Of a stretch of 64,000 bases of DNA, positions 1 to 64,000 are shown piece after piece. Below the pieces are notes generated by a model, which did not search any database, was not told the DNA's origin, and saw only the letters and a list, made by a program, of their open reading frames with translations. Made by a program: the position numbers and the translations under genes. Source of the stretch: Mesorhizobium sp. RMAD-H1 (lineage in GTDB: Bacteria; Pseudomonadota; Alphaproteobacteria; Rhizobiales; Rhizobiaceae); NCBI RefSeq assembly GCF_014191375.1, contig NZ_JACHWN010000001.1, forward strand, positions 434,001 through 498,000. Reading direction: 5' to 3'. How positions within the stretch are numbered: the first letter of the stretch is position 1; the number at the start of each line of letters is the position of its first letter.

Positions 1-647
1 TCAACCCCTTCGCGCTGCTCTGCGGTCTTTTGTCGGTCTCGATGCTCGTCATGCACGGCAGCGCCTGGCTGACGCTCAAGACCGACGGCAAGATATCCTG
101 GCGGGCGCGGGATTATGGCAGTGTGGCGGCGCTCCTCACCTTGGCGCTCTATGCGGCGGCCGGTGCGATCCTGTGGATCTATATCGGCGGCTATCGCATC
201 ACCAGCCCGATCGATCCCGGCGGGCCGTCCAATCCGCTGTTGAAGACGGTCGTGGCCGAGAACGGCGCCTGGTTCGCCAATTATGCCGCCCATCCCTGGC
301 TGCTGGTCGCGCCGGCGCTCGGCATCATCGGCGCGCTGGCAACCTTCCTCGCCCTGCGCAGCAAGGCGGAAATCCTGCCGCTCCTGACCGGAAAACTCAC
401 CATCTTCGGCATCATCTCCTCGGTCGGCGTCTCGATGTTCCCCTTCATCCTGCCGTCGTCGATCGATCCGAAATCGAGCCTCACCGTGTGGGATTCCTCA
501 TCGAGCCACCAGACGCTCTTCATCATGCTGGTGGTCACCGTGATCTTCCTGCCCATCATCGTCGCCTATACGAGCTGGGTCTATCACGTGCTGTGGGGCA
601 AGGTGGATGCGGCGCACGTCGCCGACAAGAACAGCCATTCGTATTAG
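1..647 (+). CDS. cydB: Cytochrome bd ubiquinol oxidase subunit II, 3' part
   Basis: This is the C-terminal part (about 214 residues) of CydB, the second large membrane subunit of the cytochrome bd quinol oxidase, which reduces oxygen at high affinity in the inner membrane. The gene enters from the left edge, so its start is not visible; the first full codon is at position 3. Family members are about 380 residues, so a little more than half is present. The sequence shows typical CydB blocks such as NPFALLCG, MLVMHGSAWL, FPFILPSS and the near-terminal YTSWVYHVLWGK, with several hydrophobic helices. cydX follows 91 bases downstream, as expected for a cydABX operon. Identification is secure; the bd versus cyanide-insensitive subtype is not settled from this half alone. 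Confidence 0.95.
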   Translation, partial: NPFALLCGLLSVSMLVMHGSAWLTLKTDGKISWRARDYGSVAALLTLALYAAAGAILWIYIGGYRITSPIDPGGPSNPLLKTVVAENGAWFANYAAHPWLLVAPALGIIGALATFLALRSKAEILPLLTGKLTIFGIISSVGVSMFPFILPSSIDPKSSLTVWDSSSSHQTLFIMLVVTVIFLPIIVAYTSWVYHVLWGKVDAAHVADKNSHSY

Positions 648-720
648 GCAATAGGGGCAGTAGGGGAGTAGGGCAGTATGTTTTACGCAGACGACATGCT
701 GCCGTATTGCCCTGCTACCC
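648..720. repeat. Intergenic G-rich imperfect inverted repeat, copy 1
   Basis: Between cydB and cydX lies a 73-base element made of variations on GGCAGTAGGG. Its left arm (GGGAGTAGGGCAGTATGT) and right arm (ACATGCTGCC, then TATTGCCCTGCTACC) are imperfect reverse complements, so it can fold into a long hairpin. A closely similar element with the same words sits at 60812-60874 between a TPR gene and glyQ. Two copies in unrelated operons suggest a dispersed extragenic repeat family and not a gene-specific signal. It lies inside an operon, so it may affect the mRNA between cydB and cydX. Confidence 0.7.
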
Positions 721-738
721 TTTGAAAAAAGGAGACCA

Positions 739-918
739 ATGATGTGGTATTTTTCCTGGCTTCTCGGTCTGCCGCTGGCAGTCGCCTTCGCCGTGCTCAA
801 CGCCATGTGGTATGAGCTGATGGACGATCAGGCCCGGCACAAATCCGGCGATCATCCGTCCCCGAAAGGCGGAAACCTTCCGGGAACGGCCGTCAAGGTC
901 GAAGTGAAATCGCGCTGA
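739..918 (+). CDS. cydX: Cytochrome bd oxidase small subunit CydX
   Basis: A 59-residue single-helix protein of the CydX/YbgT family, needed for stability and activity of cytochrome bd. It begins MMWYFSWLLGLPLA, followed by the helix and the family hallmark NAMWYELMDD; E. coli CydX likewise opens with MWYF and has the same W-Y/E region. The start is fixed by a GGAG Shine-Dalgarno sequence at 731-734. Two ATG codons stand in tandem; the first is annotated. The tail after the helix (HKSGDHPSPKGG...) is polar and longer than in E. coli, which is common in alphaproteobacteria. Position directly after cydB supports the call. Confidence 0.93.
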   Translation: MMWYFSWLLGLPLAVAFAVLNAMWYELMDDQARHKSGDHPSPKGGNLPGTAVKVEVKSR

Positions 919-919
919 T

Positions 920-1492
920 TCAGGATTTGGTCAGCGCCGCCAGCCGCGACGACGCGGCGGCAAAGCCCTTGAGCGAGATATTGCCGGTCACGTCCTGACC
1001 GCCGCTGAAAGCCGTCATGTTGATCACCGCCTGCTTGCCCTTGGCAAGCGCGGTCATCGCCTTGCTGTCGAAGGAGAGCGGAGCGATGCAGCCCTGCGGC
1101 AGGCAGGTCGTGATGGTGGCCTTGGTCAGATCGGTGTCGTCGACCTTGATCTGGACGCCCTTCGAAATATCCAGGCCAAAGGGCAGCACGAGCGTCGAAT
1201 TGGAAACGCCGGTCCTGGCGTCCGGCGCGCCGAGCGCGATCATCAGCACCCTTTGCCCCGTCTTGCCGTCGACCTGCTCCTGCGTCATCTGGCAATTGCG
1301 CTTCTTCGCGTCGTTGGAGGTCTGGCAATTGATCAGCCAGTCGCCGAACGTCTCGGAAAGCGCAGTCGGCCCCTCGCTCTGTGCCGGGGCAGGACTGGGC
1401 ATAAGAAGCGCGCCAGCCGTGGCTGCGGTGAGCGCGAAGGCCGCGAGCAGAGCCGTGCGTTTTTCGTGGCGCGTTTTGATAAGTATAGCCAT
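920..1492 (-). CDS. Invasion-associated locus B (IalB) family protein
   Basis: A 190-residue exported protein with an N-terminal signal peptide (hydrophobic stretch LLAAFALTAATAGALL, then an Ala-Pro-Ala-Gln cleavage region). The mature part has the IalB-family pattern: a FGDWLINCQ motif, a second Cys in RNCQMTQ and a CLPQGC pair, giving four cysteines that could form two disulfides. IalB proteins are periplasmic or outer-membrane associated; in Bartonella they aid erythrocyte invasion, but in free-living Rhizobiales their function is not established. An upstream in-frame GTG at 1501 is an alternative start. The gene converges on cydX with one base between stop codons. Confidence 0.85.
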   Translation of the reverse strand: MAILIKTRHEKRTALLAAFALTAATAGALLMPSPAPAQSEGPTALSETFGDWLINCQTSNDAKKRNCQMTQEQVDGKTGQRVLMIALGAPDARTGVSNSTLVLPFGLDISKGVQIKVDDTDLTKATITTCLPQGCIAPLSFDSKAMTALAKGKQAVINMTAFSGGQDVTGNISLKGFAAASSRLAALTKS

Positions 1493-1501
1493 GTCTTTCA
1501 C

Positions 1502-2118
1502 TTGTCCAATTCTGATTCTGTAAATGGTTTTTGGATATCTTTATCTGCAAATGACTCGGGATCAAGATGTCTTCTAGCGTATATCTCCTTCCTTTTTTCT
1601 TTCAATGGAATAGCGCCTTCTGTGACTGCGCCGGCGGCTGATGTTCTCTCTTCTGTGAAAGAGAATCACTGCGCGCAGGAAGGAATGATTGCTGTCCCGT
1701 TCCGATTCTCATTCGGCGAATCTCTCGTGGCAATCGTCCCGATCCGGCGATATGCTGTGCCCTGAACCCCCGCATGAAGCGAACTCCGCTTATTGAGACT
1801 GACGGTTTCTGCAAGAAAACTTGTGCCGGCTTTTCACTGCATTCCGAAGATTTCACGAAAATCCGGAATCGTCAATTTTTAGTTGAATTCTCTACATTCT
1901 ATTAACCATATAGTTGCATCGGTGCAATGACCGATGGTACTGGTAAGTCAACAATAACGATAATTGTCAGTAGCGTTCCCGGTAAGACGTGGGATGAACC
2001 AGGGCAGTCGCGTCTGCTCCGCGGGCCGAAGTGTGCTTTGATCGGCACTTCGCGTGAGGGGGAGATGTTTGCCTGCCATGAATGGAAGGAACATCGTCAA
2101 GATAATTATTCATAGCAG
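1502..2118. other. AT-rich intergenic region with a small palindrome
   Basis: No convincing gene is present between ialB and the AraC-type gene. Short open frames here lack ribosome sites and protein-like composition. The right half is AT-rich. A 14-base inverted repeat, TTGCATCGGTGCAA, lies at 1914-1927, about 190 bases before the AraC-type start, and could be an operator. No clear promoter could be assigned. Confidence 0.4.
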
Positions 2119-3114
2119 ATGAAGAAATTATTGAGCGAAGGGCAACAGCCTTCATTTTCAATGGCAGTTTATGGATATCACGCAATGAATACTATTTTTG
2201 ATACGAAGCGCACTTTTTCAACGGACAACGGAAAGGGTGCCGTGCAATTCCCGGATTTTCCCGGTGAACGTCTGATCGCGCTGGACGGGGCGCTCATCCA
2301 TGCGGTCTCCCCGGCCGGAGCCGCCCTGTTCCGCCCTACCGCGCCGCTTGCCATGGTGATCCTCTCGGCCATACGCGACGTGGAATGGTCGCTCGGCCCG
2401 GGTGTCACCCAGGTCTTCGACGCGCCCGCCGGCACGGTACTGGTCTTCCCTGCGGAGAGCCAGTCCATGCTGCGCTGGCCGACCGACAAGGAAAGCGTGT
2501 CGGTGACGCTTTCCGGAGAGCGGCTGGAAGGGCTGAAGGAATTTTCGTCGGAACTCGGCGAGCCGCCCTTCTCGGCGGCAAGCCGCAATGTCGATCCCAA
2601 ATGCCTGCAGGTGGCGCACCTCCTGCGTGGCGAATTGCAGAAGCAGGCGCCCATCAACGAGCGCTATCTGGACGCGTTGATGACCGTGGTCGTCACGCTT
2701 CTCCTGCGCAACCACGTCGACAAGCGGCGTGACAGGAAGGAGACGGGCGGCCTTTCCTATCAGGCGTCGCGCCGGATCGAGGCCTATCTCAGGGAGAATT
2801 TCTGCAACAAGATCTCCATCGCGGAGATGGCGGCGCAGGTCGGCATCTCCCCCGGCCATTTCCTGACTTCTTTCCGCGAGAGCTTCGGCCAGACACCGCA
2901 TCAATATCTTCTGATGCTGCGGTTGAACGAAGCGGAAAAGCAGCTGCGCGAGACCGATATGCCGCTCTCCAGCATCGCCGAAATGATGGGTTTTTCCAGC
3001 CAGAGCCACATGACGACGGCCCTGAAGAAGAACAAGTTCGCCACACCCGGAGAGATCCGCCGGAGGCGGCTCTTCGCCAGCCCAATGGGGCATGAGGTGC
3101 AGGCGGCGGAATAG
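2119..3114 (+). CDS. AraC-family transcriptional regulator
   Basis: A protein of up to 331 residues whose last 100 or so residues form the double helix-turn-helix domain of AraC/XylS regulators: first HTH around IAEMAAQVGISPGHFLTSF, second around LSSIAEMMGFSSQSHMTTA, followed by the conserved TPGEIRRRR end. The N-terminal 200 residues resemble the poorly conserved sensor half seen in rhizobial AraC regulators and show no clear ligand motif. The start is uncertain: ATG at 2119 has no good Shine-Dalgarno sequence, and ATG at 2161 or 2185 are alternatives. The gene stands alone, with an unusually AT-rich 5' end compared with its body. No target operon can be assigned from the sequence. Confidence 0.85.
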   Translation: MKKLLSEGQQPSFSMAVYGYHAMNTIFDTKRTFSTDNGKGAVQFPDFPGERLIALDGALIHAVSPAGAALFRPTAPLAMVILSAIRDVEWSLGPGVTQVFDAPAGTVLVFPAESQSMLRWPTDKESVSVTLSGERLEGLKEFSSELGEPPFSAASRNVDPKCLQVAHLLRGELQKQAPINERYLDALMTVVVTLLLRNHVDKRRDRKETGGLSYQASRRIEAYLRENFCNKISIAEMAAQVGISPGHFLTSFRESFGQTPHQYLLMLRLNEAEKQLRETDMPLSSIAEMMGFSSQSHMTTALKKNKFATPGEIRRRRLFASPMGHEVQAAE

Positions 3115-3129
3115 GGCGGCACAAACAAA

Positions 3130-3163
3130 GATGCCGGGCGCATCCTTCGATGTGCCCGGCATC
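3130..3163. terminator. Bidirectional terminator between AraC-type gene and dctA
   Basis: A 15-bp stem with one mismatch and a CTTC/GAAG tetraloop lies between two convergent genes. On the minus strand it is followed by TTTGTTTGT, fitting intrinsic termination of dctA; on the plus strand it may stop the AraC-type mRNA less efficiently. Confidence 0.75.
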
Positions 3164-3191
3164 CGATATGGATGGCCAGTGGCCGGCAGGA

Positions 3192-4517
3192 TCACTCCGC
3201 CGGCTGCAGCGCCTCAGTTGCCACAAGCGGACGCCCGCTCATGGCGGCGGCGAGCTTCTCGGTGTCGAGCTCCTTCTCCCAGCGCGCCACGACGATGGTG
3301 GCGACCGCATTGCCGACGAGGTTGGTCAGCGCGCGGCATTCCGACATGAAGCGGTCGATGCCGAGGATCAGCGCCATGCCCGCGACCGGGACGGCGGGGA
3401 CGACCGAGAGCGTGGCGGCGAGCGTGATGAAGCCCGCGCCCGTGATGCCGGCCGCGCCCTTCGAGCTCAGCATCGCCACCAGCAGCAACAGGATCTGGTC
3501 GCCGATGGAGAGCGGGATATCCATCGCCTGCGCGATGAACAGCGCCGCCAGCGTCATGTAGATATTGGTGCCGTCGAGATTGAAGGAATAGCCGGTGGGG
3601 ACCACCAGGCCGACGACGGATTTCTTGCAGCCCGCCTTTTCCATCTTCTCCATGAGCGAGGGCAGCGCCGCCTCGGACGAGCTGGTGCCGAGCACGAGCA
3701 GCAGCTCTTCCTTGATGTAGCGGATGAGCGCCAGGATGGAGAAGCCGTTATAGCGCGCCACCGCGCCGAGCACGACAAGCACGAACAGGATCGAGGTCAG
3801 GTAGAAGGTCGCGACCAGAAACGCCAGGTTGGCGACGGATTCGATGCCGTATTTGCCGATGGTGAAGGCCATCGCGCCGAAAGCGCCGATGGGGGCGGCC
3901 TTCATCAGGATCGCCACCAGCTTGAAGATCGGCAGCGAAAGCGCCTGCAGGAAGGAGAGCACAGGCGCGCCCTTCTCGCCGACCATGCCGAGCGCGATGC
4001 CGAACAGGACCGAGAAGAACAGCACCTGCAGGATGTCACCCGAGGCGAAGGCGCCGACAATGGTGGTCGGGATGATGTTGGTCAGGAAGCCGGTGATCGT
4101 CTGCTCATGGGCTTTCTCGGCATAGTTCGCCACCGCCTTGGTGTCGAGCGAGGCAGGGTCGATATGCATGCCGCTGCCCGGATGAATGACGTTCGCCACC
4201 ACGAGGCCGACGATCAGCGCCAGCGTCGAGAAGGTGAGGAAATAGATCATCGCCTTGCCGGCGACGCGGCCGACCTTTTGCAGGTCCGACATGCCGGCTA
4301 TGCCGGTCGCGACGGTCAGGAAGATGACGGGCGCGATGATCATCTTGACGAGCTTGATGAAGGCGTCTCCGAGCGGCTTCAGGCTGGAGCCGAGCTCGGG
4401 GTAGAAATGGCCGAGCGCGATGCCGGCCGCGATCGCCACCAGCACCTGCACATAAAGATGGCCATAGATAGGGGTTTTCCCGCGCGGCTCCGCCGCGGTC
4501 ACTTGTGTCGGGCTCAT
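3192..4517 (-). CDS. dctA: C4-dicarboxylate:cation symporter DctA
   Basis: DctA (441 residues) imports succinate, malate and fumarate with cations across the inner membrane and, in rhizobia, feeds bacteroids during nitrogen fixation. It belongs to the glutamate/dicarboxylate symporter family: the serine-rich hairpin [13 protein letters not shown], the [16 protein letters not shown] helix and the [18 protein letters not shown] segment are all visible. The start chosen is the ATG at 4517, preceded by a GGAGGAA ribosome site; a TTG four codons upstream is less likely. The length equals that of Sinorhizobium DctA. The gene is divergent from dctBD, and the spacer holds a near-perfect sigma54 promoter and an activator site. 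Confidence 0.98.
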
Positions 4518-4623
4518 GAGTTCCTCCAAATGGATGCGAGCCCCGGTGCTCGACAGCTCCTCCGCCGATCTCCGGGATAATCAGACATGCGGGCCATGCA
4601 TCGCCCGCCTGTTGCCTTCCCGA

Positions 4624-4639
4624 AGCAACCCCCGTGCCA
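4624..4639 (-). promoter_or_regulatory. Sigma54 (RpoN) -24/-12 promoter of dctA
   Basis: On the minus strand the sequence reads TGGCACGGGGGTTGCT, an exact match to the sigma54 consensus TGGCAC-N5-TTGC(A/T). It lies about 107 bases upstream of the dctA start codon, giving a leader of roughly 95 bases. It is expected to depend on DctD-P and RpoN. Confidence 0.95.
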
Positions 4640-4712
4640 AAGTTTCGCCACGAGTGTAAACGTTTGATTTAATTTGGGGAAAAGTTGGGTTTTCGGCCTT
4701 ATCCCGGAAATT

Positions 4713-4730
4713 TGTGCGAAAAGCCGCACG
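4713..4730. promoter_or_regulatory. Probable DctD upstream activator site
   Basis: An 18-base inverted repeat, TGTGCGAAAAGCCGCACG, with 6-base arms lies about 75-105 bases upstream of the dctA -24/-12 element. It resembles the DctD binding sites described upstream of rhizobial dctA. It also sits only 42 bases before the dctB start, so DctD binding there could influence dctBD expression. A second, weaker site is expected from known loci but was not confidently recognised. Confidence 0.8.
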
Positions 4731-4771
4731 GATATTCTTGTTTTTTGTCCGGTTTCCTGCACATTCCGCGC

Positions 4772-6637
4772 ATGAAGAGCATCACAGCGCCTCTGATCAC
4801 CAGCGTCGAAAAAGGGCCGGGGCTGTTTTCCCGCGTCGCAGTCCAGTGGACCATCTACGCGATGGCCGCCGCCGCGGCATTGCTGGCCGCTTTATGGTTC
4901 GCCGGCGATTATGGCCAGGAGCAGGCCTATCGGGCGCTCGATGCGCGCACCCGCAATGCGGCGACGCTCAATGCGGTGGTGCTGCGCACCGTGCTGGAAA
5001 AGCAGCGCTCCCTGCCGTTCGTCCTCGCGCAGGACCGGGATATCGCCACCGCGCTCGCCTCCGGCGATCCCGCGCGTTTTCACGATCTCGACCGCAAGCT
5101 GGAATCCCTGATCGATGAGACCGGCGCATCCGTCATCTACATCCTCAATAAGGACGGTCTCGCCGTTGCCGCCAGCAACTGGCGCACGCCGACGAGTTTT
5201 GTCGGCCATAATTATGCGTTCCGGCCTTATTACAGCGAGGCGGTCAAGTCTGGCGCGGCGGAATACTATGCGCTTGGCACCGCCAGCCTTCGCCCCGGTC
5301 TCTATATCTCGCGCCGCGTCGAGGGGCCGCAGGGGCTGCTTGGCATCGTCGTCGTCAAGGTCGGCTTCGACCAGGTCGAGGAGGACTGGCGGCATGCGGC
5401 CGGCGCCTCCTATGTGACCGACGGCCACGGCGTGGTGCTGGTGACGAGCGTTCCGCAATGGCGCTTCATGACGCTGACGGATATTCCTCCGCAGGCGCAG
5501 GCGGCACTGCGCGAGAGCCTGCAGTTCGGCGATGCGCCGCTGGCGACACTTCCGATCCAGCCCCATTCCTCCGAAGAGCGGCCGGACATCGTCAAGGCCT
5601 CCCTGCCCGATGCGCGTCCGGCGGATTTTGTCCGTGTGAGCGTGCCGGTGCCGACTGCTGCCTGGACATTGCACATGCTGGCGCCCGCCGCGCAGGAGGT
5701 GCGCGCCAGCGTGCGTGAGGCCCGCTCGCTTGCCGTGCTGGGGCTGACCCCGGTGCTGGCGCTGGCGGCGTGGCTGCTCCACCGGCATCAGCGCATCCTG
5801 CGCCGGGCGGCGCAGGCCCGGCTCGCCCGCGAGGAACTGGAAAGGCGTGTCGGCGAGCGCACGGCGGAACTGAGCGCCACCAACAAGCGCCTCGAATTCG
5901 AGGTCGAGGAGCGCCAGAAGACGGTCCTGCGCCTGCAGGAAGTGCGTGAGGAACTGGCCCAGGCCAACCGGCTCGCCATTCTCGGACAGGTGGCGGCTGG
6001 CATCACCCATGAGATCAACCAGCCCGTCGCGGCCATCCGCAGCTATGCCGACAATGCCCGCACCTTTCTGGCGCGGGACAAACCCGCGGCCGTCGGCGAA
6101 AACCTTTCGGCCATCGCCGCCCTGACGGAGCGCATCGGCACCATTGCCGACGGTTTGCGCACCTTCTCGCGCAAGGGCACCGGCGGCGTCGAGCCGACCA
6201 GCGTCGCAGAGGCGATGGACGGCGCCTTCCTGCTGCTCAACAACCGCCTGCGCCAGCAGGGCGTGGAGCTCGCCTGCGATATCCCGCCGCCGAATGTCCG
6301 CGTCATGGGCAACCGGGTGCGTCTCGAACAGGTGCTCGTCAATCTCATCCAGAATGCGATGGAAGCCATGGAAGGGCAGACGGACGGCCGGGTCGATCTC
6401 ATTTGGCGCCAGCAGGGGAGCGAGACGGAGCTGGTCGTCGCCGACAACGGGCCGGGCATCCCGCCGGAGGTGATGGCGCGTCTGTTCACGCCTTTCACCA
6501 CGACGAAAAAGGGCGGTCTCGGCCTCGGCCACGTCATCTGCAACGACATCGTCACCGAATTCGGCGGGCGACTGGAGGTCGAGAGTGCTCCGGGGCAGGG
6601 CACCCGTTTCGTCATTCATCTGAGGAGTGTGCAATGA
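4772..6637 (+). CDS. dctB: C4-dicarboxylate sensor histidine kinase DctB
   Basis: A 621-residue membrane sensor kinase. There is a TM helix near residues 25-45, a large periplasmic region (about 45-310) of the double-CACHE type that binds dicarboxylates in the family, and a second TM helix ending in LHRHQR. A coiled coil follows, then the kinase core. The phospho-accepting His is in [13 protein letters not shown], the N box in [12 protein letters not shown], the G1 box in VADNGPGIP and the G2 box in GGLGLGHVI. It phosphorylates DctD in response to C4-dicarboxylates and in rhizobia is also modulated by DctA. ATG at 4772 was chosen because the TTG at 4685 would place the activator site inside the gene. 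The stop overlaps the dctD start as ATGA. Confidence 0.96.
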
Positions 6638-8010
6638 ATGGTCCGGCCGTCGCCGCCGTGGATGGCGAACCCCGCCTGAAGGTCGCCTTCGTCGATGACG
6701 ACGAGACCCTGCGCCGGGCCAATGCGCAGACATTGGAACTCGCCGGCTTCGACGTGCTTGCCTTCGACGGGGCGCAGGCCGCGCTCAACAATATCGATGC
6801 CGGTTTCGAAGGGATCGTCGTCACCGATATCCGCATGCCGCGCATCGACGGCTTCCAGCTCTTCCGCAGGCTGAAGGCGGTCGATCCCGATCTGCCCGTC
6901 ATCCTGATCACCGGCCATGGCGATATCGCCATGGCGGTGGAGGCGATGCAGGAGGGCGCTTATGATTTCATCGCCAAGCCCTATCCGGCCGAAAGGCTCG
7001 TCCAGAGCGTGCGGCGCGCCGTCGAAAAGCGTCGGCTGGTGCTCGAGAATCGCGAGCTGCGCCGCGCGGCGCATGCCGCGGAGGACGAACTTCCGCTCAT
7101 CGGCCAGACGCCGGCGATGGAGCGCCTGCGCCGCACATTGCGGCAGATCGCCGATGCCGACGTTGATGTGCTGGTGGCGGGCGAAACCGGCAGCGGCAAG
7201 GAGGTGGTCGCCGATCTCCTGCACCACTGGAGCCGCAGGCGCACCGGCCATTTCGTCGCCCTGAACTGCGGCGCGCTGCCCGAGACGGTGATCGAGAGCG
7301 AGCTTTTCGGCCATGAGCCGGGCGCCTTCACAGGCGCGCAGAAGCGGAGGATAGGACGGATCGAACATTCAAGCGGCGGCACGCTGTTCCTGGACGAAAT
7401 CGAGAGCATGCCGCCCGCCGCGCAGGTGAAGCTGCTGCGCGTTCTGGAAAAGCGGGAGATCACGCCGCTCGGCAGCAATGAGGTGCGCCCGCTTGATTTG
7501 CGCGTCGTCGCCGCCTCGAAGGTGGACTTGAGCGATCCTGCCGCGCGGGGTGATTTCCGCGAGGACCTCTATTACCGGCTGAACGTGGTGACCGTGTCCA
7601 TCCCGCCGCTCCGCGAGCGCAGGGAGGATATTCCGCTGCTCTTCGCGCATTTCCTCAACCGTGCCGCCGACCGTTTCCATGTCGACCCGCCCCGGATGTC
7701 CGATGAAGTCAGACGCCATCTCATCACCCATGACTGGCCCGGCAATGTCCGGGAGCTGGCGCATTTCACCGAGCGCTTCGCCCTCGGACTGACCGAGACG
7801 CCCCCGGCCGTCAAACAGGCCGGCAATGGCGAGAGCCTCTCCCTCCCGCAGCGTGTGGACCTTTACGAGGCGGAGCTGATCCGCCAGGCGCTCGCCGAGA
7901 ATGGCGGCGACGTCAAGGCGACGATCGAGGCGCTGGGCATTCCGCGCAAGACCTTTTACGACAAGCTGCAGCGCCATGGCATCGTCAGATCGGGGTATGC
8001 GAGAGGGTGA
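6634..8010 (+). CDS. dctD: Sigma54-dependent response regulator DctD
   Basis: A 458-residue NtrC-family activator. The receiver domain (about residues 16-130) has the acidic pocket FVDDDE and the phospho-acceptor Asp65 in [10 protein letters not shown]. The AAA+ domain carries Walker A GETGSGKE, the sigma54-contacting GAFTGA loop, Walker [10 protein letters not shown] and the arginine-finger region [12 protein letters not shown] Fis-type HTH ends the protein ([19 protein letters not shown]). After phosphorylation by DctB it binds upstream of dctA and opens the sigma54 promoter. Translational coupling with dctB (4-base overlap) is clear. Confidence 0.97.
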
Positions 8011-8088
8011 TTTTGCCCGCTCGGCTGCAGCCCATGCCACGATGTCCGGCATCCTGAACGCCGTCTCTTCCTGATCCTCAGCCTTTCT

Positions 8089-8148
8089 CGTAACAAATAA
8101 TGTTGCATGACATGGGCTTTGGCTCTATCACGTAACTAATGACGTTGC
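8089..8148. promoter_or_regulatory. Pair of 18-base operator-like repeats upstream of GST gene
   Basis: CGTAACAAATAATGTTGC (8089-8106) and CGTAACTAATGACGTTGC (8131-8148) share 6 bases at the left end and 5 at the right, and each is a partial palindrome (GTAAC/GTTGC). Their starts are 42 bases apart, exactly four helical turns. They lie 65-124 bases before the glutathione transferase start and probably bind a dimeric regulator. No regulator gene is adjacent. Confidence 0.6.
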
Positions 8149-8212
8149 GGGATGTCGATCGAAGCCCTCTGCTTTATCGAATGTGATCCGCTGCAGAGAT
8201 CAGGAGAGCCGC

Positions 8213-8893
8213 TTGAAACTGTATAATTTCCCCTGGGGTCCATACCCCCGCCGTCTCACACTGTACCTTGCCGAAAAGGGCATCACTGACATCGAGCTGA
8301 TTGAAGTTGAGTTCCCCCATCGTCCGGAGCGCTGGCCGGAGGGTTTTCTCCTGAACCTGAATCCCGCGCATTCCCTGCCTGTTCTCGATACCGGCAATGG
8401 GATGCTGATCGGCCAGTCGATCGCAATTCTGGAATATCTGGAAGAGCGCCATCCCTCTCCGAACATGCTCGGAGGGACGCTGGAAGAGCGTGCACGCACG
8501 CGCGAACTCATGGCCATCTTCGATGAGGCGACAAGCTTTTTCGGCTTATGGGCGCGGCACGGAAGTCGCCTGAACGCAGAACGTCACACGCCAAGCGCTG
8601 AAGCGGCCTCGATCGGAGCCGAGCGGTTTGCGAGCAAGCTCCGCGTGGGGGAGGCGAAGTTCGTGGGCCCCTTCGTTGCCGGCAGCAGGATCACGATCGC
8701 CGATTGCGTCGCAATGGCTTTGATCGAGTTCGCAGATCGGTTTTACGGGGTGCCGGTGCCTGCTGATTGCCCGAAGCTCGCCGGGTGGTATCAACGGCTC
8801 TCGGACAGGGAAGCCATGCGGTCTCCCCGATATCCGGAGGAAATGCTGAGCCTGGCATACGGATTGCCGGAGCAGACACGGATCTTTCTCTAG
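8213..8893 (+). CDS. Glutathione S-transferase family protein
   Basis: A 226-residue cytosolic GST-like protein. The N-terminal thioredoxin-fold domain starts MKLYNFPWGPYPRRLTLYL and contains the glutathione-binding NPAHSLPVLD (cis-Pro) and IGQSIAILEYLEE segments. The C-terminal helical domain has the N-capping-box-like segment SRITIADCVAMALIEF. The substrate is unknown. The TTG start at 8213 is chosen because AGGAGAG stands just upstream; a GTG at 8183 is a longer alternative. Two direct operator-like repeats precede the gene, suggesting inducible expression. The 3' end overlaps the convergent desaturase gene by four bases. Confidence 0.88.
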   Translation: MKLYNFPWGPYPRRLTLYLAEKGITDIELIEVEFPHRPERWPEGFLLNLNPAHSLPVLDTGNGMLIGQSIAILEYLEERHPSPNMLGGTLEERARTRELMAIFDEATSFFGLWARHGSRLNAERHTPSAEAASIGAERFASKLRVGEAKFVGPFVAGSRITIADCVAMALIEFADRFYGVPVPADCPKLAGWYQRLSDREAMRSPRYPEEMLSLAYGLPEQTRIFL

Positions 8894-9912
8894 GCCGTGC
8901 GCGCCTCGCGAAACGAGACGAGGCGCTTGTTCCGCTCGTCCCAGAGCACGAGCTTCACGCAGCGGAGACTTTCCAGGATGGTGATACGGCCGATGTCGCG
9001 CAGTTCAGGATAATCCTTCAGCACTTCCGGTAGCCGGTAATAGGGAACCCTGCTCGACAGATGATGGACGTGATGGATTCCGATATTGCCGGTCAGCCAT
9101 TGCAGCACGGGAGGCAGATCGTAATAGGACGAGCCGTGCAGGGCGGAGTGCTGGAACTGCCATTCGGCGCCCTCCGACCATTGCGTGTCCTCGAACTGGT
9201 GCTGCACATAGAACAGCCAGATGCCGGCAGCGCTCGCCAGGAGCACGATCGGCAGGTGAACCAGCAGGAACGGGCCGACGCCGATCAGCCAGATGAGGCC
9301 GGCCGCCAGCACGAGGATGGCCAGATTGGTCGCCATTGTGGAGATCCACGGCGCGGCGCCTGAACGCATCATGCCGAACGGCAGCCGCTGCTTCAGCAGG
9401 AAGACCCAGATCGGGCCGATGACGAACATGACGATGGGATTGCGGTAAAGCCGGTATTTGACCCGTCCCCAGCGCGACAGGGCGCGATATTCGCTGACGG
9501 TGAGCGTCGTGATGTCGCCTATGCCGCGCTCGTCGAGATTGCCGGCGGAAGCGTGGTGGATGGCATGTGCGCGTTTCCAGTAATCATAGGGCGTGAGCGT
9601 CAATACGCCGATTGCCCGGCCGAGCCAGTCATCCGCCCGCCGATGGGCGAAAAACGAGCCGTGGCCGCAATCGTGCTGGATCATGAACAGCCGGAGCAGG
9701 AAGCCCGCCGCCGGAATGGTCAGCAGCAGGCCCCACCAGAAGCCGTAATGGACGGCGACGCCGGAAAGTGCCCACAGCGCGGCGAACGGGACGATCGTCA
9801 CCGCCAGTTCGAAGGCGCTGCGTCGCCGATCGGGCTGTCGGTAGTTGGAGAGGATCTTGAGCCAGGAACGATGGTCGATGGTGGCGGCGGAAGGGGGAAA
9901 AATCGCGTTCAT
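8890..9912 (-). CDS. Fatty acid desaturase (membrane di-iron)
   Basis: A 340-residue integral membrane desaturase. The three histidine boxes that bind two irons are all visible: HDCGHGS, HAIHHAS and the C-terminal IHHVHHLSS. Four or more hydrophobic helices separate them, as in acyl-lipid desaturases. The reaction would be O2-dependent introduction of a double bond in membrane lipid acyl chains; regiospecificity cannot be read from sequence. The start ATG (9912) follows the small gene at 9919-10170 by six bases on the same strand, so the two are probably co-transcribed. Confidence 0.92.
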   Translation of the reverse strand: MNAIFPPSAATIDHRSWLKILSNYRQPDRRRSAFELAVTIVPFAALWALSGVAVHYGFWWGLLLTIPAAGFLLRLFMIQHDCGHGSFFAHRRADDWLGRAIGVLTLTPYDYWKRAHAIHHASAGNLDERGIGDITTLTVSEYRALSRWGRVKYRLYRNPIVMFVIGPIWVFLLKQRLPFGMMRSGAAPWISTMATNLAILVLAAGLIWLIGVGPFLLVHLPIVLLASAAGIWLFYVQHQFEDTQWSEGAEWQFQHSALHGSSYYDLPPVLQWLTGNIGIHHVHHLSSRVPYYRLPEVLKDYPELRDIGRITILESLRCVKLVLWDERNKRLVSFREARTA

Positions 9913-9918
9913 ATGGGG

Positions 9919-10170
9919 TCAGGATCCAGCCCGTGCAGGGTGCTCGGAGGCGGTGGCACAGCGCAGATAGTGTTCCGCGTGCTGATAATAGTTTTCCGCC
10001 TCGACGCTGTTTCCGTTCATTGCTTCCGCGCGCGCCAGCTCGATATAGCGTTCATATTGATTTTGCGCGCCGCGGGCCTTTACGGCCTGGCTGCGGTTCA
10101 CGTTGGAAGGCGAGCGCGCCGCCTGTTTCGTTCGGTTGCTTTTCATGTGTGTTTTCAAGCCATCATGCAT
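9919..10170 (-). CDS. Small DUF4167-like protein
   Basis: An 83-residue basic protein. The first 40 residues are Arg/Lys/Ser/Asn-rich. The second half contains a helix QYERYIELARAEAMNGNSVE followed by AENYYQHAEHYLR, which matches the core of DUF4167 proteins of Rhizobiales. Those are usually longer with extended low-complexity tails, so this is a short stand-alone version. The start at ATG 10170 has AAAGGAG eight bases upstream. It precedes the desaturase by six bases and is probably in the same operon. The molecular function of the family is not known to me. Confidence 0.75.
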   Translation of the reverse strand: MHDGLKTHMKSNRTKQAARSPSNVNRSQAVKARGAQNQYERYIELARAEAMNGNSVEAENYYQHAEHYLRCATASEHPARAGS

Positions 10171-10370
10171 GGCCTGCTCCTTTGATGGGCCGCAAGTGAT
10201 GCGACAAGCCGGTATTCGGCCATTGCTCGGGCCGGTATCCGGATTTGCATTTGCTGAGTGGGAGGATAGCTCAAGGCTTCGATCAACCTCACAGGGAACG
10301 AGCCGAGCATGGTGTTCAACAAAAGTTTATATATGCGCGCGCCTGCCTGATTACAAGCCGGCGTTTTTGC

Positions 10371-10396
10371 GGGCGCGCATCAGCTTCGGCGCGCCC
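10371..10396. terminator. GC-rich hairpin downstream of SDR gene
   Basis: A perfect 8-bp stem (GGGCGCGC / GCGCGCCC) with a 10-base loop lies 14 bases beyond the stop of the minus-strand SDR gene. There is no T-run, so termination is only possible. The remaining intergenic DNA (10171-10370) shows no gene. Confidence 0.4.
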
Positions 10397-10410
10397 GATA
10401 CATTTCCTGT

Positions 10411-11289
10411 TCAGTGCAGCCGGTTCTCCGTATGCTTGTTTTTAAGCCCGTCATGGCTGTGCTCCAGCGGCAGCATCGGCTGCGGCTGCTCGGCGAGCGT
10501 GCCGGGCACCTGCTGGCCCGGACCGCCCTTGGCGATCGTCGTGCCGCCATCGGCATACCAGAGCGCGCCGGTCACATAGCTCGCCTCATCAGAGGCCAGG
10601 AAGGCGTAGATATTGGCCATCTCTTCCGGCGTGCCGCGCCGGCCGAGCACCGTGCCCGCCACCGTCATCTTTTCCATCTGGGCGTCCATCGGCCCCGTTT
10701 CCTTGTAGGTCCAGGCGGTATCGATCGGGCCGGGGCAGACGCAATTGGCCCGCACGCCATATTGGCCCTGCTCGAAAGCCACACCTTTCATGAAGGCATG
10801 GATGAAGCCTTTGGTCCCGCCATAGGGCGCATTATTGCCTTCGCCCATCTCGCCGGATTCGGAGCCGGCCGAGAGCACCACGCCGCGTGTCTTCTGCAGG
10901 TGCGGCAGCGCGAACTTGGTCATCAGGAAAGTGGAGCGGATATTGTTGCGGATCGTCTGGTCGAACGCCTCCACCGAATAGTCCTGGCATTCCGCCACTT
11001 CGATGAAGACGCCGGCATTGTTGACGAGCACGTCCAGCCTGCCGAAGCGCTCCACCGCTTTCTCGACGCATCGGCGCGCCGCCTGTTCGTCCGCCACGTC
11101 GCCCGGACAGGCTTCAGCCTCGCCGCCATTCTCGCGAATCGCGCGCGCCACATCCTCCATGGGGTCGTCCGGCAGCCCGGCCACTACGAGCCTCGCGCCC
11201 TCCCGGGCGAATTTATGCGCGATCGCCTCGCCGATGCCGGCGCCGGCTCCGGTGATGATTGCCACCTTGCCTTGCAGTCGTCCTGCCAT
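10411..11289 (-). CDS. Short-chain dehydrogenase/reductase (stress-operon SDR)
   Basis: A 292-residue classical SDR. The cofactor loop TGAGAGIG, the NNAG motif, the catalytic Ser in VVLSAGSESG and the Y-x-x-x-K of PYGGTKG are present, and the C-terminal GALWYADGG end is typical. About 35 extra residues follow that end, rich in Pro, Gln and His, which is longer than the usual 250-residue core. Substrate unknown. It lies 43 bases downstream of a small gene with an EcfG-type promoter and is likely part of that stress transcript. Confidence 0.85.
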   Translation of the reverse strand: MAGRLQGKVAIITGAGAGIGEAIAHKFAREGARLVVAGLPDDPMEDVARAIRENGGEAEACPGDVADEQAARRCVEKAVERFGRLDVLVNNAGVFIEVAECQDYSVEAFDQTIRNNIRSTFLMTKFALPHLQKTRGVVLSAGSESGEMGEGNNAPYGGTKGFIHAFMKGVAFEQGQYGVRANCVCPGPIDTAWTYKETGPMDAQMEKMTVAGTVLGRRGTPEEMANIYAFLASDEASYVTGALWYADGGTTIAKGGPGQQVPGTLAEQPQPMLPLEHSHDGLKNKHTENRLH

Positions 11290-11332
11290 TTTCGGATCTC
11301 CACTTGCTTGTCATCCTCGGTTCACAAAGATG

Positions 11333-11632
11333 TTATTGCTTCGGTTTCTCGACGCCGCGCGGCTCTGCCGTGCGTCTGGTCTGCTGCCCGACCGTGTCCG
11401 CCTGCACCTCCTCGTCATAGGGCGGCACCTGCCCGCCGCCGACATCGCCGGCGTCCGCCACGCGCCCGCCATTGGGTTCATCCTCGGGCGTCGTCTCTGC
11501 CTCGCTCCACACCTTGTCGGGATCACGCACGTCCTTCGACGTCGGCGCCGCCTTCCGGCGCTCCTGAGGAACATCCGTGCCTGTCGTCTTGCTGATTTTG
11601 GGCGTCTGGCGGCCAACCTGCTTGCTGGTCAT
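11333..11632 (-). CDS. Small hydrophilic hypothetical protein under EcfG-type promoter
   Basis: A 99-residue, highly polar and probably disordered protein rich in Lys, Arg, Glu, Pro and Thr. No domain is recognised. The ATG at 11632 has GGGAGGCG just upstream. A well-matched EcfG/RpoE2 promoter (GGAAC-N16-CGTT) lies about 40-60 bases before the start. It heads the probable operon with the SDR gene. Small disordered proteins of this kind are frequent in the general-stress regulons of Rhizobiales, but the function is unknown. Confidence 0.65.
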   Translation of the reverse strand: MTSKQVGRQTPKISKTTGTDVPQERRKAAPTSKDVRDPDKVWSEAETTPEDEPNGGRVADAGDVGGGQVPPYDEEVQADTVGQQTRRTAEPRGVEKPKQ

Positions 11633-11669
11633 CGTCGCCTCCCGTGATCGTTTCGTTTCAGGAAGACGA

Positions 11670-11694
11670 ACGGGGCGGGGGCCTTATTGTTCCT
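11670..11694 (-). promoter_or_regulatory. EcfG/RpoE2-type general stress promoter
   Basis: On the minus strand: GGAAC (11694-11690), a 16-base spacer, then CGTT (11673-11670). This matches the alphaproteobacterial general stress sigma consensus GGAAC-N16/17-cGTT without mismatch. It serves the 99-residue gene and probably the SDR. Confidence 0.85.
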
Positions 11695-12078
11695 GTCGGG
11701 CGACAGGCAATCCGCTGTCGAAGATGGCTTTTGTCAGCGGCTGCCGATCAGCCAATGCTCACAATGCGTTACAGGCTGAAGCAAAATATGGCTTCAGCGT
11801 CACGAAGCTGCCCTCTACCCATGTATAACGGTTGATGTTCCGGTTTTCGTGTGAAACCGGAATTTCGGGATGGCTGTGCGCCGGATCAACTGCATTTGCC
11901 GATCCAAATTTGTTGCTGCGACGGCCCGTCCCGGCATGCGGGCAAGCCGTGCCGTCTCGCTGCGCGCCCAGCCCGAAACAATGTTGCTCTCTTGGAGGAG
12001 CGTGCGACCGACGTCGAATGGAACTTTTCAGGCGTCATCGGAATTAGGCAGAGGAAACAAACACTTCGGGAATTTGCC
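11695..12078. other. Intergenic leader region of the sulfotransferase operon
   Basis: A stretch of about 380 bases between the divergent stress gene and the sulfotransferase-like operon. The frame of the downstream gene stays open back to 11851, but this part has no plausible start signal and atypical composition. A weak EcfG-like element (GGAAC near 12020, TT 19 bases later) was seen but lacks the GTT core. Confidence 0.35.
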
Positions 12079-13527
12079 GTGAAAATGGAGAAGGAAAGCC
12101 CCAATAAGCATCGGTCTCGGTCGGAACAGGCTGAAGGCGAGCCCTCTTCGAGGCTGGATCGGATCCTGCGAACGGTGAGCATGACGGGATGCGCGCTGCT
12201 GCTGTTCGTCGCCGGTGCGATAACCACGACAGGCGAGATCTTTCCTGGTCCGCAGATCGCCGCCGCTTATGAAGGGGGCAGGGCGCTTTACGACAAGGTC
12301 GTCAACTATCAGAACGTCTACGATACCGATCTCTGGTACCCGCAGCGCTCTGCCAAAAAGGGCGTGACGGCCTATGTTCCCGGCAAGGCGCAGGACGGGC
12401 TGACGCTCTATACCTCCGGCGACGGGCCAGCGGCCTATCTCATCGACATGAACGGCAAGGTCGTGCACGAATGGCGCCGGCCCTTCAGCACCCTCTGGCC
12501 GAAGGGGCCGCGCGGCAAGCTCTGGCAGGCGGGCGCGCAAACCGTATCGAAGCCCCAGCCCGATCCCTTCGTCTATTTCCGCCAGGCGCATGTCTTTCCC
12601 AATGGTGATCTGCTGGCGCTTTACGAAGGAGCGGGCGACACGCCCTATGGCTATGGTCTGGTCAAGCTCGACAAGAACTCCAACGTCATATGGAGCTATG
12701 CGGGGCGGGCCCACCATCAGTTCGACATCGGCCCCGACGGCAAGATTTATGTGCTGACGCACGAATATTCCAAGGAGAGGCTGAAACATTACGGCCATCT
12801 GAAGCCGCCGCGTCTCGATGACTATCTCGTCGTGCTTTCGCCCGATGGCGAGGAACTGGAGAAGATTCATTTGATGAAGGCGCTGGGCGATTCTCCCTAT
12901 CGCCAGCTGGGCTATTCGGTCTCGAATTTCTCCGTCGCCGAACCGGTCCATGCCAATGCCGTCGACTATGTGACGAGGGAGATGGCCGCCAATTTTCCGT
13001 TCGCCAGGGAAGGGCAGGTCCTGCTTTCCTTCCGCGAAATCGGCACGGGAACGGTCGCTGTGCTCGATCCGGGCACCAAGCAGATCACCTGGGCCACGAA
13101 CGGCCCGTGGATCGGCCAGCATGATCCGGATATCTTGCCCAACGGCAATATCCTGCTCTTCGATAATTTCGGCCATTTCCTTGGGCCCGAAGGCCAGACG
13201 CGCGTCGTGGAGTTCAATCCGCGCACGATGGAGATCGTCTGGCGTTACACGGGCACTGCCGACCATCCGCTGGACAGCCCGATCCGCGGTGAGCAGCAGC
13301 GCCTCGCAAATGGCAACACGCTGATCGATGAATCCTGCGCCGGCCGCCTGGTCGAGGTGACGCAGGACGGGCAGATCGTCTGGGAGTTCTTCAATCCCGC
13401 ACGCGGCGGCGATGACGGCGACAAGATTGCGATCTTTGGGTGGGCTCAACGGCTGTCCCCCTCCGACCTCGAGTTTCTGGGGCAGCCTGACGGGGCAAAA
13501 CAGCCAGACAAGGAGACACGAACATGA
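12079..13527 (+). CDS. Exported/membrane-anchored arylsulfotransferase (ASST)-like protein
   Basis: About 482 residues. A basic N-terminus is followed by one hydrophobic segment (TGCALLLFVAGAITTTG), which is a membrane anchor or signal. The rest is a repeat-rich beta-propeller of the arylsulfotransferase type, with DPDILPNGNILLFDN, RQAHVFPNGDLLALYEG and repeated WxY/NG blades. Classical ASST enzymes move sulfate from aryl sulfates to phenols in the periplasm without PAPS; PF14269-type relatives such as this are poorly characterised and may lack that activity. Start: GTG at 12079 with GGGA at good spacing; ATG at 12085 is an alternative. The stop overlaps the next gene as ATGA. It is the first gene of a four-gene operon ending in a PAPS-type sulfotransferase. 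Confidence 0.8.
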   Translation: MKMEKESPNKHRSRSEQAEGEPSSRLDRILRTVSMTGCALLLFVAGAITTTGEIFPGPQIAAAYEGGRALYDKVVNYQNVYDTDLWYPQRSAKKGVTAYVPGKAQDGLTLYTSGDGPAAYLIDMNGKVVHEWRRPFSTLWPKGPRGKLWQAGAQTVSKPQPDPFVYFRQAHVFPNGDLLALYEGAGDTPYGYGLVKLDKNSNVIWSYAGRAHHQFDIGPDGKIYVLTHEYSKERLKHYGHLKPPRLDDYLVVLSPDGEELEKIHLMKALGDSPYRQLGYSVSNFSVAEPVHANAVDYVTREMAANFPFAREGQVLLSFREIGTGTVAVLDPGTKQITWATNGPWIGQHDPDILPNGNILLFDNFGHFLGPEGQTRVVEFNPRTMEIVWRYTGTADHPLDSPIRGEQQRLANGNTLIDESCAGRLVEVTQDGQIVWEFFNPARGGDDGDKIAIFGWAQRLSPSDLEFLGQPDGAKQPDKETRT

Positions 13528-13790
13528 AGAAATCTATTGGTTTGATCATATTGCTCGTCACGCTGTCCGAGCCCACTGCCGCCTTCGCCTATGTCGGGCC
13601 GGGCGCGGGCTTGAGTCTGCTTGGAGCGCTGTGGGCGCTGCTGGCGGCCGTGGCCACCGCCATCTTCTTTGTGGTAGCTTGGCCGATCCGCAAGATGGTG
13701 CGCAGCCGGCGCAGCAGGAAGCTCGTCGCGCAGGAGGCGACCGGGGACACCGTCAAGAGGGTTGCCGCATCCACGGGGCAGGAAAAATAA
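13524..13790 (+). CDS. Small YVGPGAG-motif membrane protein
   Basis: An 88-residue protein with a predicted signal peptide (hydrophobic stretch ending in AFA). The motif AYVGPGAGLSLLG follows at the mature N-terminus, then one transmembrane helix (LWALLAAVATAIFFVVAW) and a short basic cytoplasmic tail (RKMVRSRRSRK). The YxGPGAG motif recurs in small bacterial membrane proteins that sit beside phosphatases, sulfatases or sulfotransferases; their function is not known to me. Translation is coupled to the ASST-like gene by a 4-base overlap. A partner or scaffold role for the adjacent enzymes is inference only. Confidence 0.75.
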   Translation: MKKSIGLIILLVTLSEPTAAFAYVGPGAGLSLLGALWALLAAVATAIFFVVAWPIRKMVRSRRSRKLVAQEATGDTVKRVAASTGQEK

Positions 13791-13802
13791 GGGGGCCTTG
13801 CC

Positions 13803-14528
13803 ATGCTGGGCCTTCTCGACCTGCCGTCGCCCGTTCTGTCGCTGATCGATAGTATCCTGACACCGGTCCTTCCTCCTGTCGGCAGGATCGTCGTTTGGGC
13901 CGCGGTTGGCGCTTTCGTATCGATGGAGCTCTATCGCCTCCTGTCACCGCAGCAGCAGATCGCCGGATTGAAGCAGGACCTGCAGCGCACCCAACGGGAG
14001 TTGAATGAATTCGACGGCCCGTTCGAGGAGGCGTGGCCGCATATCCGCCGTATGCTCTCGCTTGCCTTCCGCCGCGTCATGATCGTGTTTCCGTCGACGC
14101 TGATCGCCTCGCTGCCCGTGCTGATCCTGATCATCTGGGCCGATGCGCATTACGGCAAGAGCTTCCCCCCGCCCGGCCAGCCTATCAGCGTCCATATCAC
14201 GGGCGATTATCAGGGCCGCTGGGTCGATACCGGCGACGGCGCGCCGCCAAAGGCCGAGGTGATGGACGGCGCCGGGCGCCGGGTAGCCGAGGTGGCGGTG
14301 CCCAAACCCGTCAAGACGGTTCATAAATTGCGCTGGTGGAACATCCTTATCGGCAATCCCGCCGGCTATCTGCCCGATGACGCGCCCTTCGATCAGGTGG
14401 ATATCGCGCTGCCCCAGCAGCAATTCTTCTCCTCCGGCCCCGACTGGCTGCGCGGCTGGGAGCCGATCTTCTTCGCCTCGCTGCTGCTCTTTGCACTGAC
14501 GTTGAAGATCGTCCGCCGGATCGAATGA
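13803..14528 (+). CDS. Three-helix membrane protein of unknown function (EMC3/TMCO1-like topology)
   Basis: A 241-residue membrane protein. TM1 is at about residues 25-45, followed by a short coiled coil (QQQIAGLKQDLQRTQREL). An amphipathic basic stretch and TM2 (about 95-115) come next. A polar domain of about 100 residues (120-215), including PVKTVHKLRWWN, leads to TM3 near the C-terminus, ending in a basic tail. The order TM, coiled coil, TM, TM recalls the DUF106/EMC3/TMCO1 branch of the Oxa1 insertases, but here a large extracytoplasmic domain separates TM2 and TM3, so homology is unproven. It sits 12 bases after the YVGPGAG gene and 16 before the sulfotransferase. Confidence 0.7.
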   Translation: MLGLLDLPSPVLSLIDSILTPVLPPVGRIVVWAAVGAFVSMELYRLLSPQQQIAGLKQDLQRTQRELNEFDGPFEEAWPHIRRMLSLAFRRVMIVFPSTLIASLPVLILIIWADAHYGKSFPPPGQPISVHITGDYQGRWVDTGDGAPPKAEVMDGAGRRVAEVAVPKPVKTVHKLRWWNILIGNPAGYLPDDAPFDQVDIALPQQQFFSSGPDWLRGWEPIFFASLLLFALTLKIVRRIE

Positions 14529-14544
14529 CAATCGGAAAAATGAG

Positions 14545-15675
14545 ATGGATCAGACGGTAAAGCAGTCCGCCCCTATGGAGGTCGATCCGTGGACGGACAG
14601 GGTCGGCGGTCTTCTCGAGCGGTTCCCGGGCCTGATGATCAGGGCGGGCGATTGGGAAACGCGTATGCTGCGCGACCGCCTTGCGGAGATCGCCATCGAC
14701 CGGCCGGTCTATGTCGCCGGTCTGGCGCGCTCGGGCAGCACCATTCTTCTGGAGCTTCTTGCCCGCCATCCGGAAGCCGTCACGCACCGCTATCGCGATT
14801 TTCCGCTCCTGCCGATCCCTTGGGGCTGGAACTGGTTCGTCGATCGCGCCGGCCAGGTCGAACGGCAAGCAAAGGAACGCGCCCATCGCGACCGCATCGT
14901 GGTCACGCCCGAAAGCCCCGAGGCCTTTGAAGAGGTGCTCTGGAGCGCCTTCTTCGCCGGCCTGCATGATGAGGAGAAGAGCGCCGTGCTCGACCGCAAC
15001 ACGGCGCATCCCCGTTTCGAAGCCTTTTATCGCGACCATATCCGCAAGCTCCTGGCCCTGCGCGGGGGCAAGCGTTATGTCTCCAAGGGCAATTACAACG
15101 TCACCCGCATCGCCTATCTCAAGAAGATCCTGCCCGACGCGCGCTTCGTCGTGCCCATCAGGGACCCCGTCTGGCATATCGCCTCTCTGGTGAAGCAGCA
15201 CCGCCTTTTCCTGACAGCTGGCGCCGGGGATGAGCGGGTCCGGCGGCATATGCGGCGCAGCGGCCATTTCGAGTTCGGACCCGACCGCTGCGCCATCAAC
15301 ATAGCGCGTGACGGCGCGCCCGCACGCGCGGCACTTCATTGGCGGAATGGAGAAGAAATCGCCGGGTGGGCGGCGCAATGGGCCGATGTCTATGGCCATG
15401 TCGCCGACCTGATGCAGGACGCCGAGACGGCACAGGCAATCAAAATCGTGCGCTACGAGGATTTCTGTGCCGATCCCGGCCCGGTCTTTGCCGAGGTGCT
15501 GCAGCATTGCGGGTTGGAGCCGGCCGGCCTCATAGAGACAGCCGGCAGGATGGTCAGCCCGCCCACCTATTACGAGCCGTCCTTCACCTCGGCCGAACGC
15601 GACACCATCCGTGATCTCACGGCGGATGTAGCCGGCCGCTTCGGCTATGGCCAGGTCCTCAAAGAGGCGAATTAA
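14545..15675 (+). CDS. PAPS-dependent sulfotransferase family protein
   Basis: A 376-residue cytosolic protein with both cofactor signatures of PAPS sulfotransferases: the 5'-phosphosulfate loop YVAGLARSGSTILLELLARHP-like region (about residues 55-75) and the 3'-phosphate motif in RFVVPIRDPVWHIASLV (about 205-225). A late YEDFCADPGPVFAEV segment is also typical of the family (RYEDL-like). It would transfer sulfate from PAPS to a hydroxyl on a glycan, lipid or small molecule; the acceptor is unknown. Last gene of the operon starting at 12079. The 3' end overlaps the convergent gene 15672-15995 by four bases. Confidence 0.85.
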   Translation: MDQTVKQSAPMEVDPWTDRVGGLLERFPGLMIRAGDWETRMLRDRLAEIAIDRPVYVAGLARSGSTILLELLARHPEAVTHRYRDFPLLPIPWGWNWFVDRAGQVERQAKERAHRDRIVVTPESPEAFEEVLWSAFFAGLHDEEKSAVLDRNTAHPRFEAFYRDHIRKLLALRGGKRYVSKGNYNVTRIAYLKKILPDARFVVPIRDPVWHIASLVKQHRLFLTAGAGDERVRRHMRRSGHFEFGPDRCAINIARDGAPARAALHWRNGEEIAGWAAQWADVYGHVADLMQDAETAQAIKIVRYEDFCADPGPVFAEVLQHCGLEPAGLIETAGRMVSPPTYYEPSFTSAERDTIRDLTADVAGRFGYGQVLKEAN

Positions 15676-15995
15676 TCAGCCTCCACCCCGAGCTTCTTGG
15701 CCTTTTCCTCGAATTCGTCGCGGATGTCGTTGATCGTCGGCAGGTCCAGTGCCTTCAGTTCGGCATGAATCTTCTTCGCCGGATCGGAATCGAGGTCACG
15801 CCTGAAATTGACGAGCACATCCCGGGCCGAATCATAGTCTCGGAAACGCTCGATCTCGGCACGTGTCGCCTCCTGCACGTCTTTGAGCTTCCTGCGTTCG
15901 CTTTCGCTGCGGCCATCCGGCTTGGCCTTCATCACTGGATCGAATGCGCGCTCGACGACGAAATCGACGAGCTGACGTCTGGCCTCGGCTGCCAT
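15672..15995 (-). CDS. Small helical hypothetical protein
   Basis: A 107-residue, charged, mostly alpha-helical protein beginning MAAEARRQLVDFVVERAFDPV and containing RFRDYDSARDVLVNFRRDL. No catalytic motif is visible. It follows the DUF3008 gene by ten bases on the same strand, so both are probably expressed from the EcfG-like promoter at 16236-16260. Function unknown; a stress role is inferred only from the promoter and context. Confidence 0.7.
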   Translation of the reverse strand: MAAEARRQLVDFVVERAFDPVMKAKPDGRSESERRKLKDVQEATRAEIERFRDYDSARDVLVNFRRDLDSDPAKKIHAELKALDLPTINDIRDEFEEKAKKLGVEAD

Positions 15996-16005
15996 GGAAG
16001 TCTCC

Positions 16006-16197
16006 TCAGTCGGATTTGGATGCGTGTTCCGGTTTGCCTTTGCGCTTGGTCGAAGCCACGTCGTGCAATTCTTTTTCGCTCATTGACTCGACCATGGATT
16101 TCGAAGCGCCTTTCAGTTCGCTCTTCTTCTTTTCGCCGCGCTTGGCGGCAAGCGCGGCCCCGGCTGCCATCTGCTGGCTCTTTGATTTGGCGGGCAT
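16006..16197 (-). CDS. DUF3008 family small basic protein
   Basis: A 63-residue lysine-rich protein matching the DUF3008 pattern almost throughout: MPAKSKSQQMAAGAALAAKRG at the start, then LKGASKSMVESMSEKEL and a KGKPEHASKSD end. Such proteins are very abundant in Rhizobiales genomes and are often stress-induced, but no molecular function is established. It is first in a two-gene unit with 15672-15995 and has an EcfG-like promoter just upstream. Confidence 0.88.
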   Translation of the reverse strand: MPAKSKSQQMAAGAALAAKRGEKKKSELKGASKSMVESMSEKELHDVASTKRKGKPEHASKSD

Positions 16198-16235
16198 GTC
16201 ATAACCTCCGCGGTTTCCTTTGCTTCTGCCGTTCT

Positions 16236-16260
16236 AACGTCCGGCGGGCCGAATTGTTCA
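16236..16260 (-). promoter_or_regulatory. EcfG-type promoter (one mismatch) of the DUF3008 unit
   Basis: On the minus strand: TGAAC, a 16-base spacer, CGTT. Only the first base of the -35 differs from GGAAC. It ends about 40 bases upstream of the DUF3008 start and is divergent from the promoter at 16282-16306. Confidence 0.65.
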
Positions 16261-16281
16261 GGGCGGGCGGAGAAGCCGCTT

Positions 16282-16306
16282 GGAACCCGGCGGCTGCCAT
16301 GGTGTT
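16282..16306 (+). promoter_or_regulatory. EcfG-type promoter of the 76-residue gene
   Basis: GGAAC (16282-16286), a 16-base spacer, then TGTT (16303-16306). The -35 is exact and the -10 keeps the essential GTT. It lies 36 bases before the start of the next gene and is arranged back to back with the DUF3008 promoter. Confidence 0.75.
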
Positions 16307-16341
16307 ATCCCGGTTCAGGAAAGACGCAGGGGGACAATGCC

Positions 16342-16572
16342 ATGCCGCCGAAAGAAATGGATATTGTTTTGCTCAATCTGCCGCTCAGGATCGGTGCCTA
16401 TGTTCCTGATGACCTCCTGGAGGACTGGTTCGCGCCGGGAACCGGCATGAAACCACCGAGCGACAAGGCGCTTGCCGCGGCAGAGGCCTATGGCCGGCGT
16501 TTCGAATGCGAGTTCAAGCACTACCCGGAGCGGATGGAAGGTGTCTTCTGGAAATGGGTGCCGGCGATTTGA
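16342..16572 (+). CDS. Hypothetical 76-residue protein
   Basis: A small soluble protein (MPPKEMDIVLLNLPLRIGAY...) with no recognised domain, containing VPDDLLEDWFAPGTGMKPP and ending in a Trp-rich GVFWKWVPAI. The EcfG-like promoter just upstream and stress genes on both sides support it being real. It is followed 27 bases later by another very small gene. Function unknown. Confidence 0.6.
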   Translation: MPPKEMDIVLLNLPLRIGAYVPDDLLEDWFAPGTGMKPPSDKALAAAEAYGRRFECEFKHYPERMEGVFWKWVPAI

Positions 16573-16599
16573 CCAAACGTTATCCTGAGGAGTGAAGCC

Positions 16600-16773
16600 A
16601 TGATGGAAGACGAGATACGCGAGGCGATCGTCGCGGAGTTGCAGCGCCAGGCCGAAGCCGATCCGGCGCGGCTGCGCATTTCCACAGACGGCGACAAGCT
16701 GACGGCTGACGGCGAAATCGATCTGGATGGGCTTGCCATGGCCATTGTCGGCGCCGTTGCCGGAGGCCCGTAG
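16600..16773 (+). CDS. Hypothetical 57-residue acidic protein
   Basis: A very small gene with a good ribosome site (GAGGAG seven bases before the first of two tandem ATG codons). The product is an acidic helix (MMEDEIREAIVAELQRQAE) followed by a short beta-like part (LRISTDGDKLTADGEIDLDGLAMAIVGA). No family is recognised. It follows 16342-16572 closely and could be in the same stress transcript. Confidence 0.6.
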   Translation: MMEDEIREAIVAELQRQAEADPARLRISTDGDKLTADGEIDLDGLAMAIVGAVAGGP

Positions 16774-16803
16774 GAAACCCTCTTCTTGCTTGGCCTTTCA
16801 CAC

Positions 16804-16828
16804 GGAACTTATGCGCTTCAGGACGATT
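16804..16828 (+). promoter_or_regulatory. EcfG-type promoter of the CBS-domain gene
   Basis: GGAAC (16804-16808) followed 18 bases later by TT (16827-16828) fits the RpoE2 consensus GGAAC-N18/19-TT, although the bases before TT are GA rather than CG. The CBS gene starts 36 bases downstream. Confidence 0.6.
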
Positions 16829-16863
16829 AGGGCCGCATGTCGCATAAGAAACGGGAGAGTGAG

Positions 16864-17292
16864 ATGCAGGTCCAGGAAATCATGACGCGCGGCGCCGAAG
16901 TTATCGATCCCAACACGACCATCCGGGACGCGGCCCGCAGAATGCGTGCGGATAATATCGGTGCGCTGCCGGTGGGCGAAAACGACCGGCTCATTGGCAT
17001 GGTCACCGATCGCGATATCGCCATGCGCGCCGTTGCCGAGGAACGTCCGGCTGGCAATACCACGGTGCGCGAGGTGATGTCGGAGCATGTCTATTACTGC
17101 TTCGAGGATCAGGACGTGGACGAGGTGGCTGAATATATGGCCGAACATCAGGTTCGCCGCCTGCCGATCCTGAACCGGGGCAAGCGTCTGGTCGGCGTCG
17201 TGGCGCTCGCCGATATCGCCCGCTCGGGAACGGATGCCGTGAAGACCGCGCTCGGTGGCATTTCCCAGCCGTCGGATCAGCCTCGTCACTGA
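16864..17292 (+). CDS. CBS-domain pair protein
   Basis: A 142-residue stand-alone Bateman module. Two CBS repeats are visible: VQEIMTRGAEVIDPNTTI...RLIGMVTDRDIAMRAV and VREVMSEHVYYC...LVGVVALADIA. Such modules bind adenosine nucleotides and act as sensors; no effector domain is attached, so the partner is unknown. ATG at 16864 was chosen for its GGGAGAG ribosome site, over an upstream ATG at 16837. A stress promoter candidate precedes it and a 10-bp hairpin follows. Confidence 0.9.
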   Translation: MQVQEIMTRGAEVIDPNTTIRDAARRMRADNIGALPVGENDRLIGMVTDRDIAMRAVAEERPAGNTTVREVMSEHVYYCFEDQDVDEVAEYMAEHQVRRLPILNRGKRLVGVVALADIARSGTDAVKTALGGISQPSDQPRH

Positions 17293-17319
17293 TCGCGGAC
17301 AATTCAGAAAATATACCTG

Positions 17320-17343
17320 CCGCACCTGAACGCTCAGGTGCGG
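17320..17343. terminator. Hairpin after CBS gene
   Basis: A perfect 10-bp stem (CCGCACCTGA / TCAGGTGCGG) with a 4-base ACGC loop lies 27 bases after the CBS stop codon. No T-run follows, so it is a probable but not typical terminator. Confidence 0.55.
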
Positions 17344-17478
17344 TCGTTGGTATGCCCGTTCAACAAAAAAATCCAACCCTGTCGGATTGCAGGCCGCTCG
17401 TTCGTCCTTGGCATGTGTGTCCACTTGCAGGAAGGGCTGAGTGTGCCAAACTGCGATCAGCAATCTGGAGGAAATATC

Positions 17479-17832
17479 ATGGCTTATGTCGATGGTTTTG
17501 TTTTGGCGGTGCCGAAGGCAAACCGCGAGGCTTTCAAAAGGCTTGCGGAGGATGCGGCGGTGGTCTTCAAGGAACATGGCGCGTTGAGCGTCATCGAGTG
17601 CTGGGGCGACGACGTGCCGGACGGCGAAGTCACCTCGTTTCCCATGGCCGTCAAATGCCAACCGGACGAGGTTGTGTGCTTCTCCTGGATCGTCTGGCCT
17701 TCGCGCGAGGTCCGCGATGCCGGAAACCAGAAGGTAATGGAAGACCCGCGCATGAAAATGCCTGACGGTGACGCGCCGTTCGATGGCAAGCGCATGATCT
17801 ATGGCGGCTTCGAGGTGCTCGTCGAACGCTGA
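17479..17832 (+). CDS. DUF1428 family protein
   Basis: A 117-residue protein of the DUF1428 (dimeric alpha/beta barrel-like) family: MAYVDGFVLAVPKANREAF, then VIECWGDDVPDG, FSWIVWPSREVRD and a closing GKRMIYGGFEVLVE. E. coli YbaA is a comparable protein. No function is established. The start has GGAGGAAA upstream. The gene stands alone between two hairpins. Confidence 0.9.
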   Translation: MAYVDGFVLAVPKANREAFKRLAEDAAVVFKEHGALSVIECWGDDVPDGEVTSFPMAVKCQPDEVVCFSWIVWPSREVRDAGNQKVMEDPRMKMPDGDAPFDGKRMIYGGFEVLVER

Positions 17833-17878
17833 CCCGATCAGAAACCTGGCCGGATCTTCCCGATCGGCCATGGTTATC

Positions 17879-17904
17879 GCATGGTTCCGGCGCAGGAACC
17901 ATGC
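17879..17904. terminator. Hairpin after DUF1428 gene
   Basis: A perfect 10-bp stem (GCATGGTTCC / GGAACCATGC) with loop GGCGCA, 46 bases after the DUF1428 stop and 35 before the SDR start. No strong T-run. The right arm contains GGAACC but has no matching -10, so it is not called a stress promoter. Confidence 0.45.
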
Positions 17905-17939
17905 GTTTATGAGTTCCACGGGAGCAGAGTGAGATCACC

Positions 17940-18824
17940 ATGACAGCGGCTACCAGCGCAACGGACGGCGTTTCCATATCCGCAGCCTTTGCCCCCGGAA
18001 ATGTTGCCGTCGTCACCGGCGCGGCCTCCGGCATCGGGCTTGCTGTGGCCAAGCGCTTTGCCGGTTTCGGCATGAGGGTCGTGCTCGCCGACCGCAATGT
18101 CGAAACCCTTGCCAAGGCCGCCGATGACGTCGCTGCTGCGGCGCAAGAGGGTTCGGCCCATGTCATGGCGATTGCGACCGATGTCGGAGACAGGGCCTCA
18201 TTGCGGGCGCTGGAGGAGCAGGTGCGCCGGACATGGGGCAAGGTGCATGTGCTGATGAACAATGCCGGCATCCAGCCCGGCAGTGCCATCTTCGGCCCAC
18301 AGGATAACTGGGATTCCGTGCTGCGCGTGAATCTGGGTGGCGTCATCGACGGCACGCGCATCTTCGTGCCCGAGATGATCGAGCATGGCGAACCCGCGCT
18401 CGTCATTAACACCGGTTCCAAGCAGGGCATCACCACGCCTCCGGGCGATCCGGCCTATAATGTCTCGAAGTCGGGTGTGAAAACCTTCACGGAAGCCCTG
18501 CAGCACGAATTGCGCAACCGCGAGAACTGCCGGGTTGCCGCCCACCTGCTGATCCCCGGCTTCGTCTTCACACCGCTTGCGGCCGGTGGCCGGACGGAAA
18601 GGCCTGCCGGCGCCTGGACGCCGGAGCAGACGGTGGAATTCATGCTGCAAAGGCTGGGGGAGGGCGACTTCTACATATTGTGCCCCGACAATGACGTGCC
18701 TCGCGAGCTCGATGAAAAGCGCATTCGCTGGGCCGCCGACGATATCGTGCTCAACCGTCCGCCGCTCTCGCGCTGGCACAAGGACTATGCAGAAGCCTTC
18801 AGGGCTTTCGTCGAAAAGGAATGA
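17940..18824 (+). CDS. Short-chain dehydrogenase/reductase
   Basis: A 294-residue SDR. Cofactor motif TGAASGIG, NNAG motif, catalytic Ser in INTGSKQGI and Y-x-x-x-K in AYNVSKSG are all visible. The C-terminal third lacks the GG ending of FabG-like enzymes and instead contains YILCPDNDVPRELDEKR, seen in a subgroup of SDRs of unknown substrate. The preference for NADP or NAD cannot be told by eye. Start ATG 17940 is preceded by GGGAGCAGAGTGAG. It is followed by the anti-SD RNA array on the opposite strand. Confidence 0.88.
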   Translation: MTAATSATDGVSISAAFAPGNVAVVTGAASGIGLAVAKRFAGFGMRVVLADRNVETLAKAADDVAAAAQEGSAHVMAIATDVGDRASLRALEEQVRRTWGKVHVLMNNAGIQPGSAIFGPQDNWDSVLRVNLGGVIDGTRIFVPEMIEHGEPALVINTGSKQGITTPPGDPAYNVSKSGVKTFTEALQHELRNRENCRVAAHLLIPGFVFTPLAAGGRTERPAGAWTPEQTVEFMLQRLGEGDFYILCPDNDVPRELDEKRIRWAADDIVLNRPPLSRWHKDYAEAFRAFVEKE

Positions 18825-18879
18825 TGCGTCCTCTCTAGCTTTGCCGCAGGCATTCGCGAACCAGCGAAGCTAAAGCCCA

Positions 18880-18998
18880 AAAAACAACACCCGCCGCGGG
18901 AGGAGGTGCGGCGGGTGCTATTTGTAAAGACCGGCTGGGAGGAGGAGGTGCCGGTCTTTTATCGCAGGGGTCTGGGAGGAGGAGTGACCCCGGCGATA
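18880..18998 (-). ncRNA. Cuckoo-type RNA array: three hairpins with anti-SD loops
   Basis: Three perfect or near-perfect stem-loops in tandem, each with a loop that reads CCTCCTCCC on the minus strand. The stems are 18961-18972/18986-18997, 18926-18935/18950-18959 (10 bp, perfect) and 18888-18897/18908-18917 (10 bp, perfect). The last one is followed on the minus strand by TTGTTTTTTGGG, so it doubles as an intrinsic terminator. The loop motif is complementary to the Shine-Dalgarno core. This is the architecture of cuckoo/CcsR RNAs, which in Rhodobacter are co-transcribed downstream of a DUF1127 gene, exactly as found here. The strand is assigned from the terminator T-run and the upstream DUF1127 gene. 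Confidence 0.85.
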
Positions 18999-19068
18999 TC
19001 TCTCAAAACTTTTTCAGGCATATCCCCGAAAAGTTGCAGACCTTTCGGTTTGGATCATGCGGTCGAAC

Positions 19069-19215
19069 TTAGCGCGAAACTGCCTTGCGGGCGACGTAGG
19101 GGATTTCGGCCGGGAGGATGCCGAGATCGTTCAGTTCGCGGGCCGACAGGCGGCTCAGTTCGTTTACGGTAGCGCGGTAACGGCGCCAGTTATTGTAGGA
19201 GCGGATCAGGTTCAT
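19069..19215 (-). CDS. DUF1127 small arginine-rich protein
   Basis: A 48-residue gene. The product MNLIRSYNNWRRYRATVNEL, then SRLSARELNDLGILPAEIPYV, is a complete YjiS-like DUF1127 domain. Such proteins are RNA-binding or regulatory in alphaproteobacteria; CcaF1 of Rhodobacter affects maturation of its downstream CcsR RNAs. The ribosome site AGGTGAGAG stands just before the ATG at 19215. The cuckoo-type hairpins begin 71 bases after its stop codon on the same strand, supporting one transcript with RNA processing. Confidence 0.92.
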   Translation of the reverse strand: MNLIRSYNNWRRYRATVNELSRLSARELNDLGILPAEIPYVARKAVSR

Positions 19216-19456
19216 TTCTCTCACCTAGACACATCGTTTGTTCTTGTTACGGGCAGCATATAATCTCGCACTGCGAAAAGGTGCAGAGACAAATTTGCAT
19301 GGCTGCCTTGCAAGAAACGTTGGGATGCCTCTGTTTTCCGGCCTTTTTTCGCCATCTTCGCTCGGCCCCGCCCCATTTTGCGGTGCAACAGCGGCGGCGG
19401 CGCCATGATCGCGCCAAATCCGTTACTTCTGCTCGGCACAGCTCGGAAATAAAGGC

Positions 19457-19574
19457 AAAAAAAGAGCCGGACTTCATGAAAGCCCGGCTTCAAGTTGTGA
19501 AGGTGCCCATCGGGCAAAACCTCCAGAGGGGAACACTTGCAGGGCGCAATGGGAGGAGACGCGCCTGCAAGTGA
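19457..19574 (-). ncRNA. Alpha-r14/NfeR1-like anti-SD small RNA
   Basis: A minus-strand transcript of about 118 bases is predicted. Its first stem pairs 19561-19573 with 19534-19547 (one bulge) and presents the loop GTCTCCTCCCATT, an exposed CTCCTCCC anti-SD motif. A small TGCCC/GGGCA hairpin follows at 19504-19516. It ends in a strong terminator stem (19464-19492) with seven T residues. Length, three-hairpin layout and the anti-SD loop fit the alpha-r14 family (Sinorhizobium NfeR1, about 123 nt), which silences many transport mRNAs. The family assignment is from memory of its architecture; the existence of a structured sRNA is better supported than its name. Confidence 0.7.
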
Positions 19575-19578
19575 CACT

Positions 19579-19607
19579 GATATGGATGAGCGCCTCGCCG
19601 TCTTCAA
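19579..19607 (-). promoter_or_regulatory. Sigma70-type promoter of the sRNA
   Basis: On the minus strand: TTGAAG (19607-19602), a 17-base spacer, CATATC (19584-19579). This predicts a transcript start near 19572-19573, which coincides with the first base pair of the 5' hairpin, as expected for a compact sRNA. Confidence 0.55.
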
Positions 19608-19738
19608 CCCCCTGGATCGAAAAATTTTGACCGTCCTGACAAAAAAATTTGCCGGCATGATCGGTCTCCGGGTCACCATCGTGAGTTGCGGTATTTCATG
19701 TGCCGGTAGCCGCTGCTGTAAGAAGAAGAAATGCCTGG

Positions 19739-19864
19739 ATGCGCGGCGCGTCGGATTATAATTTGGATGACGGCAATAAGTGGGTATTCAAGGTCAGGAA
19801 TTACGGCCGGACTTTCGATGAAGTATACATTCTCGATCTCCTGATTATGGAGTTAATATTCTAG
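19739..19864 (+). CDS. Possible 41-residue ORF in AT-rich DNA
   Basis: A short frame MRGASDYNLDDGNKWVFKV... ending LLIMELIF lies in AT-rich intergenic DNA between the sRNA and efeU. Composition looks protein-like (DDGNKWVFKVRNYGRTFDEV), but there is no clear ribosome site and the end is abrupt, so it may be a gene remnant. The rest of 19616-20146 contains the Irr box and the efe leader and no other convincing gene. Confidence 0.25.
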   Translation: MRGASDYNLDDGNKWVFKVRNYGRTFDEVYILDLLIMELIF

Positions 19865-19948
19865 AACTTATGCATGTTTATTGAATCTATATTATAGCTT
19901 CAGAAAGCTGCTCTATTCGATTGGAATAATTCAATTGATTGCTTTTAC

Positions 19949-19965
19949 TTTAGAGGCCTTCTAAA
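19949..19965. promoter_or_regulatory. Irr box (iron control element) upstream of efeUOB
   Basis: TTTAGAGGCCTTCTAAA differs by one base from the rhizobial ICE/Irr consensus TTTAGAA-N3-TTCTAAA and is an almost perfect palindrome. It lies 181 bases before efeU. Irr acts when haem/iron is scarce, either as repressor or activator depending on position. Placement in front of an iron uptake operon makes control by iron likely. Confidence 0.8.
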
Positions 19966-20146
19966 TTTTGGCAATTTAAGCAGATCATGTGCAATTTTCT
20001 TGCAGCGGCACTCCACGACCGCTAAAGGTGACAAAAATGCGAAGGGTTCGCACGCCAAGGCGGACAGGTTGCATCAGCCCCGGTCGGGATTGGCCATGGC
20101 TGCGGATGCTTACGGCTTTGGCCTGCGTGGCCACCGATAGATCGAT

Positions 20147-20989
20147 ATGCTCGTACCTTTTCTCATCATGCTTCGCGAGGGTGTTGAGGCGGCCCTGATC
20201 GTCGGCATCATCGCGAGCTATCTCCGGCAGACCGGGCGCGGTGCCTGGATGCCTGTCGTCTGGATCGGCATCCTTCTTGCTCTTGCCCTGTCGCTCGCCG
20301 TCGGCGCAGTGCTGCAGTTCGCCAGCGCCGAATTCCCGCAGAAGGCGCAGGAGCTTTTCGAGGCGGTGATCGGCATCATCGCTGTCTGTGTGTTGACCTC
20401 GATGGTCTTCTGGATGCGCAAGGCCGCCCGCTCCATCAAGGCCGAGTTGCATCATTCCATTGATGCCGCCTTCGAGACCTCCACCAACAAGGGGCTGGGG
20501 CTCGTCCTCATGGTGTTCTTCGCCGTCGCGCGTGAAGGATTGGAGTCGGTCTTCTTCCTGCTCGCCGCTTTCCAGCAGAGCGACGGCGTGGCCGCGCCTC
20601 TTGGCGCGCTTCTGGGCGTCCTCGCGGCGATCGCCATTGGCTATGGCATCTATATCGGCGGGCTGAAGCTCAATCTGCGCCGCTTCTTCCGCTGGACCGG
20701 CGTGTTCATCCTCTTCGTCGCCGCCGGCATCTTGGCCAATTCCGTCAAGGCGCTGCATGAGGCGGGCCTCTGGAATCATTGGCAGACCGTCGTCTTCGAC
20801 ATGAGCGGTGCCCTTCCGCTCGACAGTCCGCTCGGCTCGCTGCTCTCCGGTATGTTCGGCTATATCGACACGCCCACGGTCAGCGAACTCCTGGCCTATC
20901 TGGCGTTCATCATCCCAGCGCTCTTCCTCTTCCTGTCGCCGTCTCCGGCGAGCCAGCCGAAGGCGGCGGGCGCCGGACAGGGTTCTTGA
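20147..20989 (+). CDS. efeU: Ferrous/ferric iron permease EfeU (FTR1 family)
   Basis: A 280-residue inner-membrane iron permease with about seven helices. The two REGLE-type iron motifs of the FTR1 family are present as REGVEAALIV (near residue 10) and REGLESVFF (near 127). The gene is intact, unlike the frameshifted E. coli K-12 copy. It is the first gene of efeU-efeO-efeB plus an extra M75 gene; spacing to efeO is 18 bases. The Irr box at 19949-19965 suggests iron control. The C-terminal tail is Ser/Pro/Ala-rich. Confidence 0.96.
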   Translation: MLVPFLIMLREGVEAALIVGIIASYLRQTGRGAWMPVVWIGILLALALSLAVGAVLQFASAEFPQKAQELFEAVIGIIAVCVLTSMVFWMRKAARSIKAELHHSIDAAFETSTNKGLGLVLMVFFAVAREGLESVFFLLAAFQQSDGVAAPLGALLGVLAAIAIGYGIYIGGLKLNLRRFFRWTGVFILFVAAGILANSVKALHEAGLWNHWQTVVFDMSGALPLDSPLGSLLSGMFGYIDTPTVSELLAYLAFIIPALFLFLSPSPASQPKAAGAGQGS

Positions 20990-21007
20990 GAAAGGTTTCG
21001 GCCGGAA

Positions 21008-22198
21008 ATGTCCCGAGATAAGACCACCGATCCCATGCCGCGCCTTGCCATGCGTATCGGCCTGGGCGCTGCCGTGCTGCTGCTGCTCGGCGCGGGTGCT
21101 GCGTTCTATTATGCCTCGCAGTTCCCCAGCAAGGCGCGCCGTGCCGCGGCCGGCAATGCGACTGTCGTCACCATCACCGGCCAGACCTGCGATCCGAACG
21201 AGCTGACGGTGCCTGCCGGGCGCGCCACCTTCGAGATCGTCAACAAATCCGACCGGGCGGTGGAATGGGAGATCCTCGACGGCGTCATGGTGGTCGAGGA
21301 GCGCGAGAATATCGCACCGGGCTTCAGCCAGACGCTGAACGCGCGGCTCGAGCCCGGCGAATACCAGATCACCTGCGGTCTCCTCAGCAATCCGCGCGGC
21401 AAGCTCGTCGTCACTCCGTCGGCGACGGCTTCGGCCGATGCCTCCCGGCCGCAATTGACCGCCTTCATCGGCGCGCTCGCCGAATACAAGCTCTACCTCG
21501 CCGCAGGCACCAATGATCTGGTGCAGGCGACGGGCGATCTCGCCGCCGCGGTCAAGGCGGGCAATCTCGATGAGGCGAAGCGGCTTTACGAGCCGGCGCG
21601 CGCGGCCTATGCACGCATCGCGCCGGTGTCGGAGGTCTTTGCCGATCTCGACGCTGCGATCGATGCCCGCGCCGATTATTTCGAGAAGCGCGAGGCCGAT
21701 CCGGCCTTCGGTGGCCTGCACAGGATCGAATACGGGCTCTTCGCGCAAAACAGCACTGGCGGGCTGGCGCCGGTCGCCGACAAGCTGGTCGCCGATGTCG
21801 CCACGCTGCAGGGGCGCATCCATGACATGCGCATTCCGCCGGAAAAGATGATCGGCGGCGCCGCTTCGCTGATCAACCGCTTCGCCACGGCGGCGCCGGG
21901 CCAGGAAGAGGACCGCTACGCCCATACCGATCTCGATTCCTTCTTCGCCAGTCTCGTCGGTGTGCGCAAGATCGTCGATCTCGTGCGCCCGGTGGCGATG
22001 AAGGCCAATGGCGATCTGATGAGCGCCATCGACAGGGATTTCGTGACCATCGGCGAGACGATGGATGCGCACAGGGCAGGGGACGGGTTCGTCGCCTATG
22101 ACAAGCTGGGCGCAGACGACAAGGCTGTTCTGAAGAAGCAGGCAGCACAGCTCGCCGACGATCTCAACAAGCTGCGTGACAGTCTGGGACTAAGCTGA
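21008..22198 (+). CDS. efeO: Iron uptake periplasmic protein EfeO (cupredoxin + M75)
   Basis: A 396-residue protein: an N-terminal hydrophobic segment (signal or anchor, LGAAVLLLLGAGAAFYY) is followed by a cupredoxin-like domain (about 45-140, including TCDPNELTVPAG and EPGEYQITCGLL). The C-terminal M75/imelysin-like domain (about 150-396) has the HRIEYGLF segment carrying the HxxE metal motif, and READPAFGG upstream. In the Efe system it binds iron in the periplasm and delivers it to EfeU. The stop overlaps the efeB start (TGATG). It is the full two-domain form, in contrast to the shorter M75-only gene at 23546. Confidence 0.95.
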   Translation: MSRDKTTDPMPRLAMRIGLGAAVLLLLGAGAAFYYASQFPSKARRAAAGNATVVTITGQTCDPNELTVPAGRATFEIVNKSDRAVEWEILDGVMVVEERENIAPGFSQTLNARLEPGEYQITCGLLSNPRGKLVVTPSATASADASRPQLTAFIGALAEYKLYLAAGTNDLVQATGDLAAAVKAGNLDEAKRLYEPARAAYARIAPVSEVFADLDAAIDARADYFEKREADPAFGGLHRIEYGLFAQNSTGGLAPVADKLVADVATLQGRIHDMRIPPEKMIGGAASLINRFATAAPGQEEDRYAHTDLDSFFASLVGVRKIVDLVRPVAMKANGDLMSAIDRDFVTIGETMDAHRAGDGFVAYDKLGADDKAVLKKQAAQLADDLNKLRDSLGLS

Positions 22199-23517
22199 TG
22201 CCAAACGACAAGAAAACGCACGATCCGAATGCGCCGGCCTCTCCGGCCAGGCGCAAGCTTCTTATCGGCGCCGGCGCCGGGGCAATTGCCGTTGCCGGCG
22301 GAATGACGTCCCAAGGCGCGGTGGCGATGTCGAATGACAGCGTGACCAACGCGCCGGAAAGCGACAGGACGCAGGAGCGCCAGTCATTCTATGGCCTGCA
22401 CCAGCCCGGCATCGTCACGCCGCGCCCGGCCGCCGGCATGGTCGCCGCATTCGATGTGCTGGCGCGCGACCGGACGCAACTGGAACAGCTCCTGCGCACG
22501 CTGACCGAGCGTGTCGCCTTTCTCATGCAGGGCGGCCGGGTGCCGGAGCTCGATCCGAAATTTCCGCCGGCGGATTCCGGCATCCTCGGGCCCGATGTCT
22601 TCCCCGACAATCTTACCGTCACCGCGGCGCTCGGCGCCTCCATGTTCGACGACCGCTTCGGCCTGAAGCCCGTCAGGCCGCTGCGTCTTGCCCGCATGGA
22701 GGGTTTCCCCAACGATGCGCTGGAAAAGGAGCTCTGCCATGGCGATCTCCTGCTGCAGTTCTGCTCCAACACGCCCGATACCAACATCCACGCGCTGCGC
22801 GATATCGTGAAGAACACGCCGGGACAGTTGCTCCTGCGCTGGAAGCAGGAAGGCTCGGTTCCCGTCCAGCCGCCGCATTCGGCCAAGGCCAAGGAGAGCG
22901 CACGCAATTTCCTCGGCTTCCGCGACGGTTCGGCCAACCCGGATCCGTCCGATGAAGCGCTGATGAACCGTATCGTCTGGGTGCAGCCGGAGAGCGACGA
23001 GCCGGATTGGGCCGCGCACGGTTCCTATCAGGTGGTGCGCATCATCCGCAATTTCGTCGAGCGCTGGGACCGCACGCCGCTGCAGGAGCAGGAGGCGATC
23101 TTCGGCCGCAGGAAGGACAGCGGTGCGCCTTTCGACGGCAGGACGGAAGCAGACGTACCCGACTACGCCGCCGATCCCGAAGGCAAGGTCACGCCGCTCG
23201 ACGCGCATATCCGCCTTGCCAATCCGCGTGGTCCCGACGCGGAACAGCACCTCATCCTGCGCCGTCCGTTCAACTATTCCAACGGCATCAGCAAATCCGG
23301 CCAACTGGAGATGGGACTTCTGTTCATCGCCTTCCAGGCGGATCTGGAAAAGGGCTTTATCACCGTCCAGAACCGGCTCAATGGCGAGCCGCTGGAGGAA
23401 TATATCAAGCCCATCGGCGGCGGCTTCTTCTTCGCGCTGCCCGGCGTGAGAAACGAAAAGGATTTTCTCGGCCGCACGCTGCTCGAAGCGAGCGGCCCGC
23501 AGAATGCACGGGGTTAA
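22198..23517 (+). CDS. efeB: Deferrochelatase/Dyp-type haem peroxidase EfeB
   Basis: A 439-residue periplasmic haem protein. A twin-arginine signal is seen ([21 protein letters not shown]), so export is probably through Tat with haem bound. The Dyp-peroxidase motif GFRDGSANP (GxxDG) and the region [19 protein letters not shown], with the likely proximal His, are present. EfeB is proposed to oxidise ferrous iron or extract iron from haem for EfeO/EfeU. Start ATG overlaps the efeO stop. The length and order match efeUOB operons. Confidence 0.96.
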
Positions 23518-23545
23518 GTCAGATTATCTTTGGAGAGGACATCAT

Positions 23546-24367
23546 ATGAAAATTCGCCTTTTAGCCTCGGTCTGCGTACTGGCGTTCGCAACCGCTCTCA
23601 GCCCGGCACGCGCCGAGGTCTCGCCGCTCGATCTCGTCCAGCCGATCGCCGACTACAAGCTTTATGTGCAGGAAAATCTCGATCTCTTGGTCAAGGACAC
23701 GAAGGCCTTTACCGACGCCGTCAAGGCGGGGGACCTTGAAAAGGCCAAGGCGCTCTACGCGCCTTCCCGCATGCCTTATGAAAAGATCGAGCCCATAGCC
23801 GAGCTCTTCGCCGATCTCGACGCCTCGATCGACTCGCGCGCCGATGACCATGAACAGGGCGAGAAATCGGAGGATTTCATCGGTTTCCACCGCCTCGAAT
23901 ATGGTCTGTTCGCCCAGAATACGACCGAAGGTCTCGCTCCGATCGCCGACAAGCTTTATGCGGATGTCGTGGAACTGCAGAAGCGCGTCAAGGATCTGAC
24001 CGTCCCGCCGGAAAAGGTGGTGGGTGGTGCAGCCGCCCTTATGGAAGAGGTTGCCGCCAGCAAGATTTCCGGCGAGGAGGACCGCTACAGCCACACCGAT
24101 CTCTGGGATTTCCAGGCAAATGTCGATGGAGCCGAGAAGATCGTCGAGCTGGTCAAGCCGCTGGTCGAGAAGGAAAACCCGGATCTGATCAAGAAGGTGG
24201 AGGCGAATTTCGCCACCGTCGACGGCATCCTGGCCAAGTACAAGACGGCCAACGGCTTCGAGACATATGACAAGCTGACCGACGACGACCGCAAGGCGCT
24301 CGCCGGCCCGGTCACCGTGCTCGCCGAGGATCTCTCGACCCTGCGCGGTACGCTGGGACTGAATTGA
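23546..24367 (+). CDS. Second EfeO-like periplasmic M75 protein (no cupredoxin)
   Basis: A 273-residue protein with a cleavable signal peptide ([20 protein letters not shown], then ARA) directly followed by an M75/imelysin domain. It shares long identical or similar blocks with EfeO, including [35 protein letters not shown] and the final LRGTLGLN. It lacks the cupredoxin domain and so resembles EfeM/Algp7-type proteins. A tandem duplication of the efeO C-terminal half is the simplest origin. Start ATG 23546 has GGAGAGGAC upstream. A strong terminator follows. Confidence 0.92.
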
Positions 24368-24390
24368 AATTTCCATTTTCTTGAAAAGAA

Positions 24391-24424
24391 GCCGGGCGAA
24401 TTATTCACATTCGCCCGGTTTTTT
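24391..24424 (+). terminator. Intrinsic terminator of the efe operon
   Basis: A 9-bp GC-rich stem (CCGGGCGAA / TTCGCCCGG, 24392-24400 and 24410-24418) is followed by six T residues. It lies 24 bases after the last efe stop codon and 8 bases before the end of the convergent Lrp gene. Confidence 0.9.
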
Positions 24425-24431
24425 ACCCAAG

Positions 24432-24911
24432 TCAGCGGTCGATCCGCGTCGACAGGATGATCGACGACATGGTGCGTTCGACGCCTTCCAGCGCGCCGAT
24501 CTCGTCAAGCACTATGTCGAGTTCCCGGATGGATGGCGCCTCGACGATGACGATCATGTCGAAATTGCCGCTGACGGAATGCAGCGTCCTTACCGCTATC
24601 ATGCCACGCAATGCCGTCTCCACCTTCGGTGCCAGTTTCGGCAGCGCCGTCACCAGCACGTGCGCCTTGACCAGATTGCGCTCGTGTTCCGGCGCGAGCC
24701 GCACCGTATAGCCGGCGATGACGCCGCGACGCTCCAGCCTTTCGATGCGGCTTTGCACGGTCGTGCGCGATACGCCGAGCCTGCGGGCGAGCTCGGCGGT
24801 GGAGGCACGCGCGTTCTCGCGCAGGAGGGCTAATAGCTGATGATCGGCATCTGTCGTCATAATGCTGAATATATGCGGCATTTTGTAAGATCGATAGGGT
24901 AATATCGTCAT
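24432..24911 (-). CDS. Lrp/AsnC-family regulator
   Basis: Up to 159 residues. N-terminal HTH (STAELARRLGVSRTTVQSRIERLERRGVI) and C-terminal RAM/AsnC ligand-binding domain (about residues 85-159) with HSVSGNFDMIVIVEAPS. ATG 24911 has an AGGAG ribosome site eight bases upstream; the ATG at 24860 gives a more typical N-terminus but has no clear site. The gene is divergent from the lysine dehydrogenase-like gene, suggesting local control of amino acid catabolism in response to an amino acid. Confidence 0.9.
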   Translation of the reverse strand: MTILPYRSYKMPHIFSIMTTDADHQLLALLRENARASTAELARRLGVSRTTVQSRIERLERRGVIAGYTVRLAPEHERNLVKAHVLVTALPKLAPKVETALRGMIAVRTLHSVSGNFDMIVIVEAPSIRELDIVLDEIGALEGVERTMSSIILSTRIDR

Positions 24912-24980
24912 AACAGAGGCTCCTATCCGACGAGAAAATCGGCGAATCTTGTGTCATTGCTGAATTCGAAAGGGGCACAC

Positions 24981-26084
24981 ATGAAAGAGATCGTCGTCGT
25001 CGGGGCAGGAAAGATCGGGGCCACCATCGCCGACCTCCTGGGCAATACGGGGGATTATTCCGTTACCGTCATTGACCGCTCGCAGGGGCAGCTCGATGCG
25101 CTGGAGGCCGGCGCTGCTGTCGGGAAGCAGCGCGTCGATATCGAGGATGAAGGTGCGCTGAAGGCGGTTCTCTCCGGCAAGTTCGCCGTGTTGAGCGCGG
25201 CCCCCTTTCACCTGACGACGCGCATCGCGGAAGCCGCGGCCGCGTCCGGCGTGCATTATCTGGATTTGACCGAGGATGTGGCGAGCACCCGCCGGGTCAA
25301 GGAACTGGCAGCGAACGCCTCGACCGCCTTCATCCCGCAATGCGGCCTGGCGCCGGGCTTCATTTCCATCGTCGCCAACGATCTCGCCCGGCGCTTCGAC
25401 ACGCTCGACAGCGTCCGCATGCGGGTCGGCGCGCTGCCGCAATATCCCTCCAATGCGCTGAACTACAACCTGACCTGGAGCACGGACGGCGTCATCAACG
25501 AATATTGCGAGCCGTGCGAGGCGATCGTCGAGGGCGAGCTCACCGAGGTGCCGCCGCTCGAAGAGCGCGAGGAATTCTCGCTCGACGGCGTGACCTATGA
25601 GGCTTTCAACACATCAGGCGGGCTCGGCACGCTGTGCGAGACGCTTGCCGGCAAGGTGCGCACGCTCAATTACCGCACCATCCGCTATCCCGGCCATGCG
25701 GCGATCATGAAGGCGCTCCTGAACGATCTCGGTCTGCGTCACCGCCGCGAGGTGCTGAAGGACATTCTGGAGAATGCGCTGCCGGCCACGCTGCAGGACG
25801 TCGTCATCGTCTTCGTCACGGTCAGCGGCCGCAGGCAGGGCCGTCTCCTGCAGGAGACCTATGCCAACAAGGTCTATAGCCGCCGCATCGGCGGAGTGAC
25901 CCGCAGCGCCATCCAGATCACTACCGCTTCGGCGATCTGCGCCGTCCTCGACATGCTGGCCAATGGCGACCTGCCGCAGAAGGGCTTTATCAGGCAGGAG
26001 GACATCGCGCTCGACGCTTTCCTGGCAAACCGCTTCGGCATGGCTTACGCGCAGGCCGAGGTCGCGGGCAGGCTGGTGGCATAA
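24981..26084 (+). CDS. Saccharopine dehydrogenase-family enzyme, probable lysine 6-dehydrogenase
   Basis: A 367-residue NAD(P)-dependent dehydrogenase. The Rossmann start MKEIVVVGAGKIGATIADLL, the LSAAPFHLTTRIAEAAAASG segment and the CGLAPGF motif are typical of the saccharopine dehydrogenase/reductase fold. Length and pattern resemble lysine 6-dehydrogenases (about 370 residues, known from Agrobacterium and Geobacillus), which deaminate lysine at the epsilon carbon. ATG 24981 is chosen for its AAGGGG site. Neighbouring Lrp regulator, basic amino acid binding protein and LysE exporter fit a lysine role; the substrate is still inferred. Confidence 0.78.
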   Translation: MKEIVVVGAGKIGATIADLLGNTGDYSVTVIDRSQGQLDALEAGAAVGKQRVDIEDEGALKAVLSGKFAVLSAAPFHLTTRIAEAAAASGVHYLDLTEDVASTRRVKELAANASTAFIPQCGLAPGFISIVANDLARRFDTLDSVRMRVGALPQYPSNALNYNLTWSTDGVINEYCEPCEAIVEGELTEVPPLEEREEFSLDGVTYEAFNTSGGLGTLCETLAGKVRTLNYRTIRYPGHAAIMKALLNDLGLRHRREVLKDILENALPATLQDVVIVFVTVSGRRQGRLLQETYANKVYSRRIGGVTRSAIQITTASAICAVLDMLANGDLPQKGFIRQEDIALDAFLANRFGMAYAQAEVAGRLVA

Positions 26085-26197
26085 CGGTCCGGCGGCGTCC
26101 GAATCTGGGAGCCAGGCCGGAGAACGTGCAGGCTTTTCTCTTTCCCGTTTTTCGGTAATCTCCGGAAACAACAGAAGACAAACCAACAGAGGGAAAA

Positions 26198-26959
26198 ATG
26201 AAAAAGCTCAATATTCTGGCCGGCCTGGCCCTGGTGCTGCTGGCGGGCGCCGCTCAGGCAAAGGATTGGACCGAAATCCGGATCGCCACGGAAGGCGCCT
26301 ATCCTCCGTTCAATTTCGTCGCCGCCGATGGGTCTCTTCAGGGCCTCGACGTGGATATCGCCAACGCGCTCTGCGAGGAGGTGAAGGCGAAATGCACGAT
26401 CGTCGCGCAGGATTGGGACGGGATCATCCCCGGCCTTCTGGCCGATAAATATGATGCCGTGGTCGCCTCCATGACCATCACGGAGGAGCGCAAGAAACAG
26501 GTCGCCTTCACCGACAAATACTATTCCACGCCCTTGTCCGTGATCTTGCCCAAGGACAGCCCGATCGGCAACACCGATCCCGTTTCGTTCAACGGCAAGA
26601 CCATCGGCGCGCAGGGCGGCACGACGCAGGCGGATTACTCGGAAGACGTCTATGGCAAGGCAGGCGCCGAGGTGAAGCTGTACCCGACCGCCGACGAAGC
26701 CAATGCCGATCTTGTAAACGGTCGTCTGGATGCGGTCGTCTCCGACAAGTTTCCCGCCGCCGAGTGGATCAAGAAGAACGGCAGTGAATGCTGCAAGATG
26801 CTCGGCGATATCCCCGGCACGCAGTCCGAAACGGGCATTGCGGTGCGCCAGGGCGACAACGACCTGCGCGAAAAGCTCAATGCGGCCATCACTGCGATCC
26901 GTGCCAACGGCACCTATGACAAGATCGTCGGGAAATATTTCGATTTCGACATCTATTGA
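26198..26959 (+). CDS. Amino acid ABC transporter periplasmic binding protein (basic amino acid type)
   Basis: A 253-residue secreted protein with a signal peptide (LAGLALVLLAGAAQA) and a family 3 solute-binding fold: IRIATEGAYPPFNF, then GLDVDIANALCEEV, DWDGIIPGLLADKYD and MTITEERKKQVAFTD. The pattern is that of lysine/arginine/ornithine binding proteins. Two adjacent Cys (SECCKML) may be a family disulfide. No permease or ATPase gene lies beside it, so it must use a transporter encoded elsewhere. An intrinsic hairpin follows the gene. Confidence 0.9.
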   Translation: MKKLNILAGLALVLLAGAAQAKDWTEIRIATEGAYPPFNFVAADGSLQGLDVDIANALCEEVKAKCTIVAQDWDGIIPGLLADKYDAVVASMTITEERKKQVAFTDKYYSTPLSVILPKDSPIGNTDPVSFNGKTIGAQGGTTQADYSEDVYGKAGAEVKLYPTADEANADLVNGRLDAVVSDKFPAAEWIKKNGSECCKMLGDIPGTQSETGIAVRQGDNDLREKLNAAITAIRANGTYDKIVGKYFDFDIY

Positions 26960-26980
26960 GCGTCAGCTTGAGATATAAAA

Positions 26981-27005
26981 ACGCGCCGCATCTCCTGCGG
27001 CGCGT
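26981..27005. terminator. Hairpin after the binding-protein gene
   Basis: A perfect 10-bp GC-rich stem (ACGCGCCGCA / TGCGGCGCGT) with a 5-base loop lies 21 bases after the stop. It is preceded by AAAA and followed by TATTG, so it can act in either direction, weakly. Confidence 0.7.
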
Positions 27006-27050
27006 TATTGATTCCAGAAATCGCTTCTGGCTTGTGGCGGGCAGGTTTCC

Positions 27051-28295
27051 ATGCGTTTCGACACCATCATTCTCGGGGCGGGCATCATCGGCGTTTCCAC
27101 CGCCGTGCACCTGCAGGCGCGCGGGCGCTCCGTCTGCCTTGTCGACAGGAGCGAGCCCGGAGAGGGCACGAGCTTCGGCAATGCCGGGCTGATCGAGCGG
27201 TCGAGCGTCATTCCCTATTCCTTCCCGCGCAGACTGTCCGAAGTGGCGAAATACGCGCTGAACCGCTCGCCGGCCATGCGCTACGATCCGCTCTATCTTC
27301 CCAGGATCGCGCCCTGGCTGTTCCGCTATTGGCGCGAATCCTCGCCGGAGCGTCTGGCCATCGCGGCGAAGAACATGCTGCCGCTGGTGGAGGTGAGCGT
27401 CACCGAGCATGATTTTCTCGTGGAGCAGGCGGGCTGCGCCGATCTGATCCGGGCGCGCGGCTGGGTCGAGACCTACCGCACGCAACCCGCTTTCGAAAAG
27501 GCGGTGTCCGAACTGAAGGAAATCGAGCCCTACGGCCTTCGTTTCGAGGTGCTGGACAGGGCGAACTTCCACAAGCTGGAGCCGGCTTTGGGCGAAGCCG
27601 TTCTGGGCGGTATCCACTGGCTTGACCCGAAGACGGTCACCGATCCGGCTGCTCTTGTGAAGGCCTATGCCGGGCTTTTCCAGGCGAGGGGAGGCAGCTT
27701 CGTCAAGGGCGACGCGGCCACGCTCGGGCACGATCAGGGCCTTTGGACGGTGGAGACGACGGAGGGCCCGGCTTCGGCTAAGGAGGTGGTCGTGGCGCTC
27801 GGACCGCAATCCTCCCTCATCTTCCAGAGGCTCGGCTATCGCATACCGCTCGCCATCAAGCGCGGCCATCACATGCATTATGCGGTGCAGGACGGCGTCC
27901 GGCTTGGCCATTCGCTGGTCGATGCGGCGGCGGGCTATGTGCTTTCGCCGATGCGGCGCGGCATAAGGCTGACGACCGGCATCGAGTTCGCCCCGCCGAC
28001 GGCCCCGGCCAACACCATCCAGCTCGACAGGGCGGAGCGCTTCGCGCGGCAGATCCTGCCGCTCGGCAGGAGGCTGGATGAGAAGCCCTGGCTGGGGCTT
28101 CGTCCCTGCCTGTCCGACATGCGACCCGTCATCGGCGCCGCACCGCGGCATGAGGGCCTCTGGTTCAATTTCGGTCATGCTCATCATGGGCTGACCCTCG
28201 GCCCCGCCTCGGGACGGCTGCTGTCAGAGCTGATGACGGGCGAAAAGCCCTTCGTCGATCCTGCGCCTTATTCGGCGGCGCGCTTCGGCCCTTAA
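27051..28295 (+). CDS. FAD-dependent oxidoreductase, DadA-like
   Basis: A 414-residue flavoenzyme of the DAO superfamily. The FAD-binding GAGIIGVSTAVHLQARG near the N-terminus, the GTSFGNAGLI segment and the C-terminal GLRPCLSDMRPVIGAAPRH, FNFGHAHHGLTLGPASGR are those of small-subunit D-amino acid dehydrogenases. It would oxidise a D-amino acid or related amine with transfer of electrons to the respiratory chain. Its neighbours suggest a link to basic amino acid use, but the substrate is unproven. Confidence 0.88.
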   Translation: MRFDTIILGAGIIGVSTAVHLQARGRSVCLVDRSEPGEGTSFGNAGLIERSSVIPYSFPRRLSEVAKYALNRSPAMRYDPLYLPRIAPWLFRYWRESSPERLAIAAKNMLPLVEVSVTEHDFLVEQAGCADLIRARGWVETYRTQPAFEKAVSELKEIEPYGLRFEVLDRANFHKLEPALGEAVLGGIHWLDPKTVTDPAALVKAYAGLFQARGGSFVKGDAATLGHDQGLWTVETTEGPASAKEVVVALGPQSSLIFQRLGYRIPLAIKRGHHMHYAVQDGVRLGHSLVDAAAGYVLSPMRRGIRLTTGIEFAPPTAPANTIQLDRAERFARQILPLGRRLDEKPWLGLRPCLSDMRPVIGAAPRHEGLWFNFGHAHHGLTLGPASGRLLSELMTGEKPFVDPAPYSAARFGP

Positions 28296-28331
28296 GCGGT
28301 TGCGGGTAACTGAGATGTCGAGTCAGCTTAT

Positions 28332-28349
28332 CTCCCCCGCAAGGGGGAG
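28332..28349. terminator. CTCCCCC/GGGGGAG hairpin
   Basis: A 7-bp stem with a GCAA loop in the gap between the DadA-like and LysE-family genes, 37 bases after the DadA-like stop. This C-run/G-run hairpin type is common between rhizobial genes. No T-run, so the termination role is uncertain. Confidence 0.45.
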
Positions 28350-28436
28350 TTAAGCCGTGATCGACATTGCCATTTCACCCACCTTGTGCCTCTTCGCCCG
28401 CGTGCGTATTGTCCTTGCCCGAGGGGAGAGCCGTCC

Positions 28437-29048
28437 ATGAGCATCGAATTTCTGCTGACGTCGCTGATCATCGTCGTGTCGCCGGGAACGGGGGTCCTCT
28501 ACACGCTGGCCGCCGGTCTTTCGCGGGGTGCGCGGGCGAGCATCGTCGCTGCCTTCGGATGCACGCTCGGCATTATCCCGCATATGGCGGCGGCGATCAC
28601 CGGTCTGGCGGCGCTGCTGCACACCAGCGCCGTCGCCTTCCAGACGCTGAAATATGTGGGCGTCGCCTATCTCCTCTATATGGCGTGGAAGACGCTCCAG
28701 GAGCATGGCACCCTGAAGGTCGAGAAGGACATGGCGCCCCGCTCGACGGCAAAGGTCATCGTCAACGCCATTCTCGTCAACGTGCTCAATCCCAAGCTCT
28801 CGATCTTCTTCTTCGCCTTCCTGCCGCAGTTCGTGCGCGCCGATGAACCGCATCCTTTCTCGCAGATGCTCGAGCTCAGCCTCGTCTTCATGGCGCTGAC
28901 ATTTGTCGTCTTTGTCGGCTATGGCGTGTTCGCGGCGCTTGTCCGCAGCCATGTCATCTCGCGCCCGCGCGTACTCGCCTGGATGCGGCGCACCTTCGCC
29001 GCCGCCTTCGTCGCGCTCGGCGCAAAGCTCGCCTTCGCCGATCGGTAA
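28437..29048 (+). CDS. LysE/RhtB family amino acid exporter
   Basis: A 203-residue membrane protein with about six helices. It begins MSIEFLLTSLIIVVSPGTGVLYT, has the GARASIVAAFGCTLG loop and the conserved LNPKLSIFFFAFLPQF, all typical of the LysE translocator family. It would export lysine, threonine, homoserine or a related amino acid. ATG 28437 has a GAGGGGAGAG ribosome site. Position next to lysine-type catabolic genes hints at protection from excess intracellular amino acid. Confidence 0.92.
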   Translation: MSIEFLLTSLIIVVSPGTGVLYTLAAGLSRGARASIVAAFGCTLGIIPHMAAAITGLAALLHTSAVAFQTLKYVGVAYLLYMAWKTLQEHGTLKVEKDMAPRSTAKVIVNAILVNVLNPKLSIFFFAFLPQFVRADEPHPFSQMLELSLVFMALTFVVFVGYGVFAALVRSHVISRPRVLAWMRRTFAAAFVALGAKLAFADR

Positions 29049-29181
29049 GGAAGGGCGCACGAAAAATTTCCGTGAACGGGTCGCATCTCTCGCGATGCGC
29101 GCTAAAGTGCGCGCCGTTGAATCCTTCCTTGGAAGCTCTCGGCTTTCAACCCATCCTGAAGCCTAAGACTGGACTTTATTC

Positions 29182-30225
29182 GTGAAACTGAAACCGCTTG
29201 GCCGTACCGGCATCAATGTCACCGAAATCTGCCTGGGCACCATGACCTGGGGCGTGCAGAACACCGAAGCCGAAGCGCGTGCGCAGCTCGATTACGCCAC
29301 CGACGCCGGCGTCAATTTCATCGATACGGCGGAGGGCTACGCCATTCCGATGAGCGCGGAAAGCTACGGCAAGACCGAGACCTATATCGGCAGTTGGCTC
29401 AGGACGTCAGGCAAGCGCGACAAGCTCGTGCTCGCCACCAAGATCGCTGGCGGTGGCGGCCAGGACTGGATCCGCGGCGGCAGCGCGCCGGGCCGGGAGA
29501 CGGTCCGCGCGGCTGTCGAGGGCAGCCTGAAGCGCCTGCAGACCGACTATATCGATCTCTACCAGATCCACTGGCCGGCGCGCCCGCATTATCATTTCGG
29601 CCGCTCCTGGACCTATGATCCGACGGGTACCGACGGAGCGGCGGTTCGCGCCCATATGCATGAGGTGCTCGAAAGCCTCGATGCACTGGTGAAGGAAGGC
29701 AAGATCCGCCATGTCGGCCTCTCCAACGAGACCGCATGGGGCACGATGCAGTGGCTGCGCCTTGCCGAGGAGAGAAGCCTGCCGCGCGTCGCCTCGATCC
29801 AGAATGAATACGGCTTGCTGCAGCGCCATTTCGATCTCGACATGGCGGAGCTGAGCCACCATGAAGGGATCGGGCTGCTTGCCTATTCCACATTGGCTGC
29901 AGGCGTGCTTACCGGCAAATATCTGGGTGGAGAAACGCCGGCGGGCTCGCGCGGCGAGGTCGTGAAGGACGGCTTCTGGCGCAGGAACAAGCATTCCGAG
30001 CCGGTGGTGCGGATCTATGTCGATCTCGCCCGGAGATACGGCATCACGCCGGCCGAGCTCGGCATCGCCTTCAGCCTGTCGCGTCCTTTCCTCACTTCCG
30101 TGATTATCGGCGCCACCACGATGGAGCAGTTGAAGGCGGATATCGGCGCGGCCGGGATCAAGCTCCCGGCGGAGCTGCTGGCAGAGATCGAGGCGATCCA
30201 CCGCATGCATCCGCGTCCGCTCTGA
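29182..30225 (+). CDS. Aldo/keto reductase, Tas-like
   Basis: A 347-residue NADPH-dependent reductase. It aligns along its length with E. coli Tas in my reading: CLGTMTWGVQNTEAEARAQL, DTAEGYAIPM (catalytic Asp), LATKIAGGGG (Lys), QIHWPARPHYHFG (His), SNETAWGTMQWL and IIGATTMEQLKADI. The physiological substrate is unknown. The start codon is GTG at 29182. No clear promoter was found in the preceding 130 bases. Confidence 0.92.
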   Translation: MKLKPLGRTGINVTEICLGTMTWGVQNTEAEARAQLDYATDAGVNFIDTAEGYAIPMSAESYGKTETYIGSWLRTSGKRDKLVLATKIAGGGGQDWIRGGSAPGRETVRAAVEGSLKRLQTDYIDLYQIHWPARPHYHFGRSWTYDPTGTDGAAVRAHMHEVLESLDALVKEGKIRHVGLSNETAWGTMQWLRLAEERSLPRVASIQNEYGLLQRHFDLDMAELSHHEGIGLLAYSTLAAGVLTGKYLGGETPAGSRGEVVKDGFWRRNKHSEPVVRIYVDLARRYGITPAELGIAFSLSRPFLTSVIIGATTMEQLKADIGAAGIKLPAELLAEIEAIHRMHPRPL

Positions 30226-30284
30226 GTTTCGGGCCCGCGTCCTCCGGCGTCCTCGCCCAGTCCGGCGTTTCTTTTCGGGACCAA

Positions 30285-30309
30285 GGAACGCTTTGCCGGG
30301 AGAGGCGTT
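30285..30309 (+). promoter_or_regulatory. EcfG/RpoE2-type promoter of the DUF892 gene
   Basis: GGAAC (30285-30289), a 16-base spacer, CGTT (30306-30309): an exact match to the general stress sigma consensus. The gene starts 41 bases downstream. Confidence 0.88.
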
Positions 30310-30349
30310 ACACCCGCGCAATGCGGCAGCCGTTCAAGGAGGATGCACA

Positions 30350-30847
30350 ATGGCTGAGAAGGCACTCGACAAACTGTTCTACGAGACATTGAAGGATATC
30401 TATTACGCCGAGAGAAAGATCGTGAAGGCGCTGCCGAAGATGGCGCGCGGCGCGTCGTCCCCTGAGCTCAAGCAGGCTTTTGAAAAGCACCGCGATCAGT
30501 CGGAGGAGCATATCGCGCGCCTGCAGCAGGTTTTCGAGATCCTCGGCAAGCGTGCCGCCGGCAAGACCTGTGAAGCGATCGACGGCATCATCGCCGAGGG
30601 CGAGGACGTCATGGAGGAGTTCAAGGGCCAGCCCGCGCTCGATGCGGGCCTGATTGCTGCGGCTCAGGCGGTCGAGCACTATGAGATCACCCGCTACGGC
30701 ACGCTGAAGCGCTGGGCGGAACTGCTCGGCATGAAGGACGCGGCGAAGCTTCTCGACCAGACGCTGAGCGAGGAGATCGCCACCGACGAGTCGCTGACCA
30801 AGCTGGCCGACCAGGATGCAAATCAGCACGCCAGGCAGGCAGCTTAA
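30350..30847 (+). CDS. Ferritin-like DUF892 (YciE/YciF) protein
   Basis: A 165-residue all-helical protein of the DUF892 family. The DIYYAERKIVKALPKMARGA start, the HRDQSEEHIARLQQVFEILG helix and the AVEHYEITRYGTL helix carry the E/H residues of a ferritin-like di-iron site. YciE/YciF-type proteins are stress-induced in many bacteria; the enzymatic role is not settled. ATG 30350 has an AAGGAGG site. The perfect EcfG promoter makes it a direct general-stress gene, and a GAAA-loop terminator follows. Confidence 0.93.
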   Translation: MAEKALDKLFYETLKDIYYAERKIVKALPKMARGASSPELKQAFEKHRDQSEEHIARLQQVFEILGKRAAGKTCEAIDGIIAEGEDVMEEFKGQPALDAGLIAAAQAVEHYEITRYGTLKRWAELLGMKDAAKLLDQTLSEEIATDESLTKLADQDANQHARQAA

Positions 30848-30871
30848 AGCCTGGGTGCAGGACGAGCGGAA

Positions 30872-30901
30872 AAGCCGGCTCTCAGAAATGAGGGCCGGTT
30901 T
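30872..30901. terminator. GAAA-tetraloop terminator after DUF892 gene
   Basis: A 13-bp stem including two G-U pairs, capped by a GAAA tetraloop and flanked by AAAA on the left and TTT on the right. It sits between convergent genes and may serve both strands. Confidence 0.75.
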
Positions 30902-30930
30902 CCGTTTGCAACCCGCCCGGACGAAAGCCA

Positions 30931-32103
30931 TTATCCCGCTTTCAGCACCACCTTGGTCCATTCATTCGGCTTGTTGCGGAAATTTCCGTAGCCCTCGGGC
31001 GCCCGTTCGAGCGGCAGCCGGTGGCTGATGAGGAAAGTGGTGTCGATCTGCCCTTCGCCGATCCGCCGCAACAGGTCTCCGGTATAGCGCTGCACATGGG
31101 TCTGGCCGGTCCTGATCTGCAGGCCTTTTTCCATCACCGCGCCGATCGGGAACTTGTCGAGGAAGCCGCCATAGACGCCGGGGATGGAGAGACGCCCGCC
31201 CTTGCGGCAGGCGATGATGGCCTGCCGCAGCGCATGGCCCCGGTCCATGCCGGGGATGAGCTTCTGCTTGACCGTCTCGACCATGTTGTAGAAGGCAAAG
31301 CCGTGGGATTCGAGGCCGACCGCGTCGATCACCGCATCCGGGCCGATGCCGCCGGTCATTTCCATCAATGCGTCGAGGACATCCGTCTCGTGGAAGTCGA
31401 TGACATCGGCGCCGAGCCCGCGCGCAAGCTCCAGCCGGTGCGGATAATGGTCTATGCCGATCACCCGCTCCGCGCCCATGATGAGCGCGCTCTGGATGGC
31501 GAAGAGCCCGACAGGCCCGCAGCCCCAGACGGCGATCGTGTCGCCTTCCTCGATCGCGGCGTTCTCCGCCGCCATCCAGCCGGTCGGCAGGATATCGGAG
31601 AGGAACAGGACCTCGTCGTCCTCCATGCCGCCGGGAATGACGATCGGCCCGACATCGGAGAAGGGCACGCGCACATATTCCGCCTGGCCGCCGGCATAGC
31701 CGCCGGTCATATGCGAATAGCCGAAGATGCCGGTCATGGCGTGACCGTAGATCTTTTCGGAAATGTCCTGCTTGGCGACCGGATTGGAATTGTCGCAGGC
31801 GGAATAGAGCTGCTTCCGGCAGAAATAGCACCCCCCGCATGAGATGGTGAACGGCACCACGACGCGTTGGCCCTTCTTCAGCGTGCTCTTGGGGCCGATT
31901 TCCACCACTTCGCCCATGAATTCATGGCCGAGTATGTCGCCCGGCATCAGCGTCGGGATCACCCCGTCATAAAGATGAAGGTCCGAGCCGCAGATGGCTG
32001 TGGAGGTGACCCGGATAATGGCGTCGCGCGGATTGACGATCTCCGGGTCGGGAACCGTTTCGACCCGCACGTCATGCGTTCCGTGCCAGGTAAGTGCGCG
32101 CAT
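30931..32103 (-). CDS. Zinc-dependent alcohol dehydrogenase
   Basis: A 390-residue medium-chain dehydrogenase. Catalytic zinc residues are in [10 protein letters not shown] and [12 protein letters not shown]; the structural zinc is bound by the four Cys of [15 protein letters not shown]. The Rossmann motif reads [19 protein letters not shown]. Members of this subgroup resemble glutathione-dependent formaldehyde dehydrogenase and are common in Rhizobiales stress clusters; the substrate is unknown. It follows the SRPBCC gene by 13 bases and is probably driven by the EcfG-like promoter upstream of that gene. Confidence 0.9.
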
Positions 32104-32116
32104 CAGAACATCTCCT

Positions 32117-32785
32117 TCAGGCGGGTTCGGGACGCGATTGCGATTTCGCGATCTCGTCGGTTTCCATCAGCATCTTGAAGCGCTTGAGCTCGTGCCGCCC
32201 CTGGATGCCGGGTTCGCGCTGGAACAGCTTGGCGACAAGCCGTCCGAGTTCGCCGGCGGGCGGCTTGTAGGCGACGATTGCCTCCACTTGTGTGCCGCGC
32301 CCGCCCGGCGCGTCGCGGAAGGCGACCCGCCCTTCGGTCTCGATGTCGGAGCCCGGAACGGAGCGCCAGGCGATCAGCTCGTTCTCGCGGTCCTCCACCA
32401 CTTCCGTTTCCACATCCACCGTTCGTCCGCCGGGGGCGGCGATCGTCCATACCGCCCGGTTCTCGCCGGTCGGCTGCACCTGCTCGATATTTTCCATGAA
32501 GCGCGGCAGGTTCTGGAAATCGCGCCAGTATGCATAGAGCTCCGCGCGCGGACGGGCGATGGTGACGGTGCGGCCGACCACCGCATAATCGCCGAAGCGG
32601 CCCCGGCGCCTTGCCGTCCGGCCCGGCGCACTGTCGGGCGGATGGCGCTCGCGCCGGCGCGTGCTCATCAGCCCCAGGGCGATGCCGGTGGCCAGCGCCA
32701 CCCCGAATACGAGAAGGGAATAGTTCTGCGTGCGCGGATCGTGGACGATGCGCGAGATGTGGTCGTCCCAGCGGTGATGGCTCAT
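32117..32785 (-). CDS. SRPBCC (START-like) membrane-anchored protein
   Basis: About 222 residues. One TM segment near the N-terminus ([19 protein letters not shown]) and an Arg-rich linker precede a C-terminal START/SRPBCC fold: [33 protein letters not shown] and [20 protein letters not shown] 32785 has an AAGGAG site nine bases upstream; ATG 32848 with GAGG is a longer alternative. It forms a two-gene unit with the downstream ADH gene. The ligand is unknown. Confidence 0.85.
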
Positions 32786-32868
32786 TGCGATTGGCTCCTT
32801 GGGCGATTGGCTCCCTGGCCGGCTGACTTCTTTGGCCGCGATGCTCATGACTGCCTCGTGCGGGGGAT

Positions 32869-32894
32869 AACTGAGCATGGATGGCCGTTGTTCC
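32869..32894 (-). promoter_or_regulatory. EcfG-type promoter of the SRPBCC-ADH unit
   Basis: On the minus strand GGAAC (32894-32890) is followed 19 bases later by TT (32870-32869) within AGTTAT. It fits GGAAC-N18/19-TT but lacks the C of cGTT. Confidence 0.6.
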
Positions 32895-32940
32895 TGGCTT
32901 CCGGCAAAAATCTGCCTGGCTGAACTGAAGCGCCGGCGGG

Positions 32941-32965
32941 GGAACCAAATGCAGCCGGAAAAGTT
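32941..32965 (+). promoter_or_regulatory. EcfG-type promoter of the 115-residue gene
   Basis: GGAAC (32941-32945), an 18-base spacer, TT (32964-32965) within AGTTG. It starts 47 bases after the divergent promoter at 32869-32894, forming another back-to-back pair. Confidence 0.55.
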
Positions 32966-32993
32966 GAAGCAACGCGAGATGAGAGAGGCGACG

Positions 32994-33341
32994 ATGCAGG
33001 ATTTCGAGATCAGGATTGTTCCGGCAACCGGCGGCCCGGACGCGCATATCGAGGGCTACACCGTCGAGTTTTACGAGGAGGGCGGAGCCTGCGTGGCCGT
33101 CATGCTGCACGATCTGTTCGGCACCGATTTCCATTCAGGCAATCTGACGGAAAGGACGGATGTTCTCATCGACAGGGCTAAGGCGCTGATGCGCGAAGTG
33201 CTGGAGGCAACGGGCGAGCAGGCTTCAAGGGAGCCGGAGCAGCCGGAAGGCCCGCCGATTTCCTCAAGCCAGTCCGAGCCGGAACTCGATGACGCGCCTA
33301 CCGTCCGGGTGAAGGGGGAGGGGATGATCCGTCCCGGCTGA
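32994..33341 (+). CDS. Hypothetical 115-residue protein
   Basis: An acidic soluble protein. The first 70 residues (MQDFEIRIVPATGGPDAHIE...VEFYEEGGACVAVMLHD) look like a small folded domain; the rest is a Glu/Pro/Ser-rich disordered tail. No family is recognised. ATG 32994 has GAGAGAGG upstream; in-frame ATG codons at 32949 and 32979 would overlap the likely promoter. Placement in a stress cluster suggests, but does not prove, a stress role. Confidence 0.6.
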   Translation: MQDFEIRIVPATGGPDAHIEGYTVEFYEEGGACVAVMLHDLFGTDFHSGNLTERTDVLIDRAKALMREVLEATGEQASREPEQPEGPPISSSQSEPELDDAPTVRVKGEGMIRPG

Positions 33342-33362
33342 CCACAGGCGGACCGAATGGTT

Positions 33363-33749
33363 TCAAAGCTGGGCTTCGATTGCCGCTTTGTCGATGACCG
33401 ACCAGACCTGGACGATCTTTTCTCCCCGCAATTCGTAGAAGACGTTCTCGGTGAAGGAGACTCTCCTCCCGTTTACCGGCAGGCCGAGGAATATTCCCCG
33501 GGGCGTGCAGTCGAATTCCAGCCGGCTGGCTATGTGGGGAGGTTCGCAGACAAGCAGCCGGATCTTGAAATAGAGATCCGGGATATCTTCGAAATCTCTC
33601 TCCAGCATTGCGCGATATCCCGATAATCCGAACCGCCGGCCGTTATGGGAGACTTGATCATCGACGAACTGCCCGAGCTTTGCCCAGTCCTGGCGGTTGA
33701 GGCAGGCGATATAGGCGCGATAAATGTCGGCAAGAGCGGCATTCGTCAT
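33363..33749 (-). CDS. SnoaL/NTF2-like protein (ester cyclase type)
   Basis: A 128-residue NTF2-fold protein. Recognisable are the N-terminal helix ADIYRAYIACLNRQDWAKLG, LSGYRAMLERDFEDIPDLYF and the C-terminal VFYELRGEKIVQVWSVIDKAAIEAQL. Proteins of this type are often annotated as polyketide or ester cyclases, but the catalytic role is usually unknown. ATG 33749 has an AAGGAG site. It is divergent from the 2OG oxygenase gene. Confidence 0.85.
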   Translation of the reverse strand: MTNAALADIYRAYIACLNRQDWAKLGQFVDDQVSHNGRRFGLSGYRAMLERDFEDIPDLYFKIRLLVCEPPHIASRLEFDCTPRGIFLGLPVNGRRVSFTENVFYELRGEKIVQVWSVIDKAAIEAQL

Positions 33750-33885
33750 GGCAATGCTCCTTGATGTTTCAAAATGCGGGCATGGGCGAGATGTGCATCC
33801 CGGGGATTTGAAAGCAAGCGCCGGAGTGCTTGGGCGCCGATGGGCGGGATAACCAGGGCGGCAAAGCAACCGAAGGACGAAGAGA

Positions 33886-34656
33886 ATGAATGCCGCTGTT
33901 TCCTCCAAAGCCGCTGCCGATCCGGCCACCCCGCCTCCTTCTGTCGTCAAAGCGGCAGAGGAGCGCGTCGACAGCTATGACTGGACGGCGCTCGCCTCGG
34001 ACCTCGATGATTATGGCTGCGCGGTTCTGGGCAAGCTCCTGACGCCGGAGGAGTGCCGGGCGCTTGCCGCCCTCTACCCACATGAGGAGCATTTCCGCAG
34101 TCATATCCATATGGCGCGGCATGGCTTCGGCAGGGGAGAATACCGCTATTTCCGATATCCGCTGCCGGATCTCATCGCCGGGCTTCGCACCGCGCTCTAT
34201 CCGCGCCTCGCGCCGGTTGCCAACCGATGGAATGAGCGCATGGGGACCGACGCCCGCTATCCCGAGCGCCATGCCGACTTCCTGAAAGCCTGCCATGATG
34301 CGGGCCAGCTTCGTCCCACCCCGCTGCTCCTGCAATATGTGCCTGGTGACTTCAACTGCCTGCATCAGGATCTCTATGGCGATCTGGCCTTCCCACTGCA
34401 GGTGGCGATCCTGCTTTCAGAGCCGGGCAGGGATTTCACCGGCGGCGAATTCGTGCTGACCGAGCAGCGCCCGCGCATGCAGAGCCGGGCGGAGGTGGTG
34501 CCGCTCAGGCAAGGTGATGCCGTGGCCTTTGCCGTGCACAATCGCCCGGTCCAGGGCACGAAAGGCAATTACCGCGTCAATCTGCGCCATGGTGTCAGCC
34601 GCGTGCGCTCGGGCATGCGCCATACGGTCGGCATCATTTTCCACGATGCGCGATAA
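33886..34656 (+). CDS. 2-oxoglutarate/Fe(II)-dependent dioxygenase family protein
   Basis: A 256-residue protein with the cupin-like double-stranded helix of 2OG oxygenases. The iron facial triad is seen as H-x-D in NCLHQDLYGDL and a distal His, probably in NLRHGVSRV, with RSGMRHTVGIIFHDA supplying an Arg for 2-oxoglutarate. The N-terminus contains a LLTPEECRALAALY segment typical of this family. The substrate is unknown; DNA-alkylation and prolyl-hydroxylase relatives exist. The gene stands alone. Confidence 0.85.
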   Translation: MNAAVSSKAAADPATPPPSVVKAAEERVDSYDWTALASDLDDYGCAVLGKLLTPEECRALAALYPHEEHFRSHIHMARHGFGRGEYRYFRYPLPDLIAGLRTALYPRLAPVANRWNERMGTDARYPERHADFLKACHDAGQLRPTPLLLQYVPGDFNCLHQDLYGDLAFPLQVAILLSEPGRDFTGGEFVLTEQRPRMQSRAEVVPLRQGDAVAFAVHNRPVQGTKGNYRVNLRHGVSRVRSGMRHTVGIIFHDAR

Positions 34657-34747
34657 TGTCCGAAACCGAGGCACGCTTCAGCAAACCGGATGAATCCATC
34701 AGATAAATTCAATTGAATTGAAGCATCGCCGGCCTATTGTGCAGCGC

Positions 34748-35926
34748 ATGCAAAAGCCTTCCCGGAATGTTCTTCCTCTCGCTCTCGGCGGTTTCGTGGC
34801 GATGGCTGTGGCCATGGGCATCGGGCGTTTCATCTATACGCCGATCCTCCCCGGCATGATGACGGGGCTCGGGCTTTCGCCTGCGGATGCCGGTTTCATC
34901 GCCTCGGCCAATTATGTCGGCTATCTCCTCGGCGCGGTCATTGCCGGCTATGGCTGGGCGGCCGGCATCGAGCGGGCGATCGTCTATGCCGGGCTGGCGG
35001 CGAGCGCCGCGCTCTGCCTGGCCATGGGGTTGACCGACGGCGTCATGGTTTTCGCCGTGATCCGGTTTCTCGCCGGGCTTGCCAGCGCCTTCACCATGAT
35101 CCTTTGCACCACCATCGTCTTCAGCCATCTGGCGGCGGCGGGGAGAAATGATCTGCAGGCCTGGCATTTCGGCGGGGTGGGCATGGGCATTGCCTTCTCG
35201 GCGCTCTTCGTCGCGCTGATCGGTGGCTTCCGCCTCGGCTGGCGGGCCGACTGGATCGGCGCGGGCATCCTCTCGCTCGCCGGCTTGCTCATGGTGATGC
35301 TGCTTCTGCGCGAAGGGCCGCTGCGCAACGGCTCGCAATTGCGCGAGCCGCCGCTGCCGCGCTCGAGTGCCTTGTCAGCCCTCTCGCTCGCCTATGGCAT
35401 TTTCGGCTTCGGCTATGTCATCACCGCCACTTTCCTGGTCGCGATCGTGCGCGCCGGCAATGGCGGCCCGTTCATGGAGGCGGCCGTCTGGGTGGTCACG
35501 GGGCTGACCGCCGCGCCGTCGATCTGGCTCTGGTCCTTCATCGTGCGCCGCATCGGCCTCTTCGGCAGTTTCGCCGCCGCCTGCCTGGTCCAGGCGGTGG
35601 GCGTGGCGGCAAGCGTCGTGTTGCCTTTGCCGGTCGGGCCTCTCGCCGGCGGCCTGCTGCTCGGCGCCACTTTCATGGCCGTCACTGCCTTCGGGCTGCA
35701 GGCGGGGCGCATGCTCGCGCCGGAAGCGCCGCGCCGGGCGCTGGCGCGCATGACGGCCTGGTTCGGTACGGGGCAGATCATCGGTCCGTTGGTGGCCGGC
35801 TATATGACGAACCTCTCGGGATCATTCCGTTCGGCAAGCCTGCTTGCCGCCGCTTCCCTGGTGCTTTCGGGTACGATAGCGCTGGTCGCCGGGTATCAGG
35901 GACGCAGGATAAAGGCCGGCGCATAG
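34748..35926 (+). CDS. YbfB/YjiJ-family MFS transporter
   Basis: A 392-residue major facilitator with about 12 helices. The opening [26 protein letters not shown] and [16 protein letters not shown] are the signature of the YbfB/YjiJ group of putative sugar or drug transporters. The second half contains [20 protein letters not shown] 34748 was preferred over TTG 34718 because the first residues then match the family start. Substrate unknown. Confidence 0.88.
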
Positions 35927-36030
35927 CAGAATATCGGCGTTATTGAATTTCATTACGGTAATTTAATTTCCCATTAGCAGCATTTTCCCTATTGCTGGCA
36001 TGAAGGCACCCGCAATTAAGCGGGACCAAA

Positions 36031-37305
36031 GTGATCAGGGAATATGCAGCCGTGTTCGTTTCCTTCTTTCCAAAGCCGAAGCTGTTCTTCATTTCCGCTG
36101 TCTTGTGGAGCCTTGTTGCGATCTTCGCCTGGTTCTTCGGCGGGGAGCAGTTGGGGGCGGTGTTCGGCCTGCCGCCGGCCGCGCCTGGCGCAGCGCCCAT
36201 CATCGGCGTTTCCGTCTTCTGGTCTCCGCCCTTCCTGTGGTTCTACATCTATTTCGCCGCAATCGTCCTGATCTTCTATGCCTTCTGGGCCATCTTCTCC
36301 CCACATCGCTGGCAGCTCTGGTCGATCCTCGGCTCGGCGCTGATCCTGTTCGTCACCTATTTCCAGGTTCAGGTGAGTGTGGCGATCAATGCGTGGTATG
36401 GCCCGTTCTATGATCTCATCCAGCAGGCGCTGGCAAGAAGTGCGCCGGTCACCGCAGAGCAGCTCTATGTGGGGATGTTGGGCTTTGCAGGCATTGCCTT
36501 CGTGGCCGTGACGATCGGGGTCCTCGGCCTGTTTTTTGTCAGCCATTACATCTTCCGCTGGCGCACCGCCATGAACGAATATTACATGGCCAACTGGGGC
36601 AAGCTGCGGCATATCGAAGGCGCTTCCCAGCGCGTCCAGGAAGACACGATGCGCTTTTCCACCACGGTGGAAAATCTGGGCGTCAGCCTGGTCAAATCGG
36701 TCATGACGCTGATTGCCTTCCTGCCGGTCCTGTTCACATTCTCGCACCAGGTAACGGAACTGCCCCTTATCGGCGAAGTGCCGCATGCGCTGGTGTTCGC
36801 AGCGGTCCTCTGGTCCATTTTCGGCACGGCTTTCCTGGCGCTGGTCGGAATCAAGTTGCCGGGGCTTGAATTCAAGAACCAGCGCGTCGAGGCGGCATAC
36901 CGCAAGGAGCTGGTTTATGGCGAAGACGATCCGGAGCGGGCAAAGCCGGTTACGGTGACGGAACTGTTCCACAATGTGCGGCGCAATTATTTCCGCCTCT
37001 ATTTCCACTATATGTATTTCAATGTCGCCCGTATCTTTTATCTGCAGGCGGACAACATCTTCCCAACCCTCGTGCTGGTGCCTTCAATTGTCGCGGGAAA
37101 GCTGACGCTGGGGCTCATGACGCAGATCATGAATGTGTTCGAGCAGGTCAGGGTTTCCTTCCAGTATCTGGTCAACTCATGGTCGACGATCGTCGAGCTC
37201 ATGTCCATCTACAAGCGTCTGCGTGCGTTCGAGGCGGTCATTCATGATGAGCCGCTGCCCGAAATCGACAAGGAATATCTCGAAGCGCAGGGCGCGGAGG
37301 TCTGA
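36031..37305 (+). CDS. bacA: Peptide/VLCFA-associated transporter BacA (SbmA/BacA family)
   Basis: A 424-residue inner-membrane protein of the SbmA/BacA family, close to the 420 residues of Sinorhizobium BacA. Typical segments are [72 protein letters not shown] and [19 protein letters not shown]. BacA imports peptides such as NCR and other antimicrobial peptides and is needed for chronic host infection in rhizobia and Brucella. The start codon is GTG at 36031. The upstream 100 bases are AT-rich and probably carry the promoter. A long hairpin separates it from the convergent deacetylase. Confidence 0.94.
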
Positions 37306-37316
37306 CGAGGCATCCG

Positions 37317-37348
37317 CCACGCCGAGCCTCAGTGCTCGGCGTGGCGCT
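37317..37348. terminator. 12-bp hairpin between bacA and the deacetylase
   Basis: A perfect 12-bp stem (CGCCACGCCGAG / CTCGGCGTGGCG) with an 8-base loop. The loop and right arm overlap the last codons of the minus-strand deacetylase gene. It lies 12 bases after the bacA stop. No T-run, but it probably limits read-through between convergent genes. Confidence 0.6.
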
Positions 37349-38327
37349 CCGCTGGTGTGGTTTTTCTGAGATAGTCGCTATAGGTGATGCACTGCACGTC
37401 CGGCTTCGTGCAGGCCTCCTCGGTGAATCGCTCCAGCGCGCGCCAGTAGGCGCCGGCATTCATCTCCACGAAGTGGAAGCCGAGCTGGAGCGGAACGCGC
37501 TCGCCCGCATATTGCCTGTCGAAAGCCGCTTTGAACGCATTATAGGTGCGCTTCTCGAATTCGCGTGATTGCGACGGCTTCTCGAACCCGGCCGAATGGC
37601 GGACATAGAGATTGTAGTCCATCGCGATCACGGGCCGCTGCGCCGGCCCTTCGGGGATGAGCGGCAGGCCGAAGCTTGCGAGGTCGCCGGAACGCAGCGG
37701 CAGTTCCGGCCCGCGCGTGATGCCGCTTGCCTGATAGCGGAAACCCTCGGCCTTCAGCGCCTTTTGCACCGGCTTTCCCGTCGCCAGATAGGGTGCGCGG
37801 AAGCCGGTGATGCCGTGCTCGGCCAGGTCGCGCCAGCCCTTCGGCTCGCCGGCAATGCCGTTTGCCGCATAGCCTTCGGCGACGATCCGGCGGAATTCCT
37901 TCAGTTCCTGCTCCCATTCCGCCGTGGTCCAGTCCTTGCCGTCGAAATGACCGCAGCCATGGCTCGCGATCTCATGTCCCTCCAGATGGGCGCTCCAGAT
38001 ATTGTCGAGCCGCTCGGCGATCTCCTCCTTGGTGAAGGCGAAGCCGACATTGGAGCGGCCGGGTGCCATGTGCGGCGGCTTGTAGCTGGCGCGGTCGGCG
38101 CGCTGGAGCAGGAAGACGCAGGACAGGAAATAGGTGAAGCGCGCCCCGGTCTTCTGTCCGAGCGCGCGGCTGCGCTGCCACAGATGATTGGCGTGTGCTC
38201 CGTCGAAGGAGATCAGCACATATTGCGGCGGTGGGGTCTTGCCGTTGTCCGATTGCGTGGCAAAAACGGATTGGAGCGGAATAAGGGCGCAAACGGCTAT
38301 GGCGATGAAACGGGAGAAAAAATGCAT
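37329..38327 (-). CDS. Secreted polysaccharide deacetylase-family protein
   Basis: A 332-residue exported protein with a signal peptide (FIAIAVCALIPLQSVFA). The NodB-type fold is recognisable from LISFDGAHANHLW, where the usual Asp-Asp is only FDGA, ISHxxxH-like EIASHGCGHFDG with the zinc His pair, and the late QLGFHFVEMNAGAYW. The altered first catalytic Asp pair means the activity needs testing. It could act on peptidoglycan or an exopolysaccharide. The gene is monocistronic and converges on bacA. Confidence 0.82.
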   Translation of the reverse strand: MHFFSRFIAIAVCALIPLQSVFATQSDNGKTPPPQYVLISFDGAHANHLWQRSRALGQKTGARFTYFLSCVFLLQRADRASYKPPHMAPGRSNVGFAFTKEEIAERLDNIWSAHLEGHEIASHGCGHFDGKDWTTAEWEQELKEFRRIVAEGYAANGIAGEPKGWRDLAEHGITGFRAPYLATGKPVQKALKAEGFRYQASGITRGPELPLRSGDLASFGLPLIPEGPAQRPVIAMDYNLYVRHSAGFEKPSQSREFEKRTYNAFKAAFDRQYAGERVPLQLGFHFVEMNAGAYWRALERFTEEACTKPDVQCITYSDYLRKTTPAERHAEH

Positions 38328-38475
38328 GATCGGGGGAGACTCGACAATTCGGAGGGTTCCGCACCGCTAAGGGGCGAATGTGGCGAAGGTCGGACACGCT
38401 GCAATCAGCCGCAGGGGCTCCGAGTTGGAACCACGCCTTGCCAGGGATATGTTGCGGGCAAAGAGGGAGGCATCC

Positions 38476-39054
38476 ATGCTCGTACTGATCCTTGGCCTTG
38501 TGATTTTCCTCGGCATCCACTCGGTCCAGATCGTCGCGCCGCAATGGCGCAGGGCGAAAATGGCTGAGTGGGGCGAGGGAAAATGGAAGGGGCTCTATTC
38601 GCTTGCCGCGGCGGTAGGCCTGGTCCTTATCGTCTGGGGCTTCGGAATGGCCCGCCAGACCGCGCCGATCCTCTACGAGCCGCCCGTGTGGATGAAGCAC
38701 ATCACGCTGCTTCTGATGGCGTTTTCCTTCATCTTCCTTGCCATGTTCGAGATGCCGGCGGGCAAGCTCAAGCCGAAGATCCGCCATCCCATGCTGGTCG
38801 CCATCAAGATCTGGGCCTTCGCCCATCTCCTGGCGAATGGCGATCTGGCATCGCTCATCCTGTTTCTTTCGTTCCTTGCCTGGGCGGTGTGGGACCGGAT
38901 CTCGGTCAAGCGCCGCGAACGCGCCGAAGGAGCTGAGGTAATCGCTTCCGGCCCCGTGATCAACGATGTCCTGACCGTGGCCGTCGGGCTGGTTGTCTAC
39001 GCATTGTTCGTCTGGAAGCTGCATGAATGGCTGATCGGCATTCCACCGGTCTAA
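38476..39054 (+). CDS. NnrU family membrane protein
   Basis: A 192-residue protein with about five TM helices. The VIFLGIHSVQIVAPQWR start, the KGLYSLAAAVGLVLIVWGF helix and the HPMLVAIKIWAFAHLLANGDLASL block match NnrU, first described near nitric oxide reductase genes in Rhodobacter. No nitrogen-oxide genes occur here, and NnrU-like proteins with other roles (carotenoid isomerase-related fold) are widespread. ATG 38476 has GAGGGAGG upstream. Confidence 0.9.
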   Translation: MLVLILGLVIFLGIHSVQIVAPQWRRAKMAEWGEGKWKGLYSLAAAVGLVLIVWGFGMARQTAPILYEPPVWMKHITLLLMAFSFIFLAMFEMPAGKLKPKIRHPMLVAIKIWAFAHLLANGDLASLILFLSFLAWAVWDRISVKRRERAEGAEVIASGPVINDVLTVAVGLVVYALFVWKLHEWLIGIPPV

Positions 39055-39159
39055 TTTGCAGATCAGGCCTTACATATATATCCAATTCCGACTAAAAGCG
39101 CGTGAACTGCGCCTTGCAAGGGCGACATACGCGAACAGATCACGATTGACGGCAGGTCC

Positions 39160-39831
39160 ATGGCAGACGACAGCTTCATCCGCGAAGTAAACGAGGAACT
39201 CCGCTCCGACAGGGCAAAGGCGATCTGGCGACGCTTCGGCCCCCTGCTGATTGGCGGCGCCGTCGCCATCGTCCTGGGAACGGCCGCGACGGTTGGCTAT
39301 CAGTACTGGAGCGAATCCCGCGCTTCGCAGTCGGGCGACAGGTTTCTTGCCGCTCTCGACCTCGCGCGTCAGGGGAAGAACGATGAGGCGCTTGCCGCGC
39401 TGGGTGAACTGGAAAAGGACGGCTACGGCGCTTATCCCGATCTGGCGCGTATGCGCGCGGCGACGCTGATGTTCCAGAAGGGGGATGCTGCCGGCGCCGT
39501 CTCGGCTTTTGACGCGGTTGCGGCCGACAATTCGGTGGACGCCTCGATCCGCGACATGGCGCGGCTGCGAGCAGCCTTCATCCTCATCGATACCGGCTCT
39601 TATGACGATGTCGCCAAGCGCGTGGAGCCCATTTCGTCGGACGGCAATCCGATGCGCCATTCGGCGCGCGAGGCGCTGGGGCTGGCCGCCTGGAAGGCAG
39701 GACGGAAGGACGATGCGGTGCGCCTCTTCCAGCAGATCGCCGATGATAACGGAGCGCCGGCCGATATCCGCCAGCGCGCCAATATGATGCTCGATCTGAT
39801 CCGCAGCTCCGGCGCTGCGGCACAGGGCTGA
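39160..39831 (+). CDS. YfgM-like membrane-anchored tetratricopeptide protein
   Basis: A 223-residue protein with a cytoplasmic N-terminus (MADDSFIREVNEELRSDRAK), one TM helix near residues 30-50 and a C-terminal domain of TPR-like helical repeats (for example ALDLARQGKNDEALAALGEL and ALGLAAWKAGRKDDAVRLFQ). YfgM-type proteins sit next to Der in many bacteria and are linked to the SecYEG/PpiD periplasmic chaperone network. Here it precedes der by 18 bases, conserving that link. Alphaproteobacterial members are usually annotated only as TPR or DUF2133-like. Confidence 0.88.
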   Translation: MADDSFIREVNEELRSDRAKAIWRRFGPLLIGGAVAIVLGTAATVGYQYWSESRASQSGDRFLAALDLARQGKNDEALAALGELEKDGYGAYPDLARMRAATLMFQKGDAAGAVSAFDAVAADNSVDASIRDMARLRAAFILIDTGSYDDVAKRVEPISSDGNPMRHSAREALGLAAWKAGRKDDAVRLFQQIADDNGAPADIRQRANMMLDLIRSSGAAAQG

Positions 39832-39849
39832 GAGTAAGGACAAGAGTAT

Positions 39850-41304
39850 ATGAGTTTCACCCTTGCCATTGTCGGGCGTCCGAATGTCGGCAAGTCCACG
39901 CTTTTCAACCGGCTTGCCGGGCAGAAGCTGGCGCTCGTCGACGATACGCCTGGTGTCACGCGCGACCGGCGCGTGCATGACGGCAAGCTCTATGACCTGA
40001 AGTTCAGCGTCGTCGATACGGCCGGCCTCGAAGAGATGGGCAGCGAGACGCTGGAGGGCCGCATGCGCGCCCAGACCGAGATCGCGATCGCCGAAGCCGA
40101 CGTGATCCTCTTCATGATCGACGCCAAGGCCGGCATCACGCCTGCCGATATCACCTTCGCCGACCTCGTGCGCAAATCCGGCAAGCCCGTCGTCCTCGTT
40201 GCCAACAAATCCGAAGCGCGCGGCGCGGAAGCCGGCATGTATGACGCCTTCCGGCTGGGCCTCGGCGAACCATGCCCGATTTCGGCCGAGCATGGCCAGG
40301 GCATTCCCGACCTGCGCGACGCGATCGTCGAGGCGATCGGCAAGGAACGCGCCTTCGGCCCGGACGAGGAAGACGAGGAGGCGGAGGATCGCCCAGCCAT
40401 CACCACCGCCGAGACCACGCTGATCGGCGACGATATCGAGGATCCCGACGCCGACGAGATTCCAGCCTATGACACCTCGAAGCCGCTCCGGATCGCCATT
40501 GTCGGGCGGCCCAATGCCGGCAAGTCGACGCTGATCAACACCATGATCGGCGAGGAGCGCCTGTTGACCGGCCCGGAAGCCGGCATCACGCGGGATTCGA
40601 TCTCGGTCGACTGGGAGTGGAACGGCCGCCGCATCAAGCTGTTCGACACGGCCGGTCTGCGCCGCAAGTCCCGCGTGCAGGAAAAGCTGGAGAAACTCTC
40701 GGTTTCCGATGCGCTGCGTGCCATCCGCTTTGCCGAAGTCGTCATCGTCGTTTTCGACGCCACAATCCCCTTCGAGAAGCAGGATCTGCAGATCGTCGAT
40801 CTCATCGTCCGCGAAGGCCGCGCCCCCGTGATTGCCTTCAACAAATGGGATCTGATAGAGAACCGGCAGGAGATTCTGGCCGATCTGCGCGAGAAGACGG
40901 AGCGCCTCCTGCCGCAGGTGCGCGGCATCCGCGCTGTCACCATCTCCGGCGAGACGGGGCAGGGCATCGACAAGCTCATGGAGAATGTCGCGCTCACCCA
41001 TGAGATATGGAACCGCCGCGTCTCGACCGGCAAGCTCAACCGCTGGCTGGAAGGTGTGGTCACTCATCATCCGCCTCCGGCCGTTTCGGGGCGCAGGCTG
41101 AAGATCAAATATATGACGCAGGTGAAGACCCGTCCGCCAGGCTTCGTCGTCTCCTGCTCACGGCCCGAGGCCATGCCGCAATCCTATCTGCGCTATCTCA
41201 TCAACGGCCTGCGCGAGACGTTCCAGATGCCGGGCGTGCCCATCCGCCTGTCCTTGCGGACATCGGACAATCCTTTTGCCGGCAGGGCAAAGAAACGCCG
41301 ATAG
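39850..41304 (+). CDS. der: Ribosome assembly GTPase Der (EngA)
   Basis: A 484-residue protein with two tandem GTPase domains and a KH-like C-terminal domain. G1 motifs are GRPNVGKST (near residue 8) and GRPNAGKST (near 217); G3 motifs DTAGLEEM and [10 protein letters not shown]4 motifs NKSE and NKWD. The C-terminal [19 protein letters not shown] block is typical. It is essential for 50S ribosome assembly. The linker between the two G domains is acidic ([10 protein letters not shown]). No terminator was recognised after it. Confidence 0.98.
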
Positions 41305-41402
41305 GGTCAATAATAGAAAGAAGTAAGTAGATGGAATTTCCCGGAAGATGGGATTTTCTATTCGGAATATATTTTTAAAACAAAAGAATATTGAAGTTTT
41401 CG

Positions 41403-41428
41403 GAATCAATTCAAGAACAGGTTGATTC
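41403..41428. repeat. GAATCAA/TTGATTC inverted repeat, copy 1
   Basis: 7-base arms GAATCAA (41403-41409) and TTGATTC (41422-41428) separated by 12 bases, in the setting TTTTCGGAATCAAT. A related copy follows about 200 bases later. Confidence 0.5.
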
Positions 41429-41604
41429 TGGATATTAAGCAGGTGCCGCTCGGCTCTTATTTGAAACGCTGCGTCGCTTTTTCCGAATGGAGTGAAAGGA
41501 AATTCTGATAATAGACGAGTATTTATGGCGCTATTTTATATGGGCATTATCATGAATGGCGCTTCAATACTTTTCACGAAATCAGGTTGTTGTAGTATTT
41601 TTCG

Positions 41605-41630
41605 GAATCAATCTGCTATGAAGTTGATTC
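41605..41630. repeat. GAATCAA/TTGATTC inverted repeat, copy 2
   Basis: Same arms and same 12-base separation as copy 1, with the same left flank (TTTTCGGAATCAAT) but a different loop. Conserved arms and varied loops suggest selection on the structure or a mobile-repeat origin. Confidence 0.5.
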
Positions 41631-41883
41631 TAAATATGAGGATTCTAAAAGAGCGCCCATTTTTGAAGTGCTATGATGATGGATCCATAAAGCTGTATAA
41701 GGAAATTATGGGAAATCGATTCCGGTAATGAAAGCGTCGCATCTCGATTGGTTTCTCTGAAGGTAAGGGAAATATTATAAATATATTCTGATTCAGAAAG
41801 GCAGGAATACAGCGTAACTAACTGCAAAAATGCAGATAATTATTTTGGTTATGCTCCAATTCACTGGGCTCTCTCGGAATGTT

Positions 41884-42288
41884 TTATTTATCTTTGGTCG
41901 TCCTCGCGTCATAGCAGACGAAGGCGAGTTTGTTGCCATCGGGATCGCGGACATAGGCAGCGTAAAACCCCTCGCCATATTGCGGGCGCAAGCCGGGCTT
42001 GCCCTCGTCGCTGCCGCCGTTCCTCATCGATAGCTCGTAGAGCCGGTCGATGATCGCGGCATCGTCCAATCGGAAGGCAGTCATGGTGCCGTTGCCCGGC
42101 TGCGCAGCCTTTTCATCAAAGGGATAGCCGGTAAAGAACCGCGGAAAGGTCTCGTCGTCTTTTCTGCCCCAGGATGCGGAGAGGCCATCCTTCCAGCATT
42201 GATCAAGCCCCATCGCTTCCATAATCGGCTCATAAAAAGCAAGCGAACGCGCCAGATCGTTCGTTCCCACCATCGTATAGGCGATCAT
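41884..42288 (-). CDS. VOC (glyoxalase/bleomycin resistance) family protein
   Basis: A 134-residue single VOC domain: MIAYTMVGTNDLARSLAFYEPIMEAMG at the start, then FFTGYPFDE and the late GFYAAYVRDPDGNKLAFVCYD, which is the metal-binding YVRDPDGN segment of the fold. Substrate unknown. It lies within AT-rich DNA but is itself of normal composition. It is an orphan gene. Confidence 0.9.
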   Translation of the reverse strand: MIAYTMVGTNDLARSLAFYEPIMEAMGLDQCWKDGLSASWGRKDDETFPRFFTGYPFDEKAAQPGNGTMTAFRLDDAAIIDRLYELSMRNGGSDEGKPGLRPQYGEGFYAAYVRDPDGNKLAFVCYDARTTKDK

Positions 42289-42391
42289 TTGGATTTCTTA
42301 CTTATAGGAAGTTTATGTTTTGTTCGCTCATCAAATATATAGGCGCCTTTTTATAAGTGCAACTAAATTTCTAGAATTAGGATATATTTCG

Positions 42392-42700
42392 ATGGGAGTT
42401 CTATTAGGGGTTGATTCTTTTGCGCCGTTATACTTCACTCGTAGTGGGAAGTGTTCAGTGGGGGCTGTATGTGCTATGCGTTTGGCGAAAGAAGATGAAA
42501 TAGTATTTATTTTCGAAATGTTGTGGGATTTGTTTAAGATTTCAAAGAAAAGCAATTTGGATATGCTTTCCCATTTTATCGCTATGGCGATCATAGAGGC
42601 GGAGAATTCCTATAAACAGGAAGTTTTGGAGTCGGGAAGCGGACTTCCCTGCGTTGAGGTCGCCGTACTGGGCGACAGAGAGGCGCGTCTATCTGTCTGA
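42392..42700 (+). CDS. Orphan small protein in AT-rich DNA
   Basis: A 102-residue frame starting at ATG 42392 (MGVLLGVDSFAPLYF...). The central part EDEIVFIFEMLWDLFKISKKS and DMLSHFIAMAIIEAENS looks like two amphipathic helices, and the end is of higher GC. Base composition is unlike the neighbours. A GGAT site stands about 10 bases upstream; earlier in-frame starts are possible. No family recognised; it could be a young or transferred gene. Confidence 0.5.
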   Translation: MGVLLGVDSFAPLYFTRSGKCSVGAVCAMRLAKEDEIVFIFEMLWDLFKISKKSNLDMLSHFIAMAIIEAENSYKQEVLESGSGLPCVEVAVLGDREARLSV

Positions 42701-42825
42701 AGATCGGAATTTGTTAAAAAGAGATTAAAACTTCAAGGACTGAACTCATCGCTCATTAACCATCCATCAAGGTTAATGCTTCATTCTCACGACATTCCGT
42801 ATGCGTGTTTCGAGTGGAGTGTCAC

Positions 42826-44061
42826 GTGCGTCTTGAGTCTTTGCGGACCTTGCCGGTCCGTTCTGCCTTGTTGTTGCCCGGGAGGCGCTCCTTCCGCCGT
42901 CGTTCCGGAGGCAAACATGGTCTGGCTGCCCCCGCCATCATCGCGGGGGCGATCTACCTCTTCAATCCGACCGTGGTCGCCTTCCAGGATATGGCAAGTC
43001 TCATCTCGGCAGGGGAGGCGGGCGGACAGCGCTGGACGGCGTTCATGCTGCAAACCCCCGCCGGCTCCATCCACAGGGCGAAGACGCCTTTCGTCGATGC
43101 ATCATTGATGACCGGCAGCATCGGGAGCGCCGGCGTCGAGGTGCCGGGCGTGGGGCGCGTCGCCTTCACCGGCGGCGAGCGCCATGAAAAGCTCGGCATT
43201 GCTGATCCCAATCCGGACGAGAGCCGCATCAACCGTGCCGAAAAGCAGGGACGCATCGTCTCCGTATTGCCGAAGGCGCCGCCCCGCTCCTTCAATGCCG
43301 GAACGCTGCTCGAGCGCTCCAGCATGCTGCTGCGCCCGGCGGAGGAGCCGGAGGTGCGCACGGCCTTCACCCGCGCGATCCGCGGCAAGGAGATCGACAT
43401 CACGCTCGCCTTCCACAAGGTCGAGCCGCCGAAGCCAGCGCCGACCCTGCCCACGCAGCTGGCCAAGCTCGTCAACAACGACAATCCCGATATCCTGGCG
43501 ACCGGCTATGCCCCGTCTGCTCCGGATTATGCCAAGATATCGCCTTTTGCGAGCATTCTGACGGAAGAAAAGGACAAGGGCCGCTTCACGCCGCCGGTCG
43601 GGCCGGAGGATCATCCCTGGGCTGCCTCGCCGCTGCCGCCGCAGGTCTTCACCGCCAAGGAGCAGAAATGCCTGGCCGAGGGCATCTATTTCGAGGCGCG
43701 CGGTGAGCCGGTCAAGGGGCAGGCCGCCGTTGCGCAGGTCATCCTCAACCGCGTCCGCAACCCGGCCTATCCTGATACCGTCTGCGGCGTCGTCTATCAG
43801 AATGACGACTGGCGCAATCGCTGCCAGTTCTCGTTTGCCTGCGATGGCCGCCGCCATCGGGTGACGGAGCCGGAGCATTGGCGCATCGCTCAGCAGGTGG
43901 CCAAGGCCGTCTCCGCCGGCCAGATCTGGCTGCCGGAGGTTGGCTCGGCCACCCATTACCACGCGACTTACGTCAAGCCGCGCTGGGCCCGCACCATGGA
44001 GCGCGTCAAGAAGATCGGACTGCACATTTTCTATCGCACCTATGGCGGGGGGTGGAGCTGA
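42826..44061 (+). CDS. Cell wall hydrolase, SleB/CwlJ type, with N-terminal membrane segment
   Basis: About 411 residues. The N-terminus has a basic segment and one hydrophobic stretch (APAIIAGAIYLFN) for membrane insertion. A long low-conservation linker follows. The C-terminal 150 residues form a Hydrolase_2 (SleB) domain: CLAEGIYFEARGEPVKGQAAVAQVILNRV with the catalytic Glu, NRCQFSFACDG and a final HYHATYVKPRW. It probably cleaves peptidoglycan glycan strands during growth. GTG 42826 is chosen because GGAG stands six bases upstream; a GTG at 42805 is possible. It is a normal vegetative enzyme in this non-spore-forming group. Confidence 0.88.
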   Translation: MRLESLRTLPVRSALLLPGRRSFRRRSGGKHGLAAPAIIAGAIYLFNPTVVAFQDMASLISAGEAGGQRWTAFMLQTPAGSIHRAKTPFVDASLMTGSIGSAGVEVPGVGRVAFTGGERHEKLGIADPNPDESRINRAEKQGRIVSVLPKAPPRSFNAGTLLERSSMLLRPAEEPEVRTAFTRAIRGKEIDITLAFHKVEPPKPAPTLPTQLAKLVNNDNPDILATGYAPSAPDYAKISPFASILTEEKDKGRFTPPVGPEDHPWAASPLPPQVFTAKEQKCLAEGIYFEARGEPVKGQAAVAQVILNRVRNPAYPDTVCGVVYQNDDWRNRCQFSFACDGRRHRVTEPEHWRIAQQVAKAVSAGQIWLPEVGSATHYHATYVKPRWARTMERVKKIGLHIFYRTYGGGWS

Positions 44062-44176
44062 GGTTACCATCGTAGAAGCTGCCGCAAAGCAAGGTAGGTG
44101 TTCGTGGCCCTTGCGGCGAGGATGACGGAGGTGAGGATGGCGGGACCGCACCCGCCATCGGGCCTACTCCCCCAAC

Positions 44177-44917
44177 TCACACATTCGTCCCGCTGTCCAT
44201 GGTGACAGCCGTGCCGGTCACGAAGCGGGCTTCCTCGCTTGCAAGCCACGCCACCAGCCCCGCAACATTCTGCGGTGTCGAAAAGCTGGGGATCGCCATC
44301 AGGCTCAGCTGTGCGTCCGCGTGGTCGGAGTGGGCGGGATTCATATCCGTATCGGTCGAGCCGGGATGGATGAGGTTGACGGTAATCCTCCTGGGGCCGA
44401 GATCGCGTGCGATGCCCTTGGTAAGGCCGATAAGCGCCGCCTTGCTCGCGGAATAAAGGCTCACGCCTGCAAACGGCACCCGCTCGGCGAGATTGCTGCC
44501 GATGGTGATGATCCGCCCGCCCTCCGGCAGGTGCGGAACAGCGGCCTTTATCGCCACGAAGACGGCGCGCGTATTGACCGCCATCATCTCGTCATAGGCT
44601 TCCAGCGTTACTTCTTCGATGGGCGCGGCGGAAAAGATGCCGGCATTGTTGACGAGGATGTCCAGCCGGCCGAATTCCTTCACCGTGGCGGCGACGGCGG
44701 CCTCGATCGCCGCCGCGTCGCGATTGTCGGCCTGGACCGCCAGCCCGCGCCGCCCTGTCCCCCTGATATCCGCCACAACGCTTGTCGCCTTTTCCGGCGA
44801 GCGAGCATAGGTCAGCGCCACATCGGCACCATCGGCTGCGAGCCTGCGCGCGATCGCTGCGCCCATTCCACGGCTGCCGCCCGTCACCAATGCCACTTTA
44901 CCCTGCAGACGAGTCAT
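44177..44917 (-). CDS. SDR-family oxidoreductase (FabG-like) under TetR control
   Basis: A 246-residue classical SDR: TGGSRGMGAAI, NNAGIFSA, catalytic Ser in IITIGSNLAERV, SLYSASKAAL (Y-x-x-x-K) and a final GTAVTMDSG. It is divergent from a TetR-type gene with palindromic operators in the 98-base spacer, so it is probably induced by a compound sensed by that regulator. Substrate unknown. Confidence 0.9.
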   Translation of the reverse strand: MTRLQGKVALVTGGSRGMGAAIARRLAADGADVALTYARSPEKATSVVADIRGTGRRGLAVQADNRDAAAIEAAVAATVKEFGRLDILVNNAGIFSAAPIEEVTLEAYDEMMAVNTRAVFVAIKAAVPHLPEGGRIITIGSNLAERVPFAGVSLYSASKAALIGLTKGIARDLGPRRITVNLIHPGSTDTDMNPAHSDHADAQLSLMAIPSFSTPQNVAGLVAWLASEEARFVTGTAVTMDSGTNV

Positions 44918-44929
44918 GTCGTTTCCTTT

Positions 44930-44947
44930 CTGTATTGATCGATACAG
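44930..44947. promoter_or_regulatory. TetR-type operator 1
   Basis: CTGTATTGATCGATACAG, an 18-base inverted repeat with 6-base perfect arms (CTGTAT/ATACAG), 13 bases upstream of the SDR start codon. It contains the same TGTATTG word as operator 2. Confidence 0.8.
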
Positions 44948-44986
44948 AAATCATTCCAGCCTTGCCCGCAGACGTCAAGCGATTTA

Positions 44987-45002
44987 TGTATTGAACAATA
45001 CA
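44987..45002. promoter_or_regulatory. TetR-type operator 2
   Basis: TGTATTGAACAATACA, a 16-base perfect inverted repeat, 14 bases upstream of the TetR-type start. Together with operator 1 (centres 56 bases apart) it suggests autoregulation and repression of both divergent genes. Confidence 0.82.
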
Positions 45003-45015
45003 GAAAGGAGTTCGG

Positions 45016-45639
45016 ATGTCGGAAAGGGGTCGCCCCCGCAGCTTTGATCGGGATGCCGCGCTCGAACGCGCGATGGAGGTCTTCGAGGAGAAGGGCTATG
45101 ACGGCGCGTCGATGGCGGACCTGACGAAGGTCATGGGCATCAACTCGCCAAGTCTCTATGCGGCCTTCGGCTGCAAGGAGGCGCTGTTTCGCGAGGCGGT
45201 TGATCTCTATGCCGCACGCGGCGCCGCCATGTGGGATGCCGTGCCGGCTTCGCCGACCGCCCGGGCGGGTGTGGAGCATCTGCTGCGGTCGAGCGCCATT
45301 GCCTTTACCGCCGGGGAAAAGCCCCGGGGATGCCTGATCGTGCTGGGCGTCCTGCATGAGGATGAAGATAACGACAGCGCCTGGCGCATGCTGCGCGACC
45401 ACCGGGCGGATAATCTGCGGACATTGCGCGAGCGGCTGGAGCGTGCGGTAGAGGAGGGCGAGTTGCCGGAAGGCCTTGATTGCTCGGGCGTGGCCTCATT
45501 CTATATGACGGTGCAGCAGGGAATGGCGCTCCAGGCGCGTGACGGCGCGACGCGGGAAATGCTTCTAAAGATCGCCGAATCCGCCATGGCCGGATGGGAG
45601 AACCTGACCGCATCCGCCGCCCCGCAACGCAAGGATTGA
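45016..45639 (+). CDS. TetR/AcrR-family repressor
   Basis: A 207-residue regulator. The N-terminal HTH (RGRPRSFDRDAALERAMEVF, then GASMADLTKVMGINSPSLYAAFGCKEALF) is of the TetR type; the C-terminal domain contains the TetR_C-like PRGCLIVLGVLHEDEDNDS and VQQGMALQARDGATREMLL. The pattern resembles regulators of reductases for reactive aldehydes or dyes. It is divergent from the SDR gene, with paired operators between. Confidence 0.93.
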   Translation: MSERGRPRSFDRDAALERAMEVFEEKGYDGASMADLTKVMGINSPSLYAAFGCKEALFREAVDLYAARGAAMWDAVPASPTARAGVEHLLRSSAIAFTAGEKPRGCLIVLGVLHEDEDNDSAWRMLRDHRADNLRTLRERLERAVEEGELPEGLDCSGVASFYMTVQQGMALQARDGATREMLLKIAESAMAGWENLTASAAPQRKD

Positions 45640-45846
45640 GCGATTGTCTGCGCCGGATTAGCGCACCGGAGTGGGCGATTCAGGAGGATTTGACACCACA
45701 AATCGCCTAACTATTTGATGCATAATAAGAAAAAACCTTTTTGAGTGTTGATTGCTCCGCCTTGACTAGCAAGCGGGCTGTCAATATGTTGCGCGCGACT
45801 TTGAAGCGGGGCCGAAGCCTTGCACCACCGCGCTCCAGGAGGCGTC

Positions 45847-46254
45847 ATGGCAACCGGGAAGAAACCCGATCAGCCGGATCGCACCGGGCAAGCGCAGGGT
45901 GCGGACAGCGGCCCTTTTTCGGGGGATCTGGACGAACGTCGCCGCCGTCTCGAAGCCGAACTGGTAAGGACAGGTGCGTTAAAGAAGCCGGACACCCCGG
46001 AAGGGCGATCGGAGCCACCTGCCGGCGTTGCGCAGGCCATGAAGCTGTCGAGCGAGTTCATCGCGGGCGTTCTGGTCGGTGCGGCAAGCGGCTGGCTGAT
46101 TGACCATTTCGCCGGGACGTCGCCGTGGGGCTTGATCATATTTCTGCTCCTCGGCTTCGCTGCCGGTGTGCTCAACATTCTGCGTTCGACTGGGAATGTC
46201 GCGCAAACCGGCATCCAGCCCGGGCGGGCGCCGGATGACAAGAACGGAAATTAG
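45847..46254 (+). CDS. atpI: ATP synthase protein I
   Basis: A 135-residue AtpI-type protein. A polar N-terminal half ([20 protein letters not shown]) precedes two TM helices ([20 protein letters not shown] and [17 protein letters not shown]), which is the AtpI/alphaproteobacterial form that assists c-ring assembly or Mg2+ handling. ATG 45847 has AGGAGGCG. The promoter is probably in the 200-base gap upstream, where TTGACT-N16-ATATGT (near 45762-45789) is a candidate. First gene of the F0 operon. Confidence 0.9.
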
Positions 46255-46307
46255 GCCCGCGGGCCGGAAATGAAAACGCCTTCGGGCACGGGACAGACGA
46301 GGTTAAG

Positions 46308-47057
46308 GTGGCTAACGATCCGATCCATCAGTTCCAGATCGCCAGATGGATTCCCATCGAGGTTGGCGGAGTCGATCTGTCCTTCACCAATGTTTCGGCC
46401 TTCATGGTCATGACGGTCGTGGTGGCCGCCGGCTTCCTCTATTTCACCTCGTCGAGCCGCGGCCTGGTTCCGACAAGGCTCCAGTCCGTTTCGGAAATGG
46501 CCTATGAGTTCGTGGCCTCGGCCTTACGAGATTCGGCCGGATCGCAGGGGATGAAGTTCTTCCCCTTCGTCTTCTCGCTGTTCATGTTCGTGCTGGTTGC
46601 CAATTGCCTTGGCCTCTTCCCTTATTTCTATACGGTGACAAGCCAGATCATCGTCACCTTCGCGCTGGCCGTCCTCGTCATCGGCACGGTCATCGTCTAC
46701 GGTTTCTGGAAACATGGCTTCGGCTTTCTCAAGCTTTTCGTGCCGAGCGGCGTTCCGGCCATCATCGTGCCGCTGGTCGTGCTGATCGAGGTCATCTCCT
46801 TCCTTTCCCGCCCCGTCAGCCTCTCGGTTCGTCTTTTCGCCAACATGCTGGCCGGCCACATCACGCTGAAGGTTTTCGCGGGCTTCGTCGTCTCGCTGAG
46901 CGCGCTTGGCGCGGTTGGTATCGGCGGCGCCATCCTGCCGCTCCTGATGACGGTGGCGATCACCGCGCTCGAGTTCCTCGTCGCCTTCCTGCAGGCCTAT
47001 GTCTTCACCGTGCTCACCTGCATGTACATCAACGACGCGGTACATCCGGGGCACTAG
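46308..47057 (+). CDS. atpB: F0F1 ATP synthase subunit a
   Basis: A 249-residue proton-channel subunit. The conserved channel helices are visible: [33 protein letters not shown] with the essential Arg, and the C-terminal [24 protein letters not shown]. The start codon is GTG at 46308. Order atpI-atpB-atpE-atpF'-atpF is the standard alphaproteobacterial F0 cluster; the F1 genes are elsewhere. Confidence 0.98.
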
Positions 47058-47125
47058 AGTTTCACCGGCGGACTTCCGCCAGAACTGAAATCCGCAGTTA
47101 GTTTTCAATCCAGAAGGAGTTCAAC

Positions 47126-47353
47126 ATGGAAGCGGAAGCAGCAAAGTACATCGGCGCCGGTCTCGCCTGTTTCGGTATGGCCGGTACGGCCCTCGGCCTC
47201 GGCAATATCTTCGGCAACTATCTTTCCGGCGCCCTGCGCAACCCGTCCGCCGCTGACAGCCAGTTCGGCCGTCTGGTGTTCGGTTTCGCCGTGACGGAAG
47301 CTCTGGGCATCTTCTCGCTGCTCATCGCGCTTCTGCTCCTGTTCGCCGTCTGA
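47126..47353 (+). CDS. atpE: F0F1 ATP synthase subunit c
   Basis: A 75-residue two-helix proteolipid. The polar loop is RNPSAAD; the proton-carrying carboxylate is the Glu in [10 protein letters not shown]. The length and the N-terminal [20 protein letters not shown] are typical of Rhizobiales. GAAGGAG stands before the start, and a strong branched hairpin follows the gene, matching the need for more copies of c than of the downstream b subunits. Confidence 0.98.
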
Positions 47354-47370
47354 TCGGCTGATGTGAATCG

Positions 47371-47417
47371 GCCGGCCGCGTCCGGGCGTGCCTCCAGGCA
47401 CCGTCGCCGCGGCCGGT
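47371..47417. promoter_or_regulatory. Branched hairpin after atpE, possible stoichiometry control
   Basis: An outer stem of 9-10 bp (CCGGCCGCG / CGCGGCCGG, 47372-47380 and 47408-47416) encloses a GTGCC/GGCAC hairpin. It lies in the 255-base gap between atpE and atpF', which shows no gene. It could act as a partial terminator or an mRNA stabiliser of the atpE message. Confidence 0.6.
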
Positions 47418-47608
47418 CTTGCTTTACGGCGGCGTGTGTCCGCTGTGGCAACCGGAAATCGATATCGATTTTTCGGCCGATGCTGTAGAGCACCCGTGCG
47501 CCGAAGGGATGTATGAGGACGCTCTGACGTTTGGATCTGCGTGTGATCTTCCCGGCGGTTTTCCGTTTGCGGATCGTGCGGCAGGTACCTGAGTAAAGGG
47601 GATGATGG

Positions 47609-48238
47609 ATGTTCGTGTCCGCGGCGTATGCCCAAAGCGAAACCCAATCTCAACCGGCTGAAGCACCGGCGGTTGATCATGGCGCCCCGGCTGGGGATGC
47701 CGAGGCCGTGCACACCGAAACCGGCGTGCCGCACGAGGATGGCCATACCGGCGTATTTCCGCCGTTCGATTCCACCCACTACGCCTCCCAGATTCTGTGG
47801 CTGGCCATCACCTTCGGGCTTTTTTATCTCTTCCTGTCGCGCGTGGTCCTGCCGCGCATCGGTAGCGTGATCGAGACCCGGCGCGATCGTATCGAGCAGG
47901 ATCTCGAACAGGCAGCCCGCATGAAGCAGGATGCCGACAGCGCCATCGCGGCTTACGAGCAGGAACTGGCGGAAGCCCGTCTCAAGGCCGGCCGCATCGC
48001 GCAGGAAGCCCGCGACAATGCCAAGAGCAAGGCGGAAGCCGAGCGCGCGGCGGTGGAGGCTTCGCTCGAGGCGAAGCTCGGCGAAGCCGAGACGCGCATC
48101 GCCGCGATCAAGGAAAAGGCCATGAGCGATGTCGGCAGCATCGCCGAGGACACGGCAACCGAGATCGTGAAACAGCTCATAGGCGGCAGCGTCGACAAGG
48201 CTTCCGTTTCGGCTGCAATCAAAGCCGTTCGCGGCTAA
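47609..48238 (+). CDS. atpG: F0F1 ATP synthase subunit b'
   Basis: A 209-residue second b-type stalk subunit (also named AtpF' or AtpF2). A long polar N-terminus ([20 protein letters not shown]) precedes one TM helix ([20 protein letters not shown]) and a long coiled coil. Alphaproteobacteria use a b/b' heterodimer, and this gene directly precedes atpF. Start ATG 47609. Confidence 0.95.
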
Positions 48239-48248
48239 GGAGGACGAC

Positions 48249-48728
48249 ATGGACGCTACATTCTGGGCATTCGTCGCTCTTGTCATTTTCATCGGCATCA
48301 TCATTTACCTGAAGGTGCCGAAGGTGCTCGCCCGATCGCTGGACGAGCGCGCCGAGCGCATCAAGAGCGAGCTTGATGAAGCCCGTCGCCTGCGCGAGGA
48401 GGCCCAGCAGTTGCTTGCCGAATATCAGCGCAAGCGCAAGGAGGCCGAGAAGGAAGCGGGCGATATCCTGACCGCCGCCGAACGCGAGGCGAAGGCGCTT
48501 CTCGAGGATGCCAAGGCGAAGACGGAAGACTATGTCACCCGTCGCAACAAGCTGGCCGAGCAGAAGATCGCGCAGGCCGAAGCAGAGGCGATCAACGAGG
48601 TCCGCTCCTCTGCGGTCGAGATCGCGGTCGCCGCGGCAGGCCGGCTCATCGCCGACAAGCTCGACCAGAAGACGGCGGGCGAGCTCTTCAAGCAGTCGGT
48701 CGGTGAAGTGAAGTCGCGGCTGAACTGA
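48249..48728 (+). CDS. atpF: F0F1 ATP synthase subunit b
   Basis: A 159-residue stalk subunit: N-terminal TM helix (FWAFVALVIFIGIIIYL) and a charged coiled coil (RLREEAQQLLAEYQRKRKEA) to the end, which binds F1 delta. It starts 10 bases after the b' stop with AGGAGG upstream. Last gene of the F0 operon; an excellent terminator follows. Confidence 0.97.
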   Translation: MDATFWAFVALVIFIGIIIYLKVPKVLARSLDERAERIKSELDEARRLREEAQQLLAEYQRKRKEAEKEAGDILTAAEREAKALLEDAKAKTEDYVTRRNKLAEQKIAQAEAEAINEVRSSAVEIAVAAAGRLIADKLDQKTAGELFKQSVGEVKSRLN

Positions 48729-48760
48729 GCCGGAATTGGCCGGCCCCGATACTGTTTAAG

Positions 48761-48786
48761 ACGCCGCCGCAAGGCGGCGTTTTTGT
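48761..48786 (+). terminator. Intrinsic terminator of the atp F0 operon
   Basis: A perfect 8-bp stem (ACGCCGCC / GGCGGCGT) with a GCAA tetraloop, then TTTTG. It lies 32 bases after the atpF stop. Confidence 0.93.
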
Positions 48787-48885
48787 TTGCGTTGATCGTC
48801 CGGATATCGTGCGGTTTTCCGCGGCTGCGGTTCCGTCCAGCCCCGAATCAGCGGAACATGGGAGCAGATCTTCGAGAGGCTCATC

Positions 48886-49722
48886 GTGAAAATAGCCGCA
48901 GCGCAGACCATCGTTTCATCGGATATCCATGCAAACGGGATTGCAATACGTACGGCGATTGTTGAAGCCGCGGAAGAGGGAACGAGGCTCGTCAACTTCT
49001 GTGAAGGCGCTCTTTCCGGATACGCGAAGTCCCAGATTGTCCATCCCGATAGATGGGCGGACTTCGACTGGGCCACTCAGGAAGCCGAGCTGCGGGCCAT
49101 CGCCGAACTGTGCGGTCAACTCGGCGTTTTTGCAACTGTCGGGGGAGCACATCGGCTGAGAGAGGATCATCCGCCGCATAACAGTCTCTATGTGCTCTCG
49201 GATAGGGGCGACCTGCTGACGAGGTATGACAAGAGGTTCTTGTCCAATTCCGAGCTTGATCGCTGGTATACCCCTGGCGCGGAGCCAACCACCTTCCAGG
49301 TCGATGGGTATTGCTTTGGCTGCGCCATCTGCATTGAATCCCAGTTCCCGGAAGTGTTCAGCGAATACGAAGGGCTGAATGTCGATGCCGTCCTTTTCGC
49401 ATCCTACGGCATTCCCGAATATTTTCAGGTCGCGCTTCGGGCGCATGCCGGCTTGAACTGCATCTGGATTAGTGCCGCCACGCCTGTTCAGAAGGCCGAA
49501 AAAGGGCCTGCAGGCATCATCGGACCAGATGGAAAATGGGCCGCGCGGCGCCCGAGTACTCCCGAGCCGGGCCTCGCAACGGCCGTGCTGGACCGCAATG
49601 ATCCCATCTATGACATCCCGCTTCGAAAAGCCCGGCCATGGCGGGCAAAGGCAAGGCAGGGAGATATCTACCGGGAGAAGAGGGTGGACCACCCGAGGAG
49701 CGAAAACAGAAGCGGTTATTGA
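48886..49722 (+). CDS. Carbon-nitrogen hydrolase (nitrilase superfamily)
   Basis: A 278-residue enzyme of the nitrilase superfamily. The catalytic triad is visible: Glu in LVNFCEGALSGY, Lys in RYDKRFLSN and Cys in GCAICIESQFPE. It would hydrolyse a C-N bond in an amide or nitrile; the branch (N-carbamoyl, amidase or other) is not evident. The start codon is GTG at 48886. It stands between the atp F0 operon and rnhB. Confidence 0.9.
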   Translation: MKIAAAQTIVSSDIHANGIAIRTAIVEAAEEGTRLVNFCEGALSGYAKSQIVHPDRWADFDWATQEAELRAIAELCGQLGVFATVGGAHRLREDHPPHNSLYVLSDRGDLLTRYDKRFLSNSELDRWYTPGAEPTTFQVDGYCFGCAICIESQFPEVFSEYEGLNVDAVLFASYGIPEYFQVALRAHAGLNCIWISAATPVQKAEKGPAGIIGPDGKWAARRPSTPEPGLATAVLDRNDPIYDIPLRKARPWRAKARQGDIYREKRVDHPRSENRSGY

Positions 49723-49805
49723 GCTTCAAGCTGCCGCGGCGCCGGTGGCGGCAGTTCCATAGCGTGTTCCGCTCCTGGGACGGGCGGCACTATGGGCGTG
49801 GTTTC

Positions 49806-50471
49806 TCAGCCCGTGGGAAAACGTCCCTTGATCGGCGCGAAGGTATAGCGATGGAGACCGCGCAGGGGGCCGTGAAGCTCGATCGCCGAGCGATGCTGCT
49901 CCGTGGCATAGCCCACATGCGCCTCGAGCCCGTAATGGGGATGATGCCTGCCCGCCCGCTGCATCATGCGGTCGCGCGTGACCTTGGCGACGATGGAGGC
50001 GGCGGCGATCGAAATGGAGCGCTGGTCGCCCTTAACCAGCGCGCTTCCCTCACAGCATAGGCCCCAGGGCACGTCGCAACCGTCGATCAGCGCATGGGAA
50101 GGCGCCAGCGTCAGCCCGGCCGCCGCACGGCGCATCGCCTCCAGCGACGCCTTGCGGATATCCGAGCGGTCGATGCTGGGCGCGCAAAGGCTCGCCACCG
50201 AAACCGCCAGCGCCTGCGAAAGGATGGCCTCGAAGAGCTTCTCCCGCATCGCCGCGGTCAGCCGCTTGGAATCGTCGAGACCTTCGGGAAGGCGCTCCAC
50301 ATCGAGAATCACGGCGGCGGCCACCACCGGCCCGGCGAGCGGGCCGCGCCCCGCCTCGTCTATGCCGGCGACAGGGCGCACGCCTCTCTTGATCAGCCGC
50401 AGCTCGGTGGAAAAATTCGGCTTGATCGGCATGTCGAAAAGGAGCGGAGAATCGGTAAGCGCGCGGGTCAT
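49806..50471 (-). CDS. rnhB: Ribonuclease HII
   Basis: A 221-residue RNase HII. The N-terminal active-site block [21 protein letters not shown] gives the DE metal residues, and further conserved parts are [28 protein letters not shown] and [22 protein letters not shown], ending with H-YG in [15 protein letters not shown]. It removes RNA from RNA-DNA hybrids, including single misincorporated ribonucleotides. It has a 20-25 residue N-terminal extension. Start ATG 50471. Confidence 0.97.
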
Positions 50472-50543
50472 GGTGCGGCGACGATCGCATTGCTTCCGGT
50501 TCTCCGCAAGACCTCCTGCCGGGGGACGGGGGCAGTGAGGTCG

Positions 50544-50574
50544 CCATCAGGCAAGGGGCTCGGTTGCCTGATGG
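50544..50574. terminator. 11-bp hairpin between radical SAM gene and rnhB
   Basis: A perfect 11-bp stem (CCATCAGGCAA / TTGCCTGATGG) with a 9-base loop. On the minus strand it lies between the end of the radical SAM gene and the rnhB start. No T-run follows, so it could be a leader structure of rnhB as well as a terminator. Confidence 0.5.
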
Positions 50575-50664
50575 AAGTCAATTGAGAAAAATCTCGCCGG
50601 AACCGCGCATAGAGACCCGGATACTCCCACTATGCGCAGGGCGGCAAAAAGTTCCGTATCCGGA

Positions 50665-51819
50665 TCAAAAAAGCGAGAGCTGGGTCCCGTATTTCGCCGG
50701 CGGCTCGAAGAGGTCTGTCCTGAGCTTCCTCCTGTGCACATTCATGCCGAGCTTCTTGGCGGCAATCTCGAAGCGTCGGCCGATCTGCCAGGCATAGGGC
50801 CCTTCGCCGCGCATGCGCTTGCCCCATTCGGCGTCGTAATCCTTGCCGCCGCGCATGGAGCGCACCAGCGACATGACATGGCGGTAGCGGTCGGGATAAT
50901 GCCTGAGCAGCCAGTCCTTGAAGATAGGGGCGACCTCCAGCGGCAGGCGCAGGAGGACGTAGCCGGCCTCCCGCGCGCCCATGGCATAGGCCGAATCCAG
51001 GATGCGCTCGATCTCGTGGTCATTGACGCCGGGGATGACGGGACCCATCATCACCGAGGCCGGAATGCCCGCATCGGCGAGCGAGCGGATGGCCTGCAGC
51101 CGCCTGGTCGGCGTCGAGGCGCGGGGTTCCATCGTCCGGGCGAGCTTGGCGTCGAGTGTGGTCACCGAGAGCGCCACCTTGGCGAGCCCCTTCTCGGCCA
51201 TCCGGGCGAGGATGTCCTGGTCCCGCATCACCATGGCGGATTTGGTGACGATGCCGACGGGATGATTGGCCGCCTCCAGCACTTCGAGGATCTCGCGCAT
51301 GATGCGCCATTTCTTCTCGATCGGCTGATAGGGATCGGTATTGGTGCCGATGGCGATGGTCTTTACCGTATAGCCCGGTTTCGCCAGTTCCTTCTCCAGA
51401 AGGCGCGGCGCATCCGGCTTTGCGAAGAGCTTCGATTCGAAGTCGAGCCCAGCAGACAGGCCCATATAGCTGTGCGTCGGACGGGCAAAGCAGTAGATGC
51501 AGCCATGCTCGCAGCCGCGATAGGGATTGATCGAACGGTCGAAGCTGATGTCGGGCGAATCGTTGCGCGTGATGATCGTGCGCGGCTTCTCGACCTGCAC
51601 GTCCGTCTTGAACGGTGGCAGTTCCTCGATCGTGTTCCAGCCATCGTCGAAGACATGGCGGGTCGTGGGCTCGAAACGGCCGGAAGGATTGATGCCGGCG
51701 CCGCGTCCGCGCCTGCGCTGGTGATCGATGCGCAGGCCCGTTTCCGTGATCAGCGCGTTGGCATGCTCCGCCCGGCCTTCTCCGAAAGCAATCCTGTCGG
51801 CATGGTGAATGACATCCAT
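50665..51819 (-). CDS. PA0069-type radical SAM protein
   Basis: A 384-residue radical SAM enzyme. The CxxxCxxC cluster motif is in INPYRGCEHGCIYCFARPTHSYMG-like sequence, with the SAM-binding AIGTNTDPYQPIEK downstream. This SplB-related family (PA0069) lacks an established function. The start chosen is ATG 51819 with AAGGAG upstream; an open frame extends further but lacks start signals. A 16-base palindrome (51833-51848) is just upstream of the ribosome site. The gene is divergent from the short GT2 gene. Confidence 0.9.
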   Translation of the reverse strand: MDVIHHADRIAFGEGRAEHANALITETGLRIDHQRRRGRGAGINPSGRFEPTTRHVFDDGWNTIEELPPFKTDVQVEKPRTIITRNDSPDISFDRSINPYRGCEHGCIYCFARPTHSYMGLSAGLDFESKLFAKPDAPRLLEKELAKPGYTVKTIAIGTNTDPYQPIEKKWRIMREILEVLEAANHPVGIVTKSAMVMRDQDILARMAEKGLAKVALSVTTLDAKLARTMEPRASTPTRRLQAIRSLADAGIPASVMMGPVIPGVNDHEIERILDSAYAMGAREAGYVLLRLPLEVAPIFKDWLLRHYPDRYRHVMSLVRSMRGGKDYDAEWGKRMRGEGPYAWQIGRRFEIAAKKLGMNVHRRKLRTDLFEPPAKYGTQLSLF

Positions 51820-51832
51820 CGCTTGCTCCTTG

Positions 51833-51848
51833 CCGGAAATATTTCCGG
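51833..51848. promoter_or_regulatory. CCGGAAATATTTCCGG palindrome
   Basis: A perfect 16-base palindrome 14 bases upstream of the radical SAM start, overlapping its likely 5' leader. It could be an operator in the divergent 51820-52024 region. No known binding protein is suggested by its sequence. Confidence 0.55.
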
Positions 51849-52024
51849 TCCGCCGGCTTCTCTGGAACGCTTGATCTCGGACGGGCACTCTCTGCCCACC
51901 TGCCGGTCGGTTCAGCTCCCGTTCGATGAATCTATTCCTATCTTTCGGATGAGAACAAATCAAGAACTTTTTCATTGTTTGAAGGAAATGTGGCATTTTC
52001 CGCCTCCATGCGATAAGCGGGGCC

Positions 52025-52531
52025 ATGGTGTCCGTTATCATCGAAACCAAGAACGCCGAGGAGCCTCTGGCCCGTACGCTTGCGGGGCTGGTCAACGCCG
52101 CCGTCGAGGGGCTGGTGCGTGATGTCGTCGTCGTCGATCACGGATCGAGCGACCACACGCGGGAGGTCGCCGATGCGGCGGGCTGCGTCTTCCTGGAAGG
52201 CCAGTCCCTGCTTGATGCTGTGCGGCGCGCGCGGGGCGAATGGCTCCTGTTCCTGGAGCCCGGCTCACGCCTGCTCGATGGCTGGCCGGAGGCGGCGCGC
52301 AATCACATGGAGGCCCTGCCGGGGCCGGCGCGCTTCTCCCGTTCGTCCATCAACCGGCCGCGCTTTCTGGCGCGGGTTTTCGGCACCAACAATCCGATGA
52401 GTGACGGGCTTCTGATGTCAAAGCGGCAGGCACTCGCGCTTCTGAAGCCGGGACATGGGGCAAGCGATCTGGCGCGCGGCATTGCCACGCGGCGGCTGAA
52501 GGCGGAGATCGTGCCTGCGAACCGGGCGTGA
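52025..52531 (+). CDS. Short GT2-type glycosyltransferase-like protein
   Basis: A 168-residue protein with a partial GT-A fold: MVSVIIETKNAEEPLARTLAGL at the start, VVVDHGSSDHTREVADAAG and a degenerate DxD region (EWLLFLEPGSRLLDGW, with E rather than D). Full GT2 enzymes are 230 residues or more, so catalytic activity is doubtful. The start and end appear genuine, so this is a short family rather than a truncated gene. Unknown role. Confidence 0.8.
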   Translation: MVSVIIETKNAEEPLARTLAGLVNAAVEGLVRDVVVVDHGSSDHTREVADAAGCVFLEGQSLLDAVRRARGEWLLFLEPGSRLLDGWPEAARNHMEALPGPARFSRSSINRPRFLARVFGTNNPMSDGLLMSKRQALALLKPGHGASDLARGIATRRLKAEIVPANRA

Positions 52532-52553
52532 AAAGCGCTGCAGCCGATTGGGG

Positions 52554-53105
52554 TCAGCCCGTGCCGCGTTTCAGGTGCTCGCTGAGCCGCGGCATGATCT
52601 CGACGAAATTGCAGGGCATGTGGCGGTAGTCGAGCTGGAACTGCAGGATATGATCCCAGGCGTCGCGGCAGGCGCCGGGCGAGCCGGGCAGCACGAAGAC
52701 GAAGGTCGCATTGACGACGCCGCCGGTCGCCCGGGACTGGATCGTGGAGGTGCCGATCTTGTCATAGGAGATGCGGTGGAAGACTTCCGAGAAGCCGTCC
52801 ATGCGCTTGTCGAAGATCGGCTCCAGCGCTTCCGGCGTCACGTCGCGCCCGGTAAAGCCGGTGCCGCCGGTGGTGATGATGACGTCGATATCCGGATCAC
52901 GTGACCAGAAGAGAACCTTGTCGCGGATTTTCTCCATATCGTCAGGCACGATATCGCGGGCGGCAAGCGTGTGGCCCGCCTTGTTGATCCGCCCGGCCAG
53001 GGTGTCGCCGGATCTGTCATCGGCGAGCGTGCGCGTGTCCGATACCGTCAGCACCGCGATGCCGACGGGTATGAAGGGCCGTGCTTCGCTCGCCATTTCG
53101 CTCAC
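52554..53105 (-). CDS. moaB: Molybdenum cofactor biosynthesis protein B
   Basis: A 183-residue MoaB/Mog-type protein. Conserved motifs are VLTVSDTR near the start, [16 protein letters not shown] (pterin-binding loop) and [13 protein letters not shown]. It adenylylates molybdopterin or has a related role in molybdenum cofactor synthesis. Its start overlaps the ispE stop by four bases on the same strand. Confidence 0.96.
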
Positions 53106-54016
53106 TCCGATACGGACCTTGTTTCTGTCGCCACCACGAACCAGTGCGGATGGCGCGCCTTGAGGAATGCCGCCGCCTGCGCCGCCGCCGCATTGTCCTG
53201 GAATACGGCAAAGCAGGTGGCGCCCGAGCCGGACATCTGCGTGAAGCGCGCGCCGGCCTCGGCAAAGAGGTCGAGAAGACCGGCAAGCGCCGGGGCGAGC
53301 GCCAGCGACGCGGCGTAGAGATCGTTGCGCGTCTGCCTGAGATAAGCGCAGACGGCCTCGATGGTCGAAAAGTCCGGCGGGGAGGGGAGCGGCGGGTTGT
53401 CCCGCCGTGAGAGCGCCTGGAAGACCCGTGGCGTTGAGAGCCCCGTGCCGTCATTGGCCAGCACGATCGGCAGTGACGGAAAACGGGAGACGGGGTGCAG
53501 CGCCTCGCCGATGCCGCGCGCGAGCAGCGGCAATCCGCTCTGCTGGCCATGCAGGCACATGGGCAGGTCCGCGCCGAGCGAAAGCCCGATTTCGCAAAGG
53601 CTCTTCATGTCCAGGTCCAGCGCCCACAGCCGGTTGAGCCCGATGAGCGCCGCCGCCGCGTCGCTCGATCCGCCCCCGATGCCGGATGCGATCGGCAGCC
53701 TTTTCTCCAGCACGATCTCGACCGGCCGCGCCTTTGCCGGAAAACGCGCGCGCAACGCGTCGCGCGCCCTGATAACGAGGTTCATCGCATCTGTCGGAAC
53801 CGACTGGGCGAACGGCCCCGTCACCGTGAAGCGGTCCTGCACCGCCGGTGCGATCTCTATCCGGTCGCCGAAGCCGGCAAATGCCACCAGGCTTTCGAGC
53901 AGGTGATAGCCGTCGTCGCGCCGGCCTGTGACATGCAGCGCCAGATTGATCTTGGCGGGCGCCAGCAGGGAGATCGTCTCACTACGCGCCGGCAGCGGGG
54001 AAATGTGCCTGTTCAT
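53102..54016 (-). CDS. ispE: 4-diphosphocytidyl-2-C-methyl-D-erythritol kinase
   Basis: A 304-residue GHMP kinase of the MEP isoprenoid pathway. The substrate motif [20 protein letters not shown], the ATP loop [21 protein letters not shown] and the third motif [12 protein letters not shown] are present. It phosphorylates CDP-methylerythritol. Translationally coupled to moaB (4-base overlap). Start ATG 54016. Confidence 0.97.
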
Positions 54017-54046
54017 GCGCAGGCCCGTGAATTGAACAGCACGAGG

Positions 54047-54232
54047 TCAATCCTTGCGCACGTGGTATTCGCCCGTCTTTGGATCCTGCACCAGCGTGCC
54101 GTGTGCCCGGTTGCTGGCTTCCTTCTCCGCTTGGCGGACCCGCTGCGAAACCCGCGCGGCCTCGCGCTTGAACGAACGGTAGCCATACCAGGCGACCAAG
54201 CCGATGAGGATGAAAAAGATGAGTTGCGGCAT
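54047..54232 (-). CDS. Small membrane protein of unknown function
   Basis: A 61-residue protein: an N-terminal TM helix (MPQLIFFILIGLVAWYGY), a charged coiled-coil-like segment and a terminal LVQDPKTGEYHVRKD, which is a short motif conserved in a family of rhizobial small membrane proteins. It lies between the S49 protease and ispE genes on the same strand and is probably co-transcribed with ispE-moaB. Function unknown. Confidence 0.8.
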   Translation of the reverse strand: MPQLIFFILIGLVAWYGYRSFKREAARVSQRVRQAEKEASNRAHGTLVQDPKTGEYHVRKD

Positions 54233-54268
54233 TGCCTCAAATCCTCAAACCTTGCCTTTCGCCGGTTT

Positions 54269-55138
54269 TCAAAGCCCGTAGTGCGACCATAGGGCTTTTT
54301 CCTCCATGGCCGACAGCAGGCCTTCCGTCGCACCCGCCGCAGCTTGCGCCAAAGTGTCCGCTTTGTGAAGCCCGAGCGAGGGCGTGCGCCAGCCGAAGAG
54401 GCCGCGCTGCGACTGGATCAGCTTCAGTTTCGTTTTCGGCCCGTATTCCCGGCGCAGATGCGAGCGCATGTCGCCGAGCCCGTCGACGAGGCCGAGCGCA
54501 AGCGCCTTCTCGCCCGACCAGAACAGTCCGGTGAAGAGATCCGGATCATCGGTGAGCTTGGCTCCGCGCCGCTCCTTGACGAGATTGATGAAGGTCTCGT
54601 GCACTTCCAGCTGCAGTTTCTTCAGATGCTCGACATCGCTTTTCTTTTCCGGCTGGAACGGGTCGAGCGCTACCTTGTTCTTGCCCGCCGTGTAGACGCG
54701 GCGTTCCACGCCGATCTTTTTGATCAGCTCCTGAAAGCCGAATGAGGCAGAGACGACGCCGATCGAGCCGACGATGGAGGAGGGGTCGGCGATGATCTCG
54801 TCGCCGGCGATCGCGATCATGTAGCCGCCGGAAGCCGCCACATCCTCGATGAAGACATGGACCTTCTTGTTCTTCTCCTCCGCCAGATCGCGGATGCGCC
54901 GGAAGATCAGGCGCGACTGCACCGGCGAGCCGCCGGGCGAATTGATGGAAAACGCTACCGCCGGCGCCTTCTTGTCGGCAAAGGCCTTGTCGAGCACGCC
55001 GGCCATGCTCGCGAGCGAAAGCGTGGGGCGCAGCTGGGTACCGCCGGTCAGGATCGCGCCGTGCAGGCGCACCACGGGAATCTCGACATGATCCGCCCGA
55101 AAACGGCGCGGCAGGAAACGGGAAGGAAAACGGGCCAC
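54269..55138 (-). CDS. S49-family peptidase (SppA-like)
   Basis: A 289-residue protein with the ClpP/SppA crotonase-like fold. The oxyanion Gly-Gly is in FSINSPGGSPVQS, the nucleophile Ser in IEDVAASGGYMIAIAGDE and the general base Lys in TAGKNKVALDPF. No transmembrane segment is obvious, but the N-terminus is very basic. SppA-type enzymes cleave remnant signal peptides. It is short like SohB/SppA36K types. First in a group with the small membrane protein, ispE and moaB. Confidence 0.9.
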   Translation of the reverse strand: MARFPSRFLPRRFRADHVEIPVVRLHGAILTGGTQLRPTLSLASMAGVLDKAFADKKAPAVAFSINSPGGSPVQSRLIFRRIRDLAEEKNKKVHVFIEDVAASGGYMIAIAGDEIIADPSSIVGSIGVVSASFGFQELIKKIGVERRVYTAGKNKVALDPFQPEKKSDVEHLKKLQLEVHETFINLVKERRGAKLTDDPDLFTGLFWSGEKALALGLVDGLGDMRSHLRREYGPKTKLKLIQSQRGLFGWRTPSLGLHKADTLAQAAAGATEGLLSAMEEKALWSHYGL

Positions 55139-55264
55139 TCGCTACTCCAGGCTGATTTTCACGAACGCCGTCATGGGCGTTCTGCTCGCTATGGATTACC
55201 CTATTTTTGCTGACAGGAGGTTACCCCTGTTGAGATGCCTTTCGCATGTAGGTGCGAAAGGCAA

Positions 55265-55306
55265 AAACGCAATGCCCCGCCGATGGATAGGCGGGGCATT
55301 GCGTTT
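55265..55306 (-). terminator. Intrinsic terminator of nhaA
   Basis: A perfect 17-bp stem with an 8-base loop, followed on the minus strand by TTTTTGCC. It lies 31 bases beyond the nhaA stop codon and about 125 bases before the S49 gene start. Confidence 0.92.
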
Positions 55307-55336
55307 GATAGGGTGTTTTTCCGCAAACAGCCTGTT

Positions 55337-56536
55337 TTAACCAGCCACTTCTTCCTGCCTGGCCTTGGGCTTTCCGCTGAGCCGCAGCACAAGATAGCCG
55401 CAGATGGCCGACAGGATCGATCCGGTCAGGACGCCGATCTTGGTCTCGTCATGCATGTGGTCGGACGTAAATGAAAGCAGGCCGATGAACAGGCTCATGG
55501 TGAAGCCGATGCCGCAAAGCAGCGATACACCGTAAAGCTGGATCCAGCTTGCGCCCATCGGCTTGGCGGTCAGGCGAAGCTTGATGGAAAGCCATGCTGC
55601 GCCGAAAACGCCTATCTGCTTGCCGACGAAGAGGCCGAGGGCGATGCCGAGCGTCAGCGTGTCCCTGAACACCGAGGCATCGATGCCGCTAAAGGATACG
55701 CCGGCATTGGCGAAGCCGAAGATCGGCACGATGAGGAACGACACCCAGTTGGAGAGCCCATGCTCGAGCTTGTGCAGCGGCGATGTCATGTCGTCGGGTC
55801 GGCCCGGCGCGGGCCTGAGCGGGATGGTCATCGCCAGGATGACGCCGGCAATGGTCGCATGCACGCCGGAACGCAGCACCAGGTACCACAGGATGAAGCC
55901 GACGACGAGGTAGGGCAGGAGCTTCATCACGCCCATGCGGTTCATGATGATCAGGACCAGCGTCGCGGCCGCGGCGGCGCCCAGATAAGGCATCGCGATA
56001 TCGGATGTGTAGAAGATCGCGATGATGACGACCGCCGCCAGATCGTCCAGAATGGCAAGCGTCGCCAGGAACACCTTGAGGCTCGAAGGCACGCGCGAGC
56101 CGAGCAGCGAAATGACGCCGAGCGCGAAGGCGATATCGGTCGCCGAGGGGATTGCCCAGCCGCGGATGGTCTCGGGATTGTCGGCATTCAGGAACGCGAA
56201 GATCAGCGCGGGAACCACGACACCGCCTGCTGCGGCTATGCCTGGCAGCATGCGGTTGGACCAGCTTGCCAGCTGACCGTCCAGGAATTCACGCTTGATT
56301 TCCAGCCCCACCAGCAGGAAGAAGATCACCATCAGGGCGTCATTGATCCAGTGCAGGACGCTGAGCCCGCCGATATAGATGTGAAGCGTATGGAAATAGG
56401 TTTCGGCGAAGGGCGAGTTCGCAACGATCAGCGCCAGTGCCGCGGCAAACATCAATACGATGCCGCCGGCTGCTTCGCTGTCCAGGAAACGGCGCAGGAC
56501 TGACGGCGGGCGGATCAGGCTCGGGACATCATTCAT
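55337..56536 (-). CDS. nhaA: Na+/H+ antiporter NhaA
   Basis: A 399-residue antiporter with about 12 helices. The ion-binding aspartates are in [15 protein letters not shown] (DD pair), and typical NhaA segments include [39 protein letters not shown] and [16 protein letters not shown]. It exchanges Na+ or Li+ for protons. ATG 56536 chosen with a GGAA site; an upstream TTG at 56551 is unlikely. Confidence 0.97.
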
Positions 56537-56611
56537 TAGTAATCGTTCCAATCTGGAGAAAAATAGCGGACTTGAGTTTGGAGTACGCCGCTTCTCGCAA
56601 AAATTGGCCTG

Positions 56612-57412
56612 CTATAAAAGCCCTTTTCGGCCATTATTGATGGCATCGGCGCGCTCGGTAAAGGTGTTACCGCTTGCGCCGTGCAATACTAAGGGCGGGG
56701 CGAGCGTCATTTTGGCGCGGCTGCCGCGAACGCCCCGCATCACGATGCGGATGGCCGCCTCATCGGGACGCGGCTGGACGGGAACGAGCGTCAGCCCCCC
56801 GAAGCGGCCCGAAAGGGCAGCCAGCATCTCGCTGATCGAGGCTGGCCGCGCGATGATGGCGATGCCGCCGCCGGGCTTCACGATCGCCGCCGCCGTCCTG
56901 ATCCATTGTTCGAACATGTCCTTCGGCATGACGTGCGCCTCTGCTTTCAGCGCATCCGGCGTGCGCCGGTCGGCCTCCGCGTTGAAGGGCGGGTTCATGA
57001 TGGCGAAGTCGTAGGCATTGTCGGCAAGTCCGGCCGCCGCGCGTGCCCGCCCGGCCAGCGTCACATCGGCTTCTATGAGGGTGACGCGCCGCGCGATGTC
57101 GGCGTTGAGCGGGTGCGCAAGCGTCTTGCGGGCGAATTCGGCCATGAAGGCCGAACGTTCGACGAGCGTCACATGCGCCGATGGGCAGCGCGCTGCGACG
57201 CCGAGCCCCGCCGCGCCGGCGCCGGCGCCGAGATCGACAAGGCTTCCGGAAAACCCGTCGGGCACGGCGCTCGCCAGGATCATGGCGTCGACGCCCGCCC
57301 GATGGCCCTTCAGCGCCGGTTGTACGAGATGGAAGGCGCCCCGGTGAAAGGCGTCGAGGGTTTCAGGCATATCGTCCGGCAAGGGACCGTTCTGCGAGGG
57401 CTGGATGCTCAT
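56612..57412 (-). CDS. TrmN6-like adenine-N6 methyltransferase
   Basis: A 266-residue class I methyltransferase. SAM motif I is LVDLGAGAGAAGLGVAARCP; the NPPFN motif typical of N6-adenine methyltransferases is in FAIMNPPFNAEADRR. It resembles tRNA1(Val) (adenine-37-N6)-methyltransferase YfiC/TrmN6, but the substrate cannot be proven by sequence. The start ATG 57412 lies one base after the DUF2007 stop, indicating coupling. Confidence 0.88.
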   Translation of the reverse strand: MSIQPSQNGPLPDDMPETLDAFHRGAFHLVQPALKGHRAGVDAMILASAVPDGFSGSLVDLGAGAGAAGLGVAARCPSAHVTLVERSAFMAEFARKTLAHPLNADIARRVTLIEADVTLAGRARAAAGLADNAYDFAIMNPPFNAEADRRTPDALKAEAHVMPKDMFEQWIRTAAAIVKPGGGIAIIARPASISEMLAALSGRFGGLTLVPVQPRPDEAAIRIVMRGVRGSRAKMTLAPPLVLHGASGNTFTERADAINNGRKGLL

Positions 57413-57413
57413 G

Positions 57414-57641
57414 TCAGCCCTGCGGCCGCAGCTCATGCCCGATGCCGGCATCCGAAAGAAGCTGGCGGGCCTGTTTCTCCTGTGAAGCATCCACCATCAG
57501 GCGGCGCTGCAGGACCCCGAGCGAGCCCTCGATGATGCTCATGTTCGAATCGGCGACAAAGTGGGCGATGCCCGCCTCTGTCAGAAGCGCTTGCGCAAAG
57601 GAGATCAGCACGGGGTCGTTGGTTCGCATCAGTTCGATCAT
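57414..57641 (-). CDS. DUF2007 family protein
   Basis: A 75-residue protein: MIELMRTNDPVLISFAQALL, then a mid VADSNMSIIEGSLGVLQRRLMV and a final ELRPQG, matching DUF2007 (ferredoxin-like PII-type small fold). Function unknown. ATG 57641 is followed four codons later by an internal ATG. Coupled to the methyltransferase gene, and divergent from the polyprenyl synthase gene. Confidence 0.85.
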   Translation of the reverse strand: MIELMRTNDPVLISFAQALLTEAGIAHFVADSNMSIIEGSLGVLQRRLMVDASQEKQARQLLSDAGIGHELRPQG

Positions 57642-57896
57642 GCATCTAGAATGCAGTTTGTGCGCTCCTTGACAACTGTGCCATGCCAGGATTGTGAACA
57701 CGGCATGTCGGCCGGGCGTGGTTTGTGGATATTTTGCGGCTTGAGCATGAAGGCCCGCTTCAATAATGTGGCGACACACAAAATGCATGATCGGCATCGG
57801 GCGAAAGCCGTCCCGATGCCGATCGTGCGTGAATTCAAAGGGATGGAACGTTCCTTTGCGCGTCCGGGCGGGCGCCGCGTTCCGAGGAGTATGGCA

Positions 57897-58913
57897 TTGG
57901 GTGTAGTTCTCAGCCTCGACGAGAAGAAGAAACATGAAGGATCGGTCCAGCCGCTGGTCGATCTGACGAAGGCCGATATGGGCCGCGTCAACGAGCTGAT
58001 CCTGTCGAAGGCGGGATCGGACGTCGAGATGATCCCGGAAGTGGCGAACCACCTGATCTCGTCAGGCGGCAAGCGCCTGCGCCCGATGCTGACGCTCGCC
58101 TCGGCCCGCATGTGCGGCTATGAGGGCGAGGGGCATATCAAGCTCGCCACATCGGTCGAGTTCATGCACACCGCCACGCTCCTCCACGACGACGTGGTGG
58201 ACGAAAGCGATCTGCGTCGCGGCAAAAGCACCGCGCGCACCATCTGGGGCAACCAGGCGAGCGTGCTCGTCGGTGATTTCCTCCTCGGCCAGGCCTTCAA
58301 GATGATGGTCGATGTCGGCTCGCTCGAGGCGCTCGACGTGCTCGCGACCTCCGCCTCGATCATCGCCGAGGGCGAGGTGATGCAGCTTGCCGCGGCCAAG
58401 AACATGGAAACAACGGAAGACGAATATCTCGCCGTCATCAAGGCCAAGACGGCGGCGCTGTTTTCGGCAGCCGCCGAGGTCGGTCCGATCATCGCCGGCG
58501 CGCCGCGCGGTACCCGAGTGGCGCTGCGCTCCTACGGCCTCAATCTCGGCCTCGCCTTCCAGCTCGTCGACGATGCGCTCGATTATGGCGGCAGCGCGCA
58601 CGATCTCGGCAAGAATGTCGGCGACGATTTCCGCGAGGGCAAGATCACCATGCCGCTGCTCCTCTCCTACCGCAGGGGAACGGCTGAGGAGCGCGCCTTC
58701 TGGAAAAAGGCGATCGAGGACGGCGTGAACGACGATTCGGCGCTCGAAAAGGCGATCGGGCTGATGACGCGTTACGGCGCCATCGCGGACACGGTGCAGC
58801 GCGCCCGCCATTTCGGCGAGATCGCCCGCGATGCGCTGGCGCCCCTGCCGCAGGCGCCGGAAAAGGCGGCGCTCATCGACGTCATCGACTTCTGCATCAG
58901 CCGGGTGAACTGA
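57897..58913 (+). CDS. ispB: Polyprenyl diphosphate synthase (octa/decaprenyl type)
   Basis: A 338-residue trans-prenyltransferase. The first aspartate-rich motif is LLHDDVVDESDLRRGK and the second FQLVDDALDYGG; GGKRLRPMLTLASARM is the conserved Lys-Arg block. It makes the ubiquinone side chain, which is decaprenyl (Q10) in most Rhizobiales, so the exact chain length is inferred. TTG at 57897 with GAGGAG seven bases upstream is the likely start, giving MGVVLSLDE; ATG 57891 is too close to the ribosome site. Ubiquinone from this gene serves both bd oxidase and dct-linked respiration. Confidence 0.93.
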   Translation: MGVVLSLDEKKKHEGSVQPLVDLTKADMGRVNELILSKAGSDVEMIPEVANHLISSGGKRLRPMLTLASARMCGYEGEGHIKLATSVEFMHTATLLHDDVVDESDLRRGKSTARTIWGNQASVLVGDFLLGQAFKMMVDVGSLEALDVLATSASIIAEGEVMQLAAAKNMETTEDEYLAVIKAKTAALFSAAAEVGPIIAGAPRGTRVALRSYGLNLGLAFQLVDDALDYGGSAHDLGKNVGDDFREGKITMPLLLSYRRGTAEERAFWKKAIEDGVNDDSALEKAIGLMTRYGAIADTVQRARHFGEIARDALAPLPQAPEKAALIDVIDFCISRVN

Positions 58914-59059
58914 CCAGGCATCGCGGCTGAAAGCAATTTCCTTCCTTGCAAGCGGCTTTTCTTGCGCCCCGTTCGCAAAAAGGCCATGCTTGCGGTGCCT
59001 CTTTGCTTTGATTGCCCGCCCATGTGCAGGCATACTCGGATGACGAAAAAGGAATAGGA

Positions 59060-60811
59060 ATGCGGCTGCGCCCGATCTACGCTTCTCTTTACGGATTGCT
59101 TCTTGCCGCGGCCGCCGGTGTGGCGTTGCCAGTGCCCGATGCGCTTGCCAGAACAGGCGAGGCTCCGATCCGCACCGGATCGTTCGCCGGGGCCTATCTC
59201 GCCGGGCGCGTCGCCGAGGGCGATAACGATCTCAATGCCGCCGTCGCCTATTACCGTCAGGCCCTGGCGTTCGACCCGTCAAACGGGCCGATGAAGCAGA
59301 ACCTGCTCATCGCGCTTCTGACCGACGGCAAGTTTAGGGATGCGCTGCCGCTGGCCGAAGAGCTGAAGAACGTGCCGGAGATCGAGCGTTTCTCGCGCGT
59401 GGCGCTGGCCATCGACGCCATTTCCAGGAAGCAGTACCGCAAGGCCGGGCCGCTGCTGATGCTTTCGCTGCAATCGGACATGGACCGCCTGTCGACGGGG
59501 CTGATGACCGCCTGGGCGATCGCCGGAGAGGGCAAGACCAAGGACGCCTTCGATGCCCTCGAAAAGCTGGAGGGGCCGGAATGGTACAATCTGTTCAAGA
59601 CCTATAACGCCGCCCTCATCGCCGATATGGCCGGTGAAAAGGAGGTCGCCAGCGATTTCTATCAGCAGGCGATCGACGACCGCTCAGGCGGCGGTGCCGC
59701 TCCCGACACTTATGAGCGCATCGTCGAGGCCTTCGCCTCCTTCAAGGCGCGCAACGGCGACAAGCAGGGCGCGATCGAGCTGCTCGATCAGGCGACCGAG
59801 CAGCTTTCGGGCAGGCTTGCCCTGCGCGAGGTGCGCGAGAAGCTCGACGGGGGAGAAAAGCTGAAGCCGCTCATCGCCACGCCGCAGCAGGGCGCGGCCG
59901 AGGTGCTCTATACGCTCGGCACGGCCATCAATCGTGGCGGCGCGGAAGCCTTCGCCAAGCTCTACCTGCAGATGTCGCTGCCGCTTCGCCCAAATCACGA
60001 CGCCACATTGTTCCAGCTGGGCGACATCGCCGCCAAGCTGCAGCAGCCGGAAAAGGCGATCGAATATTACGGCCGCGTGCCGAAGAATTCGGTCTACCGG
60101 CGCGATGCGGAAATGCAGCTCGGTCTCAACCTGGCGGAAACCGGCAAGACCGACGAAGCGATCACCCACCTCAAGGTGCTGCTCGACAAGGACCGGACCG
60201 ACATCCGCTCCTATCTCGCGCTGGGCGGCGTCTACGCCCAGAAGAAGGATTTCCGCAACGCGGCGCAAACCTATGATGCGGCGGTCAAGGCCGTCGGCAC
60301 GCCGTCCCGCGAAGACTGGGCCGTCTTCTATCAGCGCGGCATCGCCTATGAGCGCCTCAAGGAATGGGACAAGGCCGAGCCGAATTTCCGCGAAGCGCTC
60401 AAGCTCTTTCCGGACCAGCCGCAGGTGCTGAACTATCTCGGCTATTCCTGGGTGGACATGAACATGAACCTCGACGAGGCGCTCGACATGATCCGCAAGG
60501 CGGTCGAGCTGCGCCCGCAGGATGGTTATATCGTGGATTCGCTGGGCTGGGCCTATTATCGCCTCGGCCGCTATGACGAGGCGGTCACGGAGCTTGAAAA
60601 GGCCGTGAAGCTGCGTCCCGAGGACGCGACGATCAACGATCATCTCGGCGATGCCTACTGGCGTGCCGGCCGCAAGCTGGAAGCGACCTTCCAGTGGAAC
60701 CATGCCGTGGCGTCCAAGCCCGAGCCGGAGGACCTGGCCAAGATCGAGGCCAAGCTGAAGCATGGGCTTCCGGAGGAGGATGGACGCAAGGCGGCGGAAG
60801 CGAAGGAATAA
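59060..60811 (+). CDS. Large exported TPR protein
   Basis: A 583-residue protein with a signal peptide (YASLYGLLLAAAAGVALPV, then ALA). It carries at least seven TPR motifs, for example AYLAGRVAEGDNDLNAAVAY and LDEALDMIRKAVELRPQDGY, LGWAYYRLGRYDEAVTELEK. It is conserved near glyQ and ispB in Rhizobiaceae; a periplasmic or outer-membrane assembly role is possible but unproven. ATG 59060 has GGAATAGGA upstream. The C-terminus is Lys/Glu-rich. Confidence 0.9.
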   Translation: MRLRPIYASLYGLLLAAAAGVALPVPDALARTGEAPIRTGSFAGAYLAGRVAEGDNDLNAAVAYYRQALAFDPSNGPMKQNLLIALLTDGKFRDALPLAEELKNVPEIERFSRVALAIDAISRKQYRKAGPLLMLSLQSDMDRLSTGLMTAWAIAGEGKTKDAFDALEKLEGPEWYNLFKTYNAALIADMAGEKEVASDFYQQAIDDRSGGGAAPDTYERIVEAFASFKARNGDKQGAIELLDQATEQLSGRLALREVREKLDGGEKLKPLIATPQQGAAEVLYTLGTAINRGGAEAFAKLYLQMSLPLRPNHDATLFQLGDIAAKLQQPEKAIEYYGRVPKNSVYRRDAEMQLGLNLAETGKTDEAITHLKVLLDKDRTDIRSYLALGGVYAQKKDFRNAAQTYDAAVKAVGTPSREDWAVFYQRGIAYERLKEWDKAEPNFREALKLFPDQPQVLNYLGYSWVDMNMNLDEALDMIRKAVELRPQDGYIVDSLGWAYYRLGRYDEAVTELEKAVKLRPEDATINDHLGDAYWRAGRKLEATFQWNHAVASKPEPEDLAKIEAKLKHGLPEEDGRKAAEAKE

Positions 60812-60874
60812 GGCAATAGGCAGTACGTTCTCCTTTTAAAACATATTGCCCTGCTGCCTTACTGCCCTACTGCC
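60812..60874. repeat. Intergenic G-rich imperfect inverted repeat, copy 2
   Basis: An element similar to the one at 648-720: it begins GGCAATAGGCAGTACGTT and its other arm is ACATATTGCCCTGCTGCC then TTACTGCCCTACTGCC. The arms partly pair. It starts directly after the TPR gene stop and lies 61 bases before glyQ. Two copies so far apart indicate a dispersed repeat family in this genome. Confidence 0.7.
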
Positions 60875-60934
60875 TTGACCCTGTAACGCTGACAAACTAG
60901 GACGTGGCATCCTGATTTTTCACGAGGCCCGCCC

Positions 60935-61894
60935 GTGTCATCCAAGCTGCCCGACCACATGCATCCGACCCGCTCCTTTCAGGGGCTGATCCTGACGCTC
61001 CATAATTACTGGGCGGAGCATGGTTGCGTCATTCTCCAGCCTTACGACATGGAAGTGGGGGCGGGGACGTTCCACCCGGCGACGACGCTGCGCTCGCTGG
61101 GGCCGAAGCCCTGGAAGGCGGCTTATGTGCAGCCGTCGCGCCGCCCCAAGGATGGACGCTATGGCGAGAATCCCAACCGGCTGCAGCATTATTACCAGTA
61201 TCAGGTGATCATCAAGCCGTCGCCGCCGAACCTGCAGGAGCTCTATCTCGGCTCGTTGAAGGCCATCGGCCTCGACCCGCTGCTGCACGATATCCGCTTT
61301 GTCGAGGACGATTGGGAAAGCCCGACGCTGGGCGCCTGGGGTCTTGGCTGGGAGTGCTGGTGCGACGGCATGGAAGTGTCGCAGTTCACCTATTTCCAGC
61401 AGGTCTGCGGCATCGAATGCGCGCCGGTCTCGGGCGAGCTGACCTATGGCCTCGAGCGCCTCGCCATGTATGTGCAGGGCGTCGACAATGTCTATGACTT
61501 GAATTTCAACGGCCTCGAAGATGACGAGAAGGTCACCTATGGCGACGTCTTCCTGCAGGCCGAGCAGGAATATTCCCGGCACAATTTCGAACACGCCAAT
61601 ACGGAGGTTCTGTTCAGGCATTTCGAGGATGCGGAGCGTGAATGCGAGGCGCTCTTGAAGGCCGGCGCGCCGGCGGCGGGGGCGAATGCATCGCTCCACA
61701 AGATGGTCTTTCCCGCTTATGACCAATGCATCAAGGCGTCCCATGCCTTCAATCTTCTGGACGCCCGCGGCGTCATCTCCGTGACCGAGCGCCAGAACTA
61801 TATCCTGCGCGTGCGCAACCTCGCGCGCCAATGCGGCGAGGCCTTCCTCAAGACCGATGCGGGCGGCTTTAACTATAAGAACGAGGCTGCGTGA
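60935..61894 (+). CDS. glyQ: Glycyl-tRNA synthetase alpha subunit
   Basis: A 319-residue catalytic subunit of the bacterial alpha2-beta2 glycyl-tRNA synthetase. Motifs include [60 protein letters not shown] and [22 protein letters not shown] 60935 is the start in the best frame; ATG 60959 is possible. Its stop overlaps the glyS start by one base. Confidence 0.98.
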
Positions 61895-64000
61895 TGCTCG
61901 ACCTTCTGCTCGAACTTCGCTCCGAGGAAATCCCGGCTCGCATGCAGCGCAAGGCAGCGGGCGATTTGAAGAAGCTTGTCACCGACGGCCTGGTCGAGGC
62001 GGGGCTGACCTATGAGGCGGCGCGCGAATACTGGACGCCGCGCCGGCTGGCGCTCGACATTCGCGGCCTCACCATCCGCTCCAAGGACGTGCACGAGGAA
62101 CGCAAGGGCCCGAGTGTCAAGGCGCCGGAACAGGCGATCCAGGGCTTCCTGCGCTCGGCCGGCCTCACCGACATCTCGCAGGCCCATGTCCACACCGACC
62201 CGAAGAAGGGCGATTTCTACGTCGCCCATATCACCAGGCCGGGCCGCGCGGCGGAAGAGATCATCGCCGAGCTGATCCCGCAGGTGATCCGCGATTTCCC
62301 CTGGCCGAAATCCATGCGCTGGGGCGCGGCGTCGGCGAAGCCCGGCTCATTGCGCTGGGTGCGCCCGCTGCAATCGATCCTCTGCACCTTCGGCCCGGAA
62401 ACCGAGGAGCCGGTGGTGGTGGATTTCGCGGTCGACGGCATCCGCTCCGGCAACGTCACCTACGGCCACCGCTTCATGAGCGATGGCGAGCCGATCACCG
62501 TCCGCCGTTTCGATGATTATGTCGCGAAGCTGGAGAAGGCCAAGGTCGTGCTCGATGCCGACCGCCGCAAGGAGATGATCCTTGACGACGCCCGCAATCT
62601 CGCCTTTGCCTCCGGCCTCGAGCTGGTCGAGGACGAGGGGCTGCTGGAGGAGGTTTCAGGCCTGGTCGAATGGCCCGTCGTGCTGATGGGCACCTTCGAG
62701 GAGGAATTCCTGGCCATCCCGCCGGAAGTCATCCGCCTCACCATCCGCGCCAACCAGAAATGCTTCGTCACCCGCAGGCAGGGCGAGAGCGAAGCGCTCT
62801 CCAACCGCTTCATCCTCGTCTCCAACATCGAGGCGAAGGATGGCGGCAAGGAAATCGCCTATGGCAATGGCAAGGTCGTGCGCGCCCGCCTGTCCGACGC
62901 GCTCTATTTCTGGAAAACCGACCAGGCCGACCTGCCCGATGTGGCAAAGCTGAAAGCCTCGGCGGACAAGCTCGGACTTAAGCTGGATAAGCCGCTCGAC
63001 CAGCGCATGGCGCGGCTGGATGCGCTGGATGTGACCTTCCACGCCAAGCTCGGCACGCAAGGCGCGCGCGTCGAGCGCATCCGCCGTCTCGCGCGCGAAA
63101 TCGCCCCCATCGTCGGCGCCGATCCGGAGCTGGCCGAACGTGCCGCCGTGCTCGCCAAGGCGGATTTGCAGACCGAGGTGGTCGGCGAGTTCCCCGAACT
63201 GCAGGGCGGCATGGGCCGCAAATACGCGACTCTGCAAGGCGAGCATGAATCCGTCGCCGCCGCCATCGAGGAACACTACAAGCCCCTCGGCCCCAGCGAC
63301 CGCGTCCCGCGCGATCCGGTGTCCATTGCCGTGGCCTTGGCGGACAAGCTGGATACGCTTGTCGGCTTCTGGGCCATTGATGAAAAGCCGACAGGTTCGA
63401 AAGATCCCTTCGCGCTGCGAAGGGCGGCGCTGGGCGTGATCCGTCTGGTGCTGGAGAATGATATTCGCTTCTCGTTCAAAGCACTCGTCGATATTTGGAT
63501 GAAGATACAGAATCGTACTGAAGGCGGCAGTATTATTATCCAAGACACTCCAAACAATACTCGTAACAAGCTTGGTTCTGAAGGGAAATCCCAGGCAGGT
63601 CTTCCCAGCTTTAGAGTTCATGGCTCAATGATTTTAAGTATGCCGGAAGAGATGTTCCGGACCAAAATGGTAGGGCATATCCAAGATCTCCTCTCCTTCT
63701 TCCATGACCGCCTGAAGGTCTACCTCAAGGACGAAGGCGCGCGTTACGATGCCATCGATGCGGTGCTTTCGCCCGAGGCGGACAATCTGCTGCTGATCGC
63801 GCGGCGGGTCGAAGCGCTGATCTATTTCATCAACACCGAGGACGGCAAGAACCTGCTGGCCGGAACAAAACGCGCCGCCAACATCCTCGCCGCCGAGGAA
63901 AAGAAGGGCACGCGGGTCGCCGAAGCCGTCGATCCCGCGCTTTTCCGCGAGGAAGAGGAGAGGGCGCTCTTCGCCGCCATCGGTGAGGCGGAAAAGGATG
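61894..64000 (+). CDS. glyS: Glycyl-tRNA synthetase beta subunit, 5' part, with unusual insertion
   Basis: The beta subunit runs off the right edge after about 702 codons. It starts [21 protein letters not shown] and contains [43 protein letters not shown] and [22 protein letters not shown]; the HD-type domain is at [20 protein letters not shown]. The reading frame is open throughout. Between [10 protein letters not shown] (near codon 528) and [14 protein letters not shown] (near codon 600) lies a segment of about 70 codons that is much AT-richer and more Asn/Ser/Ile-rich than the rest. In other GlyS proteins this linker is shorter by my recollection. The insertion is in frame, so the protein is probably functional. 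Confidence 0.95.

Follow-up and report, generated by a model that had tools for sequence, protein, structure and literature searches.

Within a 64,000-nucleotide stretch of DNA from Mesorhizobium sp. RMAD-H1 (hereafter, the window), we found a four-gene cassette that joins an exported-type propeller to two membrane proteins and a PAPS-type sulfotransferase, an arrangement that is rare but real. The genes, their linkage, their conserved residues and the Oxa1-type relationship of one membrane protein can all be read from the sequence. We propose, with a confidence that we put at about even, that the cassette constitutes a sulfation relay that spans the inner membrane, works in two steps and would deliver sulfate onto surface molecules.

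Organization of the cassette

The cassette occupies positions 12079–15675 of the window as four forward-strand ORFs, which we designate ASST, YVG, TM3 and ST and which lie where the initial annotation had placed them:

ASST, 12079–13527, + strand: arylsulfotransferase-like propeller (PF14269) with an N-terminal membrane helix
ASST candidate active-site residues, numbered from the GTG at 12079: H212, H213, H291, N293, S317, R319 and H348
YVG, 13524–13790, + strand: YVGPGAG mini membrane protein of 88 amino acids
TM3, 13803–14528, + strand: Oxa1-superfamily-like (DUF106/EMC3/TMCO1-type) membrane protein of 241 amino acids
Beta domain of TM3, 14178–14459, + strand: about residues 126–219
ST, 14545–15675, + strand: PAPS-type sulfotransferase (PF13469) without a membrane helix

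Successive gaps of −4 bases (ASST to YVG, overlapping at ATGA), +12 bases (YVG to TM3) and +16 bases (TM3 to ST) confirmed the tight packing that the initial annotation had described.

We infer the direction of the relay, its carrier, the flipping of that carrier and the acceptor as follows. ST would transfer sulfate from cytosolic PAPS to a carrier, probably a membrane-soluble phenolic such as a quinol, the quinol being a guess. The sulfated carrier would then pass to the outer leaflet, probably aided by TM3 with YVG as an accessory; a role for TM3 in this crossing is suggested by the hydrophilic groove of its Oxa1-superfamily relatives. Finally, the membrane-anchored ASST would take the sulfate onto H348 and hand it to an external acceptor, most likely a surface glycan.

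An active-looking arylsulfotransferase beside a PAPS-type sulfotransferase

ASST matched PF14269 at 91.9 bits (cut-off 27) and PF05935 at 32.7 bits (cut-off 24.2). A PF05935 search of the window's own genome returned no match, evidently missing ASST, even though hmmscan places it above the PF05935 cut-off. The ORF starts at either the GTG at 12079 or the ATG at 12085, and its reading frame stays open upstream. With a single N-terminal helix in its hydropathy profile, ASST is predicted to be a membrane-anchored protein facing the periplasm.

Its Q347-H348 aligned with the Gln-His at chain positions 435–436 of 3elq, a weak match (E = 0.0065) that makes H348 the putative counterpart of His436, the residue transiently sulfated in E. 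coli AssT. H348 was conserved in 21 of 21 linked homologues and in 13 of 14 others. The HH, HxN and R positions were invariant in all 13 ASST homologues, in an order fitting His252, His356, Asn358 and Arg374 of AssT, and R319 aligned with an Arg of 9kf6. The predicted structure of ASST (mean pLDDT of 51) was too poor for use, including for comparing its N-terminal beta-sandwich with that of AssT. The initial annotation had asked whether ASST might have lost every catalytic His and Arg; the H348 alignment and the invariant HH, HxN and R suggest that it has not, and with catalytic-type His, Asn and Arg positions apparently retained, the protein looks active.

ST matched PF13469 at 76.8 bits (cut-off 27) and had no membrane helix by hydropathy. 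It carries GLARSGST, which we take to be the phosphosulfate loop, and IRDPVWHIASL, presumably the 3′-phosphate-type motif; G64, T66, R206 and S214 were invariant in all 14 aligned sequences. The family match together with both motifs points to a PAPS-dependent sulfotransferase.

Neither YVG nor TM3 had a match above cut-off in the Pfam scan. The hydropathy of YVG indicated a signal-like stretch at the N terminus and one membrane helix, followed by a basic tail, and its invariant residues (A22-Y23 and G25-P26-G27) fall directly after an AxA site.

Linkage of the two sulfotransferases across genomes

All four genes were present in the same order in 10 of the 13 genomes with a TM3 match (seven families), and an eleventh copy of the cassette lies on a plasmid. 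Because the order is repeated in these 10 genomes, the window's own included, and on the plasmid, the arrangement goes beyond chance. Spacings between genes ranged from −14 to +29 bases as called, and the distances of the cassette genes co-varied (r = 0.88–0.96). The conserved co-occurrence that the initial annotation had proposed as a check held in one sense, in that the other three genes usually accompany TM3, but not in another: most relatives lack the cassette, with TM3 detected in 6 of 151 relatives and in three of the six genomes of the genus.

A looser variant has a short membrane protein in the place of TM3, with no detectable kinship to it. Given this unrelated replacement and the several ASST–ST systems that lack TM3, TM3 is not essential to an ASST–ST pair, which counts against the relay.

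ASST relatives often occurred without a partner ST, an observation that counts against a relay. In a sample of 289 genomes, 20 were ASST-positive and a nearby ST was demonstrable in 8 of these; among plasmids, 35 records had an ASST match and only 8 a relative of the cassette ST.

The gene context of two relatives was clearly one of polysaccharide or surface-glycan synthesis, and that both belong to the looser type without TM3 likewise counts against the relay. One plasmid locus contains two STs and two ASSTs amid O-antigen genes. No glycan gene was found among the ten neighbors of the window cassette that we examined.

These distributions bear on a rather unlikely alternative, in which the two enzymes perform independent sulfations: ST would act on a cytosolic precursor, while ASST would separately sulfate the exported product, or redistribute sulfate on it, using aryl sulfates from outside, and the clustering would reflect a shared molecule without one enzyme feeding the other. 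ASST relatives with no nearby ST and the doubled enzymes of the O-antigen plasmid locus speak for such a scheme, as do the known arylsulfotransferases (ASTs), which in vitro work with added aryl sulfates and whose natural donors are unknown (passages of PMC13426309). However, ST and ASST are closely linked and co-vary repeatedly across families, and on plasmids an ASST lies no more than 1 kb from 7 of the 8 ST relatives, which together suggest a closer dependency.

TM3 resembles the Oxa1 superfamily

Passages of PMC8675477 define the Oxa1 superfamily by three membrane helices and a cytoplasmic helical hairpin. Hydropathy, a confident structure model and its best fold match, a chain of the multipass translocon (chain 8 of 7tut) that is probably TMCO1, all gave TM3 this same architecture: a three-helix membrane core and a helical hairpin. 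By profile, a single PDB sequence matched TM3 at E values up to 10, archaeal MJ0480 (E = 2.4e-9), whereas no Pfam family matched any of 13 TM3 members at E up to 1. The initial annotation had likened TM3 to EMC3/TMCO1, and the match to MJ0480, a proven member, together with the confident model supports that likeness and suggests that TM3 is akin to the superfamily. Between its second and third helices TM3 has an added beta domain, which the charge pattern would place on the outside, with the hairpin, judged likewise from charges, probably cytoplasmic.

Unlikely, too, is a reading in which TM3, moving no carrier, is an insertase or assembly factor devoted to placing ASST and YVG in the membrane. 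It is consistent with the MJ0480 match, since Oxa1-superfamily proteins are protein insertases (passages of PMC8675477 and PMC8887752). Yet the best conserved stretch of TM3, residues 171–192 (the HKLRWWNILIGNPAGYL region), sits inside the added beta domain, and one genome encodes TM3 as a fusion with a PF01663 enzyme, both of which suggest that TM3 works with the enzyme itself. The host, moreover, presumably has its own YidC, which also speaks against a dedicated insertase.

Returning to the relay, a more specific version, which we offer tentatively as a possibility, would have an Oxa1-superfamily protein recruited as a carrier flippase: ST would use PAPS to form a lipid-linked phenol sulfate, TM3 with YVG would bring it across the membrane, and the exported ASST would transfer the sulfate to a surface glycan.

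That the cassette runs in reverse or as a scavenger, with ASST stripping sulfate from external aryl sulfates and ST modifying an unrelated cytosolic compound, is highly improbable: it would suit the ping-pong mechanism of ASTs, in which aryl sulfates are the source of the sulfate, but consuming PAPS makes little sense for scavenging sulfate, and two relatives lie in polysaccharide biosynthesis loci.

Significance

According to passages of a 2026 review (PMC13426309), bacterial ASTs have been without an identified natural substrate for more than 40 years, an established role is credited only to Cpz4, and in the single donor study cited there only aryl sulfates worked as donors. A PAPS sulfotransferase beside an active-looking ASST proposes an origin for the donor, a question open to gene deletion in soil bacteria. 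Should the carrier-flippase version of the relay be true, a natural donor system of ASSTs would have been named, where for most of these enzymes none has become known in more than 40 years, and a protein of the Oxa1 type would have a metabolic task of its own. The cassette also links an Oxa1-superfamily-like protein with a possible part in handling small molecules or lipids, which lipid-scrambling work on insertases has made conceivable (PMC10491306).

Comparison with known systems

In cyanobacteria, synechan-type pathways also make sulfated surface glycans with PAPS sulfotransferases; in passages of PMC13125312 these are combined with Wzx/Wzy or ABC export, and the term arylsulfo is absent from that text. 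Periplasmic AssT of E. coli CFT073 (PDB 3ELQ) belongs to the same family as ASST by the weak profile match that pairs H348 with sulfated His436, but its gene lies in a disulfide-bond formation operon (passages of PMC10932419), not beside a PAPS sulfotransferase, and its natural substrate is unknown (passages of PMC13426309). TM3, known here from sequence and model, shares its three-helix core and helical hairpin with Oxa1-superfamily members (archaeal MJ0480/DUF106, EMC3 and TMCO1), and differs from them in the beta domain that separates its second helix from its third, as well as in its bacterial operon with two sulfotransferases.

The closest system is Cpz8/Cpz4 of caprazamycin biosynthesis in Streptomyces, in which a carrier receives sulfate from a PAPS-dependent sulfotransferase and gives it up to an ASST-type enzyme that transfers it onward (passages of PMC6731281 and PMC4924298); the cassette likewise encodes a PAPS-type ST and an ASST together. 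In that system, a type III PKS belonging to the cluster supplies the carrier, a pyrone, and the antibiotic serves as acceptor, whereas the cassette has no carrier-making gene: no type III PKS was found in the cassette, its ten scanned window neighbors or the annotated Paroceanicella flanks. We therefore liken the cassette to Cpz8/Cpz4 in its working and do not class it as a member. The cassette also differs in the membrane helix of its ASST and in its two additional membrane proteins. The initial annotation had held that no system of this composition was described, which does not stand for the pairing of PAPS sulfotransferase and ASST, a two-step already known from Cpz8/Cpz4; what would be new is a membrane-spanning version of the sulfation relay with an Oxa1-type partner.

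The cassette and its distribution

Four plus-strand genes fill positions 12079-15675 of the window, within a genome of 5.14 Mb, at spacings of -4, +12 and +16 bases, which confirms the tight packing (a 4-base overlap, then gaps of 12 and 16 bases) described in the initial annotation:

12079-13527, + strand: ASST, an arylsulfotransferase-like propeller with predicted export; match to PF14269, weak match to PF05935
13524-13790, + strand: YVG, a YVGPGAG mini membrane protein; no Pfam family above the cut-off
13803-14528, + strand: TM3, a three-helix, Oxa1-superfamily-like protein; no Pfam family above the cut-off
14545-15675, + strand: ST, a PAPS-type sulfotransferase; match to PF13469

TM3 is rare. 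Counting the window's own genome each time, it was present in 6 of the 151 near relatives searched, in 7 of the 385 genomes from the class and in 2 of the 249 from the phylum (13 distinct genomes in total). Among the relatives found, the nearest named ones were Paramesorhizobium deserti (TM3 identity 89%) and Phyllobacterium phragmitis (82%). The co-occurrence of the four genes is nonetheless conserved and the cassette genuine: the order ASST, YVG, TM3, ST recurred in 10 of the 13 genomes, from seven families (G000, G002, G004, G040, G117, G308, G335, G354, G472 and G696), with an extra copy on a plasmid of Paroceanicella profunda. The three exceptions were G103, in which ST is accompanied by merely a C-terminal TM3 remnant; G351, in which YVG-TM3-ST lies at a contig end with no adjoining ASST and three ASSTs lie on other short contigs; and G382, in which the TM3 domain is part of a fusion protein.

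Across 11 cassettes, the four proteins co-varied in their pairwise distances (r 0.88-0.96), and for ASST-ST, ASST-TM3 and TM3-ST the observed correlation was reached in 0 of 5000 permutations, with no species-tree correction. The Paroceanicella plasmid ASST grouped with that of G040, a member of the window's own family (support 100/98), which makes transfer of the cassette between orders probable. TM3 was not found in G005, a congener whose flanks are collinear with the window but which is missing window positions 10072-16012 (the cassette plus one dehydrogenase gene) and likewise 16777-17971. Outside the genus, where neighbors were grouped by clustering without annotation, none was consistently recurrent; short-chain dehydrogenase-like genes stood beside the cassette in four loci, and two further families in two loci each.

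Related arrangements

In one sample of 289 genomes, YVG had a match in 13 and ASST in 20, and both occurred together in 10 genomes versus 0.9 expected (hypergeometric P 5e-11, kinship ignored). The two were non-adjacent in G359 and G382 and on separate contigs in G351. A second cassette type, found in G202 (with one additional ORF inside), G356, G367 and on plasmids, carries in TM3's place a short membrane protein whose SDxxKE-like motif has an invariant KE (alignment A8, covering loci L097-L102, L042, L043 and L046); in Tateyamaria, Paracoccus and G367, this protein and ST form a single fusion protein.

Eight plasmid records held a relative of this ST, with an ASST at most 1 kb away in seven and a YVG protein in six; the Stanieria relative had neither with it. 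From the ASST side the link to ST is looser, which counts against the linkage reading. A nearby ST was shown for 8 of the 20 ASST genomes (G000, G202, G308, G335, G354, G356, G367 and G408), a count that leaves out loci of G357, G413, G428 and one of G359 and in which the G351 ASST contigs are short, and 35 plasmid records had an ASST match versus the 8 with an ST relative (three of the 35 records were inspected from this side). One Rhodobacteraceae plasmid, from strain SC52, carries two ASST-like proteins and two sulfotransferases inside an O-antigen/polysaccharide locus (L101:1719-8957).

YVG and TM3 also occur with enzymes of another kind. In G382, a protein of 920 residues (L026:8209-10971) carries the TM3 domain at its C-terminus and matches PF01663 (type I phosphodiesterase) over its body; a distinct YVG-ST pair (L041:7575-8966) stands at another site of that contig. 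In G373 (L044:2771-8541), a further PF01663 protein begins with a YIGPGAG segment; its locus also contains a second PF01663 protein, a divergent PF13469 sulfotransferase and, downstream of the YIGPGAG-PF01663 protein, a TM3-like ORF that shares 18% identity with TM3 of the window. Judging from these fusions, YVG and TM3 seem to be a membrane module able to serve two kinds of enzymes.

A candidate active site in ASST

Numbered from the GTG at 12079, residues H212, H213, H291, N293, S317, R319, Q347 and H348 were invariant in 13 homologues 19-89% identical to the window's ASST. Among 21 ST-linked copies, all eight were kept throughout except R319 and Q347, each kept in 20, the deviant being the G408 copy on a very long branch; among 14 other copies, each was kept in 12-14. 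A profile search aligned Q347-H348 to the QH at 435-436 of the E. coli periplasmic enzyme AssT (3elq; E 0.0065) and R319 to an Arg in 9kf6, a sulfotransferase of solved structure (E 1.9e-8). In AssT, the sulfated residue is His436 and the site includes His252, His356, Asn358, Arg374 and Thr501 (passages in PMC13426309); the HxN spacing of ASST agrees with His356-x-Asn358, as compared by spacing rather than residue by residue. The concern that ASST might lack every catalytic His and Arg is thus not borne out, as catalytic-type His, Asn and Arg positions appear to be kept. Two of the 14 other copies, ASST paralogues of one genus without a nearby ST (L078:5905-7212 and L079:6850-8115), have lost five of ten examined conserved positions, including most catalytic-type residues, and may for that reason be non-catalytic.

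A proposed sulfation relay across the membrane

ST has PAPS-type motifs and no membrane helix, and its remote kin include protein-tyrosine sulfotransferases. The host has an APS kinase and should therefore be able to make PAPS. In a single donor study, aryl sulfates alone served as AST donors, and PAPS is described as not usable by ASTs, save for one putative exception from Haliangium (passages in PMC13426309). We propose that the cassette's likely function is a transmembrane sulfation relay, in which ST would load sulfate from PAPS and ASST would pass it on. Lipid scrambling by members of the Oxa1 family has been observed in vitro or in simulation (passages in PMC10491306), which suggests that TM3 could permit passage of a sulfated lipid head through the membrane. 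The cassette contains no gene for a carrier, and we therefore expect some common molecule to fill that role; quinol is one suggestion, and Stf3 is part of a sulfomenaquinone cluster of Mycobacterium tuberculosis (passages in PMC7081687).

A surface glycan is the probable acceptor, because relatives sit in or near polysaccharide or sugar genes: polysaccharide loci house those of Tateyamaria and strain SC52, that of Sagittula adjoins an epimerase gene with a sugar transferase gene 5 kb off, and that of G408 adjoins what by eye are nucleotidyltransferase-like genes. All four of these relatives are without TM3. At the two TM3 loci with annotated surroundings, no glycan gene was found among ten neighbors of the window's cassette, and none except a polysaccharide deacetylase in the Paroceanicella flanks. 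In G359 (L045:4404-11038), the genes near a YVDPG mini protein include some that look, by eye, like those for APS kinase, for a pyruvate-kinase/ATP-sulfurylase fusion, for a methyltransferase and for a sulfatase-like protein.

The initial annotation knew of no described system with this composition; this has to be qualified. Our literature search found no published description of the cassette, but the pairing of a PAPS sulfotransferase with an ASST-type enzyme has been reported for caprazamycin in Streptomyces, where Cpz8 uses PAPS to sulfate a pyrone and Cpz4, of ASST type, hands the sulfate to caprazamycin (passages in PMC6731281 and PMC4924298). No dedicated carrier synthase was found with the cassette, and we therefore do not count it as a member of the Cpz8/Cpz4 type. 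The simplest reading is nevertheless that the cassette would work like that PAPS-fed, two-step relay, here extended across a membrane.
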